64,000 nt of DNA from Planctomycetota bacterium (GTDB lineage Bacteria > Planctomycetota > Planctomycetia > Pirellulales > Pirellulaceae): NCBI GenBank assembly GCA_016872725.1, contig VGZC01000010.1, positions 1 to 64,000 of the forward strand, given 5' to 3'. The notes under the pieces are model-generated. The model was not told the DNA's origin. It saw nothing but the letters and a program-made list of their open reading frames with translations, and did no database searches. Shown in pieces: positions 1 to 64,000 of this stretch (the first letter of the stretch is position 1; every line of letters begins with the position of its first letter). Made by a program: the position numbers and the translations under genes.

Positions 1-14
1 GGAAAGCGCATCGT

Positions 15-1436
15 ATGAGTCCCTTGCGATCACAACCAGCCCTGGATGCGGGGGATTCGGCAATGGCGGAGCCGCCTGGGCGGGAGCATCGCGGGCCGCT
101 GCGTCGGCTTGTGCGTTGGTTTGTCGCCGTCTATTATCCGCGCATGGAAATCGCGGATGGCGACCGCATTCCGCAGGGCGGTCCCGTCCTGCTTTGCGCG
201 AATCACTGCAATTCGCTGATCGATCCGGTGATCATCGGTATCGCGGCGCGGCGCCCGGTCCGCTTCATGGCGAAGGCGCCCCTTTTCGACCACCCGCTCC
301 TCGGGCCCGCGATCACGGCGCTGGGCATGGTTCCCGCGTTTCGCGGCACCGACGATCCGTCGCAGGTTCGCCGCAATCTCGAGAGTCTCGACGTGGGCGC
401 GAAGGTGCTCGTCGAAGGCCACGCGATGGGGATCTTCCCGGAGGGGAAATCCACGGATCAATCGCACCTGGAGATGATCCGATCCGGCGCCGCGAGGATG
501 GCCTTGCAGGCGGCCGAGTCGGGCGCGCGGGACGTTTGCGTCGTTCCCATTGGACTGACCTATGAACGGAGGGAACGGTTCCGAAGTGCGGTGCTCGTGC
601 GCGTCGGTGAGCCGATCGGGGTCAACGCCTTGCTCGCCGCCCATGGCGGCAATGAGCGCGCGGCGCGCCGCGAACTCACGTCGCAACTGGAATCTCGGCT
701 CAAACAGATTGTCGTTCACCTCGAGGAACCGCTGTGGGAGCCGTGGTTCGAGTATCTCGAGCTGCTGGTGCCGGCTCGGCGCGACGCGCCGCATGGCCCC
801 GCGCGCCGTCTTTGGCAGCGCAAGCGCATTGCGGACGCGATCAACTTTTTCCTCGCCAGCGACCGCGCGCGGGCCGATTCGATCGCCTGGGAAATCGCGG
901 ATTTCCACCGGCGAGTCCGGGAAATCGGCCTCGCGCTCGACTCGCCCCTGCTCCACAACCGGGGTCTCCGAACGGCGCTGCCGCTCCTGGCCAGTCTGGC
1001 GTGCCTGCTGCTGCTCTTCATTCCGGCCCTTTGGGGCACGCTCTATCACGTCGTTCCGTTCGTCGTCGTCCGCGCGATCGCCTCGCGTATGGATGCGCGG
1101 ACGACGCAAACCACTTCGACGCACCGACTGATGGTGGGCGCGCCGTTCTATCCGGTCTGGTATGCCGTTGTGACCGTCATGCTCCTTTTCTGGAACGCGC
1201 GTCTGGCGTTCGCCTCGCTCCTTCTCGCGCCGTTCACGGGGCTCGTCGCGTTCCACTATTGGCCTCGAGCGGTCCATACGATGGTGCTCGCCTACCACCA
1301 CGCGCGCGCCCTCGTGTCCCGCGGAGAATTGCTCGACCTGCGGCAACGTCTGACGGCCCTGCGGGAGCGGCTTGGGGAGATGGCCGACGAGTATCGGCGA
1401 GTCGCCGAGGAACCGCGTCCATCGGGCAAACCCTAA
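15..1436 (+). CDS. PlsC-like 1-acyl-glycerol-phosphate acyltransferase with C-terminal membrane domain
   Basis: Probably transfers an acyl chain to (lyso)glycerol-phosphate at the inner membrane during phospholipid synthesis. The PlsC signature is visible: NHCNSLIDP at residues 63-71, an HX5D spacing as in the larger Gat1/Gat2-like bacterial homologues rather than the HX4D of short PlsC, and FPEGKS near residue 140. At 473 residues it is about twice a minimal PlsC. The C-terminal third holds hydrophobic stretches (about 320-350 and 380-420), followed by a helical tail. The first ATG is at 15, but a second in-frame ATG at 63 gives a protein that starts just before the conserved part, so the start is uncertain. 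The acyl acceptor cannot be read from the sequence. Confidence 0.85.
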   Translation: MSPLRSQPALDAGDSAMAEPPGREHRGPLRRLVRWFVAVYYPRMEIADGDRIPQGGPVLLCANHCNSLIDPVIIGIAARRPVRFMAKAPLFDHPLLGPAITALGMVPAFRGTDDPSQVRRNLESLDVGAKVLVEGHAMGIFPEGKSTDQSHLEMIRSGAARMALQAAESGARDVCVVPIGLTYERRERFRSAVLVRVGEPIGVNALLAAHGGNERAARRELTSQLESRLKQIVVHLEEPLWEPWFEYLELLVPARRDAPHGPARRLWQRKRIADAINFFLASDRARADSIAWEIADFHRRVREIGLALDSPLLHNRGLRTALPLLASLACLLLLFIPALWGTLYHVVPFVVVRAIASRMDARTTQTTSTHRLMVGAPFYPVWYAVVTVMLLFWNARLAFASLLLAPFTGLVAFHYWPRAVHTMVLAYHHARALVSRGELLDLRQRLTALRERLGEMADEYRRVAEEPRPSGKP

Positions 1437-1654
1437 CCCATGTCGCCGGTCGCTTCGGCGTGCTCCCTCGACGCCGATGCGCCAACCGCGCTCAGCGCAT
1501 CGGCGCGGGACGCTACCCGAGGATTCTCTCAACTCGTGCCGCTGATTCCGTCGATATACGACCGGATGGGCTCCGGGATCGGTCCGCGCCAAGATCCTAT
1601 CCACGAGCGCCTCAAGAGATTGACGATCCAGAGTGGGGATAATGGACGATCTAC

Positions 1655-2995
1655 GTGAGATTCCCGCATAATCGCACGGCATTTGCTTTGTTGACCTGGG
1701 CGGCGGCCTTGTCGGCGTGTGTCCGTTTCAGTTCAGCCCAGTCCGAGATTCCGCCCCCCGATCTTGATTCCATTGAAAGTCGCGTGCCCGCGATGGCGTG
1801 CGAGCCTCCTTCGAGCGGTAAGGCGTCCCCCGAGCTCGGCACCCTTCGGCCGACGTTTCAACTCGGCGGCCAGATGCAGGTGGACTACCTGTGGGTCGGA
1901 CAAGACGCCGAGAACCGAAAGACGGTCGGCGACGTGAACGACGCCGTCGACATCCGACGCGCGCGATTGGCTGGGCGCGGTGAAATGGGCGACATTATCG
2001 AATACACGATCGGTCTCGACTTCGCGCTCTCGGGACGCCCAACCTTGCTGGACGCCTGGGCCGGTGTACGCGACGTGCCCTTTCTGGGCAACGTCCGGGT
2101 TGGTCATTTCTTTGAGCCGTTTTCACTCGAGCGGCTGACGCAGAACCAACGCCATACCTTCATGGAACGCTCGCTTGCCGACGCGTTTGCCCCCGCTCGC
2201 AATACGGGAATCGAGGCCTACGACTCCTTCGGCGACGGCGATCGGGCGACGTATGCCATCGGGTGGTTCGCATCGTCAAGCGACGCCTATGGCCAACAGT
2301 TCACCGATACCGGAGGACAGGCGATCACGGCGAGAATCACCGGCCTTCCGATTTGGGATGACCTTACCAACGGGAGGTACTTTCTCCATTGGGGCGCGGC
2401 GTACAGCTTTCGGACGCCTCCGTCGGGAACGTTCGCATTTGCCTCGTTTCCAGAAGCCCGGTCGGGCACGCCAACCGCCGACAACATGCCCCCATTCGTC
2501 GATACGGGTCCGATCGAAGCGTCGCACGCCCAGCACTTCGGCGTGGAACTGGCGTGGGTCGCCGGGCCGCTTTCCGTGCAGTCCGAGTACATCATCGTCT
2601 CGCTCGACCGGGCGTCGGGACCGGACCCGGTCTTGGACGCCGCATACGTCCAAGTCGGGTATTTCCTCACCGGTGAGAACCGAACGTATAACAAGGCGTT
2701 CGGCATCATGGACCGGGTCTTTCCATTCAACGACATGGCCCGCGCGGGAACGGGCGCGGGCGCTTCCTGGGCAGGAAGCGGCGCGTGGGAGATTGCCGCG
2801 CGTGGGTCGTATATCGACCTGGAGGACGCCAACGTCCAGGGCGGTGCGATGAACGATCTTACCATCGGACTCAACTGGTACCTCAACGCCTACTCGCGCG
2901 TGAGATGGGAGTTGGTCCAGGCGAACCTCGACCGTGCCCCGGTGGGAAGAAGCCGGGCCTGGATCGCGGGGATGCGGTTCGACGTCGATTTCTAG
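1655..2995 (+). CDS. OprP/OprO-like outer-membrane porin
   Basis: Predicted outer-membrane beta-barrel of the phosphate-selective porin O/P family, which allows passive entry of small anions or other solutes. A hydrophobic signal segment (about residues 8-29, ending near SSAQ) precedes a mature region of alternating aromatic strands. Typical family features are a QMQVDY-like first strand, the phrase RRARLAGRGEMGD, a central VRVGHFFEPFSLERLTQN, and a C-terminus ending in aromatic/acidic FDVDF as expected for Bam-dependent insertion. The length of 446 residues is normal for the family. The start is a GTG; no in-frame ATG lies before the signal sequence. Phosphate specificity is not shown by the sequence. 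The 218 bases before it hold no convincing gene. Confidence 0.85.
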   Translation: MRFPHNRTAFALLTWAAALSACVRFSSAQSEIPPPDLDSIESRVPAMACEPPSSGKASPELGTLRPTFQLGGQMQVDYLWVGQDAENRKTVGDVNDAVDIRRARLAGRGEMGDIIEYTIGLDFALSGRPTLLDAWAGVRDVPFLGNVRVGHFFEPFSLERLTQNQRHTFMERSLADAFAPARNTGIEAYDSFGDGDRATYAIGWFASSSDAYGQQFTDTGGQAITARITGLPIWDDLTNGRYFLHWGAAYSFRTPPSGTFAFASFPEARSGTPTADNMPPFVDTGPIEASHAQHFGVELAWVAGPLSVQSEYIIVSLDRASGPDPVLDAAYVQVGYFLTGENRTYNKAFGIMDRVFPFNDMARAGTGAGASWAGSGAWEIAARGSYIDLEDANVQGGAMNDLTIGLNWYLNAYSRVRWELVQANLDRAPVGRSRAWIAGMRFDVDF

Positions 2996-3107
2996 CGGGC
3001 GGCGCGCTTTCGACCTGTATTTCCGCTACACTGCGTGCGGGCGGCTTCAAAGGGCGGAGCCGGTGCGGTCCGTCAACGGAAGGCGAGATCTTCGCCGGGG
3101 ACTCGCC

Positions 3108-3833
3108 ATGCTCAAGAAGGCCATCCTTCCGCTGTTGATCGCGGGCGTCGGCTTGGCCGCCCTCCATGGGCTCGGTATCACGCTCGATCTTCAGTGCCTC
3201 GCGCGCCGAGAATCCGACCTCCGCGCTTTCGGGGACGACCATCCCGTGCTCGTGTGGTTCATCGCATTCGCCGCGTACGTCGCCGTCACCGGCCTTTCGC
3301 TTCCCGGCGCGACGCCCATGTCGCTCCTCTACGGCTGGCACTTCGGTTGGCTCGGCGGCGTCGTGCTCGTCAGTTTCGCGTCGACGGCCGGAGCGACGGT
3401 TGCCTTCCTGCTCAGTCGCTTCCTTTTCCGCGACGCGATCCTCGCCCGGTTCGGCGACCGGTTCGCGGCGTTCAATCAGTCTTTGAAAAGGGAAGGGCCC
3501 TTCTTCCTGTTCACGTTGCGGCTGATACCGGCGGTGCCCTTCGTCGTGATCAACGCCGTCATGGGTCTGACGCCGATCCGCGTGAGGACGTTCTGGTGGG
3601 TCAGTCAGCTCGGCATGCTTCCGGGAACGGCCGTCTATCTCTACGCCGGATCAAGCTTCCCCAGCCTGCAAACGCTGGCCGATCAGGGTATCTCCGCCGT
3701 ATTCACGCGGACTCAACTGGCCCTAATCACGACGGCATTCGTACTGCTCGGCGCGTTTCCGCTCGCCGTGCGCGTTACGATGGCGTGGATATCCGCGTTG
3801 TGGCGCGTTCCACGTCCAGATAAGAAGGCGTGA
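3108..3833 (+). CDS. VTT/SNARE-associated (DedA/TVP38-like) membrane protein
   Basis: Integral membrane protein of the VTT (TVP38/TMEM64) family; members are implicated in lipid scrambling and membrane homeostasis. I start it at the ATG at 3108 because it opens directly into a membrane segment (MLKKAILPLLIAGVG); reading from the longer frame at 2934 would add an Arg-rich stretch with no signal. Several membrane helices follow. The family core is present, including the LPGATPMSLLYGWHFG re-entrant region, the FLLSRFLFRD segment and RLIPAVPFVVINAVMGLTPI. The length of 241 residues is typical. Its stop overlaps the first codon of the decayed glucosidase downstream. Confidence 0.83.
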   Translation: MLKKAILPLLIAGVGLAALHGLGITLDLQCLARRESDLRAFGDDHPVLVWFIAFAAYVAVTGLSLPGATPMSLLYGWHFGWLGGVVLVSFASTAGATVAFLLSRFLFRDAILARFGDRFAAFNQSLKREGPFFLFTLRLIPAVPFVVINAVMGLTPIRVRTFWWVSQLGMLPGTAVYLYAGSSFPSLQTLADQGISAVFTRTQLALITTAFVLLGAFPLAVRVTMAWISALWRVPRPDKKA

Positions 3834-5868
3834 AGGGGCTTCCGCTTGGAATCACGGATCGTCAGTGCCGGTTGTGCTTCGCGCTCGCATTGTGGAACGA
3901 ACGCGATCCGATCCTGAAGGAACGTCTGTTCGGATTGACGGGCCCGCAGGGCAATCACGGCGAGGACGTCAAGGAGTGTTACTACTACCTCGGTTCGACT
4001 CCGACGCACGCGTACATGAAAGCGCTCTACAAGTATCCGCAAGCCGAGTATCCCTACGAAGCCCTGATTCGCGAGAACCGGAACCGCGGCCGCGAGGAGC
4101 CCGAGTTTGAACTGCAGGACACGGGCATCTTCGACGCCGGCCGGTATTTCGACATCTTCATCGAATACGCCAAGGCGTCGCCCAACGACATCCTCATCCG
4201 CATCACGGTCGCGAACCGAGGTCCGGATCCCGCGACGCTCCATCTCCTGCCGACGGTCTGGTTCCGCAACACGTGGTCGTGGGGTGGGCGCCGCGAAGGA
4301 TGCGAACCCAAACCTCGACTTCAGCGAATGGACGATTGCCATATCGAAGCGAGCCACCACACACTCGGGACTTTTTCCTTGTCGGCTGATGCGGCGACAT
4401 TCGGATCGCGCCCCGCCATGCTCTTCACCGAGAACGAATCCCATCTCGCGCGGCTGGCAGGTTCGACGAACAAAAGCCCGTTCGTCAAGGACGCCATCCA
4501 TCGCTGCGTGATCGGCGGCGAAAAGGGGGCGGTGAATCCCGACGCATTCGGCACGAAGGCCTCCGTGCATCAGGTCGTCGTATTGCGTGGAGGCGAATCG
4601 GCCACGCGCGCTGCGGTTATCGAGCGACGGGGAAACCCCGGCCGAACGGTTCGGAATGGGTTTTGACGCCGTGTTCGAGGAGCGTCGACGCGAAGCGGAC
4701 GCGTTCTACGATCATCGGATGCACTCGGCGCTCGAACAGCCCGAGCGGAACGTGGCGCGGCAGGCGTGCGCCGGGTTGTTGTGGAGTAAACAGTTCTATC
4801 ACTACAGCGTTTCCGACTGGCTTCTTGGAGACACCGACCAGCCCCTTCCGCCGGAATCGCGCAAAGACGGCCGCAATCGCGACTGGCCTCATGTATATGC
4901 ACGCCAACGGAGCCATTCCCGCGTACGAGGATGTCGCGTCCAAGTTCTTCGAACACTTCACCGCGATCGCCGACGCGATCAACCATTTGGGAGGAACCGG
5001 GCTCTGGGATGACCAGGACGGATTCTACTACGACGAGATCCATATGGACGGCCGGGAGATCCCGCTGAAGACACGGTCGCTCGTGGGGCTCATCCCCCTG
5101 ATCGCGGTCGAGGTCCTCGACGAGCACGTTCTGGACGGACTTCCCGAATTCCGAAAACGCATGGATTGGTTCCTGAAGCACCGGACCGATCTGGCTGAAC
5201 GCGTTTCCTGCATCGAACCGCTCGACGCGCACCAAGCCGACCATCGTCGGCGGCTCCTCGCCCTTCCATCGCGCGACCGGCTGACAAGGATGCTCGCCTA
5301 TATGCTCGACGAGACCGAGTTCCTTTCCCCCTTTGGAATTCGATCGCTTTCGAAAGTCCACGAACGGGCGCCTTATGTCTTCCGTTGCGGAGGCGAGGAG
5401 TTCCACGTTCGATATGATCCCGGCGAGTCCACCACGGGCCTGTTTGGCGGAAACTCCAACTGGCGAGGTCCCGTCTGGCTGCCGTTGAACTTCCTGATCA
5501 TCGAAGCCCTGGAACGATACCACTATGTCTACGGAGACACCTTGCGTGTCGATTTCCCGACGGGGTCCGGCAACCCGCGGAGTTTGAAGCAGGTCGCCGA
5601 CGAACTCTCCGATCGTCTCGTGCGCCTGTTCGTGCCGGGATCGGATGGCCGTCGTCTATGCCACGGCGATGATCGGTGTTACGTCGACGACGCGCACTGG
5701 CGCGACCTTGTCCTGTTCCACGAGTACTTCCATGGCGAGAGCGGCCGAGGTTGCGGCGCCGGGCACCAGACCGGTTGGACGGCCCTCGTGACGCTCCTCA
5801 TGGAAAAGGCCGCCAAACGAAACGCGCGATCCGCGATGAAGACCACCCATCCATCGCACGGGCACTGA
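3830..5868 (+). pseudogene. Decayed GH63 (MGH1-like) glucosidase
   Basis: Remains of a bacterial glycoside hydrolase family 63 alpha-glucosidase, normally near 880 residues. Homology is split over three frames. 3830 to about 4610 carries RLCFALALWNERDPILKERL, HGEDVKE and STPTHAYMK. About 4610-4885 carries FDAVFEERRREADAFY, LLWSKQFYHY and PESRKDGRNRDW. About 4885-5868 carries FFEHF, GLWDDQDGFYYDE and NSNWRGPVWLPLN. The N-terminal 50-60 residues are missing: the reading begins straight after the VTT gene. Two internal segments are also gone, one after GRNRDW and one fused at the word PAYE, which removes the region that holds the family's catalytic Asp. It cannot make an active enzyme as written. 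Family comparison is from memory; sequencing error could explain single frameshifts but not the missing blocks. Confidence 0.88.
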
Positions 5869-5895
5869 CCCGTGAGGCACGCTCGCCCCACGTCA

Positions 5896-6507
5896 TCAGT
5901 CCCGCCCACGCGCGCGGCGTTTCAGGCCGAGCAGACTTAGGATCCCGCCTCCGATCCAGATAACCGTTCCGACGATCCACAGTACGGTCAAGAGCGAAAC
6001 GAGGCCTCCCGCGAAGACGGCGAACTTCCAGTTCGATACGCAAAACAGGCGCAGTTCCTTCGCCTGAGGGTCTTTCAGGAACTGCTCCACGTCTTCCACG
6101 CGGCCCTTGATGTTGACGGGCGATACGGAAACTTCCAACAACTCGTCCTCCGCCGCTCCATGCAGGATCAGGAATGCCTCGTCCTCGGACCGCACCCTGC
6201 GTTTGCCCGGCTCCGGACGCGATCGAGACAGCGTACCCTCGTGAAACCGGTCGTTGACGCCGACGACTCCGGTCACCTGTTGCCGCGCGTAGGGCACGAA
6301 GAAGAGCAAGCAGGTCGACGACGATGCGCGTACCTCGTCGCCGACGCGTTCCAGTCGGACGTAACTCACCGGCGCGATGGCCGTGAAGAGCGCCGGAAAG
6401 CCTCCGCAAAAAGCGGCGCCCAACAGGAAGGCTCCGAAGGAAGTGCGGGTTTTCCGAGCGGCCGGTGGTTTGTTTCCGTTCGAGTGGTCGTTTTCCGGGC
6501 TACTCAT
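5896..6507 (-). CDS. Hypothetical membrane protein with two hydrophobic segments
   Basis: Not recognised. About 203 residues from the ATG at 6507, which has a GGAG about nine bases upstream; an alternative start at 6570 adds 21 residues. After a hydrophilic N-terminus there is one hydrophobic stretch near residues 25-45 (SFGAFLLGAAFCGGFPALF). Then comes a polar middle region of about 100 residues rich in beta-type sequence, and a second long hydrophobic stretch near the end (FAVFAGGLVSLLTVLWIVGTVIW). The tail is Arg-rich (KRRARGRD), so the C-terminus probably lies in the cytoplasm. The polar domain would lie on the outer face of the membrane. It is followed on the same strand by the unrelated gene ending at 6718. 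Confidence 0.6.
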   Translation of the reverse strand: MSSPENDHSNGNKPPAARKTRTSFGAFLLGAAFCGGFPALFTAIAPVSYVRLERVGDEVRASSSTCLLFFVPYARQQVTGVVGVNDRFHEGTLSRSRPEPGKRRVRSEDEAFLILHGAAEDELLEVSVSPVNIKGRVEDVEQFLKDPQAKELRLFCVSNWKFAVFAGGLVSLLTVLWIVGTVIWIGGGILSLLGLKRRARGRD

Positions 6508-6717
6508 CGCCGAGTGACTCCATGGGTCGCACACGAACATGGAGGCCTCTATGCTACCATAGTCGGCCACCGCGGTGTTTTTGTTTCGCCGCTCGGCGAG
6601 TCACCGACCTGGCATCTTGCGAAGAGCCAACGCATGTCCGCACGTCGTTCTGTTCCGCGAGGTTTCCGGCGAATGTTCGGGTCGGAATCGTGCGAAGGTC
6701 GGCCCCGTCGAAATCGT

Positions 6718-7431
6718 TCACGGAGTCGGCGGCACCATGCGTTGCACGCGGAATCGCACCGAGGCTCGGCTGTCGGGCCACGGCGGCTCACCCGCGGGCG
6801 GTACCGGGCCCCACGCGCTCCATGACTCGAACGCGCTGCCGGGGCGCGCCGGAAGCGGTATGAGAAAACCGACGATGGACGCCCCGTCCATTTCCGCGAC
6901 AATCGACCGCTCACCTCGCGCGGTGAACAGAAACACGTCGGCCGGTATGACCCAACGACCGCCGTCCGATCGAACGCGTTCGAGATGCAACTCGCCGCGC
7001 TCCGCCGCGCGCTCACGCCGGCCGACCACGGAGCCGAGCGTGAACGAACCGTGGCCGACCGGTTTCACGCTCCCGACGGGAAGTCGGATCTCGACTTCCA
7101 GCCGAAGTAAACTCCCGTCGACCTTCGGCGGGATGTCGGCAAAGCGGAAGAGCGCGAGCCATGCGAGCGCGGCGCTGCCGACGACGCACCCAACCGGCCA
7201 GCCGATGGTCTGCGCGAGCCCGGTCGACGCGAGGAACCACGAGGATACCGCGCCGAGGGCCATACCGATGAATCCGCCGACGAGGGCCATGGCCACGATC
7301 AAGTATCCGGACGCGCCTTCGCGCGACGTCACCTGATACCAGTCGACATACGTTCCCGCGACAAAACCCGCGCTCAACAGGCCGACGAACCCGGTCAATA
7401 CGGTCGCAAGGAGAACGTGCACGATGTCCAT
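6718..7431 (-). CDS. Hypothetical polytopic membrane protein
   Basis: Not recognised. 237 residues from an ATG at 7431. The N-terminal half has three hydrophobic segments (about residues 5-28, 43-68 and 77-98), and the C-terminal half is a soluble, beta-rich region with no motif that I can name. It lies on the same strand as the other small membrane protein (5896-6507) and the two could be co-transcribed, but 210 bases separate them. The coding call rests on the clear alternation of membrane helices and a polar domain and on the absence of a better frame on either strand. Confidence 0.55.
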   Translation of the reverse strand: MDIVHVLLATVLTGFVGLLSAGFVAGTYVDWYQVTSREGASGYLIVAMALVGGFIGMALGAVSSWFLASTGLAQTIGWPVGCVVGSAALAWLALFRFADIPPKVDGSLLRLEVEIRLPVGSVKPVGHGSFTLGSVVGRRERAAERGELHLERVRSDGGRWVIPADVFLFTARGERSIVAEMDGASIVGFLIPLPARPGSAFESWSAWGPVPPAGEPPWPDSRASVRFRVQRMVPPTP

Positions 7432-7828
7432 TCGGGTGCGTGCCTGCCTCAGGAACGACGAACGTGGCCAGTGATCCTAGCAGCCTTCGCCCCTGGAATC
7501 AACGATTCGCGGTGTTCGTCGGATCGGCGGGCGGTCTCGCCGATCCCGCGGGACGTGTGCCCCGGACGGATTCGATCGGCACGTCGCATTCACACGTATG
7601 ACACGGAATCGTCACCCGAAGCAAGCGGCCTTCGGACCATCGCGCGGACGGTGGCCGGACGGTGCACGGCAACGCGGGAAAAAAAACCCGACGGTCTTTG
7701 TGCCCCGAGGGGCCGCACCATCTACCCGGCGCCGCCGAGACGAGCGTGGCGGCGGCGAGAAGAGCATGGCGGCGGCGAGAAGAGCGTGGCGGCGAGATGC
7801 GACGGTTCCGCGGCGCCGGGTCGTTGGC
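7432..7828. other. Intergenic region, about 400 bases, no gene recognised
   Basis: Separates the start of the membrane protein at 7431 from the 3' end of the radical SAM gene. I see no convincing coding frame. The only structure is a short tandem repeat at 7742-7797. The promoter for the membrane-protein gene should lie here, but no clear -35/-10 pair stands out. Confidence 0.5.
7742..7797. repeat. 20-bp tandem repeat, 2.8 copies
   Basis: The unit gagcgtggcggcggcgagaa occurs at 7742-7761, with one substitution at 7762-7781, and again in truncated form at 7782-7797. It sits just past the 3' end of the radical SAM gene and outside any gene I call. It looks like a replication-slippage product. 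Three copies without spacers rule out a CRISPR array. Confidence 0.8.
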
Positions 7829-8881
7829 CTATCGGGTCGTCGCGCCGCGGCAGCTCGAACCGGCCCCCGCCGTGCAGCCGAAGCAATGCGGACCCAGGAC
7901 AATCTCGCGATGCGACAACCTTGCGTAGTCGAAGTCCCCGACGCGCGACGGGCGACCCCGAAATACGCCCAGGTTCAGCATCTGGTTGAAGTCGCAATCG
8001 AACAACCGACCATCCCAGCCCACCGAAAGCGTGTTGCGGCACATCACGCCCGCAACGGCCAGCGGATTGAATGCATCGACCAGCGTCCGCATGTATGGCT
8101 CAAATTGGTTCGTCCTGACGAGATGCTCCAGATACCGACTGATCGGCATGTTGGTGATCGTGAACAGACGACTGAACCGAATTCCGTAACGCGCGTCGAG
8201 CTCGCGCCGGTAGGCCGACTCCAATTCTTTCTGATCCGGAGGCAGGCTTGGCCCCACGGGGTTGTAAACGAGCGTGAGCGTGAGTCCGCTTCCGTCGTGG
8301 CCGTACCCCAGCGCGTTCAGCAGTCCGAGCGATTCGATCGACGCGGCAAAGGCGCCCTCCCCGCGCTGCGCGTCGGTATTGTCCTCAAGATAGCACGGCA
8401 GCGACGCGACGATTTCGACCTGATTGGCCGCGAGGAACTCCGGGAGATCCCGATACCCGTTCGCGCGCAGGATCGTAAGGTTGCACCGATCGATCACGTG
8501 TCGGCCGAGGGCGCGCGCCTCGCGCACGACGTGGCGGAAGTGCGGATTCATCTCCGGCGCGCCGCCCGTGAGGTCGAGTGCGCGGATTTGCGCGTGCTTG
8601 CTCAGGACGTCCAGACAGGCGTCCACGGTCGGCCGGTCCATGAGTTCGCGTCGATCCGGACCGGCGTCGACATGACAGTGAAGGCAGCTCATGTTGCAGA
8701 GCTTGCCGAGGTTGATTTGCAGAATCTCGATTCGATCGGCGGCCGGCGCCGCAATACCGCCATCCCGCAGCTTGTCCGCGAAACGGGGAATGCCGCGCGG
8801 GGACCCAAGGACGACACGTTGCCGATCCGGGCTTGCAAGCGCATCGTCTCGGCGCTGTAGTGACGTGGTTGCCCGACTCAT
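7829..8881 (-). CDS. ArsS-like radical SAM/Cys-rich protein
   Basis: Radical S-adenosylmethionine enzyme of the group annotated as arsenosugar biosynthesis protein ArsS (radical SAM/Cys-rich domain). The [4Fe-4S] motif CNMSCLHC is near residues 62-69, followed by the GGAPEM glycine-rich SAM-binding strand. The C-terminal domain has the diagnostic extra cysteines: GVMCRNTLSVGWDG, FDCDFNQML and HCFGCTAGAGSSC. I start at the ATG at 8881, since the in-frame ATG at 8968 would add an Arg-rich stretch with no homology. The protein then has 350 residues, normal for the family. No arsenic methyltransferase or arsenic-resistance gene lies within the window, so the substrate is uncertain; members without arsenic context may act on other small molecules. 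Confidence 0.85.
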   Translation of the reverse strand: MSRATTSLQRRDDALASPDRQRVVLGSPRGIPRFADKLRDGGIAAPAADRIEILQINLGKLCNMSCLHCHVDAGPDRRELMDRPTVDACLDVLSKHAQIRALDLTGGAPEMNPHFRHVVREARALGRHVIDRCNLTILRANGYRDLPEFLAANQVEIVASLPCYLEDNTDAQRGEGAFAASIESLGLLNALGYGHDGSGLTLTLVYNPVGPSLPPDQKELESAYRRELDARYGIRFSRLFTITNMPISRYLEHLVRTNQFEPYMRTLVDAFNPLAVAGVMCRNTLSVGWDGRLFDCDFNQMLNLGVFRGRPSRVGDFDYARLSHREIVLGPHCFGCTAGAGSSCRGATTR

Positions 8882-9137
8882 CGCGTTGAATAGCCTTCTG
8901 TTTCGTGACTTGCACGGAATCCCGCGTCGGGAACCGTTCTTTTCACGCCGCCTTCTCATGAATTCCATCGTGAAAGGCCCACTGGCCTCACGAGCGGTCG
9001 CTCGTCACCCGACATCATCGATCCCAAGGGCGTGATTCGATACAAGTGCGCGGGTAGCCCCGGGCATCCAAGCGATCGACACGGCCTTGGAGAAGGTGCT
9101 CCACGAATGGGAACCGATGCCGCGATGATCCAAGCGG

Positions 9138-9857
9138 TTAGGTCGAAACGGCTCCCTCGCCGATCCTCTCGGAATCGCGCTTTCGACTTCGTCCCAGCAT
9201 CCACAGCCCCGCGGCCAAAGGGAAGAGGGCCTGGCACCATTGGCCGAGATAGGCGACTCGAAAGCCGACGCCCAAGCCGACCGTCAAACGGCTTTGGCCC
9301 GGCAGTTCGGAGAGCTGCACATCACACATCGCCAACCCCGCCAGGACGGACAGCACGATCCACGAGACAACCGTCCAACGCGTGCGGATGCCCGATCGCC
9401 GAGCCAAACCGAAATAGGCGGCGGTCAACGCGGCCGACGGAATCACGATGGTCAGCGCGGTTACCAGGTAGGGTATGACGGTTTTCGCGCTCGTTCCGAA
9501 ATGCGTTCCGCCGCCGTCCACCCAACCTAATCCCCGCGCGGTCGCGACCAAGAAGAGAAGCCCCCCGGCCGCAAGGACCATCATCGACAGGATCGGTGAA
9601 ACAGCGAAGACGAGAAATCGGGCCGCGGAATACCGGCCGAGCAGACTTCGCGGCCGATGCGAGGCGACCACCGCGTCGACCACATGATTTGGCTCACCCA
9701 GCCGAAACAACACGTCCGCTTCCTTGCTCATGGTCTCCTCCTTGACATGTTCCAAATGGTCCGCCAATTCCCCAACCAATCGTGCGACGTACGCCGGGGG
9801 CAAACCGTGCGCCGCAATCCGCTGCCGCAGTTCGTCCAACCAACACCGGGCAGCCAT
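9138..9857 (-). CDS. HAAS-type membrane protein (PadR partner)
   Basis: Membrane protein with a short cytoplasmic helical N-terminal domain (residues 1-60; CWLDELRQRIAAHGLPPAYV then LVGELADHLEH) of the kind found in HAAS/DUF1700-like proteins, followed by about four hydrophobic segments. The ATG at 9857 has an excellent Shine-Dalgarno (AAGGAGG, six bases upstream) and opens the helical domain, so it is preferred to the in-frame ATG at 9896. Such proteins are usually encoded directly after a PadR-family repressor that controls them. Here the sequence immediately upstream contains only part of one (9694-10062), so the gene may have lost its regulator. Confidence 0.72.
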   Translation of the reverse strand: MAARCWLDELRQRIAAHGLPPAYVARLVGELADHLEHVKEETMSKEADVLFRLGEPNHVVDAVVASHRPRSLLGRYSAARFLVFAVSPILSMMVLAAGGLLFLVATARGLGWVDGGGTHFGTSAKTVIPYLVTALTIVIPSAALTAAYFGLARRSGIRTRWTVVSWIVLSVLAGLAMCDVQLSELPGQSRLTVGLGVGFRVAYLGQWCQALFPLAAGLWMLGRSRKRDSERIGEGAVST

Positions 9858-10062
9858 GTTCGCCTCCTTGCTGACCGTCGTCGACCGTTCGGACAATCCG
9901 CCTCCATGTGTCCACGGTTTGCGTCAACCGCTGGGTTCCCTTGGGAGTGATCCGGTCGACGACGCGACCGCGGCCCGACGCCGTCTCGCGCGGGCTATTG
10001 GGAAAGCCGTCGGCCTCCAGGCGGTGCAAGATCCGAGTCATCCTCCGAGACCCCCAGTTCAA
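9694..10062 (-). pseudogene. Remnant of a PadR-family transcriptional regulator
   Basis: The first 65 or so residues of this frame read as the second half of a PadR winged-helix domain: TRILHRLEADGF (recognition region), RGRVVDRITPKG (wing) and QRLTQTVDTWRRIV (C-terminal helix). The N-terminal helices are missing. The frame runs back into the stop codon of the DUF1207 gene at 10084, so only a weak TTG (10062) or an internal ATG could start it. At the other end it loses homology after VDDGQ and runs about 160 bases out of frame into the HAAS gene. Position directly before a HAAS-type gene is the standard context of an intact PadR regulator. I read it as a truncated leftover. Confidence 0.6.
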
Positions 10063-10083
10063 GATGAGCTCCTCCCGCCCGCG

Positions 10084-11148
10084 TCAGGGATCGTACCAGA
10101 GGCCGAATCCGATCTGCTCTTCGAAACGATCCGGAAACGACCCTTGCGGGCTCAACCCATTGAAGTACTGAATGCCCGTCCGAACTTGGCGTCCCGAACG
10201 ACCGCGCCACGCCCACCCGGCCTGAACGGTCAGTCCGCCGCTGAAATCGACCTCTTCGCGCAGGTGCGCATTCGCGGCGAAAAACGGTTCGCCCAGCGGT
10301 GTCGTCTGTCCGGCGGGCGCATAATCGAATCCAAACTGGAATTCCCACTCGCGGGCCACGTCCACATCGAAAGCCCAGCCCGCCTCGGCATACAAACGGG
10401 CTTTGGGAGTGACGAAGATCGAATGCCCCAGCACGAGCACGTCGCGAGCGTAATTGAGTCGAGGATACCCTGGATTGCGAATCAGGAACTCATCACCAAG
10501 GTGGGAGCTCAAGTGGTAATAGGCGATTTTCGTGCGATGCGGCCCGAAGCCGAAAGTGAACGGTATGCCGGCCCGAAAGTCGGTACTCCTGAGATCCATG
10601 TCTTGGGATGGATCGAGTCGGGTTTGGGCCGAACCTTCGATGTCGATCTGAAATCCAGCCGGCCAATCGGCATCCCCGGTTCCCCATCGCACGACGCCGA
10701 CCTGGGTGCCCAGCCACGCGTCCCAAAGCCAACCGTCACCGTCGACATGAACAAACGTCGTCGCCAACCGAGACGCTTTCGGGCTCGCCAGATAGGGCCG
10801 GTAGATCAAGCCCTCGGGAAACCATTCGACAATCCACATCCCGTCGCTTCCGCCGCGGGCCGCCGTCGGATCGGATGGAAGCTGAAAGTGCTCATACAGG
10901 TTCCAGTCCCAATAGGGTTCCAACTCGCCGTTGCCATGAAGGCGTTCGCCTTGACCGTGCCCGTCGTTCGGGACCGATCGGTTCAGCCGCGACGACGGGT
11001 TCCGCACACCGGGAAGGAACCAGCTTGGTCGGCCGCCAACGGCCGAGTCGGCGTCCGCCGAGGGTGGGCGTGGCCGCGCGTCATCGGATCGGCCCCAGCT
11101 TGCAGGACCGATTGCGATGATCAGGCCGAGTGCATACCGCGCGCACAC
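10084..11148 (-). CDS. DUF1207 outer-membrane-like protein
   Basis: Secreted beta-rich protein of the DUF1207 family, common in Planctomycetota and of unknown function. The family hallmarks are visible: FPEGLIYRPYLASPK, DAWLGTQVGVVRWG, an STDF(R)AGIPFTFG segment, YYHLSSHLGDEFLIRNPG, VLVLGHSIF, the block REEVDFSGGLTVQAGW, and the C-terminal EEQIGFGLWYDP, which is the usual end of the family. The pattern of aromatic-rich strands and a terminal aromatic residue suggests an outer-membrane barrel. A short hydrophobic N-terminus (LGLIIAIGPASW) serves as signal. The start is a GTG at 11148 with a GAGGTG sequence upstream. The length of 354 residues is typical. Confidence 0.82.
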   Translation of the reverse strand: MCARYALGLIIAIGPASWGRSDDARPRPPSADADSAVGGRPSWFLPGVRNPSSRLNRSVPNDGHGQGERLHGNGELEPYWDWNLYEHFQLPSDPTAARGGSDGMWIVEWFPEGLIYRPYLASPKASRLATTFVHVDGDGWLWDAWLGTQVGVVRWGTGDADWPAGFQIDIEGSAQTRLDPSQDMDLRSTDFRAGIPFTFGFGPHRTKIAYYHLSSHLGDEFLIRNPGYPRLNYARDVLVLGHSIFVTPKARLYAEAGWAFDVDVAREWEFQFGFDYAPAGQTTPLGEPFFAANAHLREEVDFSGGLTVQAGWAWRGRSGRQVRTGIQYFNGLSPQGSFPDRFEEQIGFGLWYDP

Positions 11149-11551
11149 AATGGCACCTCACCTCGATGCTGCTCGGATTCCGATCAGGCGTCGGGTTTCC
11201 ATACAGGAGGGACATCCAACGACCATCGCGCCGCGTGAGCGAGGCGATCTCGCGGCGGAACGGGGCGTGGATTATGGCGATCACGGCGTTTCGGGCAAGC
11301 GGAATCCGTCCTCGCTCCCCGATCGCGTCTCGACTCCGCGCGGGCGGGAGTCCTCCGCAGATCACGCAGATTGCTCATTCTCCGCACGGTGAGCGTACCG
11401 TTATGGAAGGGCCGCGCGGGGGACCACTCGGTATTCCCTATTCCGATTCGGTCCGCATGCCGGCGGCGGCGGCCGCTGGACGCGCGGACGCCAACCTGAT
11501 ACGACAAGTCACCTCGTACGCGGCAACGACGAGGGCGCCGAGGAGGTTCGC
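11149..11551. other. Intergenic region between divergent DUF1207 and lhgO genes
   Basis: About 400 bases separating two divergently transcribed genes, so both promoters should lie here. No coding frame is convincing. Immediately before the lhgO start there is a strong ribosome-binding site (GAGGAGG, about five bases before the ATG). I could not pick a clear promoter pair by eye. Confidence 0.5.
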
Positions 11552-12757
11552 ATGCCGGCTTCAGGGGACGTGTTGATCGTGGGCGGCGGAATCGTCGGGC
11601 TCGCGACAGCCTACCAACTTGCGAGCCGTTTCCCGGATGTGCGGCCGATCGTCCTCGAGAAGGAGAATCGGGTCTCGGCCCATCAGTCGGGACGCAATTC
11701 GGGCGTCCTGCACTCGGGAATCTACTACAAGCCGGGCTCGCTCAAAGCGGTGAATTGCCGGTCGGGCAAGGCGATGATGGAGGCTTTTTGCGCGGAACAG
11801 GGCATCGCGCACGAAATCTGCGGCAAGGTGATCGTCGCCGTCTCGGAGTCGGAACTCCCCGTCTTGAAGACGATATTCGAGCGCGGGCGGCAAAACGGCG
11901 TTCGATGCGAGTGGTTCGACGGGCCGCGTCTGCGCGAGCGGGAACCGCACGCCGCGGGCATTCAGGCGATTCATGTTCCCGAGGCCGGGATCGTCGATTT
12001 CCGCGCGGTATGCGAGAGGCTGCGATCCTTGATCGAGCAAGCGGGCGGCACCGTGGCTCTGGGCGCGCGCGTCACGCGCATTCGCCGGGTGCCGACCGAG
12101 ATCATCGCCGAACTGGCCGACGGCCGGGAGTTCCCCGCCGCGCAGCTCGTCAATTGCGCCGGCCTTCACAGCGACCGGGTCGTGGCCATGTCGGGTGCGC
12201 GTCCCGCCTCCAAAATCGTCCCGTTCCGAGGGGAATATTATGAGCTCCTGCCGGAAGCGCGGGGACTCTGCCGACACCTGATCTACCCGGTTCCCGATCC
12301 GAATTTCCCGTTCCTGGGAGTCCATTTCACGCGCATGGTCGACGGGTCGGTCGAATGCGGGCCCAACGCCGTGCTCGCATTTGCCCGCGAAGGCTACCGC
12401 AAGCTCGACGTGAACCTCCGCGACCTTCTTGAATCGCTCACCTATTCGGGGTTCCTCCGCCTTTGCGCGAGGCACTGGCGCCCCGGTCTTGGCGAGATCC
12501 GTCGATCGTTCAGCAAGCGGGCGTTCGTCCATGCGCTGCGACGGCTGATTCCCGACGCGAGCGCCGAGCGGCTCGTGCCCGGACGGGCCGGCGTGCGCGC
12601 TCAGGCCCTCGCGCCGGACGGTTCGATGATCGACGACTTCCAAATCATCGAAGGCGATCGGGCCATCCATGTCTGCAACGCGCCCTCACCGGCAGCAACG
12701 AGTTCACTGCGCATCGGCGAGTCAATCGTCGATCGCATCGCACCGCGGCTCGACTGA
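11552..12757 (+). CDS. lhgO: L-2-hydroxyglutarate oxidase
   Basis: FAD-dependent oxidase/dehydrogenase that converts L-2-hydroxyglutarate to 2-oxoglutarate, passing electrons to oxygen or the quinone pool. The N-terminal FAD-binding Rossmann motif is GGGIVGLATAYQLA (residues 10-23), followed by the family-diagnostic block SAHQSGRNSGVLHSGIYYKP. The central substrate domain contains VNCAGLHSDRV and GEYYEL. The C-terminal segment RAGVRAQAL precedes HVCNAPSPAATSSLRIGE, the second FAD contact. The length of 401 residues matches LhgO/YgaF. The ATG has a strong Shine-Dalgarno sequence. It stands alone, followed by a short tandem repeat and the convergent kinase gene. Confidence 0.92.
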   Translation: MPASGDVLIVGGGIVGLATAYQLASRFPDVRPIVLEKENRVSAHQSGRNSGVLHSGIYYKPGSLKAVNCRSGKAMMEAFCAEQGIAHEICGKVIVAVSESELPVLKTIFERGRQNGVRCEWFDGPRLREREPHAAGIQAIHVPEAGIVDFRAVCERLRSLIEQAGGTVALGARVTRIRRVPTEIIAELADGREFPAAQLVNCAGLHSDRVVAMSGARPASKIVPFRGEYYELLPEARGLCRHLIYPVPDPNFPFLGVHFTRMVDGSVECGPNAVLAFAREGYRKLDVNLRDLLESLTYSGFLRLCARHWRPGLGEIRRSFSKRAFVHALRRLIPDASAERLVPGRAGVRAQALAPDGSMIDDFQIIEGDRAIHVCNAPSPAATSSLRIGESIVDRIAPRLD

Positions 12758-12779
12758 CCAAGGCTCGCATCGGCGACCG

Positions 12780-12829
12780 ATCAGACGCCGCGAATCAGAC
12801 GCCGCGAATCAGACGCCGCGAATCAGACG
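12780..12829. repeat. 14-bp tandem repeat overlapping the kinase stop codon
   Basis: The unit atcagacgccgcga is repeated perfectly three times (12780-12821), with a further eight bases at 12822-12829. It lies between the convergent lhgO and kinase genes, and the kinase TGA stop (12823-12825 on the minus strand) falls in the last partial copy. Loss or gain of copies would not alter the kinase reading frame upstream of its stop. Confidence 0.85.
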
Positions 12830-13722
12830 AGCTCGAACGAATCGATTTCAAGTCGCACGAGTTGTTCGGCGACTTCGGATGCATCGGGTCGGCGGGCGGG
12901 ATCCTTGAGCAGGAGCTGCATGACCAGTCGGGCGACGCGAGACGGAACCTTGGGATTGAGCGTTCGGACGTCCGCCGGAATCTCATGCAGGTGACGCTGC
13001 GCGATCGATGCCCGGGATCGACCCACGAACGGAGGCCGACCTCCCAGCAATTCAAACAACATGACTCCGAGACTATAGATGTCCGCGCTGCGCGTCGATT
13101 CGGCCGTCTCTTGGAACAACTCGGGCGCCGCGTACGCGACCGTCGTTTGCAACACGCCGGCCGGAACCCCTGATGAACGGCGCGTCAGTCTTTGAGCGAA
13201 CCCCAGGTCCAGCAATGTGGCGTGTCCGATCGAGCTCACGATCACATTGTCCGGCTTCACATCGCCGTGCATCCAGTCGTTCTGGTGCAACGCGCTCAGC
13301 GCCTCGGCCGTCTGACGGACGATCCACAAGGACGGCGCGATGCCAAGCCGTCCGTCGTCCTTGAGGCGGCGAACGGGAAGTCCCTCATACCACGGCTGCA
13401 CGACATAGGCGGGTGGGTCATCGAACTGACCGCACAGAACGGTCGCCAAATGGGGATGGGCCACCTGCTGGGTGACTTCAAACTCCCGCCGAAGCCACTG
13501 CGCGGCGTGTGCCTCCGTTCGGTCCGCTCGGACCGACTTGACGACATAGTCCGCGGGCCAATCGGGGTCACAGGTCGCGGGCGTCGCGAGGTCGACATGA
13601 AACCAGTGCGTCGTCGACAGCCGCCGAATGAGTCTCCATCCACCCAACAGCCGCGGCTGCGCAAGCGACGGACTCTCGACACATCCTTCGGTCGATCGGA
13701 GGGACGCGGCGGAAAAACTCAT
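12823..13722 (-). CDS. Hanks-type Ser/Thr protein kinase
   Basis: Cytosolic eukaryotic-like protein kinase of 299 residues, essentially only a catalytic domain and with no membrane segment. Visible landmarks in order: the ATP-anchoring lysine in DYVVKSVRAD (near residue 62), the catalytic loop HGDVKPDN, the Mg-binding DLG in LLDLGFAQ (in place of DFG), the APE motif in YAAPELFQE, and SADIYSLGVMLFELLGG of subdomain IX. The glycine-rich loop is poorly conserved (LLGGWRLIRRLSTTHW), so nucleotide handling may be unusual. Substrates are unknown; it is transcribed away from the ABC importer genes and toward lhgO. Confidence 0.9.
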   Translation of the reverse strand: MSFSAASLRSTEGCVESPSLAQPRLLGGWRLIRRLSTTHWFHVDLATPATCDPDWPADYVVKSVRADRTEAHAAQWLRREFEVTQQVAHPHLATVLCGQFDDPPAYVVQPWYEGLPVRRLKDDGRLGIAPSLWIVRQTAEALSALHQNDWMHGDVKPDNVIVSSIGHATLLDLGFAQRLTRRSSGVPAGVLQTTVAYAAPELFQETAESTRSADIYSLGVMLFELLGGRPPFVGRSRASIAQRHLHEIPADVRTLNPKVPSRVARLVMQLLLKDPARRPDASEVAEQLVRLEIDSFELV

Positions 13723-14042
13723 GGCATCTCACGCGAAGACGAGGCGGCAAGTCGCGCGAACACGTTCGTCGCAACGTCTGGGATCGGCATCCGAGCGTAC
13801 CTTGGTTGAGTCAACTTGGCGAATACGAGGCGCCTCGCGGGAACGATGGGCGCGGGTCGACTCGCTCATATTTCCCCGACTGCCCGACTTCCCGCGTTGT
13901 GGCCCGCGGGTCGGTCGACGGGGCTCCGAGTCGGTCGGACGGCGGCTCTTGTTCGACGATCGGGGGCGAACTACATTACGTGCATTCAATCGGCGGGGAT
14001 CGGCGGCGGGATTGGCGGCGGGGCGTGAGGGGAAACGAGACC
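13723..14042. other. Intergenic region between divergent kinase and ABC-importer operons
   Basis: About 320 bases with no convincing gene. It should hold the promoters of the kinase (leftward) and of the importer operon (rightward). A purine-rich GAGGGGAAACGAG sequence just before 14043 serves as ribosome-binding site for the binding-protein gene. G-rich short repeats (ggcggcggg units near 14000-14025) are present, but no operator-like palindrome is obvious. Confidence 0.45.
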
Positions 14043-15188
14043 ATGCGAACGCGTCAAGTCGGGTCGGGAATGGGCGTCGCGGTGGCGGCTGGGCTCTTCG
14101 CGATCGCGACGGTCCTTTCGGGCGGGTGCGTGAAGAGTGGGGCCGACAATGGCCGAACCGCGGACGGCGCGAGGTCGGCGCCCGCCCGGCGGATCATCTT
14201 GCTGACCAACGGCAATTCGCCGTTTTGGGACGCCGCAAGGCAAGGCCTGAACGAGGCCGCGGCGCAGTTCCGGATTGCGGAGGCGGGCCTGTCGGCCGTC
14301 ATGGAGGTCAACGACGGAACGCCGGACGGACAGATCGGCAAGCTGCGGCAATTCGTGTCGCAGGACGACATCGCGGGCGTCGCCGTTTCCGCCCTCGATG
14401 CCGACAACGCCGCGGTCGCCGAACAGCTCATGGCCCTGCGATCCAAAGGCGTTCATGTCATCACGGTGGACGCCGACGTCAATCCCGAGAAGTTCGCGAA
14501 GGCGCGCGAACACTACGTCGGTACCGACAATCTCGCGGGTGGGCGCGCGCTCGGCGTCGCGGGCCGCGAACTGCTCAAGGCGCGGAATACGACGCAGGGC
14601 GACTATGTCCAATTCGTCGGTCGAACCGGTTCGGACAATGCCCGGAAACGGATGGATGGATTCAAGGAGGCGGTCGGAGCCGACTACCGCGAAGCCGACC
14701 GCATGGGCGACGATCTCGATCGATCGAAAGCGCGCGAAAACGTCCGGAACGCGATCGCCAATCATCCCGACCTCGTCGCGCTCGTCGGCATCTGGTCGTA
14801 CAACGCGCCTGCGATCGTCGATGTCGTTGTGGACGAGAAAAAAGTGCGCGACAAGTATGTGCTCGTCACGTTCGATGCCGAGCCGCTGGCCATCGCGCAA
14901 ATGTCCGCCGGCTCGATCGACGCGATGGTCGTGCAGGACCCGTTTCAGATGGGTTTCCTCGCCGTGAGACTGCTCAAAGCGCTCTCCGAGGGCGACCAAG
15001 CGACGGTGGACGAGCTGTTTCCCGGCGGCGACAAGCCGGGCGGGGACGTGCACAACACGAGCCTCAAGGTGGTCGTGCCCGATACGGGCTCGCCGCTCAA
15101 GAAGGAGATGTTCGATTCGAACACGGAGTTCATGACGTTGTCGACGTTTCAGGAGTGGTTGAAAAAGTACAACCTTCAGGGATCATGA
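14043..15188 (+). CDS. Sugar ABC importer, periplasmic binding lipoprotein
   Basis: Substrate-binding protein of the RbsB/RhaS-like (Peripla_BP_4) class. A lipoprotein signal peptide runs from residue 1 to the lipobox LSGGC (Cys near residue 29), so the protein is tethered to a membrane. The mature domain starts with RRIILLTNGNSPFWDAARQG, the typical first strand and ligand loop of pentose/hexose-binding proteins. VITVDADV and YVGTDNLAGGRALG follow, then GIWSYNAPAIVD and VTFDAEPLAIAQM. The ATG at 14043 follows a good Shine-Dalgarno; longer frames upstream have no homology. The stop overlaps the permease ATG (ATGA), so the genes are translationally coupled. The sugar cannot be named from sequence. 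Confidence 0.88.
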   Translation: MRTRQVGSGMGVAVAAGLFAIATVLSGGCVKSGADNGRTADGARSAPARRIILLTNGNSPFWDAARQGLNEAAAQFRIAEAGLSAVMEVNDGTPDGQIGKLRQFVSQDDIAGVAVSALDADNAAVAEQLMALRSKGVHVITVDADVNPEKFAKAREHYVGTDNLAGGRALGVAGRELLKARNTTQGDYVQFVGRTGSDNARKRMDGFKEAVGADYREADRMGDDLDRSKARENVRNAIANHPDLVALVGIWSYNAPAIVDVVVDEKKVRDKYVLVTFDAEPLAIAQMSAGSIDAMVVQDPFQMGFLAVRLLKALSEGDQATVDELFPGGDKPGGDVHNTSLKVVVPDTGSPLKKEMFDSNTEFMTLSTFQEWLKKYNLQGS

Positions 15189-16486
15189 GCGCGGTGGAGC
15201 GGGACAGGGCGGGCGATCGGCCCGGCCGCCGCGGGTGGCTCGGCTTTCAGCCGAACGAATGGCTCCTGGCCTGCGCCATCCTCGTCGTGCTCGTCGGCGC
15301 GTCCGTCGCCGACGTCAACCACACCTATTGGATGAATCCCCGCTTGAGCGCGCTCGATATCGCTCGGCAAACGGCCTTCCTGGGGATCTTCGCGTTGGGT
15401 GCCGCGGTGGTGATCATCGCGGGCGGCATCGACTTGTCCGCCGGATCGATGATCGCGTTCAGCGGCACGATGTGCGCGACGTTCCTCGTGCTGCTCGCCC
15501 CGGAGGTCATGCGGAATCCGCATGAACTGATCGACGGAAAGCTCGTCGCGCGGCCGCTTGGCGCGGCCGTCATCACGCTCGCCGTCTCCGGGACGATCCT
15601 GATCGGGTTCCTTGTCGGCACGCTGCATACGTGGCTGATCACGGCGGTCGGTCTGCCGCCGTTCATCGCGACCCTCGCGACGCTCGTGGGGCTGCGCAGC
15701 CTGAGCCGCGCGGTGTGCGAGAGCGTGACGCAGTCCGTTTTTCAAGCGAAGAGCACTCAGATCCAGATCTTCGATCCCACGTTCCGTTATCTGGCGACGT
15801 CGGTCTGGATCCCCATGCTTATCTTCGTCGTGCTCGCCGTCGCGATCGGCGTTCTCCTGCGACGGACGGTCGTGGGACGTCATCTCTACGCGCTTGGCGG
15901 GAATGAACAGGCGGCGAGGCTCAGCGGTATCCACACGTCGTCGGTCAAATGGCTCGCCTACTCGCTCGGCGCCGTGACGTCGGCGGTGGCCGGCATCTTG
16001 TATATCGGCGATCAGAGCGTGGCCGATCCGCAGACGTTGGGACGGGGTTACGAGCTGAATGCGATCGCGGCGGCCGTGGTCGGCGGCTGCAGTCTGCAGG
16101 GCGGCATCGGAACGGTCTCGGGCACATTCCTCGGCGCCCTCTTCCTGCGCTGCGTGATCGACGGCATCGCGAAGATCATCAAGACGGGAGCGGACATCTA
16201 CGAGGGGCAAATCGTCGGCGTCGTGGTGGTGATCGCGGTGGCGTTCAGCCAATGGAGGACCGCGGCGGGTCGAGGCCGGCAGGCGTTTCCGGGCGTCATG
16301 GGCGGCGTCGCCGTCGTCACGCTGGGCCTGCTCGCCGCCGTACTCGCCATGCTCATGACCGAACAGATCGCGCGCTTTGTGCCGGGTGCGCAATCGCTCG
16401 ACCCGCGCGGAACGGGCGTCGCGTTCGGCCTGATCGTCGCGATCGGGCTCGCCGGCTGGAAATTCGCGCAGGAGACGCGCCGCTGA
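15185..16486 (+). CDS. Sugar ABC importer, permease (RbsC-like)
   Basis: Inner-membrane permease of a ribose/rhamnose/fucose-type importer. Conserved features are the AAVVIIAGGIDLSAGSMIAF helix pair, FIATLATLVGLRSL, RTVVGRHLYALGGNEQAARLSGI (the coupling helix that contacts the ATPase) and AAAVVGGCSLQGGIGTVSGT. At 434 residues it is about 100 longer than usual. The extra length is a hydrophilic loop after the third helix (about residues 105-120) and a C-terminal extension with two more hydrophobic segments (from about 360). The start at 15185 overlaps the preceding stop as ATGA. The same frame is open far upstream to 13628, but that part shows no homology. Confidence 0.9.
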   Translation: MSAVERDRAGDRPGRRGWLGFQPNEWLLACAILVVLVGASVADVNHTYWMNPRLSALDIARQTAFLGIFALGAAVVIIAGGIDLSAGSMIAFSGTMCATFLVLLAPEVMRNPHELIDGKLVARPLGAAVITLAVSGTILIGFLVGTLHTWLITAVGLPPFIATLATLVGLRSLSRAVCESVTQSVFQAKSTQIQIFDPTFRYLATSVWIPMLIFVVLAVAIGVLLRRTVVGRHLYALGGNEQAARLSGIHTSSVKWLAYSLGAVTSAVAGILYIGDQSVADPQTLGRGYELNAIAAAVVGGCSLQGGIGTVSGTFLGALFLRCVIDGIAKIIKTGADIYEGQIVGVVVVIAVAFSQWRTAAGRGRQAFPGVMGGVAVVTLGLLAAVLAMLMTEQIARFVPGAQSLDPRGTGVAFGLIVAIGLAGWKFAQETRR

Positions 16487-16499
16487 GCGGAAACCGGCC

Positions 16500-18011
16500 A
16501 TGCACGCCATCTCCATTCGCGGTGTCACCAAGCGGTTTCCCGGCGTCGTCGCGCTCGACGACGTCTCGCTCGACATCGAACGGGGCGAATTGCACTCGAT
16601 CTGCGGAGAGAACGGCGCGGGCAAAAGCACGCTCATGAAAGTCCTTTCCGGCGTGCTTACCGAATTCGAGGGCCAATTGTGGGTCGGCGGCCGGTTGGCC
16701 CGGTTCCGGGGAACGCGCGACGCCGAATCGGCCGGAATCAGCATCATCCATCAGGAACTCAACCTCGTCGATCAACTCTCGGTCGCGGCCAATGTGTTCC
16801 TCGGCCGAGAGCCCACCCGGTTCGGCATGCTCGCCGAACGGCGCATGGAGGACGCGACGCGCGAACTGCTCGCCGAACTCGAATGCGGATTCGACGCGCG
16901 ATGCCGAGCGGGCGAGCTCCGCGTCGGCGATCAACAGCTCATCGAAATCGCCAAGGCCGTGTCGCTGCGCAGCGACATCCTGATCATGGACGAGCCGACG
17001 AGCGCGCTTACCGAAGCCGAGGTGGAGCGGTTGGTTCGCGTCATCGAACGGCTCCGAGGGCGGGGTGTCACGATCTTGTACATCTCGCACAAAATGGACG
17101 AAGTCTTCCGATTGTCGGACCGGATCACCGTGCTGCGCGATGGGCGATGGGTGGCCACCAAGCGAAGATCGGAAACCAGCCCCCGCGAGATCACGCACTT
17201 GATGGTGGGGCGCGACATCGAGTCGGCATCCGAGTCGGGGAGGACGTTGGGCGATGTCGTGCTCGAAGTCCGCGGCCTATCCCTACCGTGGCCCGGCCAT
17301 GCGCGGGGTTGGCGGCTGCGCGACATCGGATTCCAGTTGCGGCGCGGCGAGATTCTGGGTATCGCCGGACTGATGGGAGCCGGCCGAACCGAACTGCTCG
17401 AATGCCTTTTCGGCGCGGGCCCCGAACCGCCGCGAGGCCAGATCCTGCTCAACGACCGCACCGTTCGATTCCGCCATCCGTCCGAGGCCCGTCGAGCGGG
17501 AATCGCCATGGTCACCGAGGACCGAAAGCGGCTGGGCCTCTTTCCACGAATGACCGTCGGAGAGAACATCACGATCTGCAATCTCCGGGAAGCGGCCCGC
17601 GCGACCGTGCTCTCGCGGCGCCGCGAGGCGTCGATGGCGCGGGACACCGTCGATCGGCTCGCCGTGCGTACTCCGTCGATCGGCGCGCCGATCACGGCGC
17701 TCAGCGGCGGAAACCAACAGAAATGCCTCATCGGTCGCTGGCTCCTCACCAAACCTCAAGTCCTCCTCCTGGATGATCCGACGCGCGGCGTCGATGTCGG
17801 AGCGAAGGCCGAGCTCTATCGGCTCATGGATCAGCTCTGCCGCGAACGGATCGGCATCCTGTTGACGTCGAGCGAGCTTCCCGAACTGCTCACCGTCTGC
17901 GACCGAATCCTCGTGCTGAGCGAGGGGCGCATGACGGCCGAGTTCGCGCGCGGCGAGGCGACCGAACAGGCGATCATGGAAGCGGCCACGCGGGGCGCGG
18001 GGCCGACATGA
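16500..18011 (+). CDS. Sugar ABC importer, double-domain ATPase (RbsA-like)
   Basis: Tandem ABC ATPase energising the importer. The N-terminal domain has Walker A GENGAGKST (near residue 37), Q-loop region IIHQELNLV, a signature-like LRVGDQQLIEIAKA and Walker B ILIMDEPTSAL. The C-terminal domain has the degenerate Walker A typical of this family (GLMGAGRTELLE), then VTEDRKRLGLF, signature LSGGNQQK and Walker B VLLLDDPTRGVDVG. The length of 503 residues is standard. It follows the permease by 13 bases, and its stop overlaps the antiporter start (ATGA). The order binding protein, permease, ATPase differs from the E. coli rbs order. Confidence 0.93.
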   Translation: MHAISIRGVTKRFPGVVALDDVSLDIERGELHSICGENGAGKSTLMKVLSGVLTEFEGQLWVGGRLARFRGTRDAESAGISIIHQELNLVDQLSVAANVFLGREPTRFGMLAERRMEDATRELLAELECGFDARCRAGELRVGDQQLIEIAKAVSLRSDILIMDEPTSALTEAEVERLVRVIERLRGRGVTILYISHKMDEVFRLSDRITVLRDGRWVATKRRSETSPREITHLMVGRDIESASESGRTLGDVVLEVRGLSLPWPGHARGWRLRDIGFQLRRGEILGIAGLMGAGRTELLECLFGAGPEPPRGQILLNDRTVRFRHPSEARRAGIAMVTEDRKRLGLFPRMTVGENITICNLREAARATVLSRRREASMARDTVDRLAVRTPSIGAPITALSGGNQQKCLIGRWLLTKPQVLLLDDPTRGVDVGAKAELYRLMDQLCRERIGILLTSSELPELLTVCDRILVLSEGRMTAEFARGEATEQAIMEAATRGAGPT

Positions 18012-19267
18012 CGCCGATCGAATCGTCGATGACACTCTTCCTGCAGATTGCCATCGTGCTCACGGCCGGCCGGCTGGTGGGGGGAGCCGCCCGACGGTTC
18101 GGTCAACCTCAGGTCGTCGGCGAGATGATCGCGGGCGTCCTCCTGGGACCGTCGCTGTTCGGTCTCCTCGCTCCCGCATGGCAACAGGCCGTTTTCCCGG
18201 CGGCATCGATGAACGTCCTCTTCACGGTGAGCCAGATTGGGCTCGCCGCGTACATGTTCCTGGTCGGCATCGAATTCCGGACCGAGTTATTGCGGTCGCA
18301 CGCGCGGGGCGCGATCGTCGTTTCCGTGGCGGGGATGGCGACTCCGTTCGCGCTGGGCGCCGCGCTCGCGGGAACGTTGGTCCGCGAAGGCGGATGGTTC
18401 GATCCCGCGACCTCGTCCCGAGTCGCGGCGTTGTTCCTCGGAGCCGCCATGTCGATCACGGCGTTCCCCATGCTGGCGCGGATCATCTACGAACGAGGGC
18501 TCTCCGGATCCGCGCTCGGAACGCTCTGCCTGGCCGCCGGCGCGCTCGACGACGCCAGCGCTTGGTGCGTGCTCGCCGTGGTTGTGGCGAGCTTCCGCGG
18601 CGATTGGTGGGCGGCCGCCCGTCCGATCGGAGGCGCGCTGCTTTACGCCGCCGTCGTCGCGATCGTGGTCCGGCCGCTGGCCGCGCGCATCGAAGCGACG
18701 GTCCGCGCGAAAGGCGATCTGCCGTCCTCGCTCTTCACCGCGATCATGGTCGCCCTGATGCTCGCCGCATGGTACACCGACCGGATCGGCATCTACGCCG
18801 TGTTCGGCGCGTTCCTGCTCGGCGCCGCCGTCCCGCAGGGGGCCCTCGCGTCGCACTTGCGGAATCGGCTTGAACCGATCGTCGTGACGGTCCTCTTGCC
18901 GCTCTTCTTCGCCTACTCGGGACTCAATACGCGTCTCGATCTGCTCGATTCGCGACAGGCATGGATCTGGACGGCGATCCTCCTCGCCGTCGCCGTCGTC
19001 GGCAAGGGCGCCGCGTGCGGATGCGCCGCGATCGCGACCGGCGCGGATCGGCGCACGGCGTTCGCCACTGGCGCGCTCATGAACGCGCGCGGACTGATGG
19101 AGTTGATCGCGCTCAACATCGGTCTTGAACAAGGAGTCATCACGCGGAAGCTCTTCAGCGTGATGGTCGTCATGGCGATCGTCACGACGCTGATGGCGAC
19201 GCCCCTATTCGAACTTGGATACGGCCGATGGGCTCGATCCCGAGGCCTGCTCGGCGGTACGCCATAG
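18008..19267 (+). CDS. Cation/proton antiporter (CPA2, KefB/NapA-like)
   Basis: Monovalent cation/H+ antiporter of the CPA2 family with about 12 hydrophobic segments and no cytoplasmic TrkA domain (419 residues). Recognisable parts are GQPQVVGEMIAGVLLGPSL (second helix with the family's conserved VxGEMxAGxxLGPS) and GAAMSITAFPMLARI (the ion-site region), followed by AAGALDDASAWCVLA with paired acidic residues in the transport helix. Near the end comes NARGLMELIALNIGLE. It is coupled to the ABC ATPase by a 4-base overlap, an unusual pairing that suggests co-transcription with sugar import. Its TAG stop lies within the first copy of the hairpin repeat that follows. Confidence 0.88.
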   Translation: MTPIESSMTLFLQIAIVLTAGRLVGGAARRFGQPQVVGEMIAGVLLGPSLFGLLAPAWQQAVFPAASMNVLFTVSQIGLAAYMFLVGIEFRTELLRSHARGAIVVSVAGMATPFALGAALAGTLVREGGWFDPATSSRVAALFLGAAMSITAFPMLARIIYERGLSGSALGTLCLAAGALDDASAWCVLAVVVASFRGDWWAAARPIGGALLYAAVVAIVVRPLAARIEATVRAKGDLPSSLFTAIMVALMLAAWYTDRIGIYAVFGAFLLGAAVPQGALASHLRNRLEPIVVTVLLPLFFAYSGLNTRLDLLDSRQAWIWTAILLAVAVVGKGAACGCAAIATGADRRTAFATGALMNARGLMELIALNIGLEQGVITRKLFSVMVVMAIVTTLMATPLFELGYGRWARSRGLLGGTP

Positions 19268-19389
19268 TCGCTGATCGCTCCGCGATCAGCCTGCGCCTGC
19301 ATCCAATCCGTGCGCACCGCGTGTGGTTCGCGGAGCGAACCACGCCATAGTCGCCGATCGCTCCGCGATCAGCCTGCGCCTGCATCCAA
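19260..19389. repeat. REP-like direct repeats with hairpins
   Basis: Two 47-bp direct repeats (19260-19306 and 19343-19389) differ at one base. The first contains CTGATCGC-TCC-GCGATCAG (19271-19289), an 8-bp stem with a 3-base loop. Between the copies lies GTGGTTCGC-GGA-GCGAACCAC (19323-19343), a 9-bp stem with a 3-base loop. The array separates the convergent antiporter and MutS-like genes and may act as a bidirectional terminator or mRNA stabiliser. The architecture resembles REP/BIME elements, but no other copy is obvious in this window. Confidence 0.8.
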
Positions 19390-19431
19390 ATACACCTTCG
19401 ACGCCTACGATCGGGTCGCGCACGATCCGCG

Positions 19432-21387
19432 TCACCTGAGCGGCGGACCGTCGTCCTTCGCCGTGCCAACGTGGCGCGCCGACCCGAGACCGACCCACTC
19501 GAGGAGCACGAGCGCGTTCGTCGTCGGGCAGAGGCCGTCGCGCAGTCGGTAGTCGAACGTCATGCGGCGCGTTTCGCCCTCGACGGTGATCGTCTCGCGG
19601 AAATGGACCATCGTGAACGCTTTCGCAAGTTCGGGGTCCGCGCCGAGTTCCAGATCGTGCGTCGAGATCGCTCCGATCGCGCCTTCGCTCAAGAGGCGCC
19701 GAAGCACGTGCGCCACGGCGATGCGCCGTTCCCGTGAATTGGTTCCCTGGAGAACCTCGTCGAGCAGGAAGACGAACGGACGCCGGGCTCGCCGCGCTTC
19801 GGTGGCCCGATCGACGATTTCCTTGAGCCTGCGTAGCTCGGCCAAGAACCGCGACACATGGTCGGTCAGCGAATCGCGGACATGCATGCTCGTCGCCGGC
19901 TCGCAGCGCGGCAACACCATCCGCGCGGCGCAGACGACGCCTCCCGCATTCGCCAACAGGATGTTGACGCCGACGGAGCGCAGCAGCGTGCTCTTTCCCG
20001 ACATGTTCGATCCGGTGACGAGCAGGCACCGATCGGTGGGCCCGATCACAAGGTCGTTGGCGACTCGCATCGAATCGGGCAGGAGCGGATGGCCGATCGC
20101 CTCCGCGCGGATTTCACGCGCGTCGTCGCGCAGCTCCGGGAACACCCAATCCGGCTGTTCGAAGGCGACCGTCGCGAGCGACGCGAGCGCTTCGAGCTCG
20201 CCGATGACCGCGAACCAGCGGGGCGATCGGGATCCCCAACGCCGTTGCCATCGTTCGAGGCGGTCGAGCAAGTGGACTTCCCACAAGACGAAGAGCTGCA
20301 GGGCGATATGGACGATGGCGAGGATCGTATCGTGCCGCGCCCGGGTGAGGATCAGGGCGCGGCGAAGCGAGGTCAGCCGCACGATTCCCTCCCTCGCGAC
20401 GTCTCGCAGATCGGAATCTCCGTTCGGGACCGGTCCCACGTCGCCGGGCAGCATGGATGCGACGCGCAGCATGGCGAGATAATGCCGCACTTCATCGGAC
20501 TCGCTTGAGATCTCCTGAAAGATCTCGTGGATGGAGCCCGAGTAGGCGACGCTGATCGCCGTGTTGACAAGCCAGGCGATCGCGGCGGCGGCGAGCGCCG
20601 AGGACGGCGCGAGCCATCCCGTCCATGCGAGCAGGCCGAGCGTCGGGAACGTGACCGCCATGCCGCGGGCGATCCACTTCATCCATGCGCGTCGCGCGAG
20701 CCACTGGGGACCTGTCGCCCAATCCACGAACATCGCGGGCGCCGCGTCGCGGTGGTCGAGCTGTTCGCCGGCGAGCGCCAACGCGTCGCGCCATGCGGAC
20801 TCGCGCGCGAGTCTGGCGACGCACGCCTGCCGCCGCTCGATCGTCGCAAGGTCGGGGACCGCGAACAACCAGCGCGCAAGCGTCTCGCGGCCGAGGGCCG
20901 TGCGCGCGGAGCTGAGCCATTGGAAGAAAGGGCCGGCCCCGCTCAAATCCAAGTCATCGGCCGTCGCCGCCCACTCGCGCGGCAGTTCCAGCCTCGCGGG
21001 CGGCAATGCGGCCCCATCGCGGGCCAGACGCGCCGCGTGCCGCTCAAAGACGCCGCGCCGCGCCGCCGCGACCCGCCTCTGATCGATGATCCATTCATGC
21101 CAACCCGCGACCGCAAGGAAGACGAGCAGCGGCGGAATCACCGACCAGCCCGGGAGCGTCGCCGTGACGGCGCCGATGACCGCGACGACGCCGATAAGGA
21201 ACACGGCCCCTCGGGCCACGCTCAGCGACGCGTCGCGCCGGCGCATGTCGCGTTCGAGCGCGGCGCCGCGGACGATCTCCGCCGCGTAGCGGGACGCCGC
21301 GGACGGCTCGGAAGGCCCAGCAGGATTGGGCGGCTCGAGCCGTTCCGCGTTTCGGTCGGGGGCCATGCGCGTTCCGTCGGTTGACAT
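19432..21387 (-). CDS. Membrane-anchored MutS-like ATPase
   Basis: Protein with the MutS ATPase domain but without the mismatch-recognition N-terminus. Two hydrophobic segments (about residues 65-105: GAVFLIGVVAVIGAVTA and PLLVFLAVAGW) suggest attachment to the membrane. The helical lever region follows, with a further hydrophobic pair near 245-280. The ATPase has Walker A TGSNMSGKSTLLRSVG, the N-box region and Walker B FVFLLDEVLQGTNS followed by ISTHDLELG. MutS family III/V domains without MutS I are found in a group of unknown role in several phyla. There is no Smr nuclease tail. I start at 21387; ATGs at 21456 and 21366 are alternatives. Confidence 0.85.
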   Translation of the reverse strand: MSTDGTRMAPDRNAERLEPPNPAGPSEPSAASRYAAEIVRGAALERDMRRRDASLSVARGAVFLIGVVAVIGAVTATLPGWSVIPPLLVFLAVAGWHEWIIDQRRVAAARRGVFERHAARLARDGAALPPARLELPREWAATADDLDLSGAGPFFQWLSSARTALGRETLARWLFAVPDLATIERRQACVARLARESAWRDALALAGEQLDHRDAAPAMFVDWATGPQWLARRAWMKWIARGMAVTFPTLGLLAWTGWLAPSSALAAAAIAWLVNTAISVAYSGSIHEIFQEISSESDEVRHYLAMLRVASMLPGDVGPVPNGDSDLRDVAREGIVRLTSLRRALILTRARHDTILAIVHIALQLFVLWEVHLLDRLERWQRRWGSRSPRWFAVIGELEALASLATVAFEQPDWVFPELRDDAREIRAEAIGHPLLPDSMRVANDLVIGPTDRCLLVTGSNMSGKSTLLRSVGVNILLANAGGVVCAARMVLPRCEPATSMHVRDSLTDHVSRFLAELRRLKEIVDRATEARRARRPFVFLLDEVLQGTNSRERRIAVAHVLRRLLSEGAIGAISTHDLELGADPELAKAFTMVHFRETITVEGETRRMTFDYRLRDGLCPTTNALVLLEWVGLGSARHVGTAKDDGPPLR

Positions 21388-21594
21388 GAGGCCGGTCGCG
21401 TCCGAGTCGCGGACGGTGAAGACTGCCGTTCTACGTCGCATCCCCGTCGTACGCAACGGGCGTCGCGAGCGGTCGCGGATCGGGTGCTCGTCCGGATCGG
21501 CGCGTCGAACGGCGTGCGCGATTGGCCCGCATCGCGCGTCCGATGTAGAATAGACCGGTTGTCAGGCGGCGATCCAACCGGCGGGTGACGCACG

Positions 21595-22251
21595 ATGGGA
21601 CGGGTGACCTTGGAATTCCTCGCGGCACAATTGCATCTGGCCGCGGAACTCCACGCCGGAAAGGAAACGATGTTTGAGCCTCAGGACCTGCCAGGCCGCT
21701 ACGGCCGAGTCGTCAAGGCGTTGGATCATGTGCTGTCGTCCATCGGCTGCGAATCGGTCGTGGGCGGCGGGTGGGCCGTGTGGCGGCACGGCTATGTCGG
21801 CCGGATCACTCGGGACATCGATATCGTTCTGCCGGCCTCGCGGGTGGACGAGTTTCTGCGGGCGGCTTGCCTCGCCGGTTTCCGCGTGACGCCGGTCCCG
21901 GCCGGGCGATGGCCCAAGATGGCCCATCGTGAAACGGGGGTCGACGTCGACATTCTTCCCGAAGGCCAACGGCCGGGTACGTCCTCCCGGCCGGCTCCGA
22001 CGACCATTCCGCACCCTGGCCGCATCGGCGCGTCGGGTACGGCGCTGCGGTACGTCAGTTTGCCGGCCCTGATCGAATTGAAGCTCGCCGCCGGAAGGGC
22101 CCAGGATTCCGCCGACGTCCTCAAGCTGATTCAGGCCAACCCGGATCGGATCCCCGCGATTCGAGACCATCTCGCCGGCGTCCATGCGGACTACGTCTCC
22201 GCATTCGACCATTGGGTCGAGCAAGCCCGCGAAGAGACGGAATCCGCGTGA
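21595..22251 (+). CDS. Nucleotidyltransferase-fold protein
   Basis: Protein of about 218 residues with the signature of a minimal nucleotidyltransferase or a DUF6036-like fold: GGGWAVWRHGYVGRITRDIDIVL (near residues 58-80), where GG and D-x-D are the expected nucleotide and metal contacts. A C-terminal helical region contains PALIELKLAAGRAQDSADV, as in AbiEii-type and DUF6036 proteins, where the second part helps to bind substrate. Such proteins occur in toxin-antitoxin pairs, but I see no partner gene here. The start may instead be the ATG at 21670, which would remove the first 25 residues. Confidence 0.68.
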   Translation: MGRVTLEFLAAQLHLAAELHAGKETMFEPQDLPGRYGRVVKALDHVLSSIGCESVVGGGWAVWRHGYVGRITRDIDIVLPASRVDEFLRAACLAGFRVTPVPAGRWPKMAHRETGVDVDILPEGQRPGTSSRPAPTTIPHPGRIGASGTALRYVSLPALIELKLAAGRAQDSADVLKLIQANPDRIPAIRDHLAGVHADYVSAFDHWVEQAREETESA

Positions 22252-22322
22252 GGCTTCCGCCTTTCGAACGCTCGACGACCGGCCATTGATCGGCTCGGCC
22301 GCGCGGGCCGGCGCGTCGCCCC

Positions 22323-22352
22323 GTCGATCGGCGTCGCGTCGATCGGCGTCGC
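22323..22352. repeat. 15-bp tandem duplication
   Basis: The sequence gtcgatcggcgtcgc occurs twice in perfect tandem (22323-22337 and 22338-22352) in the non-coding stretch between the nucleotidyltransferase and the NrtR-like gene. No function is implied; recent slippage is the simplest explanation. Confidence 0.75.
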
Positions 22353-22410
22353 GTACCTCGGATTCGAGCCGATCGGATTCCGTTCCCAGGAAACGCGCGG
22401 CGCCGCTTGA

Positions 22411-22446
22411 CTTATATGCGTGTAGGATATATGCTCTAGGTAGATA
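22411..22446 (+). promoter_or_regulatory. Possible operator/promoter of the NrtR-SPFH-NADK cassette
   Basis: A conspicuously AT-rich island in GC-rich DNA, 24-60 bases before the NrtR-like start. It contains TATATGC twice (22413-22419 and 22428-22434) with a 15-base period, and TAGATAAG further on. NrtR-type repressors commonly bind AT-rich sites in front of their own operons, so autoregulation is likely, but the match to a known NrtR box is not established here. Confidence 0.45.
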
Positions 22447-22469
22447 AGAAGCGCGGAGGCGGGGTCGAT

Positions 22470-23237
22470 ATGGAACGCCGGGGAACAAGTCGGAAGCGGG
22501 ACGAGGCGGCCTTTCTGGCCGAGTACGACGCGAGCCGATACCCGCGTCCGTCGCTCACCGTCGACGTCGCGCTCATCCAGGTCGAACAGGGCCGGATCCG
22601 GTCGCTCGTGCGGAAGCGGGGCGGCCACCCCGAGCTCGGCAAGTGGGGGCTGCCCGGCGGATTCGTCCGGCCCGACGAATCGCTCGACGAGGCCGCCGCG
22701 CGCGTGCTGCGCGAAAAGACCGGCTGGATGCGCGTGTTCCTCGAACAGCTCTACACGTTCGGGCGCGTCGACCGCGATCCCCGCACGCGCGTCGTCACCG
22801 TCGCCTACTACGCGCTGGTCGACGCGGGACGGCTCATCAAGGCCGAGGACTCCGCCATGCAAACCGAATGGGCCGAATTGGTCGTGCCGTGGGACGGCGA
22901 GCGGGGCGGGACCGTCGATTGCCGGTCGGCCGACGGACACCGATTGCCGCTCGCGTTCGACCACGCCGAGATCCTCGGCATGGCCGTGCGGCGTCTGCGC
23001 GGCAAATTGCCGTACGCGCCGATCGGGTTCGAACTGCTGCCCCGGCGGTTCACATTGAGGGCCTTGCAGGACATCCATGAGGCAATCCTAGGTCACACGG
23101 TCAACAAGGACGCGTTCCGCCGCCGGTTGCTCGCCTCCGGGCTGATCTCGGCCACCGGCGTGCGCGAAACGGGCGTCGGGCACCGACCCGCCGAACTGTA
23201 TCGGTTCGCGCGGGGCGACCGGGAAACCAAGTCGTAG
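22470..23237 (+). CDS. NrtR-like Nudix-winged-helix regulator
   Basis: Two-domain protein: an N-terminal Nudix fold (residues 25-160) and a C-terminal winged helix (about 175-245; FTLRALQDIHEAILGHTVNKD then FRRRLLASGLI), the layout of NrtR regulators of NAD metabolism. The Nudix box reads GFVRPDESLDEAAARVLREKTG. Relative to GX5EX7REUXEEXGU, the key Glu after Arg is Val and one of the metal-binding Glu is Lys, so hydrolysis is probably lost and ADP-ribose-type ligands are sensed instead. It is followed after 54 bases by SPFH and NAD-kinase-like genes, which supports a link to NAD(P). An AT-rich putative operator precedes it. Confidence 0.82.
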   Translation: MERRGTSRKRDEAAFLAEYDASRYPRPSLTVDVALIQVEQGRIRSLVRKRGGHPELGKWGLPGGFVRPDESLDEAAARVLREKTGWMRVFLEQLYTFGRVDRDPRTRVVTVAYYALVDAGRLIKAEDSAMQTEWAELVVPWDGERGGTVDCRSADGHRLPLAFDHAEILGMAVRRLRGKLPYAPIGFELLPRRFTLRALQDIHEAILGHTVNKDAFRRRLLASGLISATGVRETGVGHRPAELYRFARGDRETKS

Positions 23238-23291
23238 GGGCTGAATCGATTCCACCGTCCGCATCCATCCGGAAAGCAGGGAGAAACAACC

Positions 23292-24365
23292 ATGGCGAGG
23301 ATCTCGCGGTTTCCCATCCTGTCCCACCTCCATGGCGGGCCCAACCAGCACATCCTCCTGTTCCGTCGAGGAAAACTCCGGCGCAGCGGCCGCGGATTGG
23401 ATTTTTGGTTCTCGCCGATGACGTCGAGCATCGCGGAGGTGCCGTGCGACGATCGGGATCAACCGTTCCTGTTCCACGGCCGGTCGCGCGATTTCCAGGA
23501 CGTGGCCGTACAAGGCACGATCACGTATCGCGTCGCCGATCCGGAAGCTCTTGCGAGCCGCTTCGACTTCACGGTCGATCCGCGAACGGGAGTCCACACG
23601 CAAACGCCGCTCGAACGCATCTCCGAGCTCTTCTCGCGGCTCGCGCAACAACTCGCCATCGAACACCTGAACTCCCACGCGCTCCGCGAGCTTCTCGCGG
23701 AGGGGCTCGACACGATCCGCGCGCGGGTCCATGGGGGCCTCGTCGCCGATCCGGGGCTCGTCGCGATGGGGCTCGAAGTCGTCTCGGTGCGCGTCGCGTC
23801 GCTCGCCCCCAAGCCCGAAATCGAAAAGGCCTTGCAGGCGCCGACGCGCGAAGCCATCCAACAGGCGTCGGACGAGGCCGTCTTCCAGCGCCGCGCGCTC
23901 GCCGTCGAGAAGGAGCGGGCGATCGCCGAGAACGAACTGCACAATCGGATCGAACTCGCTCGGCGCGAACAGGAACTGATCGCCCAGCAGGGGCGCAATC
24001 GGCAGCGCGAGGCGGCCGATGAGGCCGAGGCGGACCGGATCCGAGCGGAAGCGGACGCGGCGCGGCGCCGAGTCGACTCGCATGCGAGGGCGGAGGCGAT
24101 CCAGGCCGTCGAGACGGCCCGCGTCGCCGCCGAACGCGATCGGATGGAGATCTACCGGGGCCTCCCGCCCGCCGCGCTCTGGGGGCTCTCCGCGAGGGAA
24201 CTCGCCGGGAACCTGAAGCGGATCGACCACCTCAACCTCGGCGGCGACGCGATGACCCCGCTGCTCACCCAGTGGTTGCAGTCGAGCTCCCGGTATTTCG
24301 AGTCGACCCAGCGCGGCGACGGACCGTCCCACGCGGCGCCGGACGCCCAGAGGGCGCCGTCATGA
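23292..24365 (+). CDS. SPFH/Band 7 domain protein
   Basis: Protein of 357 residues with an SPFH (stomatin/prohibitin/flotillin/HflK) domain in the first 180 residues, including VQGTITYRVADPEAL and LGLEVVSV-like MGLEVVSVRVASLAP. A long charged coiled coil follows (about 185-290, rich in Glu, Arg and Ala). No N-terminal membrane helix is visible, so it may attach peripherally or form cytosolic assemblies. A strong Shine-Dalgarno (AGGGAG) precedes the ATG. It lies between an NrtR-like regulator and an NAD-kinase-like gene and overlaps the latter by 4 bases. SPFH proteins form ring or cage scaffolds; here the cargo may be NAD(P)-related. Confidence 0.85.
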   Translation: MARISRFPILSHLHGGPNQHILLFRRGKLRRSGRGLDFWFSPMTSSIAEVPCDDRDQPFLFHGRSRDFQDVAVQGTITYRVADPEALASRFDFTVDPRTGVHTQTPLERISELFSRLAQQLAIEHLNSHALRELLAEGLDTIRARVHGGLVADPGLVAMGLEVVSVRVASLAPKPEIEKALQAPTREAIQQASDEAVFQRRALAVEKERAIAENELHNRIELARREQELIAQQGRNRQREAADEAEADRIRAEADAARRRVDSHARAEAIQAVETARVAAERDRMEIYRGLPPAALWGLSARELAGNLKRIDHLNLGGDAMTPLLTQWLQSSSRYFESTQRGDGPSHAAPDAQRAPS

Positions 24366-25267
24366 ACGGGCCGCGGAAGCCGCCGAGGGTCGTGCTGGTG
24401 ACCCGCTCGACCTGGTACGAGTGCCTCCTCGCGACACATGGAACGCATTCGCAGGCCGAGTTCTTCCTTCGCGTGCGCGACGAGTCGATCGAGCCGGTTT
24501 TCGAGCAGCACGGGCAGTTCCTTGCCGCGCGGTCCGCCGTGCTCCAGGCGATTCCCGTCGAGTGGCGCAGGTCGCAGATCGCCCGCGACGACCTCGACCG
24601 ATTCCTGTTCGAGCCGGACGACATTGTCGTCGCGATCGGGCAGGACGGCCTGATCGCGAACACGGCGAAATACCTCCGGGGTCAATTCCTGCTCGGCGTG
24701 AATCCCAGTCCCGCGCACTTTCCGGGCGTGCTCGTCCGATTGCGGCCCGACGAGGTCGGCGAACTGCTCCGCGCGGCCGCCGCCGACCGAGCGCCGCACG
24801 AACATCGGACGATGGCGATCGCTGAAACGGACGACGGCCAGACGGTGCGGGCGCTCAACGAGATCTTCATCGGACACGCGAGCCACCAATCGGCGAAATA
24901 CGTCCTCGAGCGGGCGGGGAGTCTGGAGTCGCAATCGTCGTCGGGTGTGATCGTGGCGACCGGGACGGGCGCGACGGGCTGGGCGGCGTCGATCCATCGC
25001 GAACGGCGCGACGCACCGGCGCTCCCCGGCGGCGCCGAACGCCGCCTTGTGTACTTCGCGCGCGAGGCATGGCCCAGCGCGACGACGGGGACCTTGATGA
25101 CGGCGGGAATCCTCGATGGGGACGACGAGCTTCGGATGACATCGCGGATGAACGAAGGCGGCGTCGTCTTCGGCGACGGCATCGAGGGGGATCGCATTCC
25201 GTTCGATTGGGGACGCCGGCTCGCCGTTCGCATCGCGCCCGACACGCTTCGGCTCGTTACCCGTTGA
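24362..25267 (+). CDS. NAD-kinase-like protein
   Basis: Protein with the fold and motif order of ATP-NAD/polyphosphate-NAD kinases: DIVVAIGQDGLIANTAKYL (GGDG-type loop), LLGVNPSPAHFPGVL, VRALNEIFIGHAS (the NE motif), and SGVIVATGTGATGWAAS (the TPTGSTAY-type loop). The GGDG motif is GQDG here, which keeps the catalytic-loop Asp but loses one Gly. The start is the ATG at 24362, overlapping the SPFH stop as ATGA. The 301-residue length is normal. It may phosphorylate NAD or a related nucleotide, or only bind it. A canonical housekeeping NAD kinase would be expected elsewhere in the genome. Confidence 0.78.
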   Translation: MNGPRKPPRVVLVTRSTWYECLLATHGTHSQAEFFLRVRDESIEPVFEQHGQFLAARSAVLQAIPVEWRRSQIARDDLDRFLFEPDDIVVAIGQDGLIANTAKYLRGQFLLGVNPSPAHFPGVLVRLRPDEVGELLRAAAADRAPHEHRTMAIAETDDGQTVRALNEIFIGHASHQSAKYVLERAGSLESQSSSGVIVATGTGATGWAASIHRERRDAPALPGGAERRLVYFAREAWPSATTGTLMTAGILDGDDELRMTSRMNEGGVVFGDGIEGDRIPFDWGRRLAVRIAPDTLRLVTR

Positions 25268-25273
25268 CGTGTC

Positions 25274-26173
<900 letters not shown>

Positions 26174-26370
26174 GGCTGATACCTTCATCCCGTTGGAGTT
26201 CCGACTTCGCTCTTGCGACGGGCCGTTCCCTTGCCGTTTTCACTATAGATCGCGGCCATCCGTCCCGCCACGGGGCGAACCTCGGGGGGATTCCGCGTGT
26301 CGTCCGGGGGCGAGTATGCTATGTAGGGAATAGGGAAGAAGCCGACGCCTTGGGACGTAAAAGGGGAATC

Positions 26371-27663
26371 GTGCACGACGTCGACAGGTCCAGGAGCCTT
26401 GCATGCGAATCGGCCATTCTGGTTCGCGTGGTGTTGCCCGACGCGTCCGCGGATCCGATCGATCCGCTCGAGGAACTCGATGGGCTCGCGGCGACGGCCG
26501 GTGTGATGGCGGTCGGCGCCTTGACGCAGCGCCGCGAGGCGCCCGACGCGGGGACGTATCTGGGCAAGGGGAAGTCGGAGGAACTCAGGGCGCTCGTCGC
26601 TCGGCACGACGCGGACGTCGTCATCTTCGACAACAACTTGAGCCCCGGCCAAACGCGCAATCTCGAAAAGCTCCTGGGTGTGAAGGTCATCGACCGCACC
26701 GAGCTGATTCTCGACATCTTCGCGACGCGGGCGCGAACCTACGAGGCCCGCCTTGCCGTCGAACTCGCGCAGCTCGAATACGCGTTGCCCCGTCTCAAAC
26801 GCATGTGGACGCACCTGTCGCGGCAGACGATGGGGGTCGGCATGCGGGGCCCCGGCGAAAAGCAGCTCGAAGTCGACCGCCGGCTCGTGGAAAAGCGGAT
26901 CCATGAATTGCGAGGCGAGATCAACGGCATCGAGCGGCGCAAGGAACGGACGGTGGCGGGCCGGCGCGGTTTCATGACCGTATCGCTCGTCGGCTACACC
27001 AACGCGGGCAAGAGCACATTGATGAACGCGCTGACGAGCGCCGGCGTCGAGGCGGCGGACAAGCTGTTCGCGACGCTCGACACGCGAACGCGCAAGTGGC
27101 ATCTTCCCAGTTGGGGGCCGGTGCTCCTTAGCGATACGGTCGGCTTCATCCGCCATTTGCCGCACAGCCTGATCGCGAGTTTCAAAGCGACCCTCGAAGA
27201 AGCCCGCCAGGCCGACTTGCTGCTCCACGTCGCCGACGCGTCAAGCCCATGGGTATTCGAACAGATTAGCGCGGTGTACGAGGTGCTGACGGAGATCGGG
27301 ATCGACGCGAAGGACGCCATCCTCGTGCTCAACAAGATCGACCGCGTCGAAGGCCCTGCCTCGCTCCATGCCGTGGTCAATCGGTATCCGAGCGCGATTC
27401 CGATCAGCGCGCGGTCGGGCGAGGGTCTCGCGCGACTCGCGATCGCCGTCAGTGACGCACTGAGTCGCGGGTTCCGCGACGTCGAAATCGAAATGGGCGT
27501 CGACCAAGGCAGGCTGATGGCCCATTTGGCGGAACACGGCGAGGTGTTGTCGCGCCGGTATCACGATGATCGCGTGACATTCCATTGCCGGATCCCCGAG
27601 CGGTTCCTGGGTCCGCTGCGGGACGAGCGCGAGGTTGTGGTGAGGGACCGCGCGTCGCGGTAG
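26371..27663 (+). CDS. hflX: Ribosome-associated GTPase HflX
   Basis: Translational GTPase that splits or rescues stalled 70S ribosomes under stress. The N-terminal domain contains GTYLGKGKSEEL and VIFDNNLSPGQTRNLE, the central helical domain has MGVGMRGPGEKQLEVD, and the G domain has G1 GYTNAGKSTLMN, G3 DTVGFI and G4 NKID. At 430 residues it matches E. coli HflX. I start at the GTG at 26371, since AAGGGGA lies five bases upstream and the protein then begins just before the conserved AILVRV strand; the same frame is open back to 26155 but shows no homology there. It is divergently placed to the isomerase-like gene. Confidence 0.93.
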   Translation: MHDVDRSRSLACESAILVRVVLPDASADPIDPLEELDGLAATAGVMAVGALTQRREAPDAGTYLGKGKSEELRALVARHDADVVIFDNNLSPGQTRNLEKLLGVKVIDRTELILDIFATRARTYEARLAVELAQLEYALPRLKRMWTHLSRQTMGVGMRGPGEKQLEVDRRLVEKRIHELRGEINGIERRKERTVAGRRGFMTVSLVGYTNAGKSTLMNALTSAGVEAADKLFATLDTRTRKWHLPSWGPVLLSDTVGFIRHLPHSLIASFKATLEEARQADLLLHVADASSPWVFEQISAVYEVLTEIGIDAKDAILVLNKIDRVEGPASLHAVVNRYPSAIPISARSGEGLARLAIAVSDALSRGFRDVEIEMGVDQGRLMAHLAEHGEVLSRRYHDDRVTFHCRIPERFLGPLRDEREVVVRDRASR

Positions 27664-27723
27664 TCCGCGCCCCGCTCGCCGATGGCGGTTCGAACGGCGC
27701 GGCAACGATGAGGTGGGAATCGG

Positions 27724-28506
27724 ATGGCGCGGCGCGAATTGCGGGGAGCTCGCATTCTGGTGACGGGCGCGTCGAGTGGAATCGGCCGAGCGCTGGCCCG
27801 CGAGCTCGCGCGGCGCCGCGCCGAGACGCTCCTGGTCGCCCGGCGCGGCGGTCGCTTGAAGGCGCTCTGCGACGAACTCGCCTCGCGCGGCGCGGTCGCC
27901 GCCGCTCTGGTCGCCGACGTCGCCGATCCCGAGGACCGCGCCCGGATCGCGGAGGACGTGGCGCGCCGCTGGGGCGCGCTCGACGCGCTCGTCAACAACG
28001 CCGGAATCGGCGCGATCGGTCCGTTCATCGACGCCGATCCAGGGCGTCTCCGGCGCCTGATGGAAGTCAATTTCTTCGCCCCGTTCGAGCTCGCGCGGAG
28101 CCTCTATCCCTACCTCGCGCGAGGACGCCGACCGATCCTCGTCAATGTCGGTTCGGTGCTCGGACACCGCGCCGTACCGGGCAAGTCGGAATACTGCGCG
28201 AGCAAGTTCGCCATGCACGGCATGTCGGACGCGATCCGCGCCGAATTCGCGCGAAGCGGCATCGATGTGCTCTTGGCGAGCCCGAGCACGACGGCAACCG
28301 AGTTCTTCGACGGGTTGGGCGAGCGGCACGCGGCCGCCGCGCGACGGCGCGGAGCCCGTCCCGAGGCGATCGCGCGACGCATCGTCGCCGCCATGCGCGC
28401 GGGACGCCACGAAATCATCCCTTCGTGGGGCGGCCGAGCCCTTGTCTGGTTCGACCGGCTCTTCCCCGCGTGCGCCGACCGCCTCCTGGCGCGGTGGCCG
28501 CGCTAA
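27724..28506 (+). CDS. Classical short-chain dehydrogenase/reductase
   Basis: NAD(P)-dependent oxidoreductase of 260 residues. The cofactor motif TGASSGIGRA is near residues 14-23, NNAG lies near 95, the catalytic Ser is in NVGSVLG, and the catalytic pair is YCASK. The Arg-rich start of the second strand (ARRGGRL) favours NADP(H). The ATG follows GAGGTGGGAA at a good distance. It is downstream of hflX by 60 bases, probably in its own unit. The substrate is unknown; the C-terminal region resembles broad-range SDRs such as DltE- or YqjQ-like enzymes. Confidence 0.85.
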   Translation: MARRELRGARILVTGASSGIGRALARELARRRAETLLVARRGGRLKALCDELASRGAVAAALVADVADPEDRARIAEDVARRWGALDALVNNAGIGAIGPFIDADPGRLRRLMEVNFFAPFELARSLYPYLARGRRPILVNVGSVLGHRAVPGKSEYCASKFAMHGMSDAIRAEFARSGIDVLLASPSTTATEFFDGLGERHAAAARRRGARPEAIARRIVAAMRAGRHEIIPSWGGRALVWFDRLFPACADRLLARWPR

Positions 28507-28659
28507 CCGGTCGGGGTGTCCTTTTCGGAGGAATCCAGCCCCGCCCCGTCGCGTGTTTCGCGGTTCCTTTTTGACCGGTTGCCGCGCGAAGGGTAGGGTT
28601 GAGCAGTCGCTTGGACACCTCCTCCGCCCGAAACTCCGGTCACACCGGTTGCACCGATC

Positions 28660-30204
28660 ATGTCGATATTTCGCGATGAAAGCCTGCTCGCCCGAATCGC
28701 GAAGCCGGGAGGTCGGGGCAACGACGAGGAGGCTTGGCGAAGCGTGGCGGCCACGACGCCGCCATCGGGTCCCGCCGCGTCCGACGACGACGACCCGCGA
28801 CTCGCTCAGATGATCGACCGGATTGAGCGGATGGCGGCGGGCGGAAAAGGAGACCGGTCCGCAAGTGATCCGACCGGCGCGGCGGCGGCCCGGACATCGC
28901 GAACGACCGGCGCGAGCCGCCCGGCCGATCGAGGCCCCATCGCCGACGCCTTTGTGCCGCTCATCCGCAAGTCGCTCGCGGAAATGCACCTGACCGAAGT
29001 CGAGGTCGAATCGCTGATCCTCAAGTACCTGCTCGCGCGGGGCGACGGTCTCGGTCGCGACATCGCCGAGCAACTCAAGGTCCCTTTCCCGTTGCTCGAC
29101 GATCTGCTGCGCCGCATGAAGGCCGAGCAGCTGGTCGTATACCGCAGTTCCAACGAACTGCACGACTATTGCTACCAGCTCACCGAACTCGGCAGGGAAC
29201 GAGCTCGCCGCTGCACGGCGCAGTGCACCTATTTCGGCGCCTTGCCCGTGTCGCTCGGCGATTACGTCGAAAGCGTGCGCCGCCAGTCGCTGACCTTGCA
29301 GCGTCCAACGCCCAGCGACCTCGAACTGGCCTTTCAAGACATCCTCCTGAGCCGCCGCATGCTCGACCGGCTGGGACCCGCCGTGAACTCGGGACGCGGC
29401 ATGTTCCTGTACGGGTCGCCGGGAAACGGCAAGTCGAGCATCGCGAAGCGCATTTCCCAGGTGTTCGGGAAGTACATCTGGCTTCCGCGGGCGATCGGCG
29501 TCGACGGCGAGGTGATTCGCGTCTTCGATCCACACAACCACATGGAGGCGCCGTTGCCCACGTCCGGCGGGATCCTGGATGAATCGATGATCGATCAACG
29601 CTGGGTGCGCGTCGAACGACCGACCATCCTCGTCGGCGGCGAACTCACCATGGCCCAACTCGACGTCGCGCAGAACCTCGAAACGCATATCTGCGAGGCG
29701 CCGTTGCAGATGAAGAGCAATTGCGGCACGCTCGTGATCGACGATTTCGGGCGACAGCGCATGCGGATCGATGAACTGCTGAACCGGTGGATTGTCCCGC
29801 TCGAGGAACGCGTCGATTTCTTGAACCTGCCGAGCGGCAAGACGATCCAGGTACCGTTCGACCAGTTGATCGTGTTCTCGACGAACCTCGAACCGCGCGA
29901 CCTGGTGGACGAGGCTTTCCTGCGGCGGATCGCGTACAAGATCGAGGTCGTCGACCCGACCGAGCCCGAGATGCGGCAGTTATTCCGGCGCGTCGCTGAG
30001 CAGATGGGCATGGAATACCGCGAGGACGTCGTGGACGACCTGCTCGAACGGCACTATCGAGCGGCCGAGCGGCCGTATCGCTGTTGCCATCCCTGGGACT
30101 TGCTCACCCAGATCCGCGCCTACTGCACCTATCGGGGCGTGCCGCTCGAAATGCGCCGCGAGCATTTCGACTTCGCCGTCGAAAACTATTTCGCCGTGAT
30201 GTAG
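28660..30204 (+). CDS. wHTH-AAA ATPase, function unknown
   Basis: Protein of 514 residues. The N-terminal 90 residues are low-complexity and polar. A helical region (residues 95-190) looks like a winged-helix domain (FVPLIRKSLAEMHLTEVEVESLIL... LLDDLLRRMKAEQLVVYR). The AAA+ core has Walker A GSPGNGKSSIAK near residue 252 and Walker B LVIDDFGRQR near 365, with sensor region VFSTNLEPRDLVDEAFLRRI. The C-terminal helical lid ends at residue 514. Similar ATPases are frequent in Planctomycetota and are often found near pilus or secretion genes, none of which are adjacent here. The role is unknown. Confidence 0.8.
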   Translation: MSIFRDESLLARIAKPGGRGNDEEAWRSVAATTPPSGPAASDDDDPRLAQMIDRIERMAAGGKGDRSASDPTGAAAARTSRTTGASRPADRGPIADAFVPLIRKSLAEMHLTEVEVESLILKYLLARGDGLGRDIAEQLKVPFPLLDDLLRRMKAEQLVVYRSSNELHDYCYQLTELGRERARRCTAQCTYFGALPVSLGDYVESVRRQSLTLQRPTPSDLELAFQDILLSRRMLDRLGPAVNSGRGMFLYGSPGNGKSSIAKRISQVFGKYIWLPRAIGVDGEVIRVFDPHNHMEAPLPTSGGILDESMIDQRWVRVERPTILVGGELTMAQLDVAQNLETHICEAPLQMKSNCGTLVIDDFGRQRMRIDELLNRWIVPLEERVDFLNLPSGKTIQVPFDQLIVFSTNLEPRDLVDEAFLRRIAYKIEVVDPTEPEMRQLFRRVAEQMGMEYREDVVDDLLERHYRAAERPYRCCHPWDLLTQIRAYCTYRGVPLEMRREHFDFAVENYFAVM

Positions 30205-30206
30205 GG

Positions 30207-30332
30207 TCAATAGATCAAGGGCGAACCCAATCGCTTCAGATTCGCCTCGTCGGCGACGATCACAATGTCATACGACGCATTGTACGGCACGGGATCGTGA
30301 TTCGGGAGCATTCCCGAACGACGAGTCGGCAT
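30207..30332 (-). CDS. Possible 41-residue protein coupled to DUF447
   Basis: Small frame whose ATG overlaps the DUF447 stop (TGATG), the arrangement of translational coupling. The product is 41 residues with an ordered-looking centre (NASYDIVIVADEANLKRL) of alternating hydrophobics; I do not recognise it. It could be a real small protein, or the truncated 3' end of a once larger downstream gene. Two inverted repeats overlap the boundary region. Confidence is low because length alone cannot show that it is expressed. Confidence 0.33.
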   Translation of the reverse strand: MPTRRSGMLPNHDPVPYNASYDIVIVADEANLKRLGSPLIY

Positions 30333-30360
30333 CACGAGTGGCGTGGGCTTCCCCCCACGC
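30301..30360. terminator. Two inverted repeats between convergent transcription units
   Basis: TTCGGGA-GCAT-TCCCGAA (30301-30318; 7-bp perfect stem, 4-base loop) and GCGTGGG-CTTCCC-CCCACGC (30341-30360; 7-bp stem) lie at the 3' ends of the rightward AAA ATPase and the leftward DUF447 operon. Neither is followed by a U-tract, so intrinsic termination is only possible, not shown. The second overlaps the end of the DUF447 reading frame. Confidence 0.4.
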
Positions 30361-30946
30361 TCCTTCCATTCCCGGCGACATAGTCCGCCAGCAACCGAAA
30401 CGCGCGGTGTTCGCGTTCGCCGCCCGTCTTGTCGACGAGTCTGGCGAATTCCTCGAACGCTCGGGCGATCCGATCGGGCGCGATATAGGTAAGTCGTGTC
30501 GCGAGAATGGCCCCCTCGACGACCGCATGGTGGGCGCGATTCCAACCCACGAAGTCGCGGAATCGATGACGCCCCTCCACCGCGCATTCGAAACGCGCGC
30601 GGGTTCCGTCCATGTCCGTCCGCGTCACGCGGAACTCGAATGCCCGGCAACAGTCGGCCATGACCCGTCCCTCAATCGACTCGGCGGAAATAAACTCGGG
30701 AAACCGATCCCATGCGCCGACGACCGCGCGCGCCAGAATCTCGACGTCGTCCGTGACATGAAAAACGCCCGCGCGGGTCCGCGCCAGGTTGTCGAATGTC
30801 CGCGATTCCGTGAACGGCCTCAGGACGAACGACGCGTAATCCCCGCGGACCACGGGCCCCATCGCCGCGATGCGAGGCGTCCCGTCCGCGTCGATCGTCG
30901 TCACCAGTCCCTCGATGATGATCCCGGATTTCCGCATGTCGGACAT
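30332..30946 (-). CDS. DUF447 protein of the H4MPT C1 gene set
   Basis: Flavin-reductase-like protein of family DUF447, found in methanogens, H4MPT-using methylotrophs and Planctomycetota. The conserved core is IIIEGLVTTIDADGTPRIAAMGPVV, FRPFTESRTF-like LRPFTESRTF, NLARTRAGVFHVTDDVE, and VGWNRAHHAVVEGAILATRL at the C-terminal side. Its exact role in H4MPT metabolism is not known. The frame continues upstream into the PabA stop (a TTG overlaps it), but ATG codons at 30955 and 30946 follow GGGAGG and start nearer the conserved domain; I choose 30946. It is the last sizeable gene of the PAB/DHPS-like operon. Confidence 0.78.
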   Translation of the reverse strand: MSDMRKSGIIIEGLVTTIDADGTPRIAAMGPVVRGDYASFVLRPFTESRTFDNLARTRAGVFHVTDDVEILARAVVGAWDRFPEFISAESIEGRVMADCCRAFEFRVTRTDMDGTRARFECAVEGRHRFRDFVGWNRAHHAVVEGAILATRLTYIAPDRIARAFEEFARLVDKTGGEREHRAFRLLADYVAGNGRSVGGSPRHS

Positions 30947-30972
30947 GGACGGCATGGCCTCCCGCGCTCGAA

Positions 30973-31635
30973 TCAAAACGTCACGGGGACCCGGATCGGA
31001 ACGGGAGGCTCCCGCCGAGGCGCGATCGGAACCTCGTCGGCGAATCGATCACGGGGAACAACGGGCCGGCCGGCGAGTGTGAGGAAGTTGGCGAGGATCG
31101 CGTAGCCGTGTTCGGTCAGCACCGATTCCGGATGGAACTGGACGCCGAAGACGGGCATATCACGATGACCGATCGCCATGATCGCGCCGTCGTCGGACCA
31201 GGCGAGTACTTGAAGGCACTCGGGGAGACTCGCGTGTTCCACGACCAGCGAATGGTAGCGGCACGCCGTGAACGGATTGGGGACACGATCGAAGAGCGGA
31301 TGCTCCGACCGGCGCACCTGGCTCGTTCGGCCGTGCATGGGAGCGGAAGCTCGGACAATCCGCCCACCCAGCGCGGCGGCGATCGTTTGATGGCCAAGAC
31401 AAACGCCGAACATCGGAATGCGGCTCCAGAACCGGCGCACCAGATCGATCGAATCGCCGGCTTCGGCGGGCGTGCAAGGCCCGGGCGAAAGGACGATCGC
31501 GTCGGGAGCCTCGCGATCGATCGCGTCGCATGGGATGGCGTCGTTCCGAATCACGCGCGTCGGTTCTCCGAGCCGCTCGAAATACCGCGCCAGGTTGTGC
31601 GCGAAGCTGTCGTAGTTGTCGATGAGCAGAATCAC
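30973..31635 (-). CDS. pabA: Aminodeoxychorismate/anthranilate synthase glutaminase subunit (PabA-type)
   Basis: Class I glutamine amidotransferase of 220 residues that supplies ammonia to PabB for 4-amino-4-deoxychorismate, the p-aminobenzoate precursor. It starts with LLIDNYDSFAHNLARY, has the catalytic Cys in MFGVCLGHQTIA, and ends the catalytic triad with His-Glu in VQFHPESVLTEHG. PabA and TrpG are not separable by sequence alone, but the partner gene upstream and the DHPS-like gene point to PAB for a pterin cofactor. The start is GTG. It follows PabB by 18 bases and precedes DUF447 with overlap. Confidence 0.85.
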   Translation of the reverse strand: MILLIDNYDSFAHNLARYFERLGEPTRVIRNDAIPCDAIDREAPDAIVLSPGPCTPAEAGDSIDLVRRFWSRIPMFGVCLGHQTIAAALGGRIVRASAPMHGRTSQVRRSEHPLFDRVPNPFTACRYHSLVVEHASLPECLQVLAWSDDGAIMAIGHRDMPVFGVQFHPESVLTEHGYAILANFLTLAGRPVVPRDRFADEVPIAPRREPPVPIRVPVTF

Positions 31636-31653
31636 GCGGGCGCGCTCCGGACG

Positions 31654-33081
31654 TCAGGGAGTCAGTGATTTTATCAAACCGACCGCCTTCTGCCACGTTT
31701 CGTCCAGTTCGCGTTCGGCGTTGGATTGGGCCGTGATTCCGCCTCCCACCTGCATCTGCCACCATCCGTCGCGGGCGGTGATCGTGCGGATGAGGATATT
31801 GAGGTCGAGACATCCGTCGAATCCGACATAGCCGAGCGATCCGCAATAGGCGCCGCGCGCGGTGGGCTCGAGTTCGGCGATGATCTCCATCGCGCGCACC
31901 TTGGGGGCTCCCGTGATCGAACCGCCGGGAAACGCGGCGGGAAGCAGATCGAGCGGTTCAACGCCCGGACGCAACGTCCCCTCCACGGCGGAAACGAGAT
32001 GGTGCACATATTCGTACGCTTCGATCCGGCACAACTCGGTCACGCGGATCGAGTCCGGTTCGCAGACTTTGGAGAGATCGTTGCGCAGCAGGTCGACGAT
32101 CATGACATTCTCGGCGCGGTCCTTCTCGCTGGCCAACAGATCGTCCGCCGCGAACAAGCTCGCCTCGGCGAACGTCGATCTTGGACGCGTCCCCTTGATC
32201 GGCCTCGCCTCGACGCGCCTTCCTTGCACGCGCAGAAAACGTTCCGGCGACGCGCCGGCGATTTGGAACGAGCCGGCGTCGAAGTAGGCGGCGAATGTCG
32301 CCGGGTTGCGTTCGCGCATCCGGAGATAGAGCGCGTGGGCGGAACCCGTCGCGCGGCACAAGAGGCGCTGGGCGAGATTCACCTGGAACGCGTCCCCGGC
32401 GCGGATGTACTCGACCACGCGTTCCACCGCGTCGAGATATCCCTGCCGCGGAAAATTGCTCGTGATCCCCGGACCGCGGTCGGTCGGAAACGCGGGCGCG
32501 CGATCGCGCGAGGAGGAGCGCGAGGACCGCGTCGAAGGGGTCCAGACCGGGGCCTGGGAACCCAGCACACGCTCTTGGAACTCATCGAGCCGACGCGCCG
32601 CGCGCCGCGCGCGTCGAGTCGGCTCGGTTTCGGGGAATCCCTGGGATATCAACCAGGTCGCGCCGGTGTCGTGATCGAACGCGACAACCACGTCATAAAG
32701 GCCGATGACGACGGCGGGGATCTCGAATTCATCGAATCGGGCGCGGGGCACGTCTTCAAAGGCGTGGAGCAGGTCGTACGCGAAGAGGCCCGCGGCGCCG
32801 CCCTGGAACGGAGGCAGATCGGGTCGGTGTTCGGCTCGAAACGGCCGGATCGCGCGGTCGATCGCGGCTGGTGCCGCTCGATCCCCGACGGGGAGTTCAA
32901 CCCACGCGAACGGATCGGCGGTCAGGAACGAGTAGCGTCCCAAACGGGGCCTCCGCAACGCGCTGTCGAGGAACAGGCAGTGCGGCATGGCGAGCATTTT
33001 TCGGAAACAGGCGACCGGATCCAGGCCCGCCGCAAGGCGTCTCGCGATCGGCGGATCGGACTCGGGACACGATCGAGTCAT
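31654..33081 (-). CDS. pabB: Aminodeoxychorismate synthase component I (PabB-type)
   Basis: Chorismate-binding enzyme of 475 residues making aminodeoxychorismate with PabA. Conserved C-terminal motifs are RPIKGTRPRS, MIVDLLRNDLSKV, PGGSITGAPKVRAMEII and GAYCGSLGYVG. The Lys in PIKGT is the nucleophilic Lys characteristic of PabB (TrpE has Ala), which supports the PAB assignment. The start at 33081 overlaps the DHPS-like stop as ATGA and follows a strong GGAGGTG. A product would serve H4MPT or folate; the neighbouring DUF6513 and DUF447 genes favour H4MPT. Confidence 0.88.
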   Translation of the reverse strand: MTRSCPESDPPIARRLAAGLDPVACFRKMLAMPHCLFLDSALRRPRLGRYSFLTADPFAWVELPVGDRAAPAAIDRAIRPFRAEHRPDLPPFQGGAAGLFAYDLLHAFEDVPRARFDEFEIPAVVIGLYDVVVAFDHDTGATWLISQGFPETEPTRRARRAARRLDEFQERVLGSQAPVWTPSTRSSRSSSRDRAPAFPTDRGPGITSNFPRQGYLDAVERVVEYIRAGDAFQVNLAQRLLCRATGSAHALYLRMRERNPATFAAYFDAGSFQIAGASPERFLRVQGRRVEARPIKGTRPRSTFAEASLFAADDLLASEKDRAENVMIVDLLRNDLSKVCEPDSIRVTELCRIEAYEYVHHLVSAVEGTLRPGVEPLDLLPAAFPGGSITGAPKVRAMEIIAELEPTARGAYCGSLGYVGFDGCLDLNILIRTITARDGWWQMQVGGGITAQSNAERELDETWQKAVGLIKSLTP

Positions 33082-34580
33082 GGTTCACCTCCATCCGGTT
33101 CGGACGGAGGGAACGACGACGCATCGGGGCGCGGCTCCGAGTCCGCGGCCCGACCGCGCGCGCGCGCCGCGCGGTGCGCGCGTTCGGGCCGGGTGAGGAA
33201 TCCCCAGTCGAGCGCTTCGTCCTGGCGGTACTGCTTCCCCAGCGTAATCGCGGTGATCGCCTTGGCCGCCTCGTAACCAAGGTAAAAGGCGTGGGAGGCG
33301 TCGATGCGGTCCCGACCCGGCGCGTCGGCATCCCATTCCATCAACCGTTTGAAGACGACGAACGGGTCCTCATCGTGCACGTGCAGCCCGCCGCTCACGA
33401 CGTGCAGTTCGCCCGCCTCCGCGAACAACCGAAAATGCGGATCGCGAAGTTCGCTTGCGAGCCGCTCGACGGCCTCCCGCCCCATCGCGATCGGGTCGGG
33501 ATCGCGGAGCAGCACGAGCCGGCCGTCGATGCGTTTGGGCGCGATTCCGCGGCGCACGGCGAAATGGACCAGCCGCCGCGCGACATCGCATTCCCGAACG
33601 CTCGATCGGGCCCAAGGGACTACCTGGGTCGTCAGCACGCTTTGGATCGAAAGTTCCTCACATAATCCGAGCAGCAGGAGATTCACGGCCGCCGAATCGC
33701 AATCGGTCATTTCGGTCAGATTACCGATCCCCATGAGCATCGGCCGATCGGGATGGCGGCGCCGCGCGGCGGCGTAGCGTTCGAGACTTCGGGCGAATCC
33801 GCAACCGATCGGTTCGAGAATCGGGTCGATCCGGAACGGCACGTTTCGATCGGCGAGGAACTCGATCGTCTCATCGAGGCTTGATTCGGACGCGGGTTCA
33901 TCGGGGACGGCGACGACCTCGCAACCCCAATCGGCGGCCATTTCGCGGTTGGAGCGGTTGACCGAAAGAACGAGTTCCGCGCCGGCGCGGGCCGCGTCGC
34001 GGATTTCGCGGGGATCGAAGCTGTCGATCGAAACGCGCATGTCCGCGTCGCGCAGCGCGCGCACGCAATCGCCGACCGCCGACCACGCGCCGCCCGGTTC
34101 GCAACCGACGTCGATCCAATCGGCGCCCGCGTCGCGATACGCCTTCGCGATCCGCACGATGTCCGCGCGGTCCATCCGCGGCGCGTGGTTGATCTCCGCG
34201 AGGATCTCGATCGACCAGTCGTCGAGTCGAGGCGGTTGTGCGCGGCCGCCCAGGAACTCGGGAAGTGCCCGCAAGTCGCGGGGCCCCCGCTCGATGCTCG
34301 CCGATCCCGCGCGGGCGGCGATCGGTTCGAGGTCGCCTTGGCAGTAGCCGGGCAGGATGATGCGACCGGTTTCCGCCGGCGGCTGGATGCGCGCCGCCAC
34401 CCAGGTCGTGGTCATGAGCGCGGCGACGGAGATCGGAAGGACGTCGACGGAATACGTGAACGACTTGGACTCGCTCAGCGATGCGATCTGTTCGCGCAGC
34501 GCGCGGGCCGCCAATCGTCCCGTGACGAAGTGGATATGCGGCGGCGGCGCGGCCGCGCCGGTTGCGTCCCGATCACACAT
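33078..34580 (-). CDS. DUF6513 dihydropteroate synthase-like protein (H4MPT pathway)
   Basis: Protein of 500 residues: an N-terminal DUF6513 region (FVTGRLAARALREQ, then DVLPISVAALMTT) followed by a dihydropteroate-synthase-like TIM barrel (ILAEINHAPRMDRADIV, AGADWIDVGCEPGG, RVSIDSFDPREI, VVAVPDEP). Such proteins occur in archaea, methylotrophs and Planctomycetota that use H4MPT, where they are thought to condense a pterin with an aminobenzoate derivative. Here pabB and pabA lie directly downstream in overlap. The start is the ATG at 34580, 8 bases inside the upstream SDR gene; a GTG one codon earlier is possible. Confidence 0.86.
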   Translation of the reverse strand: MCDRDATGAAAPPPHIHFVTGRLAARALREQIASLSESKSFTYSVDVLPISVAALMTTTWVAARIQPPAETGRIILPGYCQGDLEPIAARAGSASIERGPRDLRALPEFLGGRAQPPRLDDWSIEILAEINHAPRMDRADIVRIAKAYRDAGADWIDVGCEPGGAWSAVGDCVRALRDADMRVSIDSFDPREIRDAARAGAELVLSVNRSNREMAADWGCEVVAVPDEPASESSLDETIEFLADRNVPFRIDPILEPIGCGFARSLERYAAARRRHPDRPMLMGIGNLTEMTDCDSAAVNLLLLGLCEELSIQSVLTTQVVPWARSSVRECDVARRLVHFAVRRGIAPKRIDGRLVLLRDPDPIAMGREAVERLASELRDPHFRLFAEAGELHVVSGGLHVHDEDPFVVFKRLMEWDADAPGRDRIDASHAFYLGYEAAKAITAITLGKQYRQDEALDWGFLTRPERAHRAARARGRAADSEPRPDASSFPPSEPDGGEP

Positions 34581-35412
34581 CACGAGGTTCTTTCCGCGGG
34601 TCGTCGGATGGAGGGGCCGATCCGGTGCTCAGACCGCCGTTCACGGCGATCACCTGCCCGGTTACGAACGCCGCGGCGCCGGACGCGAGGAACCGCGCGG
34701 CGGCGGCCACGTCCTCGGGAGTCCCCCATCGCTGGAGCAGGCTTTCGCGGACGGCGCGACGCTGCCAGTGCTCGGGCGCATTCTCGCCCCACGCCGTTCG
34801 GATCCAACCCGGCGCGACGCAGTTGACTCGGACGCGAGGCGCCATCGACCGGGCCGCGCTGCGCGTGAACGCCATGACGGCGCCTTTCGCCGCCGCGAAC
34901 ATCTCGCCGCTGTCCCCCTCCATGCCCCATTCGGCCTGATCCCAGCCCATGTTGACGATCGAGGCGGCGTACGCGGACGCGGGGCGTTCGCGCATGCGGC
35001 GGCCCGCCAACCGCGTCAACTCGATCGTCCCCACGACGTCGGTCCGCCACAACCGGTCGAGTTTCTCGGCGAACGACGCGCCGACAATCGGGCCGGTCAA
35101 CACATCCGCGCCCGCGTTGTTGATCCACGTGTCGACTCGGCCCCGCCAATTCCACGATTCGGCGACGAGTCTTTCGCGATCGGACGGTTCGGCGATATCG
35201 GCAAGCACGGGGAACGCGTCGCGCCCGACGGCGCGGATACGCTCGGCGAGCGACTCCAGTTCCCCTCGACGGACGCGCGCGTGGATCACGACGTCCGCGC
35301 CGCTCTCCGCGAACGCGATCGCGATGGCCCGTCCGATCCCGCTCGACGCACCGGTCACGACGACCGTGGAGCCCTCCATCGTGGGGTCCGCCGCCTTCAA
35401 CGTTGCCGCCAT
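34573..35412 (-). CDS. Atypical SDR upstream of the DUF6513 gene
   Basis: Short-chain dehydrogenase fold of about 279 residues. The cofactor motif TGASSGIGRAIAIAF, NNAG (INNAGADV) and the C-terminal PGWIRTAWG and VTGQVIAVNGG are all clear. The catalytic pair is abnormal: the YxxxK Tyr is replaced (MFAAAKGAV), and the usual Ser after SIVN is Met-Gly (VNMGWDQ). Its 3' end overlaps the DHPS-like start by 8 bases, so it belongs to the pterin operon. A dihydropterin reductase role, analogous to FolM/PTR1-type SDRs, is an inference from context. I start at 35412; the longer frame to 35613 has no homology. Confidence 0.82.
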   Translation of the reverse strand: MAATLKAADPTMEGSTVVVTGASSGIGRAIAIAFAESGADVVIHARVRRGELESLAERIRAVGRDAFPVLADIAEPSDRERLVAESWNWRGRVDTWINNAGADVLTGPIVGASFAEKLDRLWRTDVVGTIELTRLAGRRMRERPASAYAASIVNMGWDQAEWGMEGDSGEMFAAAKGAVMAFTRSAARSMAPRVRVNCVAPGWIRTAWGENAPEHWQRRAVRESLLQRWGTPEDVAAAARFLASGAAAFVTGQVIAVNGGLSTGSAPPSDDPRKEPRDV

Positions 35413-35611
35413 GGTTCGCTCGAATTCGGGGCGCCGACCAGGGAACCGATCCCGCATTGGGACCGAGGAACTTCGCCCGACCATCGGCTCCCGCGAGCCG
35501 ATTATACCAGGGAACGCGACCTTGATTTGGCGGATGGTCGTCTGCGACAATGGCCTCCGAACGGATCGTCGGCGAGTTCGCGAATCACTGGGAAGCCCGT
35601 CGGGACGGCGC

Positions 35612-36748
35612 ATGGATCCTTCGGCACTGAGGTCGCAGCTCCCGAACGCGGCGTTCGCGTTCCGCGGCTACAACGTCACCAATTTGGGACGTACGCCCGA
35701 ACTGCTCGCCCACACGCTCTACGGCCCGATCGTCGCGGATGCGCTGCGGCGCGCCTCAACGGTTTGCGAGAAGGCGATCGGCCGGCCCGTGGACCTGGTC
35801 GCGCGCGTCGTCGAACGCCGGGAAACGTCTTTGGAATCGTACCACGAAGCCGTTTCGCTGATCGTCGCCGTCGAACAGGCTCAGCTTCGGATTCTCAACC
35901 GGTTCTTTCGCGCCGACTATCGGGACGCCCGATTGGCGTTCGGATACAGCCTGGGGGAACTCGCCGCGCTCGTCGCCTCGGGCGTTTTTGACGAGGCGGA
36001 CGCGGTCCAGATTCCCTTGTTGCTTTCGGCGGACTGCGTCGCGCTGGCGGAGGACGCCGTCATGGCCGTGCTTTTCTCTCGAGGAGATCCCCTGTCGATC
36101 GCGGGCGTACGGCGTCTTTGCCTTGGGATCAACCAGGAGGGTCGCGGTGTGATCGGGATTTCCGCGATCCTCGCCCCCAATTCCATCCTCTTGATGGGGC
36201 AAGGCGACACGCTCGACCGGTTCCGTTCGCGAATGAGGGAATCGATCGGAAGCGGCGTCGCGCTCCGCGAGAACCGTGACCGCTGGCCCCCGCTCCATAC
36301 GCCGATCATGTGGCAGAAGGCGATTCCCGACCGCGCGGCGCATTTGATGCACACGTTGCCGGGCGGCCTGACCGCGCCACACCCTCCCGTCCTTTCCCTG
36401 GCCACGGGACTGGTGAGCTATGACGAAGTGAACGTTCGGGAGACGATCCATCGCTGGATCGACCAGCCGCAACGCCTTTGGGATGCCGTGTATCAGGTCC
36501 TCGCGCTCGGCATCGCGGTGGTGATCCATGTCGGTCCCGAGCCGAACATCATCCCGGCGACGTTTCGCCGGCTCGCGGACAACGTCGACGCGCAAACCCG
36601 GGCAAGCCTGGGTTTGCGGGCACTCTCGGAAATCGCCCGCCGCACATGGCTCGGCGCAGTCCTTCCGAGGCGGACGGCCCTCCTGCGCGCTCCGCGGATC
36701 ATCCACATCCGGCTCGAAGACTGGCTACTCGACCACCCGCCCGGTTGA
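35612..36748 (+). CDS. FabD-like acyl-carrier acyltransferase homologue
   Basis: Malonyl-CoA:ACP transacylase-like protein of 378 residues. The active-site elbow is FGYSLGELAALVASG, with Ser conserved but His of GHSxGE changed to Tyr. A catalytic His is likely in PLHTPIMW. The C-terminal third has VIHVGPEPNIIPATF as in FabD. The N-terminus (FAFRGYNVTNLGRTPELL) also matches the family start. It is not next to other fatty-acid genes, and the family member in this position may use a different donor. The ATG at 35612 opens the conserved domain. It is divergent from the SDR-DHPS operon. Confidence 0.75.
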   Translation: MDPSALRSQLPNAAFAFRGYNVTNLGRTPELLAHTLYGPIVADALRRASTVCEKAIGRPVDLVARVVERRETSLESYHEAVSLIVAVEQAQLRILNRFFRADYRDARLAFGYSLGELAALVASGVFDEADAVQIPLLLSADCVALAEDAVMAVLFSRGDPLSIAGVRRLCLGINQEGRGVIGISAILAPNSILLMGQGDTLDRFRSRMRESIGSGVALRENRDRWPPLHTPIMWQKAIPDRAAHLMHTLPGGLTAPHPPVLSLATGLVSYDEVNVRETIHRWIDQPQRLWDAVYQVLALGIAVVIHVGPEPNIIPATFRRLADNVDAQTRASLGLRALSEIARRTWLGAVLPRRTALLRAPRIIHIRLEDWLLDHPPG

Positions 36749-36848
36749 CTCGACGACGCGTTCGAATCGCTCGACCGTACCTGTCGTGGTCCCCCGTGGT
36801 TGCCAGGTCGCGCATGCGCCGAAAACTCGATTCCCGACATTGGAACCG

Positions 36849-38399
36849 CTACGTTCGCGGCCGATTCGATTCCACCGACTTGCCGCCCAGGATTTCTCGC
36901 CGTGCGGCGGCGATTGCCGCCAGTTTTGACTCGGCAACCCTCGCCGAAGCGATCGGATTATCGGCGAAGGTGGCGAATCCACAGTCCGGCGTGAGCATGA
37001 GCCGTTCAGCGCCGAACCGATCGATGGCTCGCGAAATGCGACCGCGGATCTCGTCGACCGATTCCACGGCGTCCAGCTTTTGATTGACAACGCCGATTCC
37101 GATTCGCCGATCCGGGGGAAGCGACGTGAGTACATCCAACTCGCCCGCGCGCGGCGTGCAAGTTTCGAGGAAGTACACGCCCACCTGTAACTCGTTGAGC
37201 AATGGGAGGAGCGGACGGTAGTCTCCCGCCAAAGCGACCCCTTCGTTGCGGCTCCAGTTCCCTCGGCAGACATGGACGGCCACCCGATCGCGCGGAGCGC
37301 CGGCGACGACGCGGTTCAAGAGCGACGAGGCGAAGGAGAGTTCTTCCGTCGGCTCGCGTTTGGCGCTGAGCGCGCCGCACATGAAGCTGCGGCCTCCCTG
37401 CGGCGCTCCGAACACGACTTCCGTCAACACGGGTTCGTCGAATTGCACAATCGACGCGCCGGCGGCGAGCAAGTCGAACAACTCGGCTCGCAACACGGCC
37501 ACGACGTCGTCGGCCAACATTTCGCGCGAGTCGTACGCGCGATCCGACACACATTCGAGCCACATTGTTCGGGTCAACAGGTAAGGCCCGGGCAATGCGA
37601 CCTTGATCGGCTCGTCCACCATTCGGCGGACGAATGCGAGTTCATGCGCGGCGAGGGGACGATTCCTGGCGATCTTGCCGAATACCGCCGGGTGCCGCAC
37701 TTCCCCCGCCGGGACATCCAGGGCCCGCAATTCCAACTCGAACTTCTCCGGATCATCGACATACGGCAGCAAATCGGAGATCGGAATCAGTTGGCAATTG
37801 TCGAGCCGTCCGCCGACGAAGCTGGCGTAACCGTCCCGCCGTTGTTCGCCGTCCGTGATCACATCGACGCCGGCGCGCTGCTGGGCTTGGACACACAGTC
37901 GAACCGCGTCGTCCGCCGTCTCCTGAAAGGTGTCCTCGACGAGCCGTCCGGAGATGTGCGCGTGTATCGCGTCGAGCATCCACCGGGGACGAGGCCAGCT
38001 TCCGATTCCCATGATGGCCAGGGGCGGCACTTCGGGAGCGGGAACGGGCAACGGAACCGGAGACTCGACCGCTGCGGCCGCGGTCGACGCTCGCGACGGC
38101 CTTGGCGGAGGGGATGGCGGCGCGGTTTCGCGGCCCGATGGTTCGCCGGCCTTGCGCACGAGAAAGCTCCACGACGGACCTGAACGCACCACGGAAAGCA
38201 GCGCGTTGCGCGTCATGCGGCACCAGGCGGGCAGGTCGTCCGCAACCGTCGGTTCGGTGGATTGGATCTCCAACACACCGCCTGGCGGCAACGGATCGAT
38301 GTGTCGACGGATCAGCAACAGCAGGCCGTTGCCGCAGTCCAACGAGCCGCCGTCAAACGTGACGTCGGGCGTCTTCCCGTGCCTCAAGTCGTGGTCCAT
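36849..38399 (-). CDS. TusA-like domain fused to MetE catalytic domain
   Basis: Fusion of 516 residues. Residues 10-85 form a TusA-like sulfur-carrier fold (SLDCGNGLLLLIRRHIDPL, then DDLPAWCRMTRNALLSV). A Pro/Ser/Ala-rich linker (90-130) leads to a cobalamin-independent methionine synthase catalytic domain (135-505). All four MetE zinc ligands are present in their motifs: His and Cys in VAVHVCRGN, Glu in YFLETCTP, Cys in LTPDCGFATF. IGSWPRP and VQFDEPVL are also there. Canonical MetE has a duplicated N-terminal domain that is missing here, as in archaeal core-MetE enzymes. It probably transfers a methyl group to a thiol or persulfide. DsrE and Cys-rich-TusA genes lie just upstream. Confidence 0.85.
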   Translation of the reverse strand: MDHDLRHGKTPDVTFDGGSLDCGNGLLLLIRRHIDPLPPGGVLEIQSTEPTVADDLPAWCRMTRNALLSVVRSGPSWSFLVRKAGEPSGRETAPPSPPPRPSRASTAAAAVESPVPLPVPAPEVPPLAIMGIGSWPRPRWMLDAIHAHISGRLVEDTFQETADDAVRLCVQAQQRAGVDVITDGEQRRDGYASFVGGRLDNCQLIPISDLLPYVDDPEKFELELRALDVPAGEVRHPAVFGKIARNRPLAAHELAFVRRMVDEPIKVALPGPYLLTRTMWLECVSDRAYDSREMLADDVVAVLRAELFDLLAAGASIVQFDEPVLTEVVFGAPQGGRSFMCGALSAKREPTEELSFASSLLNRVVAGAPRDRVAVHVCRGNWSRNEGVALAGDYRPLLPLLNELQVGVYFLETCTPRAGELDVLTSLPPDRRIGIGVVNQKLDAVESVDEIRGRISRAIDRFGAERLMLTPDCGFATFADNPIASARVAESKLAAIAAARREILGGKSVESNRPRT

Positions 38400-38503
38400 C
38401 GCTTCACGTCTCCAACCCGGATCCGCCGCAACCGACGGTCCGATGGCCCTTCAATGCCATCGTGATCGGTCCGTCATGGCGGACTCGAACAGACCGCCGT
38501 CCG

Positions 38504-38866
38504 TCAAAAAGAGACGCATGGCGAACCATCGGAAAGGAACTCAACCAGTCTGGCGCCGCCGACCACGGTCACGCCGTCGACGAGGGCTTGGTCGTCGAGC
38601 TTGCGCCGCTTGAAGCACGGTGAGCATGCGTAGATCGCGCCGCCGGCCGCCACGAAATTGCCCATCAACTCGCGCAGCGGGGCGAAACCCTCCTCGTGAA
38701 TGTCGTCCGCGTAGCCGCGTTGCGTGAGACGAACTCCTTCGTTGGTCAGAAAGACCAGGGTCTGTTTCTCCGAGCCAAGCGCGGCGTTGGCGATGACGAA
38801 GGCGACGGTCGCCTTGTCGGTGTTGTCTTTCGCGCACGTGAGCATGACACAGAACTTGCCGGCCAT
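38504..38866 (-). CDS. DsrE-family protein
   Basis: Small (120 residues) DsrE/DsrF-like protein. DsrE proteins bind persulfides or take part in sulfur relay with TusA. The family fold is visible: FCVMLTCAKDNTDKATVAFVIANAAL, then TLVFLTNEGVRL and a Cys pair in IYACSPCFKRR. A C-terminal GSPCVSF adds another Cys. The ATG at 38866 follows GGAAGGACTAGAG and is two bases downstream of the previous gene's stop. Together with two TusA-domain proteins on either side it suggests a sulfur-transfer chain. Confidence 0.85.
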   Translation of the reverse strand: MAGKFCVMLTCAKDNTDKATVAFVIANAALGSEKQTLVFLTNEGVRLTQRGYADDIHEEGFAPLRELMGNFVAAGGAIYACSPCFKRRKLDDQALVDGVTVVGGARLVEFLSDGSPCVSF

Positions 38867-38868
38867 CT

Positions 38869-39477
38869 CTAGTCCTTCCGTTGAATCCAATAGTGGGGAT
38901 GATGTTGTGCCAGGAGCGCGTGGCCCGTCATCCGGCACCAAGCCGGAATGTCCTCGGTCGCGCCGGGATCACGCGCGACAAGCATGAGTCGCGCGCGGGG
39001 CGTCAACGCACTCATCCGATGACGCAGCCCGAGCACCAAGTCGCCACATGCGATGTCGCCCGCATCCCATGTTTCGTCGGCGAAAACGGCAACGCCCGGC
39101 TCGTCCGACACGGCGACTCGTCCATCCGACGATTCCGATGCGTCATCGGCGCGCTCGGGGTCCGCCGCCGACCACAGGCAGCCCGGCAACGAGTCGGACG
39201 CGAAGCCTTCGCGTTGATTCTCCCGACGCCACACCTCGGCATAGCAGTGTCGTTGACGGAAGTGGGCGTTCAAATGGTCGCGGAACGGATTCGTCGACTT
39301 ACCGAGACCGGCTGCGAGACAATCCAAGCAGCGAGGTTTGTCGCCGAGCCCCATCGCGACCGAGAAGAGGATCTCGTGGCCACAGACATTCCGCGCGCAG
39401 ACGCCACAGGCCGCCGCGCGTACGGCGTCGACTCTCGCCTGCAACCGCTCGATGATTCCCTCGTCCGTCGGTTCCAT
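38869..39477 (-). CDS. Cys-rich protein with C-terminal TusA-like domain
   Basis: Protein of 202 residues. The N-terminal part has paired cysteines that look metal-binding: CGVCARNVCGHE (near residues 23-34) and CLDCLAAGLG, plus an HLNAHFRQRHCY stretch. The C-terminal 70 residues resemble TusA: DIACGDLVLGLRHRM then EDIPAWCRMTGHALL, closely matching the TusA-like domain of the downstream MetE fusion. The CPxP motif is reduced to a single Cys (CGDL). It starts 10 bases after the DUF1559 stop and ends two bases before the DsrE start, so the run is probably one transcript. No known family name for the N-terminal domain. Confidence 0.75.
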   Translation of the reverse strand: MEPTDEGIIERLQARVDAVRAAACGVCARNVCGHEILFSVAMGLGDKPRCLDCLAAGLGKSTNPFRDHLNAHFRQRHCYAEVWRRENQREGFASDSLPGCLWSAADPERADDASESSDGRVAVSDEPGVAVFADETWDAGDIACGDLVLGLRHRMSALTPRARLMLVARDPGATEDIPAWCRMTGHALLAQHHPHYWIQRKD

Positions 39478-39487
39478 GGGCTTGGCC

Positions 39488-40432
39488 TTATTCAGGGAAC
39501 ACCACCTCGCCGCTCGCGGGCGTTTCCGCGGCGGACCACGCGGGATCGGACACCGACTTGGTCGCTGAACGCACCGAACCGTCAGCCAGCGCCATGTGGA
39601 TCACACCCACCGAGAAACTCTGCGACTTCAGCGGATGCGCATTGGTCGGCGGCACACCGAACTCGGGCTTGAGCATGCAACGGCACAGCCACGGAGCGGA
39701 ACCGGTCCAAGCGGTGGGAACCGGGCCGCCGCGATTCACGAAACCGCTTCGAGCCCAGTACGCGTTGGCGTACGGGTGGGAGGCCGGCAGGGACACCGAA
39801 TAATCGTACGGCCTCGCCGGCGGATAGACACCGTAGCCCCAGAGATTGGCTCCTTTCAGCGGCGTGCCCGCCGGCCGCGATGAAACGGCGTATTTCTCGA
39901 CGAACAAAATCGTATTCGACAGTCCGTCCTGAATCTCCGAGAAGTTCGCTCCCTCGTCGCCGAACACCTGCCAATTCGCCGCGTAACTGCTCAAGCCCCA
40001 GGTCGTATTCGCCGCGTTCGCCCACGCGGGAGCGTCGGTTGCCAGCGCATAAAGACCAGTCCCGTAGGAGACGTCCGCCGGCGCGCGCAGGACCGCGATC
40101 GCCTGCGACCGCGAGATGTCGGGGCCCTGATCGTATTGCGCCGATTGCTCGATCCAGGGTAATACGTGAAAGAACACCGTGCCAAGCGGAGCGGTATTGG
40201 AATGCGCGGGGTGGCTGCCATACATCGGAGGCGTGATCCGATTCGCGTCGTGGATCTCATGGATCGACAAACCCAGTTGCCGCAGGTTGTTTTTCGAGTG
40301 CGTGCGGCGAGCCGCATCGCGGGCCATCTGCACCGCGGGCAGCAGCAAGGCGACCAGAATACCGATGACCGCGATCACGACGAGCAGCTCGACGATCGTA
40401 AACCCGCGCTGATCATTCGGGCGAAAAGACAT
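39488..40432 (-). CDS. DUF1559 type IV pilin-like protein
   Basis: Pseudopilin-like protein with the prepilin signature [18 protein letters not shown] near residues 9-26 (cleavage after Gly, then Phe and a hydrophobic helix with Glu at +5), followed by the DUF1559 domain typical of Planctomycetota: [47 protein letters not shown] and [16 protein letters not shown]. The length of 314 residues is ordinary. I start at the ATG at 40432; an in-frame ATG at 40480 would put residues before the signal. Such proteins are probably secreted or assembled by a type II/IV pilus system encoded elsewhere. Confidence 0.9.
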
Positions 40433-40487
40433 TTGTATGCTCCTTGATGCGATCGAGGGAATCCACTGCAAACCGAGCATGGGCCCG

Positions 40488-40892
40488 TTACGACATCGGA
40501 TCTCGCGAAATGACCAGGCGACCTTCCTTGTTCGCCATTTCGTAAGTCGCCCGAACCTGCTCGGTGGGCCTATCGCCCGACTTCAGAAACAAATCCACCG
40601 CGCACCGCGGCGTGCCGTCGTTTTCCAGGTAGGTGTGACGAACCGAGTAGTCGACGAGCTTCGTCGCGCGATTCCAGTCCTCGTCGAAGAACTCGATCGG
40701 TTGCGGACCGGCCATCGCCGCCGCGGGCTTCTCGCCTCGCTTCCACAATTCGAGCGACTTCTCCACCGAGTTCCGCGCTTCGTCCAAGATCCTCTGTTTC
40801 GCGCGGCCATCGCCGCAGCCGCGGCACGCGAGCACCAATCCCAACACGAACAAGAATCGTGAACGTAGGGCGAGTTCCAAATGACGACGCAT
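40488..40892 (-). CDS. Small putative lipoprotein
   Basis: Protein of 134 residues with a hydrophobic signal ([17 protein letters not shown]) that includes candidate lipobox cysteines. The mature domain is charged and helical ([19 protein letters not shown]) and then beta-rich ([25 protein letters not shown]). I do not recognise it. It sits 55 bases before the DUF1559 pilin-like gene, a common Planctomycetota pairing, and may be exported together with it. I start at the ATG at 40892; the longer frame to 40976 lies outside the signal. Confidence 0.62.
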
Positions 40893-41232
40893 CTTCGAAG
40901 GCTCCACCGCTGGGTGAGGTGTCGCGGAAGGTTGGGGACGACGGACAGCTCGATCGGAAAACAACGGACCGGGCAAGCGCGTCGAATGGCCGGTTAGTCA
41001 ACCTGGCCAAGGAGAATCCGAGAGTGAACGACCGGACACGCCGACGATTAGACTAGCGCACTCACCCAAATCCCGAAAGAAATCGGGTACGGCTCGATGG
41101 CGGAATGGCCTGGCGTGTCATGGCAAAGAGCCTCTCACACTCCGTGATTCAACCGGTCATTGTAGACTTGGCAATCGGACTGTCAACCGGGCGATCGAAA
41201 GCGATTGTTGGGCTCCAGGACCGCGCGGACCG
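40893..41232. other. Intergenic region, about 340 bases
   Basis: Holds the likely promoter for the leftward lipoprotein-to-MetE run. It is less GC-rich than its surroundings. No coding frame stands out. A tRNA-like start (ctcgatggcggaatggcc) and a 5-bp stem (cccga/tcggg) near 41070 do not form a full gene or terminator. Confidence 0.45.
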
Positions 41233-42900
41233 TCATCGCGATGCGTCGCGATCAGCCTTGGCCAGGGGCAATCGCAGGGCGACCGCTTCCTCGGAGTTTC
41301 GAACGAGCAGCATCGTGCCCGACAGGCAGAGCGTATTCCACGTGTTGCCGTGGAGCACCTTCATCCGAGCACGTTCATCGAATGCCTCGAACGTCGCTCG
41401 GACCAGGGCGAGTTCGCCGCGTTCACTCAGCACGAGCAGCATGCGATTGACGAGCAGGATCTGGCCGTGTCCGTATCGGCCGCCCTTCCATTCCCGCCGC
41501 CCGTCCAGAAGATCCACACACTCGAGGATGCCGTCCGACAGACCGTAGGCGAACGACGAGCCGGGTTCGATCACGATGCTCGTCAGTTTCGTCTTGAACA
41601 GGCGAGGGTCATGATAGAGCCGCGCGGGGACCGAGTCCTTGAATTGGAATCGAGCGAGTCCGCCGTTGGGGTATCCCTTGGTGACGACAAGCGAGTCGCG
41701 GAAGATGTGCGGCTGCGACGTGTTCGCGTCCATCGTGCTGCTTCCCGGCCAGTCCACCAGCCAGAGTTCCCGGCCCGTCTCGGGATCGTGACCCGTGACC
41801 GCGTCCTCGTTCACCACCACGATCTGGCGCGGACCGAACGCCGGGCTTTCAACGAGGATCGGAGAACTGTAACTGATCTGCCGGTTCCCGGCTCGCCAGA
41901 GCTCGGCGCCGTTGGTGCGATCGAAGGCGATCAGCGATGTTGTCTTGCCCGCGGGTCCTCCGGCGGGAACGACAACCGTGTCGCCGTAGACGAGCGGCGA
42001 ATTGGCGCGTCCCCACGCCACGACGGATTGGTCCTCGCGGGGAGACAGTCCGACGAGCGCGAGTACGTCCTGTTTCCATATCAATGCCCCGGTCCCGAGA
42101 TCGAGGCACCGCAGGATGCCCGTGCCTCCGAGCGCGTAAACGAAACCGTGCGCCAAGATGGGCGTCGCGCGAGGTCCGACGCCGCCCATTACCGATTCAT
42201 GCCGCGCCGGAACGGAGTGCGCCCAGAGCAAGCGTCCGGTCAAGGGTTCATAGGCGGTGACCAGTTCGTCATCGCCGCGCTGCTCCATCGTGACGGCGAC
42301 CTGCCCCTGGACCGCAAACGCCGACCAGCCCGCTCCGATCGGTTGCCTCCAGACGACCTCGGGCAGCCGTTCCCAGGAATCGGCGAGTTCCGTGTTGACG
42401 ATCGTCCCGTCGCGCGAAGGCCCGAGGAACTGGGGGAAATCGTGCGGTGCCGCGTCGGTTGGATCGCGCGCGGGAATCGGTCGATCGCGCGGCGCGACCA
42501 CCGGCGGATCCAGAACGCGATCATGGGGAGGCCTCCATGCGAACCGGAACGTGGGCACCATATCGCCCGTGAACTGATCGAATCGCACGGTCGCGACCGC
42601 CAAGGCCGCGAGCGCGAACGGCGCGATGGCGACCGCGCGGCGCGACCCTCGTCCGTAGACGCTGAAGAACACGAACCAAAGCCACAGCGCGACGGCCACA
42701 AGTACGGCGAGGGATCCGATGGCCGCGTTCTGGGCGCCGAAATCCGGCGGGAACTCGAGGTAGTGCACCGCGAGCATTCCGCCGATGCCCAGCGCGGTGA
42801 TCAAGGAAGCGATCGGGCCAGGCGTTCGGGAACGCGCTCGACAGCGCGTCTTGACGCGCTCCCGTTCGGCCGCGTGCCCGGGATCGACGGTGGAAGACAT
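41233..42900 (-). CDS. Membrane-anchored PQQ-like beta-propeller protein
   Basis: Protein of 555 residues. An N-terminal membrane domain has two to three hydrophobic segments (about 30-105). A BamB/PQQ-dehydrogenase-like beta-propeller follows (150-540) with repeated blade motifs: VTAYEPLTGRLLWAH, LRCLDLGTGALIWKQD, LIAFDRTNGAELWRAG, VTGHDPETGRELWL. The start of the domain, FPQFLGPSRDG, is typical of the Planctomycetota family. No dehydrogenase active site is obvious, so it may be a scaffold rather than an enzyme. The propeller probably sits outside the inner membrane. Confidence 0.85.
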   Translation of the reverse strand: MSSTVDPGHAAERERVKTRCRARSRTPGPIASLITALGIGGMLAVHYLEFPPDFGAQNAAIGSLAVLVAVALWLWFVFFSVYGRGSRRAVAIAPFALAALAVATVRFDQFTGDMVPTFRFAWRPPHDRVLDPPVVAPRDRPIPARDPTDAAPHDFPQFLGPSRDGTIVNTELADSWERLPEVVWRQPIGAGWSAFAVQGQVAVTMEQRGDDELVTAYEPLTGRLLWAHSVPARHESVMGGVGPRATPILAHGFVYALGGTGILRCLDLGTGALIWKQDVLALVGLSPREDQSVVAWGRANSPLVYGDTVVVPAGGPAGKTTSLIAFDRTNGAELWRAGNRQISYSSPILVESPAFGPRQIVVVNEDAVTGHDPETGRELWLVDWPGSSTMDANTSQPHIFRDSLVVTKGYPNGGLARFQFKDSVPARLYHDPRLFKTKLTSIVIEPGSSFAYGLSDGILECVDLLDGRREWKGGRYGHGQILLVNRMLLVLSERGELALVRATFEAFDERARMKVLHGNTWNTLCLSGTMLLVRNSEEAVALRLPLAKADRDASR

Positions 42901-42942
42901 CGGCCAGCCTCGTCGGTGTGGATTGGAGACGATCGGTGTCGC

Positions 42943-43998
42943 TTACGGCGCCGGTCGAAAGAACGAGCCGACGCGCGCCATGGCGTTTCCGATATGGCGG
43001 GCCACCGAGTAATGTCCACCTTCGTACCAGTGGATGTCGGGCTCGCCGAACGCGTGCCAGAGCGATTCGGTGCACGCTCGAGGAATGACCTCGTCGTCAC
43101 TCGCGTTCAGCATCAGGATGCGTTTTCCCTTGGCGTTCGCGCCGTATCGGGTGGGGTCGATCTCGCGCATCGCCGCGAGGAATTCCTCTTTCGTTCCTCC
43201 GCGGGCCGTCCATTGCTCGCGCACGTCGTCCAGTTCACCCGATTCCCACGCGACGCGGCCGATATCGCCTCCGGCGAGCAATAGGCAGGCGTTGGCGATC
43301 CTCGGTTCGCTGGTCGCGACGAGCGCTCCCGTGATACCCCCAAGGCTGATGCCGAAAACGCCGAGTTGTCTTGGATCGACATCGTCGCGCGATTCCAACC
43401 ACGCGAACGCGCGCCGGATATCGAGGACCGCCTGCGTCATTCCCTCGACCGTTTCCCGCGGATCGGGACTGATCATCCGGCGCGCGACGCCTTCCTGCCG
43501 CCGAGGCCCGTAGTACGGCATCTTGAGAAACAGGGCGGAAGCGCCCTGTTCGGAGATCGTCAGACAGAAGAGCCGTGCGAGATCGAAATCGCCGCCGAGG
43601 ATATGCAGCACGACGACGGCCGGTTTCCGATCAGGCCCCTTCCTGGATTGGAAGAACTCGCAGTGCACCGTGTTGTTCGCCTCATGCGGCGTCGTGACGG
43701 GTGACGGAAACCGAAGGTCCCACACGTTCGCTCCGTTGACTTCGATCTTCATCGGCCGCATCTCGTATGGGAACCGATGTTCGGCCAGCCGGAATCGCGT
43801 GGCGACGCGCTCGTCGCCGGCGGGGACCGCATAGGCCACTTCACCGCGCCTCACGGACTCCGGTTCATCGCCGACCGCGCGAGCCCTTCCGGCCAAGGAG
43901 GCAATCGTCAGGACGAGCCAAACGCGGATCACCGACGCGCTCCGCGGCCGCGTCGGGCGGATCGTCGATCGAGGTCGGAACGAAAGGCCGAGGGCCAT
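42943..43998 (-). CDS. Secreted alpha/beta hydrolase
   Basis: Hydrolase of 351 residues with an N-terminal signal peptide (VIRVWLVLTIASLAGRARA). The nucleophile elbow is GISLGG (Ser within VFGISLGGITGAL), Asp is in NASDDEVIPRA, and the catalytic His is in EGGHYSVARHIG. The middle reads as a dienelactone-hydrolase or acetyl-xylan-esterase-like fold. I start at the ATG at 43998; the same frame runs open to 44964 but overlaps the HAD gene on the other strand and has no homology there. Substrate unknown. Confidence 0.82.
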   Translation of the reverse strand: MALGLSFRPRSTIRPTRPRSASVIRVWLVLTIASLAGRARAVGDEPESVRRGEVAYAVPAGDERVATRFRLAEHRFPYEMRPMKIEVNGANVWDLRFPSPVTTPHEANNTVHCEFFQSRKGPDRKPAVVVLHILGGDFDLARLFCLTISEQGASALFLKMPYYGPRRQEGVARRMISPDPRETVEGMTQAVLDIRRAFAWLESRDDVDPRQLGVFGISLGGITGALVATSEPRIANACLLLAGGDIGRVAWESGELDDVREQWTARGGTKEEFLAAMREIDPTRYGANAKGKRILMLNASDDEVIPRACTESLWHAFGEPDIHWYEGGHYSVARHIGNAMARVGSFFRPAP

Positions 43999-44223
43999 GA
44001 TCGAACTCCAAAGCGGTGGGGCGTTGAACCGACGGGAATCACGGACTGCGCGATGGCGGCCGACCGTGCCTCGCGGATTTCCCGCCGCGATCGGTCGATC
44101 GCCCATGGACGAATCCTCGCCGGCTCGCCAGATTATAGCATGTTCCGCGTTCGCGACGGCGCGGCCGCGCGGCTTGAGCATTCCGTGTCGCACGAACATT
44201 CCTTTCCGCCTCGAAAGCCACGC

Positions 44224-44934
44224 ATGGCACGCAATGCCGACGCATCGATGACGCCACCGCGGCCCGTCATCTTCGATCTCGACGGTACGCTCCTCGATAC
44301 GCTGCTCGATATCGCGAACGCCGCGAACGACTGTCTCGTCGAAGAGGGCGCGCCGATCCATACGCCCGACGCCTATCGGTTCTTCGTCGGGGAGGGCGTG
44401 CAGGTTCTCATGGGGCGCGTCCTGCCGGAGGACCGGCGCGACGCGGAGACGATCGCGCGATGCGTCGCCCGGTTTGGCCAGGCGTACGAGAGGAGATGGC
44501 GCGAGCACAGCGCGCCGTATCCGCGCGTCGAGCGGCTCTTGGACGAACTTCGGTCGCGCGACGCGCCCACCGCCGTGCTCTCCAACAAGCCGCAGGATTT
44601 CACGCGCAAGTGCACCGACTTTTTCTTTCCGGGATATCCGTTCCGCGTCGTCTTCGGCGCGCGGCCGGGCGTTCCCCGCAAACCGGCCCCCGACGGAGCG
44701 ACCGAAATCGGCCACATCCTTGGGACCGAGCCAAACAAGATCGTCTATGTCGGGGATTCGTCGGTCGACATGCGGACGGCCGTCGCCGCGGGTATGTTCC
44801 CCGTCGGTGTGTCGTGGGGATTCCGGCCTCGAATGGAACTCATCGCCGCGGGCGCGGCGGTCATCATCGACGATCCGCTCGAATTGCCCGCGATCCTCGA
44901 AAGGCCGCTGTCCGACCGATCGAGCGGTCAATAG
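44224..44934 (+). CDS. gph: HAD hydrolase, phosphoglycolate phosphatase-like
   Basis: HAD-superfamily phosphatase of 236 residues. Motif I is VIFDLDGTLLDTLLD (nucleophile Asp and Asp+2), motif II lies in AVLSNKPQDF, motif III Lys is in PRKPAPDG, and motif IV is VYVGDSSVDMRTAV. The helical cap between motif I and II is the size of the Gph class. It probably removes phosphate from 2-phosphoglycolate or another small phosphate ester. I start at the ATG at 44224, near motif I. It is divergent to the alpha/beta hydrolase and overlaps the convergent DUF1343 gene by 7 bases. Confidence 0.83.
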   Translation: MARNADASMTPPRPVIFDLDGTLLDTLLDIANAANDCLVEEGAPIHTPDAYRFFVGEGVQVLMGRVLPEDRRDAETIARCVARFGQAYERRWREHSAPYPRVERLLDELRSRDAPTAVLSNKPQDFTRKCTDFFFPGYPFRVVFGARPGVPRKPAPDGATEIGHILGTEPNKIVYVGDSSVDMRTAVAAGMFPVGVSWGFRPRMELIAAGAAVIIDDPLELPAILERPLSDRSSGQ

Positions 44935-46124
44935 AGCCTTGCCGATCCGACCCGCTCGCGCCACGCGTCGGCGTCGACATCGACGATCGTCTGCGGAAGG
45001 CGCGAAAGGGGCGTGTCGCGACCAAGCCCGTCAATCGCCTGTCGCAGCCGAGTTCCGCCCGACAGAATGTCGATCGGCGCGTGTTCGAAATCGTATTCAT
45101 AAGGCGGGTCGTTCCAGCGGAACGAATCGGGCGCTTGGAGGCGGACGGCCGCGAGCACCGCGACGGCCGCTCGGTAAGGACGAAACGCCTCGAAATCATC
45201 GATCTGGAATTGAACGCCCTCGCATCGCACGCCTCGCCACTTGTCAAACGTGGGAACGAACCGGATCGGCCGCGCGATCGCGCCCGCCATCCGGTCGGCA
45301 TGCGGGCCTCCCAGATCGTCGGCCAACTTCCATGCATCGAGATACGGTGCGCCGACAAGCTCGAATGGGGTCGTGGTGCCCCTTCCCTCCGATAGATTGG
45401 TGCCTTCGAGCAACACCATGCCCGGGTACCATGCGACGCTTTCCCATCGCGGCAGGTTCGGCGATGTGGGAACCCACGGCCGTCCGCATTCAGGCCAGAT
45501 CGTATCGCGCGTCCAACCATCGAGGCGAACGACATCGATCGAGACGCCGATGCCGCGGCCGCGAACCAGGAGCCGTACCGCCTCGGCCATCGTCAGGCCA
45601 TGTCGCATCGGGAACTCGGCGTTGCCCACAAAGCTCCGATGGGAACGCTCCAGCAAGGGCCCTTCGACCACGACGCCGCCGAGCGGATTGGGACGGTCGA
45701 GGACGAGCACGGGGATCGCGCGTTCCGCGCAGGCCTCGAGGCATTCGAGCACGGTCCAGAGAAACGTGTAGACGCGGGCGCCGACGTCCTGGAGGTCGAC
45801 GACGAGCAACTCCGCTCCATCCAGCATGCGGGACGTGGGGCGGCGCGTCTCACTGTATAGGCTGTGGATGGGAACGCGCAATCGAGGGTGAACCTCGTGC
45901 GGCGACTCGATCATGTTCGCCTGCTGTTCACCGAAGAGCCCGTGCTGCGGGGAGAAGATCGCCGTGAGCCGATTCGGGAACCGATCGGCCAGGGCATCCC
46001 AGGCGTGTCGCCCCCGCGCATCGACCGATGCGACGTTCGCGAGGAGCGCGAACCGCGCTCCGTCCGCGAGCGACGGAGGGGGCGAGGCAAGACATTGGTC
46101 CAAGCCGGTTGCCACGCGGGCCAT
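44928..46124 (-). CDS. DUF1343 protein (NamZ-like exo-beta-N-acetylmuramidase)
   Basis: Protein of 398 residues of the DUF1343 family, whose member NamZ releases terminal N-acetylmuramic acid from peptidoglycan fragments. Conserved parts are AIFSPQHGLFGEQQANMIE, VPIHSLYSE, VVDLQDVGARVYTFLWT, VLDRPNPLGG, RHGLTMAE, WYPGMVLLEGTNLSEGRG and PTFDKWRG. I start at the ATG at 46124; no signal peptide is evident from that start, while the longer frame to 46412 has no homology. It would serve cell-wall recycling. Confidence 0.88.
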   Translation of the reverse strand: MARVATGLDQCLASPPPSLADGARFALLANVASVDARGRHAWDALADRFPNRLTAIFSPQHGLFGEQQANMIESPHEVHPRLRVPIHSLYSETRRPTSRMLDGAELLVVDLQDVGARVYTFLWTVLECLEACAERAIPVLVLDRPNPLGGVVVEGPLLERSHRSFVGNAEFPMRHGLTMAEAVRLLVRGRGIGVSIDVVRLDGWTRDTIWPECGRPWVPTSPNLPRWESVAWYPGMVLLEGTNLSEGRGTTTPFELVGAPYLDAWKLADDLGGPHADRMAGAIARPIRFVPTFDKWRGVRCEGVQFQIDDFEAFRPYRAAVAVLAAVRLQAPDSFRWNDPPYEYDFEHAPIDILSGGTRLRQAIDGLGRDTPLSRLPQTIVDVDADAWRERVGSARLY

Positions 46125-46321
46125 CGATGCGACACTCCCGAGCAAGGAAGGCGATTGGCATGCGAGACCGTTTATCCCCGGTTGCGGCCGCCCCCGCAAG
46201 GCGGGAGGAAACCGAGGCGGGCGGACAACGGCCTCGAGCCTCGCGCGATCGACGCCGACGCGCGACGGGTTGCGGCCAGAGTCCCGATCGTGCCATACTC
46301 GGCGACGGAGTTCACGCGTCC

Positions 46322-48823
46322 ATGGATCGCGTTCGTCCTGTCCGATCGATCGCCTGTCCGTATCTCGCGGTTGCCGCGGGGATCGGCGGCGCGGCGCTGT
46401 GCGCATTGGCATGGCGCGGCTGGACGATCAGCGGCAACGATCTCGATCTCCTTCCCGCGATCGGTTCCGCGCTTGCGATCGCGTTCCTCATCGAACGCGC
46501 GGGGCGTCTTGAAGGACGCGGCGGGCCCGCGCTTGCGGCGGGAATGGTCGCGCTGTCCGTCGCCGGCTCCAAGTTCCTGGGCTGGGATCCGCTGGGGATC
46601 GTCGAGCGATCGATGGCGGGGGAAACGGGGGAAGCCGCCGGGCTCCCGGTCGTCGATCGATGGCGTACCGCCGGGTCCGGCCTCGAGGGGCCGACCCTCG
46701 CCGTGAACCTGACGGCCTACCTGGCGGCTCCGCTGATCGGCGCCGCGGCATACGCCGCACTGTCGCGCGCCTGTCGGGGTGGGGCCGTCGAGGATTCCTC
46801 GGCGCCAAGCGATGTGACGGAGTCATGTCACATTCGAGGAGACCGCCGGTGGGCGGCCCTCGCGGCGGCCTTTGTGATCTTCGCAACGGCCGTACGATGG
46901 GTCGCGGCGTGGCCGGAATCGACCGGATTCCTGCAAATGACGTTTCCCGTGAACGGCGTCCACTCGGCGAATTCGCTCTTGGGATACGCGATGCTGGTCG
47001 ACGGAAGGCCGGTGATGGCGGAGACCGTTCCGGCGTGGGAGCAGGTGGCATGGTTCGGAGGCGCTGCGCGAAGCGACACGAATTTTCGGTACCGCCGAGC
47101 CGGTTACGCGTTCCTCGCGGCGCACGTGGCCCCATGGATCGGGACGGAACGGGCCCTGCTCTTTGTGAATGAACTCGCGTTCGTCGCGGCGATGGCGGCC
47201 GTCTGGCGGTTGGCGACGGCGTTGTTCCGGGACCGCCTTGCCGCGATGATCGCCGTGTGCCTCGCGTCGTTCGGATGCGGGTTCTTCTTTCATGGCGACG
47301 CGACATCGCCGCATGTGCTCGCGTTCGCCCTGTACTACGTCGGGATCGCGTGGCTGGTCGAACGGGGGTTCCCGGACCGGCGTCTCGCTTGGCCCGTTCA
47401 TGCGCGGTTCGCGACGTTCGTCGGGCTCGTATCGCTCGTTTACAACGTCGCGCCGATGTTGCTGTTCGCCTATGCCTGCCTCGGCCTTCGAACCCAGGCA
47501 CGGCGCCATCTCGCGGCGGCGGCCGGGATCGCGATCGCCTTCGCCGTCGTGTGGCGGTGGGCGTTGCCCGCGATCGGGATTTTCCCGGAGCCGATCGAGG
47601 AGTCGTACCTTCGGGGATCGCTCGCGGCGTGGTGGGAATCGGCGCGCGGCGCGCCGTTCGAGTTCATATCCCGCGCGGCCGGCTCGATTGGCGAAGCGCT
47701 GACCTGTTTCGAATCGCCCGGCCTGCTCGCCGCGGGAATGGCGGGTTGGATCGCCCTATTCCGCGCGCGGCGCGGGGCCGCCGTCGCCGCGGCGGTCGTC
47801 GCGGGGCCCGTGCTCGCGTGCGCGCTCTTTTCCCCCGTCGCGACCGCGCGCGGCTACCTGGTGTACGGATCGAGCTGCGTTGTCCACGTCCTGGCGGGCC
47901 GCCTCGCCGCGGTCCACGCGCGAGGCGGACACGCCCGCCGCGCGGCGATGATCGGCCTCCTGGTCCTCGTCGGCCTCACGCAGGTCGTCTGGTGCCTTTC
48001 GCACCGGTTCGGATGGCTCGGCCCCGTCACCGTCTATTTCCAAGGCTGGCCGCGCGGCGCCGCGACGATGGCGCGCGCGCCGACCGAAACGGTCAGCCTC
48101 ACCGGCCGCGACGCCAACCCGTTCCCGTTTCGGCGTACGGGGTCGTATATCGAATCGGGCGCGAGCCCCGCGCGGGGGCCGGACCGGGAGCCGCGTCGAC
48201 GGATCCTGTTCGCGCTCGCAAGCCGGTTTCCCTTCGTCGTCGCGATCGGGACATTCGTATGCGCCTCGGTCGATGATCGCCGCCGGCGGCGGCGAAGCGT
48301 TGCGGTCCTGGTCTCCGTGACGAGCGTCGCGGCCCTCACGTATCCCAGTCGTCCGGTTCCGGAACCGAGACCGCTGGATATCCGCGAGTCCGTTTCGATC
48401 GCGGCGCATGGATCGACGCGGGTTCGCGTCGACGTGGCGCCGGACGTCTGGGACCGAATGCTGCGGCACGCGTCGCGGACCGGTATGCCCGTTCTGCTGC
48501 ATGTGGGTGGGCCGCCCGACGCCTACGCGCAGTTGGAGATCGACGTCCTGTTTGATGATCGGCCGGTCGCCGCGCGCGCTCGGGGCGGCGGCGAATACGA
48601 ACTCGAACTCGATATCGATTCGCGCGGTCGATCGTCGGCGGCACCGTCGACCATCACCGTGTGTTGGACGAACCGCGCCGATCGCATCGCGCGCATCGCG
48701 GGATGGCAATCGGTTCATTTGGCGGGCCGCCGATGGATGGACGCGTCCGCCGGTCCATGCCTTCCCGCAATGGAATTGCGTGTGCGCGACGCGAGCGGCC
48801 ATTTGTGCTTTGCGGCGTATTGA
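46322..48823 (+). CDS. Large polytopic membrane protein (possible GT-C-like)
   Basis: Protein of 833 residues. Many hydrophobic segments from residue 12 to about 560 (for instance LAVAAGIGGAALCALAW, WAALAAAFVIFATAVRW, MAAVWRLATALFRDRLAAMIAV) and a hydrophilic C-terminal region of about 200 residues that is beta-rich. The overall layout of many helices with extracytoplasmic loops resembles GT-C glycosyltransferases or mannosyltransferase-like proteins, but I see no definite catalytic DxD pair, so the function is unknown. I start at the ATG at 46322, after which the membrane segments begin; the frame is open to 46028 without homology. Confidence 0.68.
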   Translation: MDRVRPVRSIACPYLAVAAGIGGAALCALAWRGWTISGNDLDLLPAIGSALAIAFLIERAGRLEGRGGPALAAGMVALSVAGSKFLGWDPLGIVERSMAGETGEAAGLPVVDRWRTAGSGLEGPTLAVNLTAYLAAPLIGAAAYAALSRACRGGAVEDSSAPSDVTESCHIRGDRRWAALAAAFVIFATAVRWVAAWPESTGFLQMTFPVNGVHSANSLLGYAMLVDGRPVMAETVPAWEQVAWFGGAARSDTNFRYRRAGYAFLAAHVAPWIGTERALLFVNELAFVAAMAAVWRLATALFRDRLAAMIAVCLASFGCGFFFHGDATSPHVLAFALYYVGIAWLVERGFPDRRLAWPVHARFATFVGLVSLVYNVAPMLLFAYACLGLRTQARRHLAAAAGIAIAFAVVWRWALPAIGIFPEPIEESYLRGSLAAWWESARGAPFEFISRAAGSIGEALTCFESPGLLAAGMAGWIALFRARRGAAVAAAVVAGPVLACALFSPVATARGYLVYGSSCVVHVLAGRLAAVHARGGHARRAAMIGLLVLVGLTQVVWCLSHRFGWLGPVTVYFQGWPRGAATMARAPTETVSLTGRDANPFPFRRTGSYIESGASPARGPDREPRRRILFALASRFPFVVAIGTFVCASVDDRRRRRRSVAVLVSVTSVAALTYPSRPVPEPRPLDIRESVSIAAHGSTRVRVDVAPDVWDRMLRHASRTGMPVLLHVGGPPDAYAQLEIDVLFDDRPVAARARGGGEYELELDIDSRGRSSAAPSTITVCWTNRADRIARIAGWQSVHLAGRRWMDASAGPCLPAMELRVRDASGHLCFAAY

Positions 48824-49067
48824 GCCAAGTCGCGCGGCCGCATCGGTCCGAGACCGCGGATCGGTTGATCGGCTTGTTGCTGTGGGAAACGGGTCGGCGC
48901 GGTGCCGCGCGGAATCGGCCTCATGCGTCCCCGGCATTGCCGTGATGCGCCGCGCGGGATATGGTGGCAAGGACGCCGAGCAACGGCCGTTCGCCCGAAC
49001 CGAACGGATCGAATACCCCATCATTGCCCAGACCGTGTGCCGTGATACGCCTGAACGGCGCCGACGG

Positions 49068-50177
49068 ATGAATCGCTCAAAACTGCGCCGCCGGATCGCC
49101 TGGGAGGCCGCTCGGCTCATGTACCAGCGGCAGGAATCCGAATACTACCGCGCCAAATGGAAGGCGGCTCGGCGCATCTGCCGGGGATGGGTGAAGCCGA
49201 GCGATTTGCCGAGCAACGCGGAAGTGCGCGATGAGATCCTCGCCCTCGCGCGACTCCACGAAGGCGGGAAACAGCTCGCCAACCTGCGCGACATGCGCAT
49301 CGATGCGCTTCGCATGATGCACGCGCTGCGGCGTTTTCGGCCGCGACTCATCGGCAGCGTCATGACCGGACACGTGCGCGCGGGCTCGGACATCGATCTG
49401 CACGTCTTTTCGGACAGCATCGAGGCGATCACCCTCCAGCTCGATGAGGACGGGTGCATCTACGACGTCGAACGCAAACGCGTGCGCAAAGGGGGCGAAG
49501 TCCGCTCCTTCACGCACATCCACGTGAGGGGTCGTTTTCCTTTCGAACTGACGGTCTACGCGGCCGACGAGGCGCATCATGTCTTCCGGAGTTCGATCAC
49601 GGGCAAACCGATGGAACGCGCGAGCATCGCGGAATTCGAGCAGTTCCTGGCGCGGGAGTATCCCGACATGGCGGTCGACAAGGCGGTTGCCGACGTGGAA
49701 AAGGGCATCGACCGGTTCCAGGTCTTCCAAAGCCTCTTGTTGCCGCTCGAACGCGTGGAACAAAGCAAGATCCACCATCCCGAAGGCGACGCGCTTTACC
49801 ATAGCCTTCAGGTCTTCGACTTGGCCCGCGATGCCCTGCCGTACGACCAGGAGTTTTTGGAAGCGGCCCTGTTGCACGACGTCGGAAAGGCGATCGACTC
49901 CAAGGACCACGTCGCCGCGGGACTCGATGCGCTCGCCGGGTTCATCACACCCCGCACGCATTGGCTCATCGCGTTCCACATGCACGCGCGGCAGCTCCTC
50001 GACGGCGAACTCGGGCTCCGCGCGCGGCGCCGGTTGAGGGCCTCCGAGGATTTCGAGGAACTCATGACGCTCGCCCGCTGCGATCGCGATGGTCGCCAAC
50101 GGGGCGTCGAAACACCGGACATCGACGAGGCGATCGACTACCTGCGCGATCTGGAACGGACGTTCGGCACGGCCTGA
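49068..50177 (+). CDS. Nucleotidyltransferase-HD domain protein
   Basis: Protein of 369 residues. The nucleotidyltransferase core is at about residues 96-120 (IGSVMTGHVRAGSDIDLHVF, GS plus DxD). A second acidic carboxylate may lie in PFELTVY. An HD domain follows, with HSLQVFDLARD and LEAALLHDVGKA giving the H...HD metal site. The order NTase then HD recalls the tRNA nucleotidyltransferase/poly(A) polymerase family and also HD-linked small NTases; CCA-adding core signatures are not clear. I start at the ATG at 49068. It is convergent with the end of the microcompartment operon. Confidence 0.78.
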   Translation: MNRSKLRRRIAWEAARLMYQRQESEYYRAKWKAARRICRGWVKPSDLPSNAEVRDEILALARLHEGGKQLANLRDMRIDALRMMHALRRFRPRLIGSVMTGHVRAGSDIDLHVFSDSIEAITLQLDEDGCIYDVERKRVRKGGEVRSFTHIHVRGRFPFELTVYAADEAHHVFRSSITGKPMERASIAEFEQFLAREYPDMAVDKAVADVEKGIDRFQVFQSLLLPLERVEQSKIHHPEGDALYHSLQVFDLARDALPYDQEFLEAALLHDVGKAIDSKDHVAAGLDALAGFITPRTHWLIAFHMHARQLLDGELGLRARRRLRASEDFEELMTLARCDRDGRQRGVETPDIDEAIDYLRDLERTFGTA

Positions 50178-50196
50178 CGGACCGTGTGAGGGCCGG

Positions 50197-51138
50197 TCAC
50201 GCGCGGCCGATCCGTTTCAAAACGGTTTCCAACGTCTGACGAAGGACCAACCCGCTCTTGCGCAGCGATTGGACCTCCTTCGGCCAAAGATCGATTTGAA
50301 GGCGGTCCGCCGCGCCGTTTCGCCCGACGACGGTCGGTACCGACAACGCCACGTCGCGGATGTCGTACAACCCATCCTGAACCGTGGAGACCGGAAGGAG
50401 GCGTTTGGAATCGAGGGCGATCGACTCGATCACGTCGCGAATGGCGATCCCCACGGCGAAACCGGCGCCGCCCTTCTTCGCGATGACCTCGGCGCCGCTT
50501 CCCTTCGTTCGAGTGAATACGTCGTTTGCCGTCGTGTGGGTCCAACCGGGGAACTTGTCGAGCGGCAGGCCGCCCACTGTCGCGCTCGACCAGATCGGCA
50601 CCATGCTGTCGCCGTGTTCGCCCAGGATGAGCGCGGCAACCTGCGTCGGCGCGGCGCCGACCTGGCGGGCGATGAAACTGCGGAACCGAATCGTATCGAG
50701 CTGGGTCCCGAGCCCGAGCACGCGCGATTTCGGGAGCCCCAGACGATCGGCCGCGACATACGTCAGAATGTCGACCGGGTTCGAAACGACCAGCACGGTC
50801 GCCGATTCCTTCACGCCCGCCTTCGCGACATCGCCAAGGATGGAAAGGAAGAGATCGGTGTTCCGGTTGATCAAGTCGAGCCGGGATTCATCGGGTTTCC
50901 TGCGCAGGCCGGCCGTGATGCAGACCACGTCGCTGTCGGGGATCTGTTCGTATCCGCCCGATCGGATGATCTGATCGGCCGTGCTCGGCCCGCCGTGCAG
51001 CAGGTCCAGCGCCTGGCCGGCCGCGAGATCCTGGTTGACGTCGAGCAGGGCGATTTCGCGCACGACGCCTCCGCATTGCAGCGCGAACCCCGCGCTCGAT
51101 CCGACGAGTCCGCCGCCCCCGATGATGCTGACTTTCAT
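50197..51138 (-). CDS. Malate/lactate dehydrogenase of the microcompartment operon
   Basis: NAD-dependent 2-hydroxyacid dehydrogenase of the LDH/MDH fold (313 residues) at the downstream end of the BMC operon. It has the Rossmann motif IGGGGLVGSSAG, NPVDILT, the catalytic Asp in LDTIRFRSFIA and His in GEHGDSMVP. The specificity loop reads AGLRRKPDESR: the residue equivalent to LDH position 102 is Arg (malate-type) where lactate enzymes have Gln. In related Planctomycetota loci this enzyme is thought to recycle NAD. No encapsulation helix is visible. It starts 59 bases after the aldolase stop. Confidence 0.86.
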   Translation of the reverse strand: MKVSIIGGGGLVGSSAGFALQCGGVVREIALLDVNQDLAAGQALDLLHGGPSTADQIIRSGGYEQIPDSDVVCITAGLRRKPDESRLDLINRNTDLFLSILGDVAKAGVKESATVLVVSNPVDILTYVAADRLGLPKSRVLGLGTQLDTIRFRSFIARQVGAAPTQVAALILGEHGDSMVPIWSSATVGGLPLDKFPGWTHTTANDVFTRTKGSGAEVIAKKGGAGFAVGIAIRDVIESIALDSKRLLPVSTVQDGLYDIRDVALSVPTVVGRNGAADRLQIDLWPKEVQSLRKSGLVLRQTLETVLKRIGRA

Positions 51139-51197
51139 GTTGGGTGACCCTTACTGAGAAATTCCGCGCCATGCGGCACAAGGCTCCACGACGTACG

Positions 51198-52193
51198 TCA
51201 CGGCACGGAGTGCCGAGCGGCATTGGCCGCGAGTTGTTCCAGGACCTGTTCCGTGATGAGTCGCACAAGCGCGTCGACATCCGGCTCCGAACCGGCAGCG
51301 CCGCGGTTTCCATCGGTGGATGGGATGCGGGAACCGTTCGACGGTCCACTACCGCCCGCTTCCGCTTTCCCGATCGGGCCCGCGTTGGTCTTGCCATCGT
51401 CGGATGCCGAATCGGCCGAAGGGCGTGTCGGCTTCATGGGCGGCGGCGGCGCGAAGGCGCGCCGTTCGACGCCCGCCTTCGCCCAACTATCGCGGAAGAT
51501 GTCGTTCGCGCAGACGTCGCAGTCCTTGTATTCCGGCGTGTTCCTCGGGTCCGCGTAGCCCCATTTGTCCTTCAATTCGAGCAATTCGCGCTGCTTCTGC
51601 TCGGAGAAGTAATGCACCGGGCCGAGGCTCTTGGCGAGCATCAGGATGCGGCAGTAGGCATCGAGGATTTCGGTCCACCAATACGCCTGTTCGACGTTCT
51701 GTCCGAAACTGACCGTGCCGTGGTTGGCGAGGATGATGACGTTCGTCTTCGCCACGAACGGCAGGATCGTGTCGGCGAATTCCTGACCGCCAGGCGTCTC
51801 GTACCGGGTAATCGGGATGTCGCCGAGAAAAACCTCGACCTCGGGAAGCACGCATTGGGGAATCGGTTCGCGCGCCACGGCGAAGGCCGTCGCGTGCGGC
51901 GGATGGCAGTGCACGACGGACTTGACGTCGGGTCGGTGCTTGTAGATCTCGAGATGCAGCAGGGCCTCGCTCGACCTTTTCTTCGATCCGGCGGTCTGTT
52001 TGCCGGACATGTCGATCGTTGCGATGTCGTCCGGTTTGAGGAACCCCTTGCAATGCAACGTGGGCGTGCAGAGCACCTCGTTGTCGCCGACGCGCACCGA
52101 GATGTTTCCGTCGTTCGCCGCGGCGAACCCCTTATTGTAGATCCTGCGTCCGATTTCGCAGATGTCCTGTTTGACCTTAAAAACATTCGCCAT
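51198..52193 (-). CDS. Class II aldolase with C-terminal encapsulation helix
   Basis: Zinc-dependent class II aldolase/adducin-fold enzyme (331 residues), probably splitting L-fuculose- or L-rhamnulose-1-phosphate into DHAP and L-lactaldehyde, the substrate of the microcompartment. The catalytic metal site is VVHCHPPHAT with NHGTV further on and Glu in LPEVEVFLG. After the domain (to about residue 220) comes a Pro/Ser/Gly-rich linker and an amphipathic helix, DVDALVRLITEQVLEQLAANA, at the very C-terminus, the form of a BMC encapsulation peptide. Strong ribosome site AAGGAACC. It lies between a BMC-P gene and the dehydrogenase. Confidence 0.9.
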   Translation of the reverse strand: MANVFKVKQDICEIGRRIYNKGFAAANDGNISVRVGDNEVLCTPTLHCKGFLKPDDIATIDMSGKQTAGSKKRSSEALLHLEIYKHRPDVKSVVHCHPPHATAFAVAREPIPQCVLPEVEVFLGDIPITRYETPGGQEFADTILPFVAKTNVIILANHGTVSFGQNVEQAYWWTEILDAYCRILMLAKSLGPVHYFSEQKQRELLELKDKWGYADPRNTPEYKDCDVCANDIFRDSWAKAGVERRAFAPPPPMKPTRPSADSASDDGKTNAGPIGKAEAGGSGPSNGSRIPSTDGNRGAAGSEPDVDALVRLITEQVLEQLAANAARHSVP

Positions 52194-52245
52194 GAATCAG
52201 GTTCCTTGGGGCAACGGCGGGGCGTTGGAACGCCCGCAGGATGGG

Positions 52246-52560
52246 TCAGGGTGCCGACGGCGGATCGAGGTCGTCCGTCGAGAGAAGGTCGAAGTGATCG
52301 AGGATCGCCGCGCTGTAACAATCGACCGGTTTGTGGTCGGGGCGAAACGGCTGCGCGGCCTCGCCGCCCTCGCTGATCGCGATGATCGAACCGATTCCGC
52401 CGCCAAGATCGTCCCACGCGACGATCGGTTCGGCCGTCGCCGGTTCGCGGTGCGCGAGATTGCCGAGCGTCCATGGGACGACGACCTTGAGTCGGCCGCC
52501 CTTGAACGAGGGCAGGGCCCGATTGAGTGTGACCGTTCCGATGACTTCCGCGATGCGCAT
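52246..52560 (-). CDS. BMC-P (EutN/CcmL-type) vertex protein 1
   Basis: Pentameric microcompartment shell protein of 104 residues; pentamers cap the vertices of the polyhedral shell. Family features are MRIAEVIGTVTLNRALPSF, LKVVVPWTLG, VAWDDLGGGIGSIIAISEGGE and a C-terminal strand that leads to DCYSAAILDHFD. Its ATG is two bases after the stop of the upstream gene, so it is part of the operon. The pore loop (GGGIGS) is Gly-rich. A C-terminal Asp-Pro-Ser tail is unlike the other two paralogues here. Confidence 0.88.
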   Translation of the reverse strand: MRIAEVIGTVTLNRALPSFKGGRLKVVVPWTLGNLAHREPATAEPIVAWDDLGGGIGSIIAISEGGEAAQPFRPDHKPVDCYSAAILDHFDLLSTDDLDPPSAP

Positions 52561-52562
52561 CG

Positions 52563-53309
52563 TCAAGCTCCGTGTGGAACACCCGGGCGCGTTCCGGTGG
52601 GGGAATTCGTAAACGAGTTCCCGCCGTCGGCGCGCCGCGGCGGTTGGCGGCGAAGGCGTTCGATCCATGCCGCCCAACGCTGGGGACGCCGGACGCGGGG
52701 ATCGATCACGAGCAGATCACACTCGGCGTCGCGCACGGCGTCTTCGACCGATTCCTCGTCGTGCGCGACGGCGGCGCGCAGGCGCCCGTCGCGATTCGCG
52801 TCGCACGCGCATCGGGCCGGTCGAACGGTCCACCAAACACCCACACCGCCCTCCGCGATCCATGCCCCCATGCGGTCGACGATCGCCGCCGCGCCGCGTT
52901 CGTCGCACCGGTCCGCTCCTTCGCCGAGACGGCGCTGCCACTGCCGCGGACACACCGGGCCTTTCGCGTCCGAAGCGAGCAAGACAGGCCGCGCGGCGGG
53001 TTCGACCAGCGTGTCACGCCGCACGGCGATGCCCCGCGACGCCAATGCGTCGCGCACGGCCGGCGTCAGGATCGCTCGATCCGGAACATGGAGCGTCGCG
53101 ACGCGGTCGAGCCGTCCATCGAGGCACGCGAGCGTGACCACGCGTTGGTGGATTCGCAGCGCGCCGGGCCCCTCCCCGCTCGGGTTGGCTCCGCCTGACG
53201 CCGGAGCCGGCGGGTCGGCGGGGCGCGTTCCGGAACCGATCATCGATTCCAGACGCCGCACCACTTCCCGCACGATGGTCTCCGTGTCGATTCGATCCAT
53301 GCCGCTCAT
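52563..53309 (-). CDS. Conserved BMC-operon protein with N-terminal cargo helix
   Basis: Protein of about 248 residues, not assigned to a named enzyme. The first 20 residues (IDTETIVREVVRRLESMIG) form an amphipathic helix like those of the aldehyde dehydrogenase and PduL, followed by a Pro/Gly/Ser linker, which implies transport into the microcompartment lumen. The remaining part contains HQRVVTLACLDGRLDRVATLHV and RAILTPAVRDALASRGIAV, a phrase found in several BMC accessory proteins, and DLLVIDPRVRRPQRW near the end. It lies between two BMC-P genes. ATGs at 53309 and 53300 are both possible; the first has AAGG at a good distance. Confidence 0.72.
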   Translation of the reverse strand: MSGMDRIDTETIVREVVRRLESMIGSGTRPADPPAPASGGANPSGEGPGALRIHQRVVTLACLDGRLDRVATLHVPDRAILTPAVRDALASRGIAVRRDTLVEPAARPVLLASDAKGPVCPRQWQRRLGEGADRCDERGAAAIVDRMGAWIAEGGVGVWWTVRPARCACDANRDGRLRAAVAHDEESVEDAVRDAECDLLVIDPRVRRPQRWAAWIERLRRQPPRRADGGNSFTNSPTGTRPGVPHGA

Positions 53310-53344
53310 CCCACGCCGCCTTCCGCCTTCCGCCATCCGCCTTG

Positions 53345-53644
53345 TCAGGTACGCGCGCCCGATCGCCGAGGTCGCGATTCCGTCCGGTGATCCACGATCC
53401 CGATGACGGCCCAGCGGACCGGCGTGTCGTCCGCGCCGAGCCATTCGCGGGTTCCTTTTCCGTCACTGCTGATCATCACCCGCTCGTGTTTCCCGGCTCC
53501 GATCATGTCGATGGCCACGATCGGATCGCCGTCCGACGACCGACCGTCCGCCAGGAGCGGTTGGACGACGAGCAGTTTCTGGCCGCGCATCGACGCGTGT
53601 TTGACGGTCGACGTCGCCGATCCGACGACCCATCCGATCTGCAT
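53345..53644 (-). CDS. BMC-P vertex protein 2
   Basis: Second pentameric shell protein (99 residues). It starts MQIGWVVGSATSTVKHASM, has KLLVVQPLL, VAIDMIGAGKHERVMISSDG and ends with RWAVIGIVDHRTE. Compared with the first copy it has the more usual GAGxxxxVxxxxG loop. The ATG at 53644 follows AAGGAACGCGCG. Having three BMC-P paralogues and two BMC-H paralogues is the expected number for Planctomycetota-type loci. Confidence 0.9.
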   Translation of the reverse strand: MQIGWVVGSATSTVKHASMRGQKLLVVQPLLADGRSSDGDPIVAIDMIGAGKHERVMISSDGKGTREWLGADDTPVRWAVIGIVDHRTESRPRRSGART

Positions 53645-53716
53645 CGCGCGTTCCTTGTTCGGAACCGTGCCGCCGTGCCGCGACGATTTCCCGATCGGCA
53701 CGCCGCGCGCCCGGGT

Positions 53717-55162
53717 TCAGTTCGAGCCGTTTCGTCCGAGGATCCAAAGGTCGTCGATCATCGAGCACCGCCGCTCGCGCGTGAACGTGAGCGGAGTGGT
53801 CACGCCTTCTCCGGTGGGTCCGGCGATCGAGAACGAGAGGTAGCCTTCTCCGCCGATGCCGAGCGACGCCATGCACGGTCCATTCTTGACGAACAGGGTC
53901 GTATCGAGCGCGCGGGCCATCTTGGTCATGTTGCGAACGTCGCGCGAATGGATGATCGCCGTATGCCGATTGCCCCGCTCGTATCGCTTCGCCTTCGCGA
54001 TCGCGTCGTCGACGTCGCGGCAACGGACGAACGGGAGGAACGGCATCATCTGTTCGGTCACGACGAATGGATGGGATTCCTCGGTCACTCCGAAGACCAG
54101 TTCGGTCGACTTCGGAACATCGCGGCCGGCGAAACGGGCGAGCACGGCGGCGTCCTGGCCCAGGCAGGCTTTGGTGGGCGCGTCGTGCCGATGTTCGCCC
54201 TCGCCGACCTTCTCGAAGGCCGCATGGGTCAACCGGTCGATTTCGGCGTCGTTGAGCCGGACGGCGCCGGCCCGCTCCATGGCGGCGAGCATCGGATCGA
54301 AGACGGAGTCGACGACGAACACTTCCTTTTCGGCGATGCAGAGCAGGTTGTTGTCGTAGGCCGCGCCGCGGATCATCGCGCGGGCCGCCCGATCGAGGTC
54401 GGCCGTTTCGTCGACGACGACGGGTGGATTCCCGGGTCCGGCGACCACCGCCCGTTTGCCGCTGTTGAGCGCGGCGCGGGCGACGGCCGGCCCGCCGGTC
54501 ACGCAGATCAAGGCGATGCCGCGGTGCTTGAAGATCCGGCCCGCCGTCTCAAGCGTCGGCTCGGCGAGAAGGCAGATCAGGTTATCGATGCCGATGTCGT
54601 CGTGAATCGCCTGATTGAATCGCCGCACGCCCTCCGCCGCCACGCGTTTTCCGCTCGGGTGCGGGTTCACGACCAGCGTGTTGCCGGCGGCGATCATGCT
54701 GACGGCGTTTCCGGTGATGGTCGGCAGGGAGTGGGTCACCGGCGTGATGGCTCCGATGACGCCGAACGGCGCGTGCTCGATGACGGCGAGCCCGTGGTCG
54801 CCGCTGTACGATTCGGTCTTGAGGAACTCGACGCCCGGAGTGCGTTCACCAAGCGTCTTGAGCTTCTCGATCTTGTGTTCGAGCCGGCCGATGCGCGTTT
54901 CGTCCATCTCCATCGCGCCAAGCTCAACGCATTGGTCCATCGAGATGCGGCGGATGTGCGAGATGATCCGCTTGCGATCCTCGAGCGATCGTTCGGAGAG
55001 CCGTTCGAAGGCGTCGCGCGCCGCCGCGACCGCCTCGTCGACATCGGTGAAGATCCCGTGCCTCCCCGCGAACCGGCTCTTCGAACAGGTTCGCGCGGGT
55101 TTTCGGACTTCGGCCAGTACCTGAGCCACAACGTCGCGTATGAGGTCTTCGGAAACGTGCAT
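53717..55162 (-). CDS. CoA-acylating aldehyde dehydrogenase (PduP-like)
   Basis: Signature enzyme of the compartment: oxidises an aldehyde, probably L-lactaldehyde, to acyl-CoA with NAD. 481 residues. The N-terminus (SEDLIRDVVAQVLAEVR) is an amphipathic encapsulation-type helix, then a linker and the ALDH domain: ITPVTHSLPTITGNAVSMI, VTGGPAVARAALNSGKRAVVAGPGN, and the catalytic Cys in YDNNLLCIAEKEVFVVD. No classical ALDH general-base Glu motif, as expected for CoA-acylating enzymes. The start at 55162 is clear. It is upstream of BMC-P 2 and downstream of BMC-P 3. Confidence 0.92.
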   Translation of the reverse strand: MHVSEDLIRDVVAQVLAEVRKPARTCSKSRFAGRHGIFTDVDEAVAAARDAFERLSERSLEDRKRIISHIRRISMDQCVELGAMEMDETRIGRLEHKIEKLKTLGERTPGVEFLKTESYSGDHGLAVIEHAPFGVIGAITPVTHSLPTITGNAVSMIAAGNTLVVNPHPSGKRVAAEGVRRFNQAIHDDIGIDNLICLLAEPTLETAGRIFKHRGIALICVTGGPAVARAALNSGKRAVVAGPGNPPVVVDETADLDRAARAMIRGAAYDNNLLCIAEKEVFVVDSVFDPMLAAMERAGAVRLNDAEIDRLTHAAFEKVGEGEHRHDAPTKACLGQDAAVLARFAGRDVPKSTELVFGVTEESHPFVVTEQMMPFLPFVRCRDVDDAIAKAKRYERGNRHTAIIHSRDVRNMTKMARALDTTLFVKNGPCMASLGIGGEGYLSFSIAGPTGEGVTTPLTFTRERRCSMIDDLWILGRNGSN

Positions 55163-55251
55163 GGGGGAATCCAGTGCTCAAGAAGGCGGAGTGGATCGGA
55201 TCGAAAAAAAGGGGACGGGACGATCGAATCCGCGCGGCGCGCGCGGTCGCG

Positions 55252-55575
55252 TCATGGGCCGTTCGACGCCTCCCTCGCGTAGACACAAGCCCGATCGACG
55301 TGCACCTGGTCCACGATTCCGACAACCACGGTATCGATCGGCATCTGTTTCGTTTCGGGAGTCATGCGGGCGCTCGAACCTTGCGTGATCAGCACGAAAT
55401 CGCCGTCCCCGGCCCCGAGCGTGTCGACGGCGATGAACGTGCGTCCCGTCGTCGTCAGAGCGTTTCGTCCGGCCGCGTCGATCCGATACGGTTCGACGAC
55501 GAGCAGTTTGTAGCCGACCATCGCGTCGACTTTTTGGGTCGACACGACCGCGCCGGTCACTTTCGCGACAAACAT
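55252..55575 (-). CDS. BMC-P vertex protein 3
   Basis: Third pentameric shell protein (107 residues): MFVAKVTGAVVSTQKVDAMV, YKLLVVEPY, FIAVDTLGAGDGDFVLITQGSSAR and DTVVVGIVDQVHVD. The motif GAGDGDxVLxxxGSSAR is the canonical EutN/CcmL pore region. A very good ribosome site (GGAGGG) precedes the ATG at 55575. Reading the longer frame to 55824 would enter the acetate kinase gene and shows no homology. Confidence 0.92.
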   Translation of the reverse strand: MFVAKVTGAVVSTQKVDAMVGYKLLVVEPYRIDAAGRNALTTTGRTFIAVDTLGAGDGDFVLITQGSSARMTPETKQMPIDTVVVGIVDQVHVDRACVYAREASNGP

Positions 55576-55645
55576 CCGTTGCCCTCCTTCGGCCGATTCG
55601 TTCGTTGGCCCGGTTTGAAGCCGCGGCCGCGGCCTCGCCGAGGCT

Positions 55646-56854
55646 CTACGCTCCCCTTCGATCGTCCGAGGCCTCCGCGAGGAGTTGCCTTGTCTGACGA
55701 GCGACCATGAGTTCCTCGTTGGTTGGCACGACCCAAACGGCGACGCGGCCGGCCGCCGCGCCGATCGGTCCTTCCTGGCGCGCGGACGCGTTGCGCGGGG
55801 CGTCGAGTACGATTCCGAGTTCATCGAGTCCCCGGCAGACCGACTCGCGGATCGAGGGCGAGTTCTCGCCGATGCCGCCCGTGAACGCGATCAGATCGGC
55901 GCCTCCCAATTCGACGAGCATGGCGCCGAGGTATCGGCGGATTTCGGCGACGAACAGGTCGAGCGCGAGGCGGGCCCGCGCATGGCCGTTCGCGGCCGCT
56001 TCCTCGAGATCCCGCACGTCGCCGCTCAGCCCGCTGACGCCGAGCAATCCGCCTCGGCACGCCAGATCCTCAAGCAGCTCGGTCAACGACTTCCCCGTCA
56101 CGCGCATCAGGTAGGGAAGGGCGAACGGATCGAAATCCCCGACCCGATTGTTGTGCGAACATCCCGACTGAGGGCTCATGCCCATCGACGTCGCGACGCT
56201 CGTGCCGCCCCGCATCGCGCAGAGACTGCTCGATCCGCCAAGATGGCACGAGACGACCCGCGCGTCGTCGCGCCCAAGCAAGACGGCGGCGCGCCATCCG
56301 ATGTACCGGTGGCTCGCTCCATGGAATCCCCATCGCCGCACGAGCCATCGTTCGGACCATTCGTGGGGAACGCCGTACGAGCGCAGCGGGTCGGGCACCG
56401 TGGCATGGAACCCGGTCTCGAACGCGGCGACCAACGGGATCTCGGGCAGCCGCTCGGCGAGCAACCGCATGACGCGGATGTACGGCGGATTGTGCGCCGG
56501 CGCGACGTCGTTCATTTCCTCCATGGCGTCGAGCAATGCGCCGGTCACGCGCTGCGCGCCGGAGAATCGTCCTCCATGGACGGCCTTGAATCCGATCGCC
56601 GAAACTTCGGATGGATCGCCGAGGCATCCGTCGCGGGGATCGGTGAGTTGTTCGAGGCAGGCCCGCACGGCGGCCGCGTGGTCGGGGACGCGGCCGTTCG
56701 CCTCGCGCCGCGCGCCGCCGATCTCGACGACGACGCGACTCGATTCGGAACCGATCCGGTCGATGCCGCCGCGCGCAAGCTGGCGTTCGTCCGCCATATC
56801 GAAGAGCCGGTACTTGAAGCTCGTCGATCCGAGATTCGCCACGAGGACCTTCAT
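55646..56854 (-). CDS. ackA: Acetate/propionate kinase
   Basis: Carboxylate kinase of 402 residues; makes ATP from the acyl-phosphate produced by PduL, most likely lactoyl-phosphate or acetyl-/propionyl-phosphate. Conserved parts: [17 protein letters not shown] (phosphate loop), [51 protein letters not shown] and FTGGIGENS. In the usual AckA motif HLGxGxSxxA the Gly after the second position is Ser here (HLGGSSSL). It starts 15 bases after the BMC-H 2 stop. Confidence 0.92.
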
Positions 56855-56869
56855 GTCCCTACGCTCCGT

Positions 56870-57139
56870 TCACGACAGGAACGCGTCGACCAAGCCTTCG
56901 GCCGGGCGGGGGATCACATGGCTCGAGACAAGCTCGCCGACCTGCGTGGCCGCGTTCGCGCCCGCCTCGACCGCCGCGCGGACGCTGCCGACGTCGCCGC
57001 TGACGATCGTCGTGACCAGCGCGCCGCCGATTCCGACGCGTTTCACGATCTTCACATTGGCGGCCTTCGCCATCGCGTCGGTCGCCTCGACGAGCGCCAA
57101 CAGACCTTTGGTTTCAATCAGTCCAATCGCGTTTTGCAT
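56870..57139 (-). CDS. BMC-H hexameric shell protein 2
   Basis: Hexamer-forming shell protein of 89 residues (PduA/EutM/CcmK class). It reads [51 protein letters not shown] and ends VSSHVIPRP. The start at 57139 follows AGGAAGG. The pore segment (VGIGGALV) differs from the first copy (KVGSGLVS), so the two hexamers may pass different molecules. Confidence 0.93.
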
Positions 57140-57224
57140 GGGATGCCTTCCTGCGGGTGTGGATGGTATGGGATTCCGGGTTGCCGTGGGATCAAGGGAT
57201 GTGCGCCGCGCCATGGATGCGACC

Positions 57225-57527
57225 TCATTTCGCCGCGGGACGTTTCGCCGGAATGGGAAGCACGATGTCCAGATCGTCGTGCGGGCGGGGAATCACCTGC
57301 ACGCTGACGACCTCGCCGATCCGTCCCGCCGCCGTCGCGCCGGCGTCGGTCGCCGCCTTCACCGCCGCGACGTCGCCCGTCACAAACGCCGAAACCAGTC
57401 CGCTGCCGACCTTGTCCCAACCGAGGAACGTGACATTGGCGGCCTTCATCATCGCGTCGGTCGCCTCGACCAGGGCGACAAACCCCTTGGTCTCGATCAT
57501 TCCCAACGCTTCGTTCGTCTTGGCCAT
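57225..57527 (-). CDS. BMC-H hexameric shell protein 1
   Basis: Shell hexamer protein of 100 residues with [42 protein letters not shown] and [15 protein letters not shown], followed by a short Pro/Ala/Lys tail (IPAKRPAAK). The first residues carry no encapsulation helix. It is located between PduL and BMC-H 2. Confidence 0.94.
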
Positions 57528-57558
57528 GCTGCATCAGCTCCAGTAAGAGAAACGGAAA

Positions 57559-58314
57559 TCAGGGGTCAACTTGATCGGCGATCAACCGCACTTCGGTCGC
57601 CTGGTCGAGGAAGCAGGCGTTGCCCTCGTCGGTATCGATGTGGACTTCGAGCTTCGCGGCCGCATCGGGCCGCGCGATCACGTCCTCGAACACGGTCGTG
57701 CATCCCTCGGCCACGATCCGCAGCCGCATCCGGTCCCCGGCCTTGACGCCAAAAAAGGCGGCGTGTCGAGGATTCATGTGGACGTGCCGCGCCGCGCGGA
57801 TGACGCCTTCCGGAAGTTCGACGACGCCCTTGGGGCCGACCAGAACGCAGCCCGGCGTGCCCGCGACGCGGCCGCTGAGCCGTACGGGGGCGTCGATGCC
57901 GAGCGAAATCGAGTCGGTGAACGCCAGCTCGACCTGGCTCCGCGGCCGCGTCGGCCCGAGCACGCGGACCGTCGGCAGCATGCGGCGACGCGGTCCCACC
58001 AGCATGACCGTCTCCTCGGCCGCGAAGAACCCGTCCTGATACAGGTTCTTGGACGGAGTCAGCCGGTGCCCCGGTCCAAAAAGGGCTTCGACGTGCGCGT
58101 CGGTCAAATGCACGTGCCGCGCCGAAATGCTCACCACCAGCTCGCATTCGACCGAACCATGCGCCGACCCGTCTTCGCCGAGCGGCGCGTCGGCGCGGTT
58201 CGTTTCCGGCGATCGGTCGGCGGATGGGCCGAATTGGCCGAGCACGATGCGCCGGACGATGCGCTCGATGTCCGTTCGGTCGAGTGTTCCGGTCGCTTGT
58301 CCGTCCGTCGTCAT
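57559..58314 (-). CDS. pduL: Phosphate propanoyltransferase PduL
   Basis: Phosphotransacylase of the PduL type (251 residues) that swaps CoA for phosphate on the acyl-CoA formed by the aldehyde dehydrogenase, recycling CoA inside the shell. Two His-rich zinc-binding motifs are present, [12 protein letters not shown] and [12 protein letters not shown], with [18 protein letters not shown] between them. An N-terminal amphipathic segment ([15 protein letters not shown]) followed by an Asp/Gly-rich linker matches an encapsulation peptide. I start at the ATG at 58314; the longer frame upstream enters the DeoR gene. Confidence 0.93.
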
Positions 58315-58378
58315 GGTGTCGCACCGGCGGCGATCGTCCGAGCCAGGTCGGGTCGCGCCGATCTCCGTGTTGCGTCGT

Positions 58379-59170
58379 TCATTCCCGCGCCGCCGTCTGT
58401 TCGTCCGCATCGCATTCGGCGATCGTCAACGCGACCCCCGCGGCCGCGATGCGTTCGGGCCATGGGGCGGCGATGCCGCTGTCGACCACGAGTTTCTGCA
58501 CATCGCCGAGCGGGCAGAGCCGGGCGAGGCTGCTGCGCCCGACCTTCGAACTGTCGGCGACCACGACCACCTCGTCGGCGGACCGCATCATGGCCCGTTC
58601 CGTTTCCACAAGCAAAAGGTTGCTGTTGAAATATCCCCGCACGTTGACGCCCGCCACGCTCAAGATGGCTCGACGCACGTTGAGTTCGGCGAGCATCGCG
58701 TTGGCGTAGGGTCCGAGCGTCACGCCGGTCCGCGCGTGCACGTAGCCTCCGACAAACACCAGGTCCGACCGATCGCTCGACGTGAACAGGCTCGCGACCG
58801 GCAGCGAGTTGGTCACGACCTGCAGCGGTCGTCCGACGAGCAACCGTGCGAGTTCGTAGGTCGTGCTGCCTCCGTCGAGCAGAACGGTGTCTCCATCCTC
58901 GATCAATTGGGCCGCGGCGCGCGCGATGGCCCGCTTCCGTCCCCACTGCGCGGATTGCCGATCGTCGAAGTGGGGCACCTTCGGCGACGGCCCCGTGTAC
59001 AGGACGCCGCCGTGCGTCCGTTTCGCGGATCCGTTTTCCTCGAGCGCGTCCAAATCCCGCCGCACGGTCGACTCGGAGACGCCGAGCTGACCCGCGAGGT
59101 CGGGCAGCGACGCGAACCCGCGCTGCCGCACCAGCTCCAGCAACCGACTCCGACGTTCCTCGGCCAGCAT
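58379..59170 (-). CDS. DeoR-family regulator of the microcompartment operon
   Basis: Transcriptional regulator of 263 residues. The N-terminal helix-turn-helix is [20 protein letters not shown] (about residues 22-41), typical DeoR, and the C-terminal DeoRC sugar-phosphate-sensing domain has [38 protein letters not shown] and [11 protein letters not shown]. It is the first gene of the minus-strand operon, so it probably represses its own promoter and is released by a sugar phosphate. DeoR regulators commonly bind direct or inverted repeats; a direct repeat lies upstream at 59371-59390. Confidence 0.92.
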
Positions 59171-59324
59171 GTGCTTCCCGCCCGCTCCACGTTCCCTCGC
59201 CCCTCCCCGACCGGCCCGCCTCCACCCGCACCGCCGCCCGCCTCGCCAGATGCCCGCCTCGCCGGGATCCGGACGGTGGGCCGGAAGGCATGAAAATCGT
59301 CACAAACGCGCAGGCCTACACGCG

Positions 59325-59353
59325 ATTATGGGGTCCATCATGATAAAAAGCAA
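59325..59353 (-). promoter_or_regulatory. Putative sigma70-type promoter of the BMC operon
   Basis: On the minus strand, TTGCTT (59353-59348) and CATAAT (59330-59325) are separated by exactly 17 bases, resembling -35 (TTGACA) and -10 (TATAAT) boxes. It lies about 155 bases before the DeoR start and within an AT-rich stretch that is unlike the surrounding DNA. This predicts the leader to be about 150 bases. Confidence 0.5.
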
Positions 59354-59370
59354 TCAGCCGATGCTCGTTT

Positions 59371-59390
59371 TGCGTCGCATTGCGTCGCAC
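59371..59390. promoter_or_regulatory. 10-bp direct repeat upstream of the BMC promoter
   Basis: tgcgtcgcat and tgcgtcgcac lie in tandem (59371-59380 and 59381-59390), 18 bases upstream of the putative -35 box. Direct repeats of about 10 bases are a usual format for DeoR-type operators, so this is a candidate site for the regulator whose gene follows. Confidence 0.4.
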
Positions 59391-59483
59391 GTCGGGCCGG
59401 TCGTGCGCGGGGAGACGCCTGTGCGGACGGTTTGGAGCGATGAAGGCGGTCGGCGAAAGGCGCGCAAAGAGACACGCAGGGCG

Positions 59484-60122
59484 CTAGGCGGGTGGGGACG
59501 CGGCCCGTCGCACGACGCGGCGGCCGACGACGGACAGTCGGTCGGCCGCGATCCAGCGCAGGGCCTCGGGGAGTGCCACGCATTCGGCGGCGAAGACGCG
59601 CGCGGCGAGCGAGTCGGGCGTGTCGTCGTCCGAGACCGTTACCGGTTCCTGGAGGATGATCGGGCCGTGATCGTATTCGTTGTCCACGAAATGGACCGTG
59701 CACCCGCTGATTTTCGCGCCGTAGGCCAGCACGCGCTCGTGGACGCGGCGGCCAAAAAAGCCCTTGCCGCAAAATGCCGGGATCAGGCTCGGGTGGATGT
59801 TCACCACGCGATTCTCGAAATCGGCCGGAATGAGCAGATGCTCAACGTAGCCCGCCATGACGACAAGCCGCGTTCCGGCGGCGCGGAACGTCTCAAACAC
59901 GGTCGCCGAATGCGACGCGGGGTCGGCGAAATCCCTACGCCGCACGACGCGCGACGCGATACCCGCGTCGGCGGCGAAGGCGAGGCCTCCGGCCGTCGAC
60001 CGGCTGGAAACGACCCGCGTGAAGGCGACCGGAAGGCGGCCCGCGTCGCGTTCGCCGAGCAGGTTGCGCAGCGTCGTCCCGGCTCCCGAAATCAGCACGC
60101 CGATCGGCAGGCTATCCGCCAT
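59484..60122 (-). CDS. purN: Phosphoribosylglycinamide formyltransferase
   Basis: Purine-pathway enzyme using 10-formyl-THF to formylate GAR. 212 residues. Conserved: [56 protein letters not shown] (catalytic Asn-His-Pro-Ser motif), [19 protein letters not shown] (catalytic Asp). The canonical SGxGTN has Thr-Leu here (SGAGTTL). Its ATG at 60122 overlaps the ileS stop by 11 bases, so the genes are co-transcribed. The frame continues upstream to 60239 but is covered by ileS. Confidence 0.9.
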
Positions 60123-63100
60123 GCGCACCGTCCGCGACGGCCCGGCAACGGGCGATGTATAGATCGGCCTCGTGGTCGGACACCTGGAATGGGATGGCGG
60201 GTACGCCGTCGATCGGGCCCGTGAGGATCGCCTCGGCAAGCGTTTCGCCGCGGATATAGGCTTCGTTATCTTCCAAGGCGAGCCGCAATTCGGGCGATTG
60301 GGTGACGATTCCCAGTCGAATTCGGTCGTTGTAGGCGCAGTTCATTTCTTTGCGCTGGTCGTTGACGAACCGCACAAGGTCGCGCGAGAAACCTTCCCGA
60401 GTGAGTTCGGGCGTGAGTTCCGTGTTCAGCACGACGACGCAGCCCAGTTCGGGATCGGAGGCGGCCGCCCATCCGGCTCGGCCGCGGAGCGTGACCTGGA
60501 GGTCGTCCGAATCGAGCGTGACGGGGCCGTCGGGCAGGTCGATGCGGACGGCCTGGGCGGCGCGGAGTTCGGCGAGCAGTCGAGCGCCGTCGGCCGACGC
60601 GATGGCCGCCTTGAGCGCGGGCATTTTCGAGCCGACGCGCGGGCCGAGCCGCTTGAAGTTGGGCTGGACGAGGTATTCGATCGATCGGGTATCGCTCGCG
60701 TACTCGATCCGCTTCACATTGAGCTCCTCGCGCAGGATCGCGTCGTGCGATTCGAGCCACGCCTGGTGCCGCCGGTCCGAAAGCACGACCTCGACGCGCG
60801 ACAGGGGCTGGCGCACCTTGAGCTTCGCTTCCATGCGGGCGTTGCGCCCCAGCGACGCCAGCCCGCGCAGCAGACCCATGCGTTCGGAATGCGCCGCGTC
60901 CACCGACGATCGATCGGCATCGGGGTAATCGCACAGGTGGACACTCTCGGGAACCCGTTCGCCCCAAGGGCTCGTGAGATTGCGCCATAGCGTTTCGGCG
61001 AGGAACGGGACGAAGGGCGCGACGAGTTTCGCGAGCGTGACAAGGCACTCGAACAGCGTCCAGTACGCGTCCACTTTCTCCGCGTCCGACTTGTCCTCGC
61101 TCCAGAATCGTCCCCGGCTGCGGCGCACATACCAGTTGCTCAGCCCGTCCACGAACGCATTCAGCCGGCGGCAGGCGAGAAAACTGTCGTACGCGTCCAT
61201 CCGCTCGACCACCTCGGCGATCGTCGCATGCAACTCACCGAGGATCCACCGATCGAGCTCCCCGCGCTCGAGAGGCGGCCTGTATCCGCGCCCCCGCGCG
61301 AGGTCCTTGGCCGCCAGTTCGCCCGGCGCTTCGGACAGGCGTTCCGCCGGATCGAAGCCGTCGAGATTCGCGTAGATCACAAAAAAACTGTAGACGTTCC
61401 ATAGCCGCAGCAGGAACTCGGGGATGCTCTCGCGGATCGCCTGTTCCTTGTAGCGGATCGACGTCCACGGCGCCTGGTTCGCGAAGAAATACCATCGCAG
61501 CGCGTCGGCCCCGTACCGATCGAAGATCTCGTGCGGCTCGCGGTAGTTCCGCTTGCTCTTCGACATCTTGTCGCCGTCCTCGCCAAGCATCAGGCCGAGC
61601 ACGATGCAGTTGCGGAACGGGTGCGGGAACGGTCGCCGGTCGGGCGAATCGGGAGACGCGTCCAATGCCCGGTTCCCGTCCGATCCGTTGGCGACGCCGT
61701 CATCGACGCCGTCATCGACACCGTCATCGGGGCCGTCATCAAAAAGGAGCGTGCTGATGGCGAGCAGGCTGTAGAACCAACCTCGCGTCTGGTCGAGCGC
61801 CTCGCTGATGAAGTCGGCCGGATGCTGTTGGGCGAACGCGTCGCGACCTTGGCGCGGATATCCCCACTGCGCGAACGGCATCGCGCCCGAATCGTACCAG
61901 CAGTCGATCACATCGGGCACTCGGCGCATGCGCGCGCCCGGCGCGTGCGGCGAATCGTACGTCAGCGCGTCGATGTACGGCTTGTGCACACGCAGGTCGT
62001 CGGGCATGTCGGGGAATTGCCGTTTGGCCGATTCCCACACGTCGAGCCCTTCGAGACCCTTCTTGTCGAGCAGTTCCGCGTAGTCCGCCACCGCCTCGCG
62101 CTGTCCGGTCGCCTCGCACACCCAAATCGGGAGGGGCGTTCCCCAGTACCGTTCGCGCGAGAGGGCCCAATCGACGTTGGACTCCAAGAAATTCCCAAAA
62201 CGTCCGTCCCGGATATGTTCCGGGAACCAGCCGATGCGCGCGTTGTTTTCGAGCATGCGGTCGCGGAACGCCGTCGTACGGATGAACCAGCTCCGGCGAG
62301 GATACTGGATCAGCGGATCTTCCTCGGCGCGCCAGCAGAACGGGTATTTATGGACGTACTGCTCGGCATGGAAAAGCCGGCCGCTCCGCCTGAGCTCGCG
62401 GACGATGTCGCGGTCGGCCTCCTTGACCCAACGTCCTTCGAACGCGGGCGCCTCGGCCGTGAATCGCCCGTCGGGCCCCACGCAGCAGATCAGTTGGGGA
62501 CCTTCGCCGTCCACAAACCGGGCCTGCTCGGAAACCAGCACATCGTAATCGACTTCGCCGAATGCGGGCGCTTGATGGACGATACCCGTGCCCGTCTCGG
62601 TCGTCACGAACGGGGCCGACACGACGCGCCATGCCACCTTTTGCCGACCGCCGGCGACGAGTCGGCCGTCGCGTTCTCCGAGCGCCGCATAATACTCGGG
62701 AAACGGGGGCGCGTAGCGACGTCCGATCAGTTGATCGCCGCGGCACCGATCGACGATCGGCAATTCCCGCTTGACCTTGGCGGCGAGCGTTTCGACAAGC
62801 CCTTCGGCGACGATCGCCCGGCCGCCCGTTTCGTCGTCGCGCACCGTCGCGTACGTCAGGTCGGGACGCACGGCCGCGAATTGGTTGCTCGGAAGGGTCC
62901 ACGGAGTCGTCGTCCAGACGAGAAGGCACGTCGTCGGATCATCGACGAGCGGCAGACGGACCACCACGCTCGGATCGGCCACCTCGCGATAGCCCTGGTC
63001 CACTTCCCCACTGCTCAGCGCCGTCCCGCCCTGCGCCCACCACCAGACGATCTTATGCCCCTGATAGAGCAGACCTCGATCGTGCAGATTCTTGAGCGAC

Positions 63101-63582
63101 CACCAGACGCTTTCAACGTAGGACTGGTGGTACGTGACATACGCCTCATCCAGATGGATCCAAAACCCAAGCCGTTCGGTCAGCCGTTCCCAGTGCTTCA
63201 TGTAGCGCCAGACACTCTGCTGGCACTTGTGAATGAACGGCTCGACGCCGAACGCTTCGATCTCCTCCTTGGAATGGATGCCGAGCTCCTTGCAGACCTC
63301 GACCTCCACGGGCAGTCCGTGCGTGTCCCACCCGGCCTTGCGTTCGCAGAGGAATCCCCGCATGGTCCGGTATCGGGGGAAGAGGTCCTTGATCGCGCGC
63401 GTCAGGCAATGGCCCGGATGGGGCATGCCGTTCGCCGTGGGAGGCCCCTCATAGAAGACGAATCGCGGCGCGCCGGCTCGGCGGGCCAACGATTGCTCGT
63501 AGATCCGCCGATGCTTCCAAAACGCCAGCATCTCCTCTTCGAGCTTGGGGAATTGCGGGCCGGCGGGTACGGGACCGAACAT
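60112..63582 (-). CDS. ileS: Isoleucyl-tRNA synthetase (IleS2-type)
   Basis: Class I aminoacyl-tRNA synthetase of 1156 residues. The HIGH signature is PHPGH (in [16 protein letters not shown]), the editing domain follows, and KMSKS lies in [14 protein letters not shown] near residue 680. The length and the long C-terminal region place it with the eukaryote-like IleS2 type, whose members are often mupirocin-resistant. A low-complexity acidic insertion ([16 protein letters not shown]) precedes the KMSKS region by about 45 residues. It starts at 63582 and is followed by overlapping purN. Confidence 0.96.
61693..61740. repeat. 12-bp in-frame tandem repeat within ileS
   Basis: Four copies of a gacgccgtcatc-type unit (61693-61704, 61705-61716, 61717-61728, 61729-61740; the last two diverged by one or two bases) encode the repeated Asp-Asp-Gly-(Pro/Val) run. 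The insertion is in frame and probably forms a solvent loop. Confidence 0.85.
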
Positions 63583-63625
63583 GGTGCCATCCTGACTCTA
63601 CGGTCAGCAAGATCATCGCGCGCGA

Positions 63626-64000
63626 TCATTCCTCGCCGACGTCTTCGTCTTCGTCGTCGGCGTCATCCGATGCTCCAAATGCCTCGTCCGGATCCGCGAA
63701 CGCGTCCTCGTCGTCGAACTCGTCCTCGAACTCGTCGTCATCCTCACCCACGAGCGATTCGTCGAGATCGGGTTCGTCGAGTTCCTCGTATTCGCCGTCG
63801 AGCTCTTCCTCGAAGTCGTCGTCGAACTCGTCGTCAAAATCGTCCTCGTCGAATGAATCGAGATCCTCGTCACCGGGTTCCAAGGTCGCCCGCGGACGGA
63901 CATCGAGCCGCTCGAACAGGTCGACCCCAGGCTCGTCCACGGGTTCGATCGACTCGATTTCGTGATCGTCGAGGACAGAGCCGACGGAGTCAGGAAGTGG
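63626..64000 (-). CDS. Very acidic protein, 5' end outside the window
   Basis: C-terminal part of a protein whose start lies beyond the window edge: the frame is open from 63626 to 64000 (an in-frame GTG at 63940 is possible but not required). The last 80 residues are dominated by Asp and Glu with a few Phe (SFDEDDFDDEFDDDFEEEL). Such tails occur on RNA- or DNA-binding proteins and as disordered chaperone-like segments. It ends 43 bases before ileS on the same strand and may be co-transcribed with it. No function assigned. Confidence 0.6.
   Translation of the reverse strand, partial: PLPDSVGSVLDDHEIESIEPVDEPGVDLFERLDVRPRATLEPGDEDLDSFDEDDFDDEFDDDFEEELDGEYEELDEPDLDESLVGEDDDEFEDEFDDEDAFADPDEAFGASDDADDEDEDVGEE

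Follow-up and report, generated by a model that had tools for sequence, protein, structure and literature searches.

A bacterial operon that ends in a TusA–MetE fusion and may handle selenium

Introduction

TusA and DsrE are sulfur relays in characterised cases, and MetE activates a thiol on zinc and normally methylates a thiol. The locus described here lies in a window of 64,000 nucleotides (the whole stretch of DNA that was analysed, positions 1 to 64,000 of contig VGZC01000010.1 of a planctomycete) and raises the question of what a TusA domain does in one chain with the core of MetE. The operon that ends in this fusion is widespread among bacteria and apparently undescribed. A first reading of the window from the sequence only knew of no described pathway of this kind, and literature searches among open-licence papers found no paper on a TusA–MetE fusion or on a MetE with selenocysteine (Sec). 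The features of the operon are as follows:

36849..38399, minus strand: TusA::MetE fusion, open reading frame with an ATG start, 516 amino acids
37377..37379, minus strand: codon of Cys341 of the fusion (position computed from the residue number)
38504..38866, minus strand: DsrE-family protein, PF02635, about 120 amino acids from its ATG (E=1.5e-14, Pfam)
38869..39477, minus strand: second TusA-like protein, here called TusN, 202 amino acids (PF01206, 31.2 bits)

Architecture and conserved residues of the fusion

The fusion is composed of a TusA domain (residues ~11–85, with Cys22), a linker (~86–122) and a MetE core (~127–503). The TusA family PF01206 matches residues 27–83 with 30.6 bits, against a gathering cut-off of 28.6, and Meth_synt_2 (PF01717) matches with 104.2 bits in two stretches, the best being 234–479 (both Pfam). 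The linker is rich in proline and alanine, and residues 89–105 have a pLDDT below 50 in an AlphaFold2 model, which was built from an alignment of 73 fusions and reached a pTM of 0.85 and a mean pLDDT of 84.8; the description of a TusA-like domain joined by a flexible linker, given in the sequence-only reading, is borne out. The nearest solved structure to the model is the core synthase 3RPD (Z 36.5, rmsd 2.7, 324 aligned residues, 26% identity), in keeping with the earlier remark that the N-terminal (folate) half of MetE is absent. Full-length MetE is also among the best solved structural relatives, and each solved entry found matches either the MetE or the TusA part, never both.

All four zinc ligands of the methionine synthase site, likewise recognised in that reading, are present as H376, C378, E412 and C473, and H, C, E and C are kept in 119/119 aligned rows (116 of them distinct, the set including three identical pairs). 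The homocysteine-site residues were taken from the list in the excerpted text of Price 2021 (PMC7857596) and placed on the fusion by motif. According to this mapping S134, E185 and D321 are kept, E185 and D321 being present in all 119 rows and S134 invariant in 73; since these residues are apparently kept, homocysteine may be the methyl acceptor. The active cysteine of the fused TusA, Cys22, sits in a CG context (CGNG / CG) in place of the CPxP motif of TusA, and is kept in 105 of the 106 rows aligned, out of 110 hits. By fold and model, the protein is a MetE core with a TusA domain, minus the CPxP motif of TusA. The best NCBIfam models for it are named methionine synthase, the highest score being 161.7 bits against a cut-off of 406; as all of these models stay below their cut-offs, such a label would be unsafe for the fusion.

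Distribution

Full-length fusions with 59–63% identity were found in six of 97 other related genomes (G007, G050, G051, G068, G073 and G089). In GTDB, at least 518 loci were found to have a relative, a number that may take in other MetE cores owing to the search patterns, and the best 80 of these were analysed. Of the 80, 72 have an unbroken fused frame; in the other eight it runs into a contig end (L054, L074, L096, L113), contains a TAG (L077, L078, L115) or changes frame (L082). The same architecture, which the sequence-only reading had proposed to look for in other genomes, is thus present there, and the assembly artefact joining two genes that it had allowed for is ruled out by these fusions. 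A viral origin was also considered and dropped, as two scans of viral contigs gave no relative. Going by record annotation, the best 80 of the at least 518 loci span about eleven phyla, some represented by a single MAG: Planctomycetota, Pseudomonadota, Myxococcota, Chloroflexota, Verrucomicrobiota, Acidobacteriota, Actinomycetota, Rokuibacteriota, Binatota, Latescibacterota and Melainabacteria. Afipia, Bordetella and Burkholderia records are among the relatives.

Operon partners and a sister form

The conserved order of the operon is TusN, DsrE and, in last place, TusA::MetE; the sequence-only reading had included neither of the two upstream genes, nor Cys341 (see below). TusN has a Cys-rich N-terminal part followed by a C-terminal TusA domain with a CG motif, and its gene ends 2 nt before the ATG of the DsrE gene (38866). 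The TusA Cys of TusN is kept in all 94 rows that were aligned out of 110 hits, and these hits may include some copies of the fused TusA. The DsrE-family protein, a likely partner of TusA, carries an ACSPC (CxxC) motif in the window, and both Cys of this motif are kept in 104/104 rows aligned, of 105 hits.

Within the best 80 GTDB loci, a DsrE gene lies near the MetE gene in 72; the eight loci without one lie at contig edges, except for L063. The distance upstream of the fusion is at most 450 nt in 51 loci (the abutting L087 stands outside this count) and larger in 20, all of them proteobacterial by record annotation. The inserts between a distant DsrE and the fusion encode either a PhnD/PhnE/PhnC-like importer or a membrane protein together with a 565-aa protein; the second kind, seen at positions 3151–5592 of L071 and in similar proteobacterial loci, consists of a small CxxCLAP membrane protein and an apparently exported protein of 565 aa without a Pfam match. 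No corrinoid protein was found among the conserved operon genes, beyond which a sample of the nearest genes was scanned.

In planctomycetes a sister form (type B, 22 rows) was observed, in which the TusA domain is joined to an OsmC-like one and MetE is encoded by its own gene downstream. OsmC was matched in 21/22 and DsrE in 18/22 of the type B loci. This form was seen only in Planctomycetota, the sole phylum that was searched in such a way as to reveal it, and on the tree it stands apart from the fusion (type A). Taken together, the conserved fusion, the sister operon with separate genes and the conserved Cys and Zn sites support a functional link between TusA and the MetE core.

Cysteine or in-frame TGA at position 341

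Position 341 is occupied by Cys in 114 of the 119 rows (116 distinct) and by TGA in five, and by nothing else. The in-frame TGA falls exactly at 341 in L042, L043, L044, L152 and L169, all of the sister form. None of nine MetE-like paralogues compared has a Cys at this place (L004 has FMA there); a tenth row, L020, was left out because it held a wrong reading frame. The TGA rows stand in two separate places of the tree, with at least two Cys/TGA changes needed, and the frame past the TGA stays conserved to the end of the gene. L042–L044 represent three genera, and across the gene only 41–45% of their third codon positions at conserved residues agree; a stretch of 19 nt a little behind the TGA is nonetheless the same in all three, and the gene has no longer identical run. 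The 19-nt run can form a stem (ACCCGC/GCGGGT) with the loop CGTGAT. The conservation of nucleotides after the TGA suggests selection on the RNA, as in bacterial SECIS elements. SECIS-like folding was obtained for 5/5 TGA rows but also for 94 of 105 Cys rows, and was discarded as proof of Sec since it does not discriminate. The AlphaFold2 blocks around Cys341 have mean pLDDT values of 57 and 69.

Because the TGA stands exactly at a conserved Cys and the 19-nt stretch is unchanged in three relatives, the codon is read here, with high confidence, as selenocysteine. It is very unlikely that the five TGAs, which bear on the Sec part of the argument only, are sequencing errors or pseudogenes. All five come from multi-contig genomes, and genes of this kind have a single TAG stop at another position in three loci (L077, L078, L115), the MetE frames of L077 and L078 being otherwise conserved. 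The TGA-bearing genome G325 has neither a SelD over the cut-off nor a clear tRNA-Sec; among the other genomes with TGA rows, G024, G045, G048 and G194 have tRNA-Sec, and SelB is below cut-off in G024. Against errors or decay, however, stands the fact that five out of five fall on one conserved Cys among ~370 positions and in two separate clades, with the frame conserved through to its end and the nucleotides behind the TGA unusually conserved in three. The type B MetE is a probable selenoprotein family, an addition to those known. A 2026 inventory lists 119 prokaryotic selenoprotein families and subfamilies (PMC13188914); its tables, as excerpted, contain no such MetE selenoprotein, and its main text makes no mention of PF01717, PF01206, methionine synthase, homocysteine, MetE, TusA or SirA.

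Co-occurrence with selenium machinery

The window's own genome encodes SelA, SelB (316 bits), tRNA-Sec (67.2 bits) and a SelD with an in-frame TGA of its own. In the related genomes SelB is over its cut-off in 9/10 carriers of either type and 45/88 non-carriers (p=0.018). For a sample of the phylum (n=216), SelD was found in 29/33 carriers of either type and 117/183 non-carriers (p=0.004), which means that it is present in 64% of non-carrier planctomycetes. The family of the Afipia genome has SelB in 14/15 carriers and 80/233 non-carriers (p=6.8e-6); in that of the Bordetella genome, where SelD is common anyway, the counts for SelD are 5/5 and 109/146, a difference that is not significant (p=0.24). 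Three of the four comparisons show SelB or SelD to be overrepresented in carriers; the p-values given are too small, as genomes that share ancestry do not count as independent. The Afipia-family sample, the strongest test, has no in-frame TGA in any of its 15 carrier matches; hence the link to SelB reflects more than a need for Sec in the enzyme itself.

Of 50 carriers, taken from the best 80 loci, 47 have a SelD over its cut-off, and 27 of the 28 carriers chosen for the purpose have a tRNA-Sec that scores more than 60 bits, a threshold that was set by us and below which other matches reach 55. Carriers without a SelD over the cut-off are G119, G125 (the same genome as G277, or nearly identical to it), G143, G325, G346 and G356; SelB is lacking in G024 and G620 and SelA in G089. 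Locus L191 (G573) was chosen for inspection since its SelB shares a contig with the fusion. The order there is TusN, DsrE, a membrane protein, a relative of the 565-aa protein, TusA::MetE and SelD, the last (438 bits) following the fusion by ~130 nt on the same strand, and tRNA-Sec, SelB, SelA and FdhE lie on the other strand within the next 9 kb. SelB occurs in the flanks of 5/80 loci, of which four belong to one Dehalococcoidia/Chloroflexi lineage and the fifth is L106, with tRNA-Sec; a weak partial SelB match at the end of L129 (68.6 bits) was left out of the counts. When 116 nearby genes were sorted by Pfam family, 111 of them drawn from the 119 nearest and five being others, no family had more than three members and no common selenium theme emerged. 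Considered as selenium-specific neighbours, the LysR protein of L061 (80.7 bits, with the LysR_Sec_metab cut-off at 250) and, as a selenate-type binding protein, the PhnD-like neighbour (85.2 against 250 for ABC_peri_selen) were both rejected. On the whole, a selenium link of the operon is fairly well supported.

Some further observations concern tRNA and SelB genes of carriers. In L195 (positions 6769–8716, G102), a second, divergent SelB (277 bits) adjoins a match to the tRNA-Sec family (54.8 bits) with the anticodon UCG, possibly a pair for sense-codon recoding. SelBs scoring 260–293 bits were found in 5/15 fusion carriers (G102, G546, G610, G658, G724) and 5/233 non-carriers of the Afipia-family sample. 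In the operon of L095, the DsrE gene and the fusion have between them a 94-nt tRNA-Cys (GCA, 5459–5552) whose variable arm is long, and L142 has an identical stretch at 3083–3176. This tRNA-Cys was called by ARAGORN only, with no Rfam match at the gathering score, and the L095 genome has no SelD over the cut-off.

Proposed function

The sequence-only reading had suggested that the fusion methylates a carrier-bound sulfur, or a thiol made on it. The functional link between TusA and MetE is supported, and the idea of a chalcogen held by the carrier is retained; selenium now appears likelier than sulfur, and demethylation likelier than methylation. The preference for selenium follows from the SelB or SelD enrichment seen in three of the four comparisons and from the TGA at the extra Cys in five relatives. 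As a best guess, methyl transfer takes place on or beside the carrier-held chalcogen. The fusion lacks the folate half, the conserved operon genes include none for a corrinoid protein, and the homocysteine residues are kept by motif; a carrier-held methyl-selenium could therefore methylate homocysteine. Demethylation (carrier-Se-CH3 to homocysteine) is the more likely direction.

The operon as a whole is tentatively read as a chalcogen relay that handles selenium, ends in a methyltransferase and would free selenium from methylated forms; we put the chance of this at somewhat less than even. Methylated selenium species, such as methylselenol or similar, would enter the cell from its surroundings or arise when selenide is methylated by accident. 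The methyl-selenium would be bound through a selenium–sulfur bond to the TusA Cys and/or to Cys341 (Sec in some), and homocysteine activated by zinc would accept the methyl group to give methionine, without corrinoid or folate. Selenium would stay on the carrier as a perselenide and then pass via DsrE and TusN to SelD. Both the direction and the substrate of the methyl transfer are what we infer, and the relay would probably lead to SelD. The full and more specific claim, that of a corrinoid- and folate-free methyl-selenium demethylase in about ten phyla, whose unfused form includes a new selenoprotein family and which hands the methyl group of TusA-held CH3-Se to homocysteine and its selenium to SelD, is possible but doubtful. 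To our knowledge, few enzymes outside corrinoid systems recover selenium from methylated forms to SelD; if true, the proposal would provide a concrete and widely conserved gene set for this retrieval.

Two independent facts from excerpts of the literature fit the proposed mechanism. Selenium depletion in M. maripaludis was reported to raise the transcripts of SdmABC-like genes together with those of a TusA/TusD pair, the authors stating that the reason for the rise of the Tus transcripts was not obvious (PMC11097638), and Kountz and Balskus linked methyl-selenide to a cluster from the enzyme superfamily that includes MetE (PMC10418091).

The operon may instead deal in sulfur, the MetE core methylating homocysteine or a carrier-built thiol, or demethylating a methyl-sulfur compound such as methanethiol, while TusA and DsrE move sulfane sulfur and the tie to selenium is ecological only. 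Such a role is consistent with the characterised TusA and DsrE relays, which are known to handle sulfur (see PMC4175335), with the kept homocysteine residues, with the several carriers that lack SelD and with the lack of SelD enrichment in the Bordetella family. It is nevertheless considered unlikely, as SelB is enriched in carriers that have no TGA, SelD is the next gene in L191 and relatives have TGA at Cys341.

The genetic evidence cited for demethylation would equally suit a detoxification of selenium, in which carrier-bound selenide is methylated to methylselenol for export; thiol methylation is the usual direction of MetE, and some proteobacterial operons include the small CxxC membrane protein (c8) and the apparently exported protein (c5). 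Detoxification should not depend on SelB, however; the folate half being absent, there is no methyl-donor domain, nor is there a corrinoid protein among the conserved operon genes, and the kept homocysteine residues suit homocysteine as acceptor, which makes export of this kind improbable. Still less probable is an ordinary core methionine synthase with an inert or structural TusA domain, even though the closest fold, 3RPD, is a core synthase of the MesD kind and the Zn ligands are found in 119/119 rows. Conservation of the TusA Cys in 105/106 rows and of the DsrE CxxC in 104/104 would be unexpected for inert parts, Cys341 is absent from the nine paralogues compared, and the score lies far below the NCBIfam methionine-synthase cut-offs (161.7 against 406 bits). 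Among these accounts the selenium relay with demethylation is preferred.

Comparison with known systems

According to the excerpted text of Price 2021 (PMC7857596), the core methionine synthases MesA–MesD likewise consist of a MetE core without the folate half, with HCEC zinc ligands and Ser/Glu/Asp homocysteine residues, and 3RPD, the nearest solved structure, is MesD. The fusion differs from them in its TusA domain, in its operon with DsrE and TusN, in the Cys/TGA at 341 and in an HxCRGN motif; TusA is not mentioned in that paper. Full-length MetE and proteins of the 1YPX type have the PF01717 fold as well, and 1YPX shares the HxCRGN motif.

The SdmABC system of Methanococcus and the type I mlp clusters, as described in excerpts of PMC10418091 and PMC11097638, also employ methyltransferases of the superfamily that includes MetE, and 87% of the species carrying type I clusters have Sec machinery (PMC10418091). 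These systems include a corrinoid protein, whereas the conserved operon genes here do not, and their methyltransferase is not fused to a carrier as it is here. Type I clusters are reported, in the same excerpts, only from anaerobes, and the fusion is also found in Afipia, Bordetella and Burkholderia records. By analogy, TusN–DsrE–TusA::MetE would be a corrinoid-free counterpart of the methyl-selenide systems of anaerobes. YedF, a TusA(SirA)–DsrE protein linked to SelD (Lin 2015, PMC5322559, in excerpt), resembles the present operon in that both domains occur in selenium-using bacteria. It combines CPxP and CGxC in one chain, whereas here the domains are encoded by separate genes with CG and ACSPC motifs, plus a methyltransferase; the fusion is not YedF.

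Window neighbourhood

The operon is adjoined, at 30332–35613 of the window, by genes for DUF447, PabA/PabB-like, DUF6513/dihydropteroate-synthase-like (TIGR00284) and SDR proteins, which look like a cofactor cluster of the tetrahydromethanopterin type. A link of this cofactor to the operon was considered and rejected: none of the DUF447, DUF6513/TIGR00284 and PabA/PabB-like genes was matched in nine related loci (L036–L044), where one DUF1559 and one SDR match were all that was found beside the operon genes, so that the link looks local. At 34949–36748, on the plus strand and partly opposite the SDR reading frame, lies an open reading frame of 599 amino acids with weak similarity to FabD/acyltransferase (31 bits).
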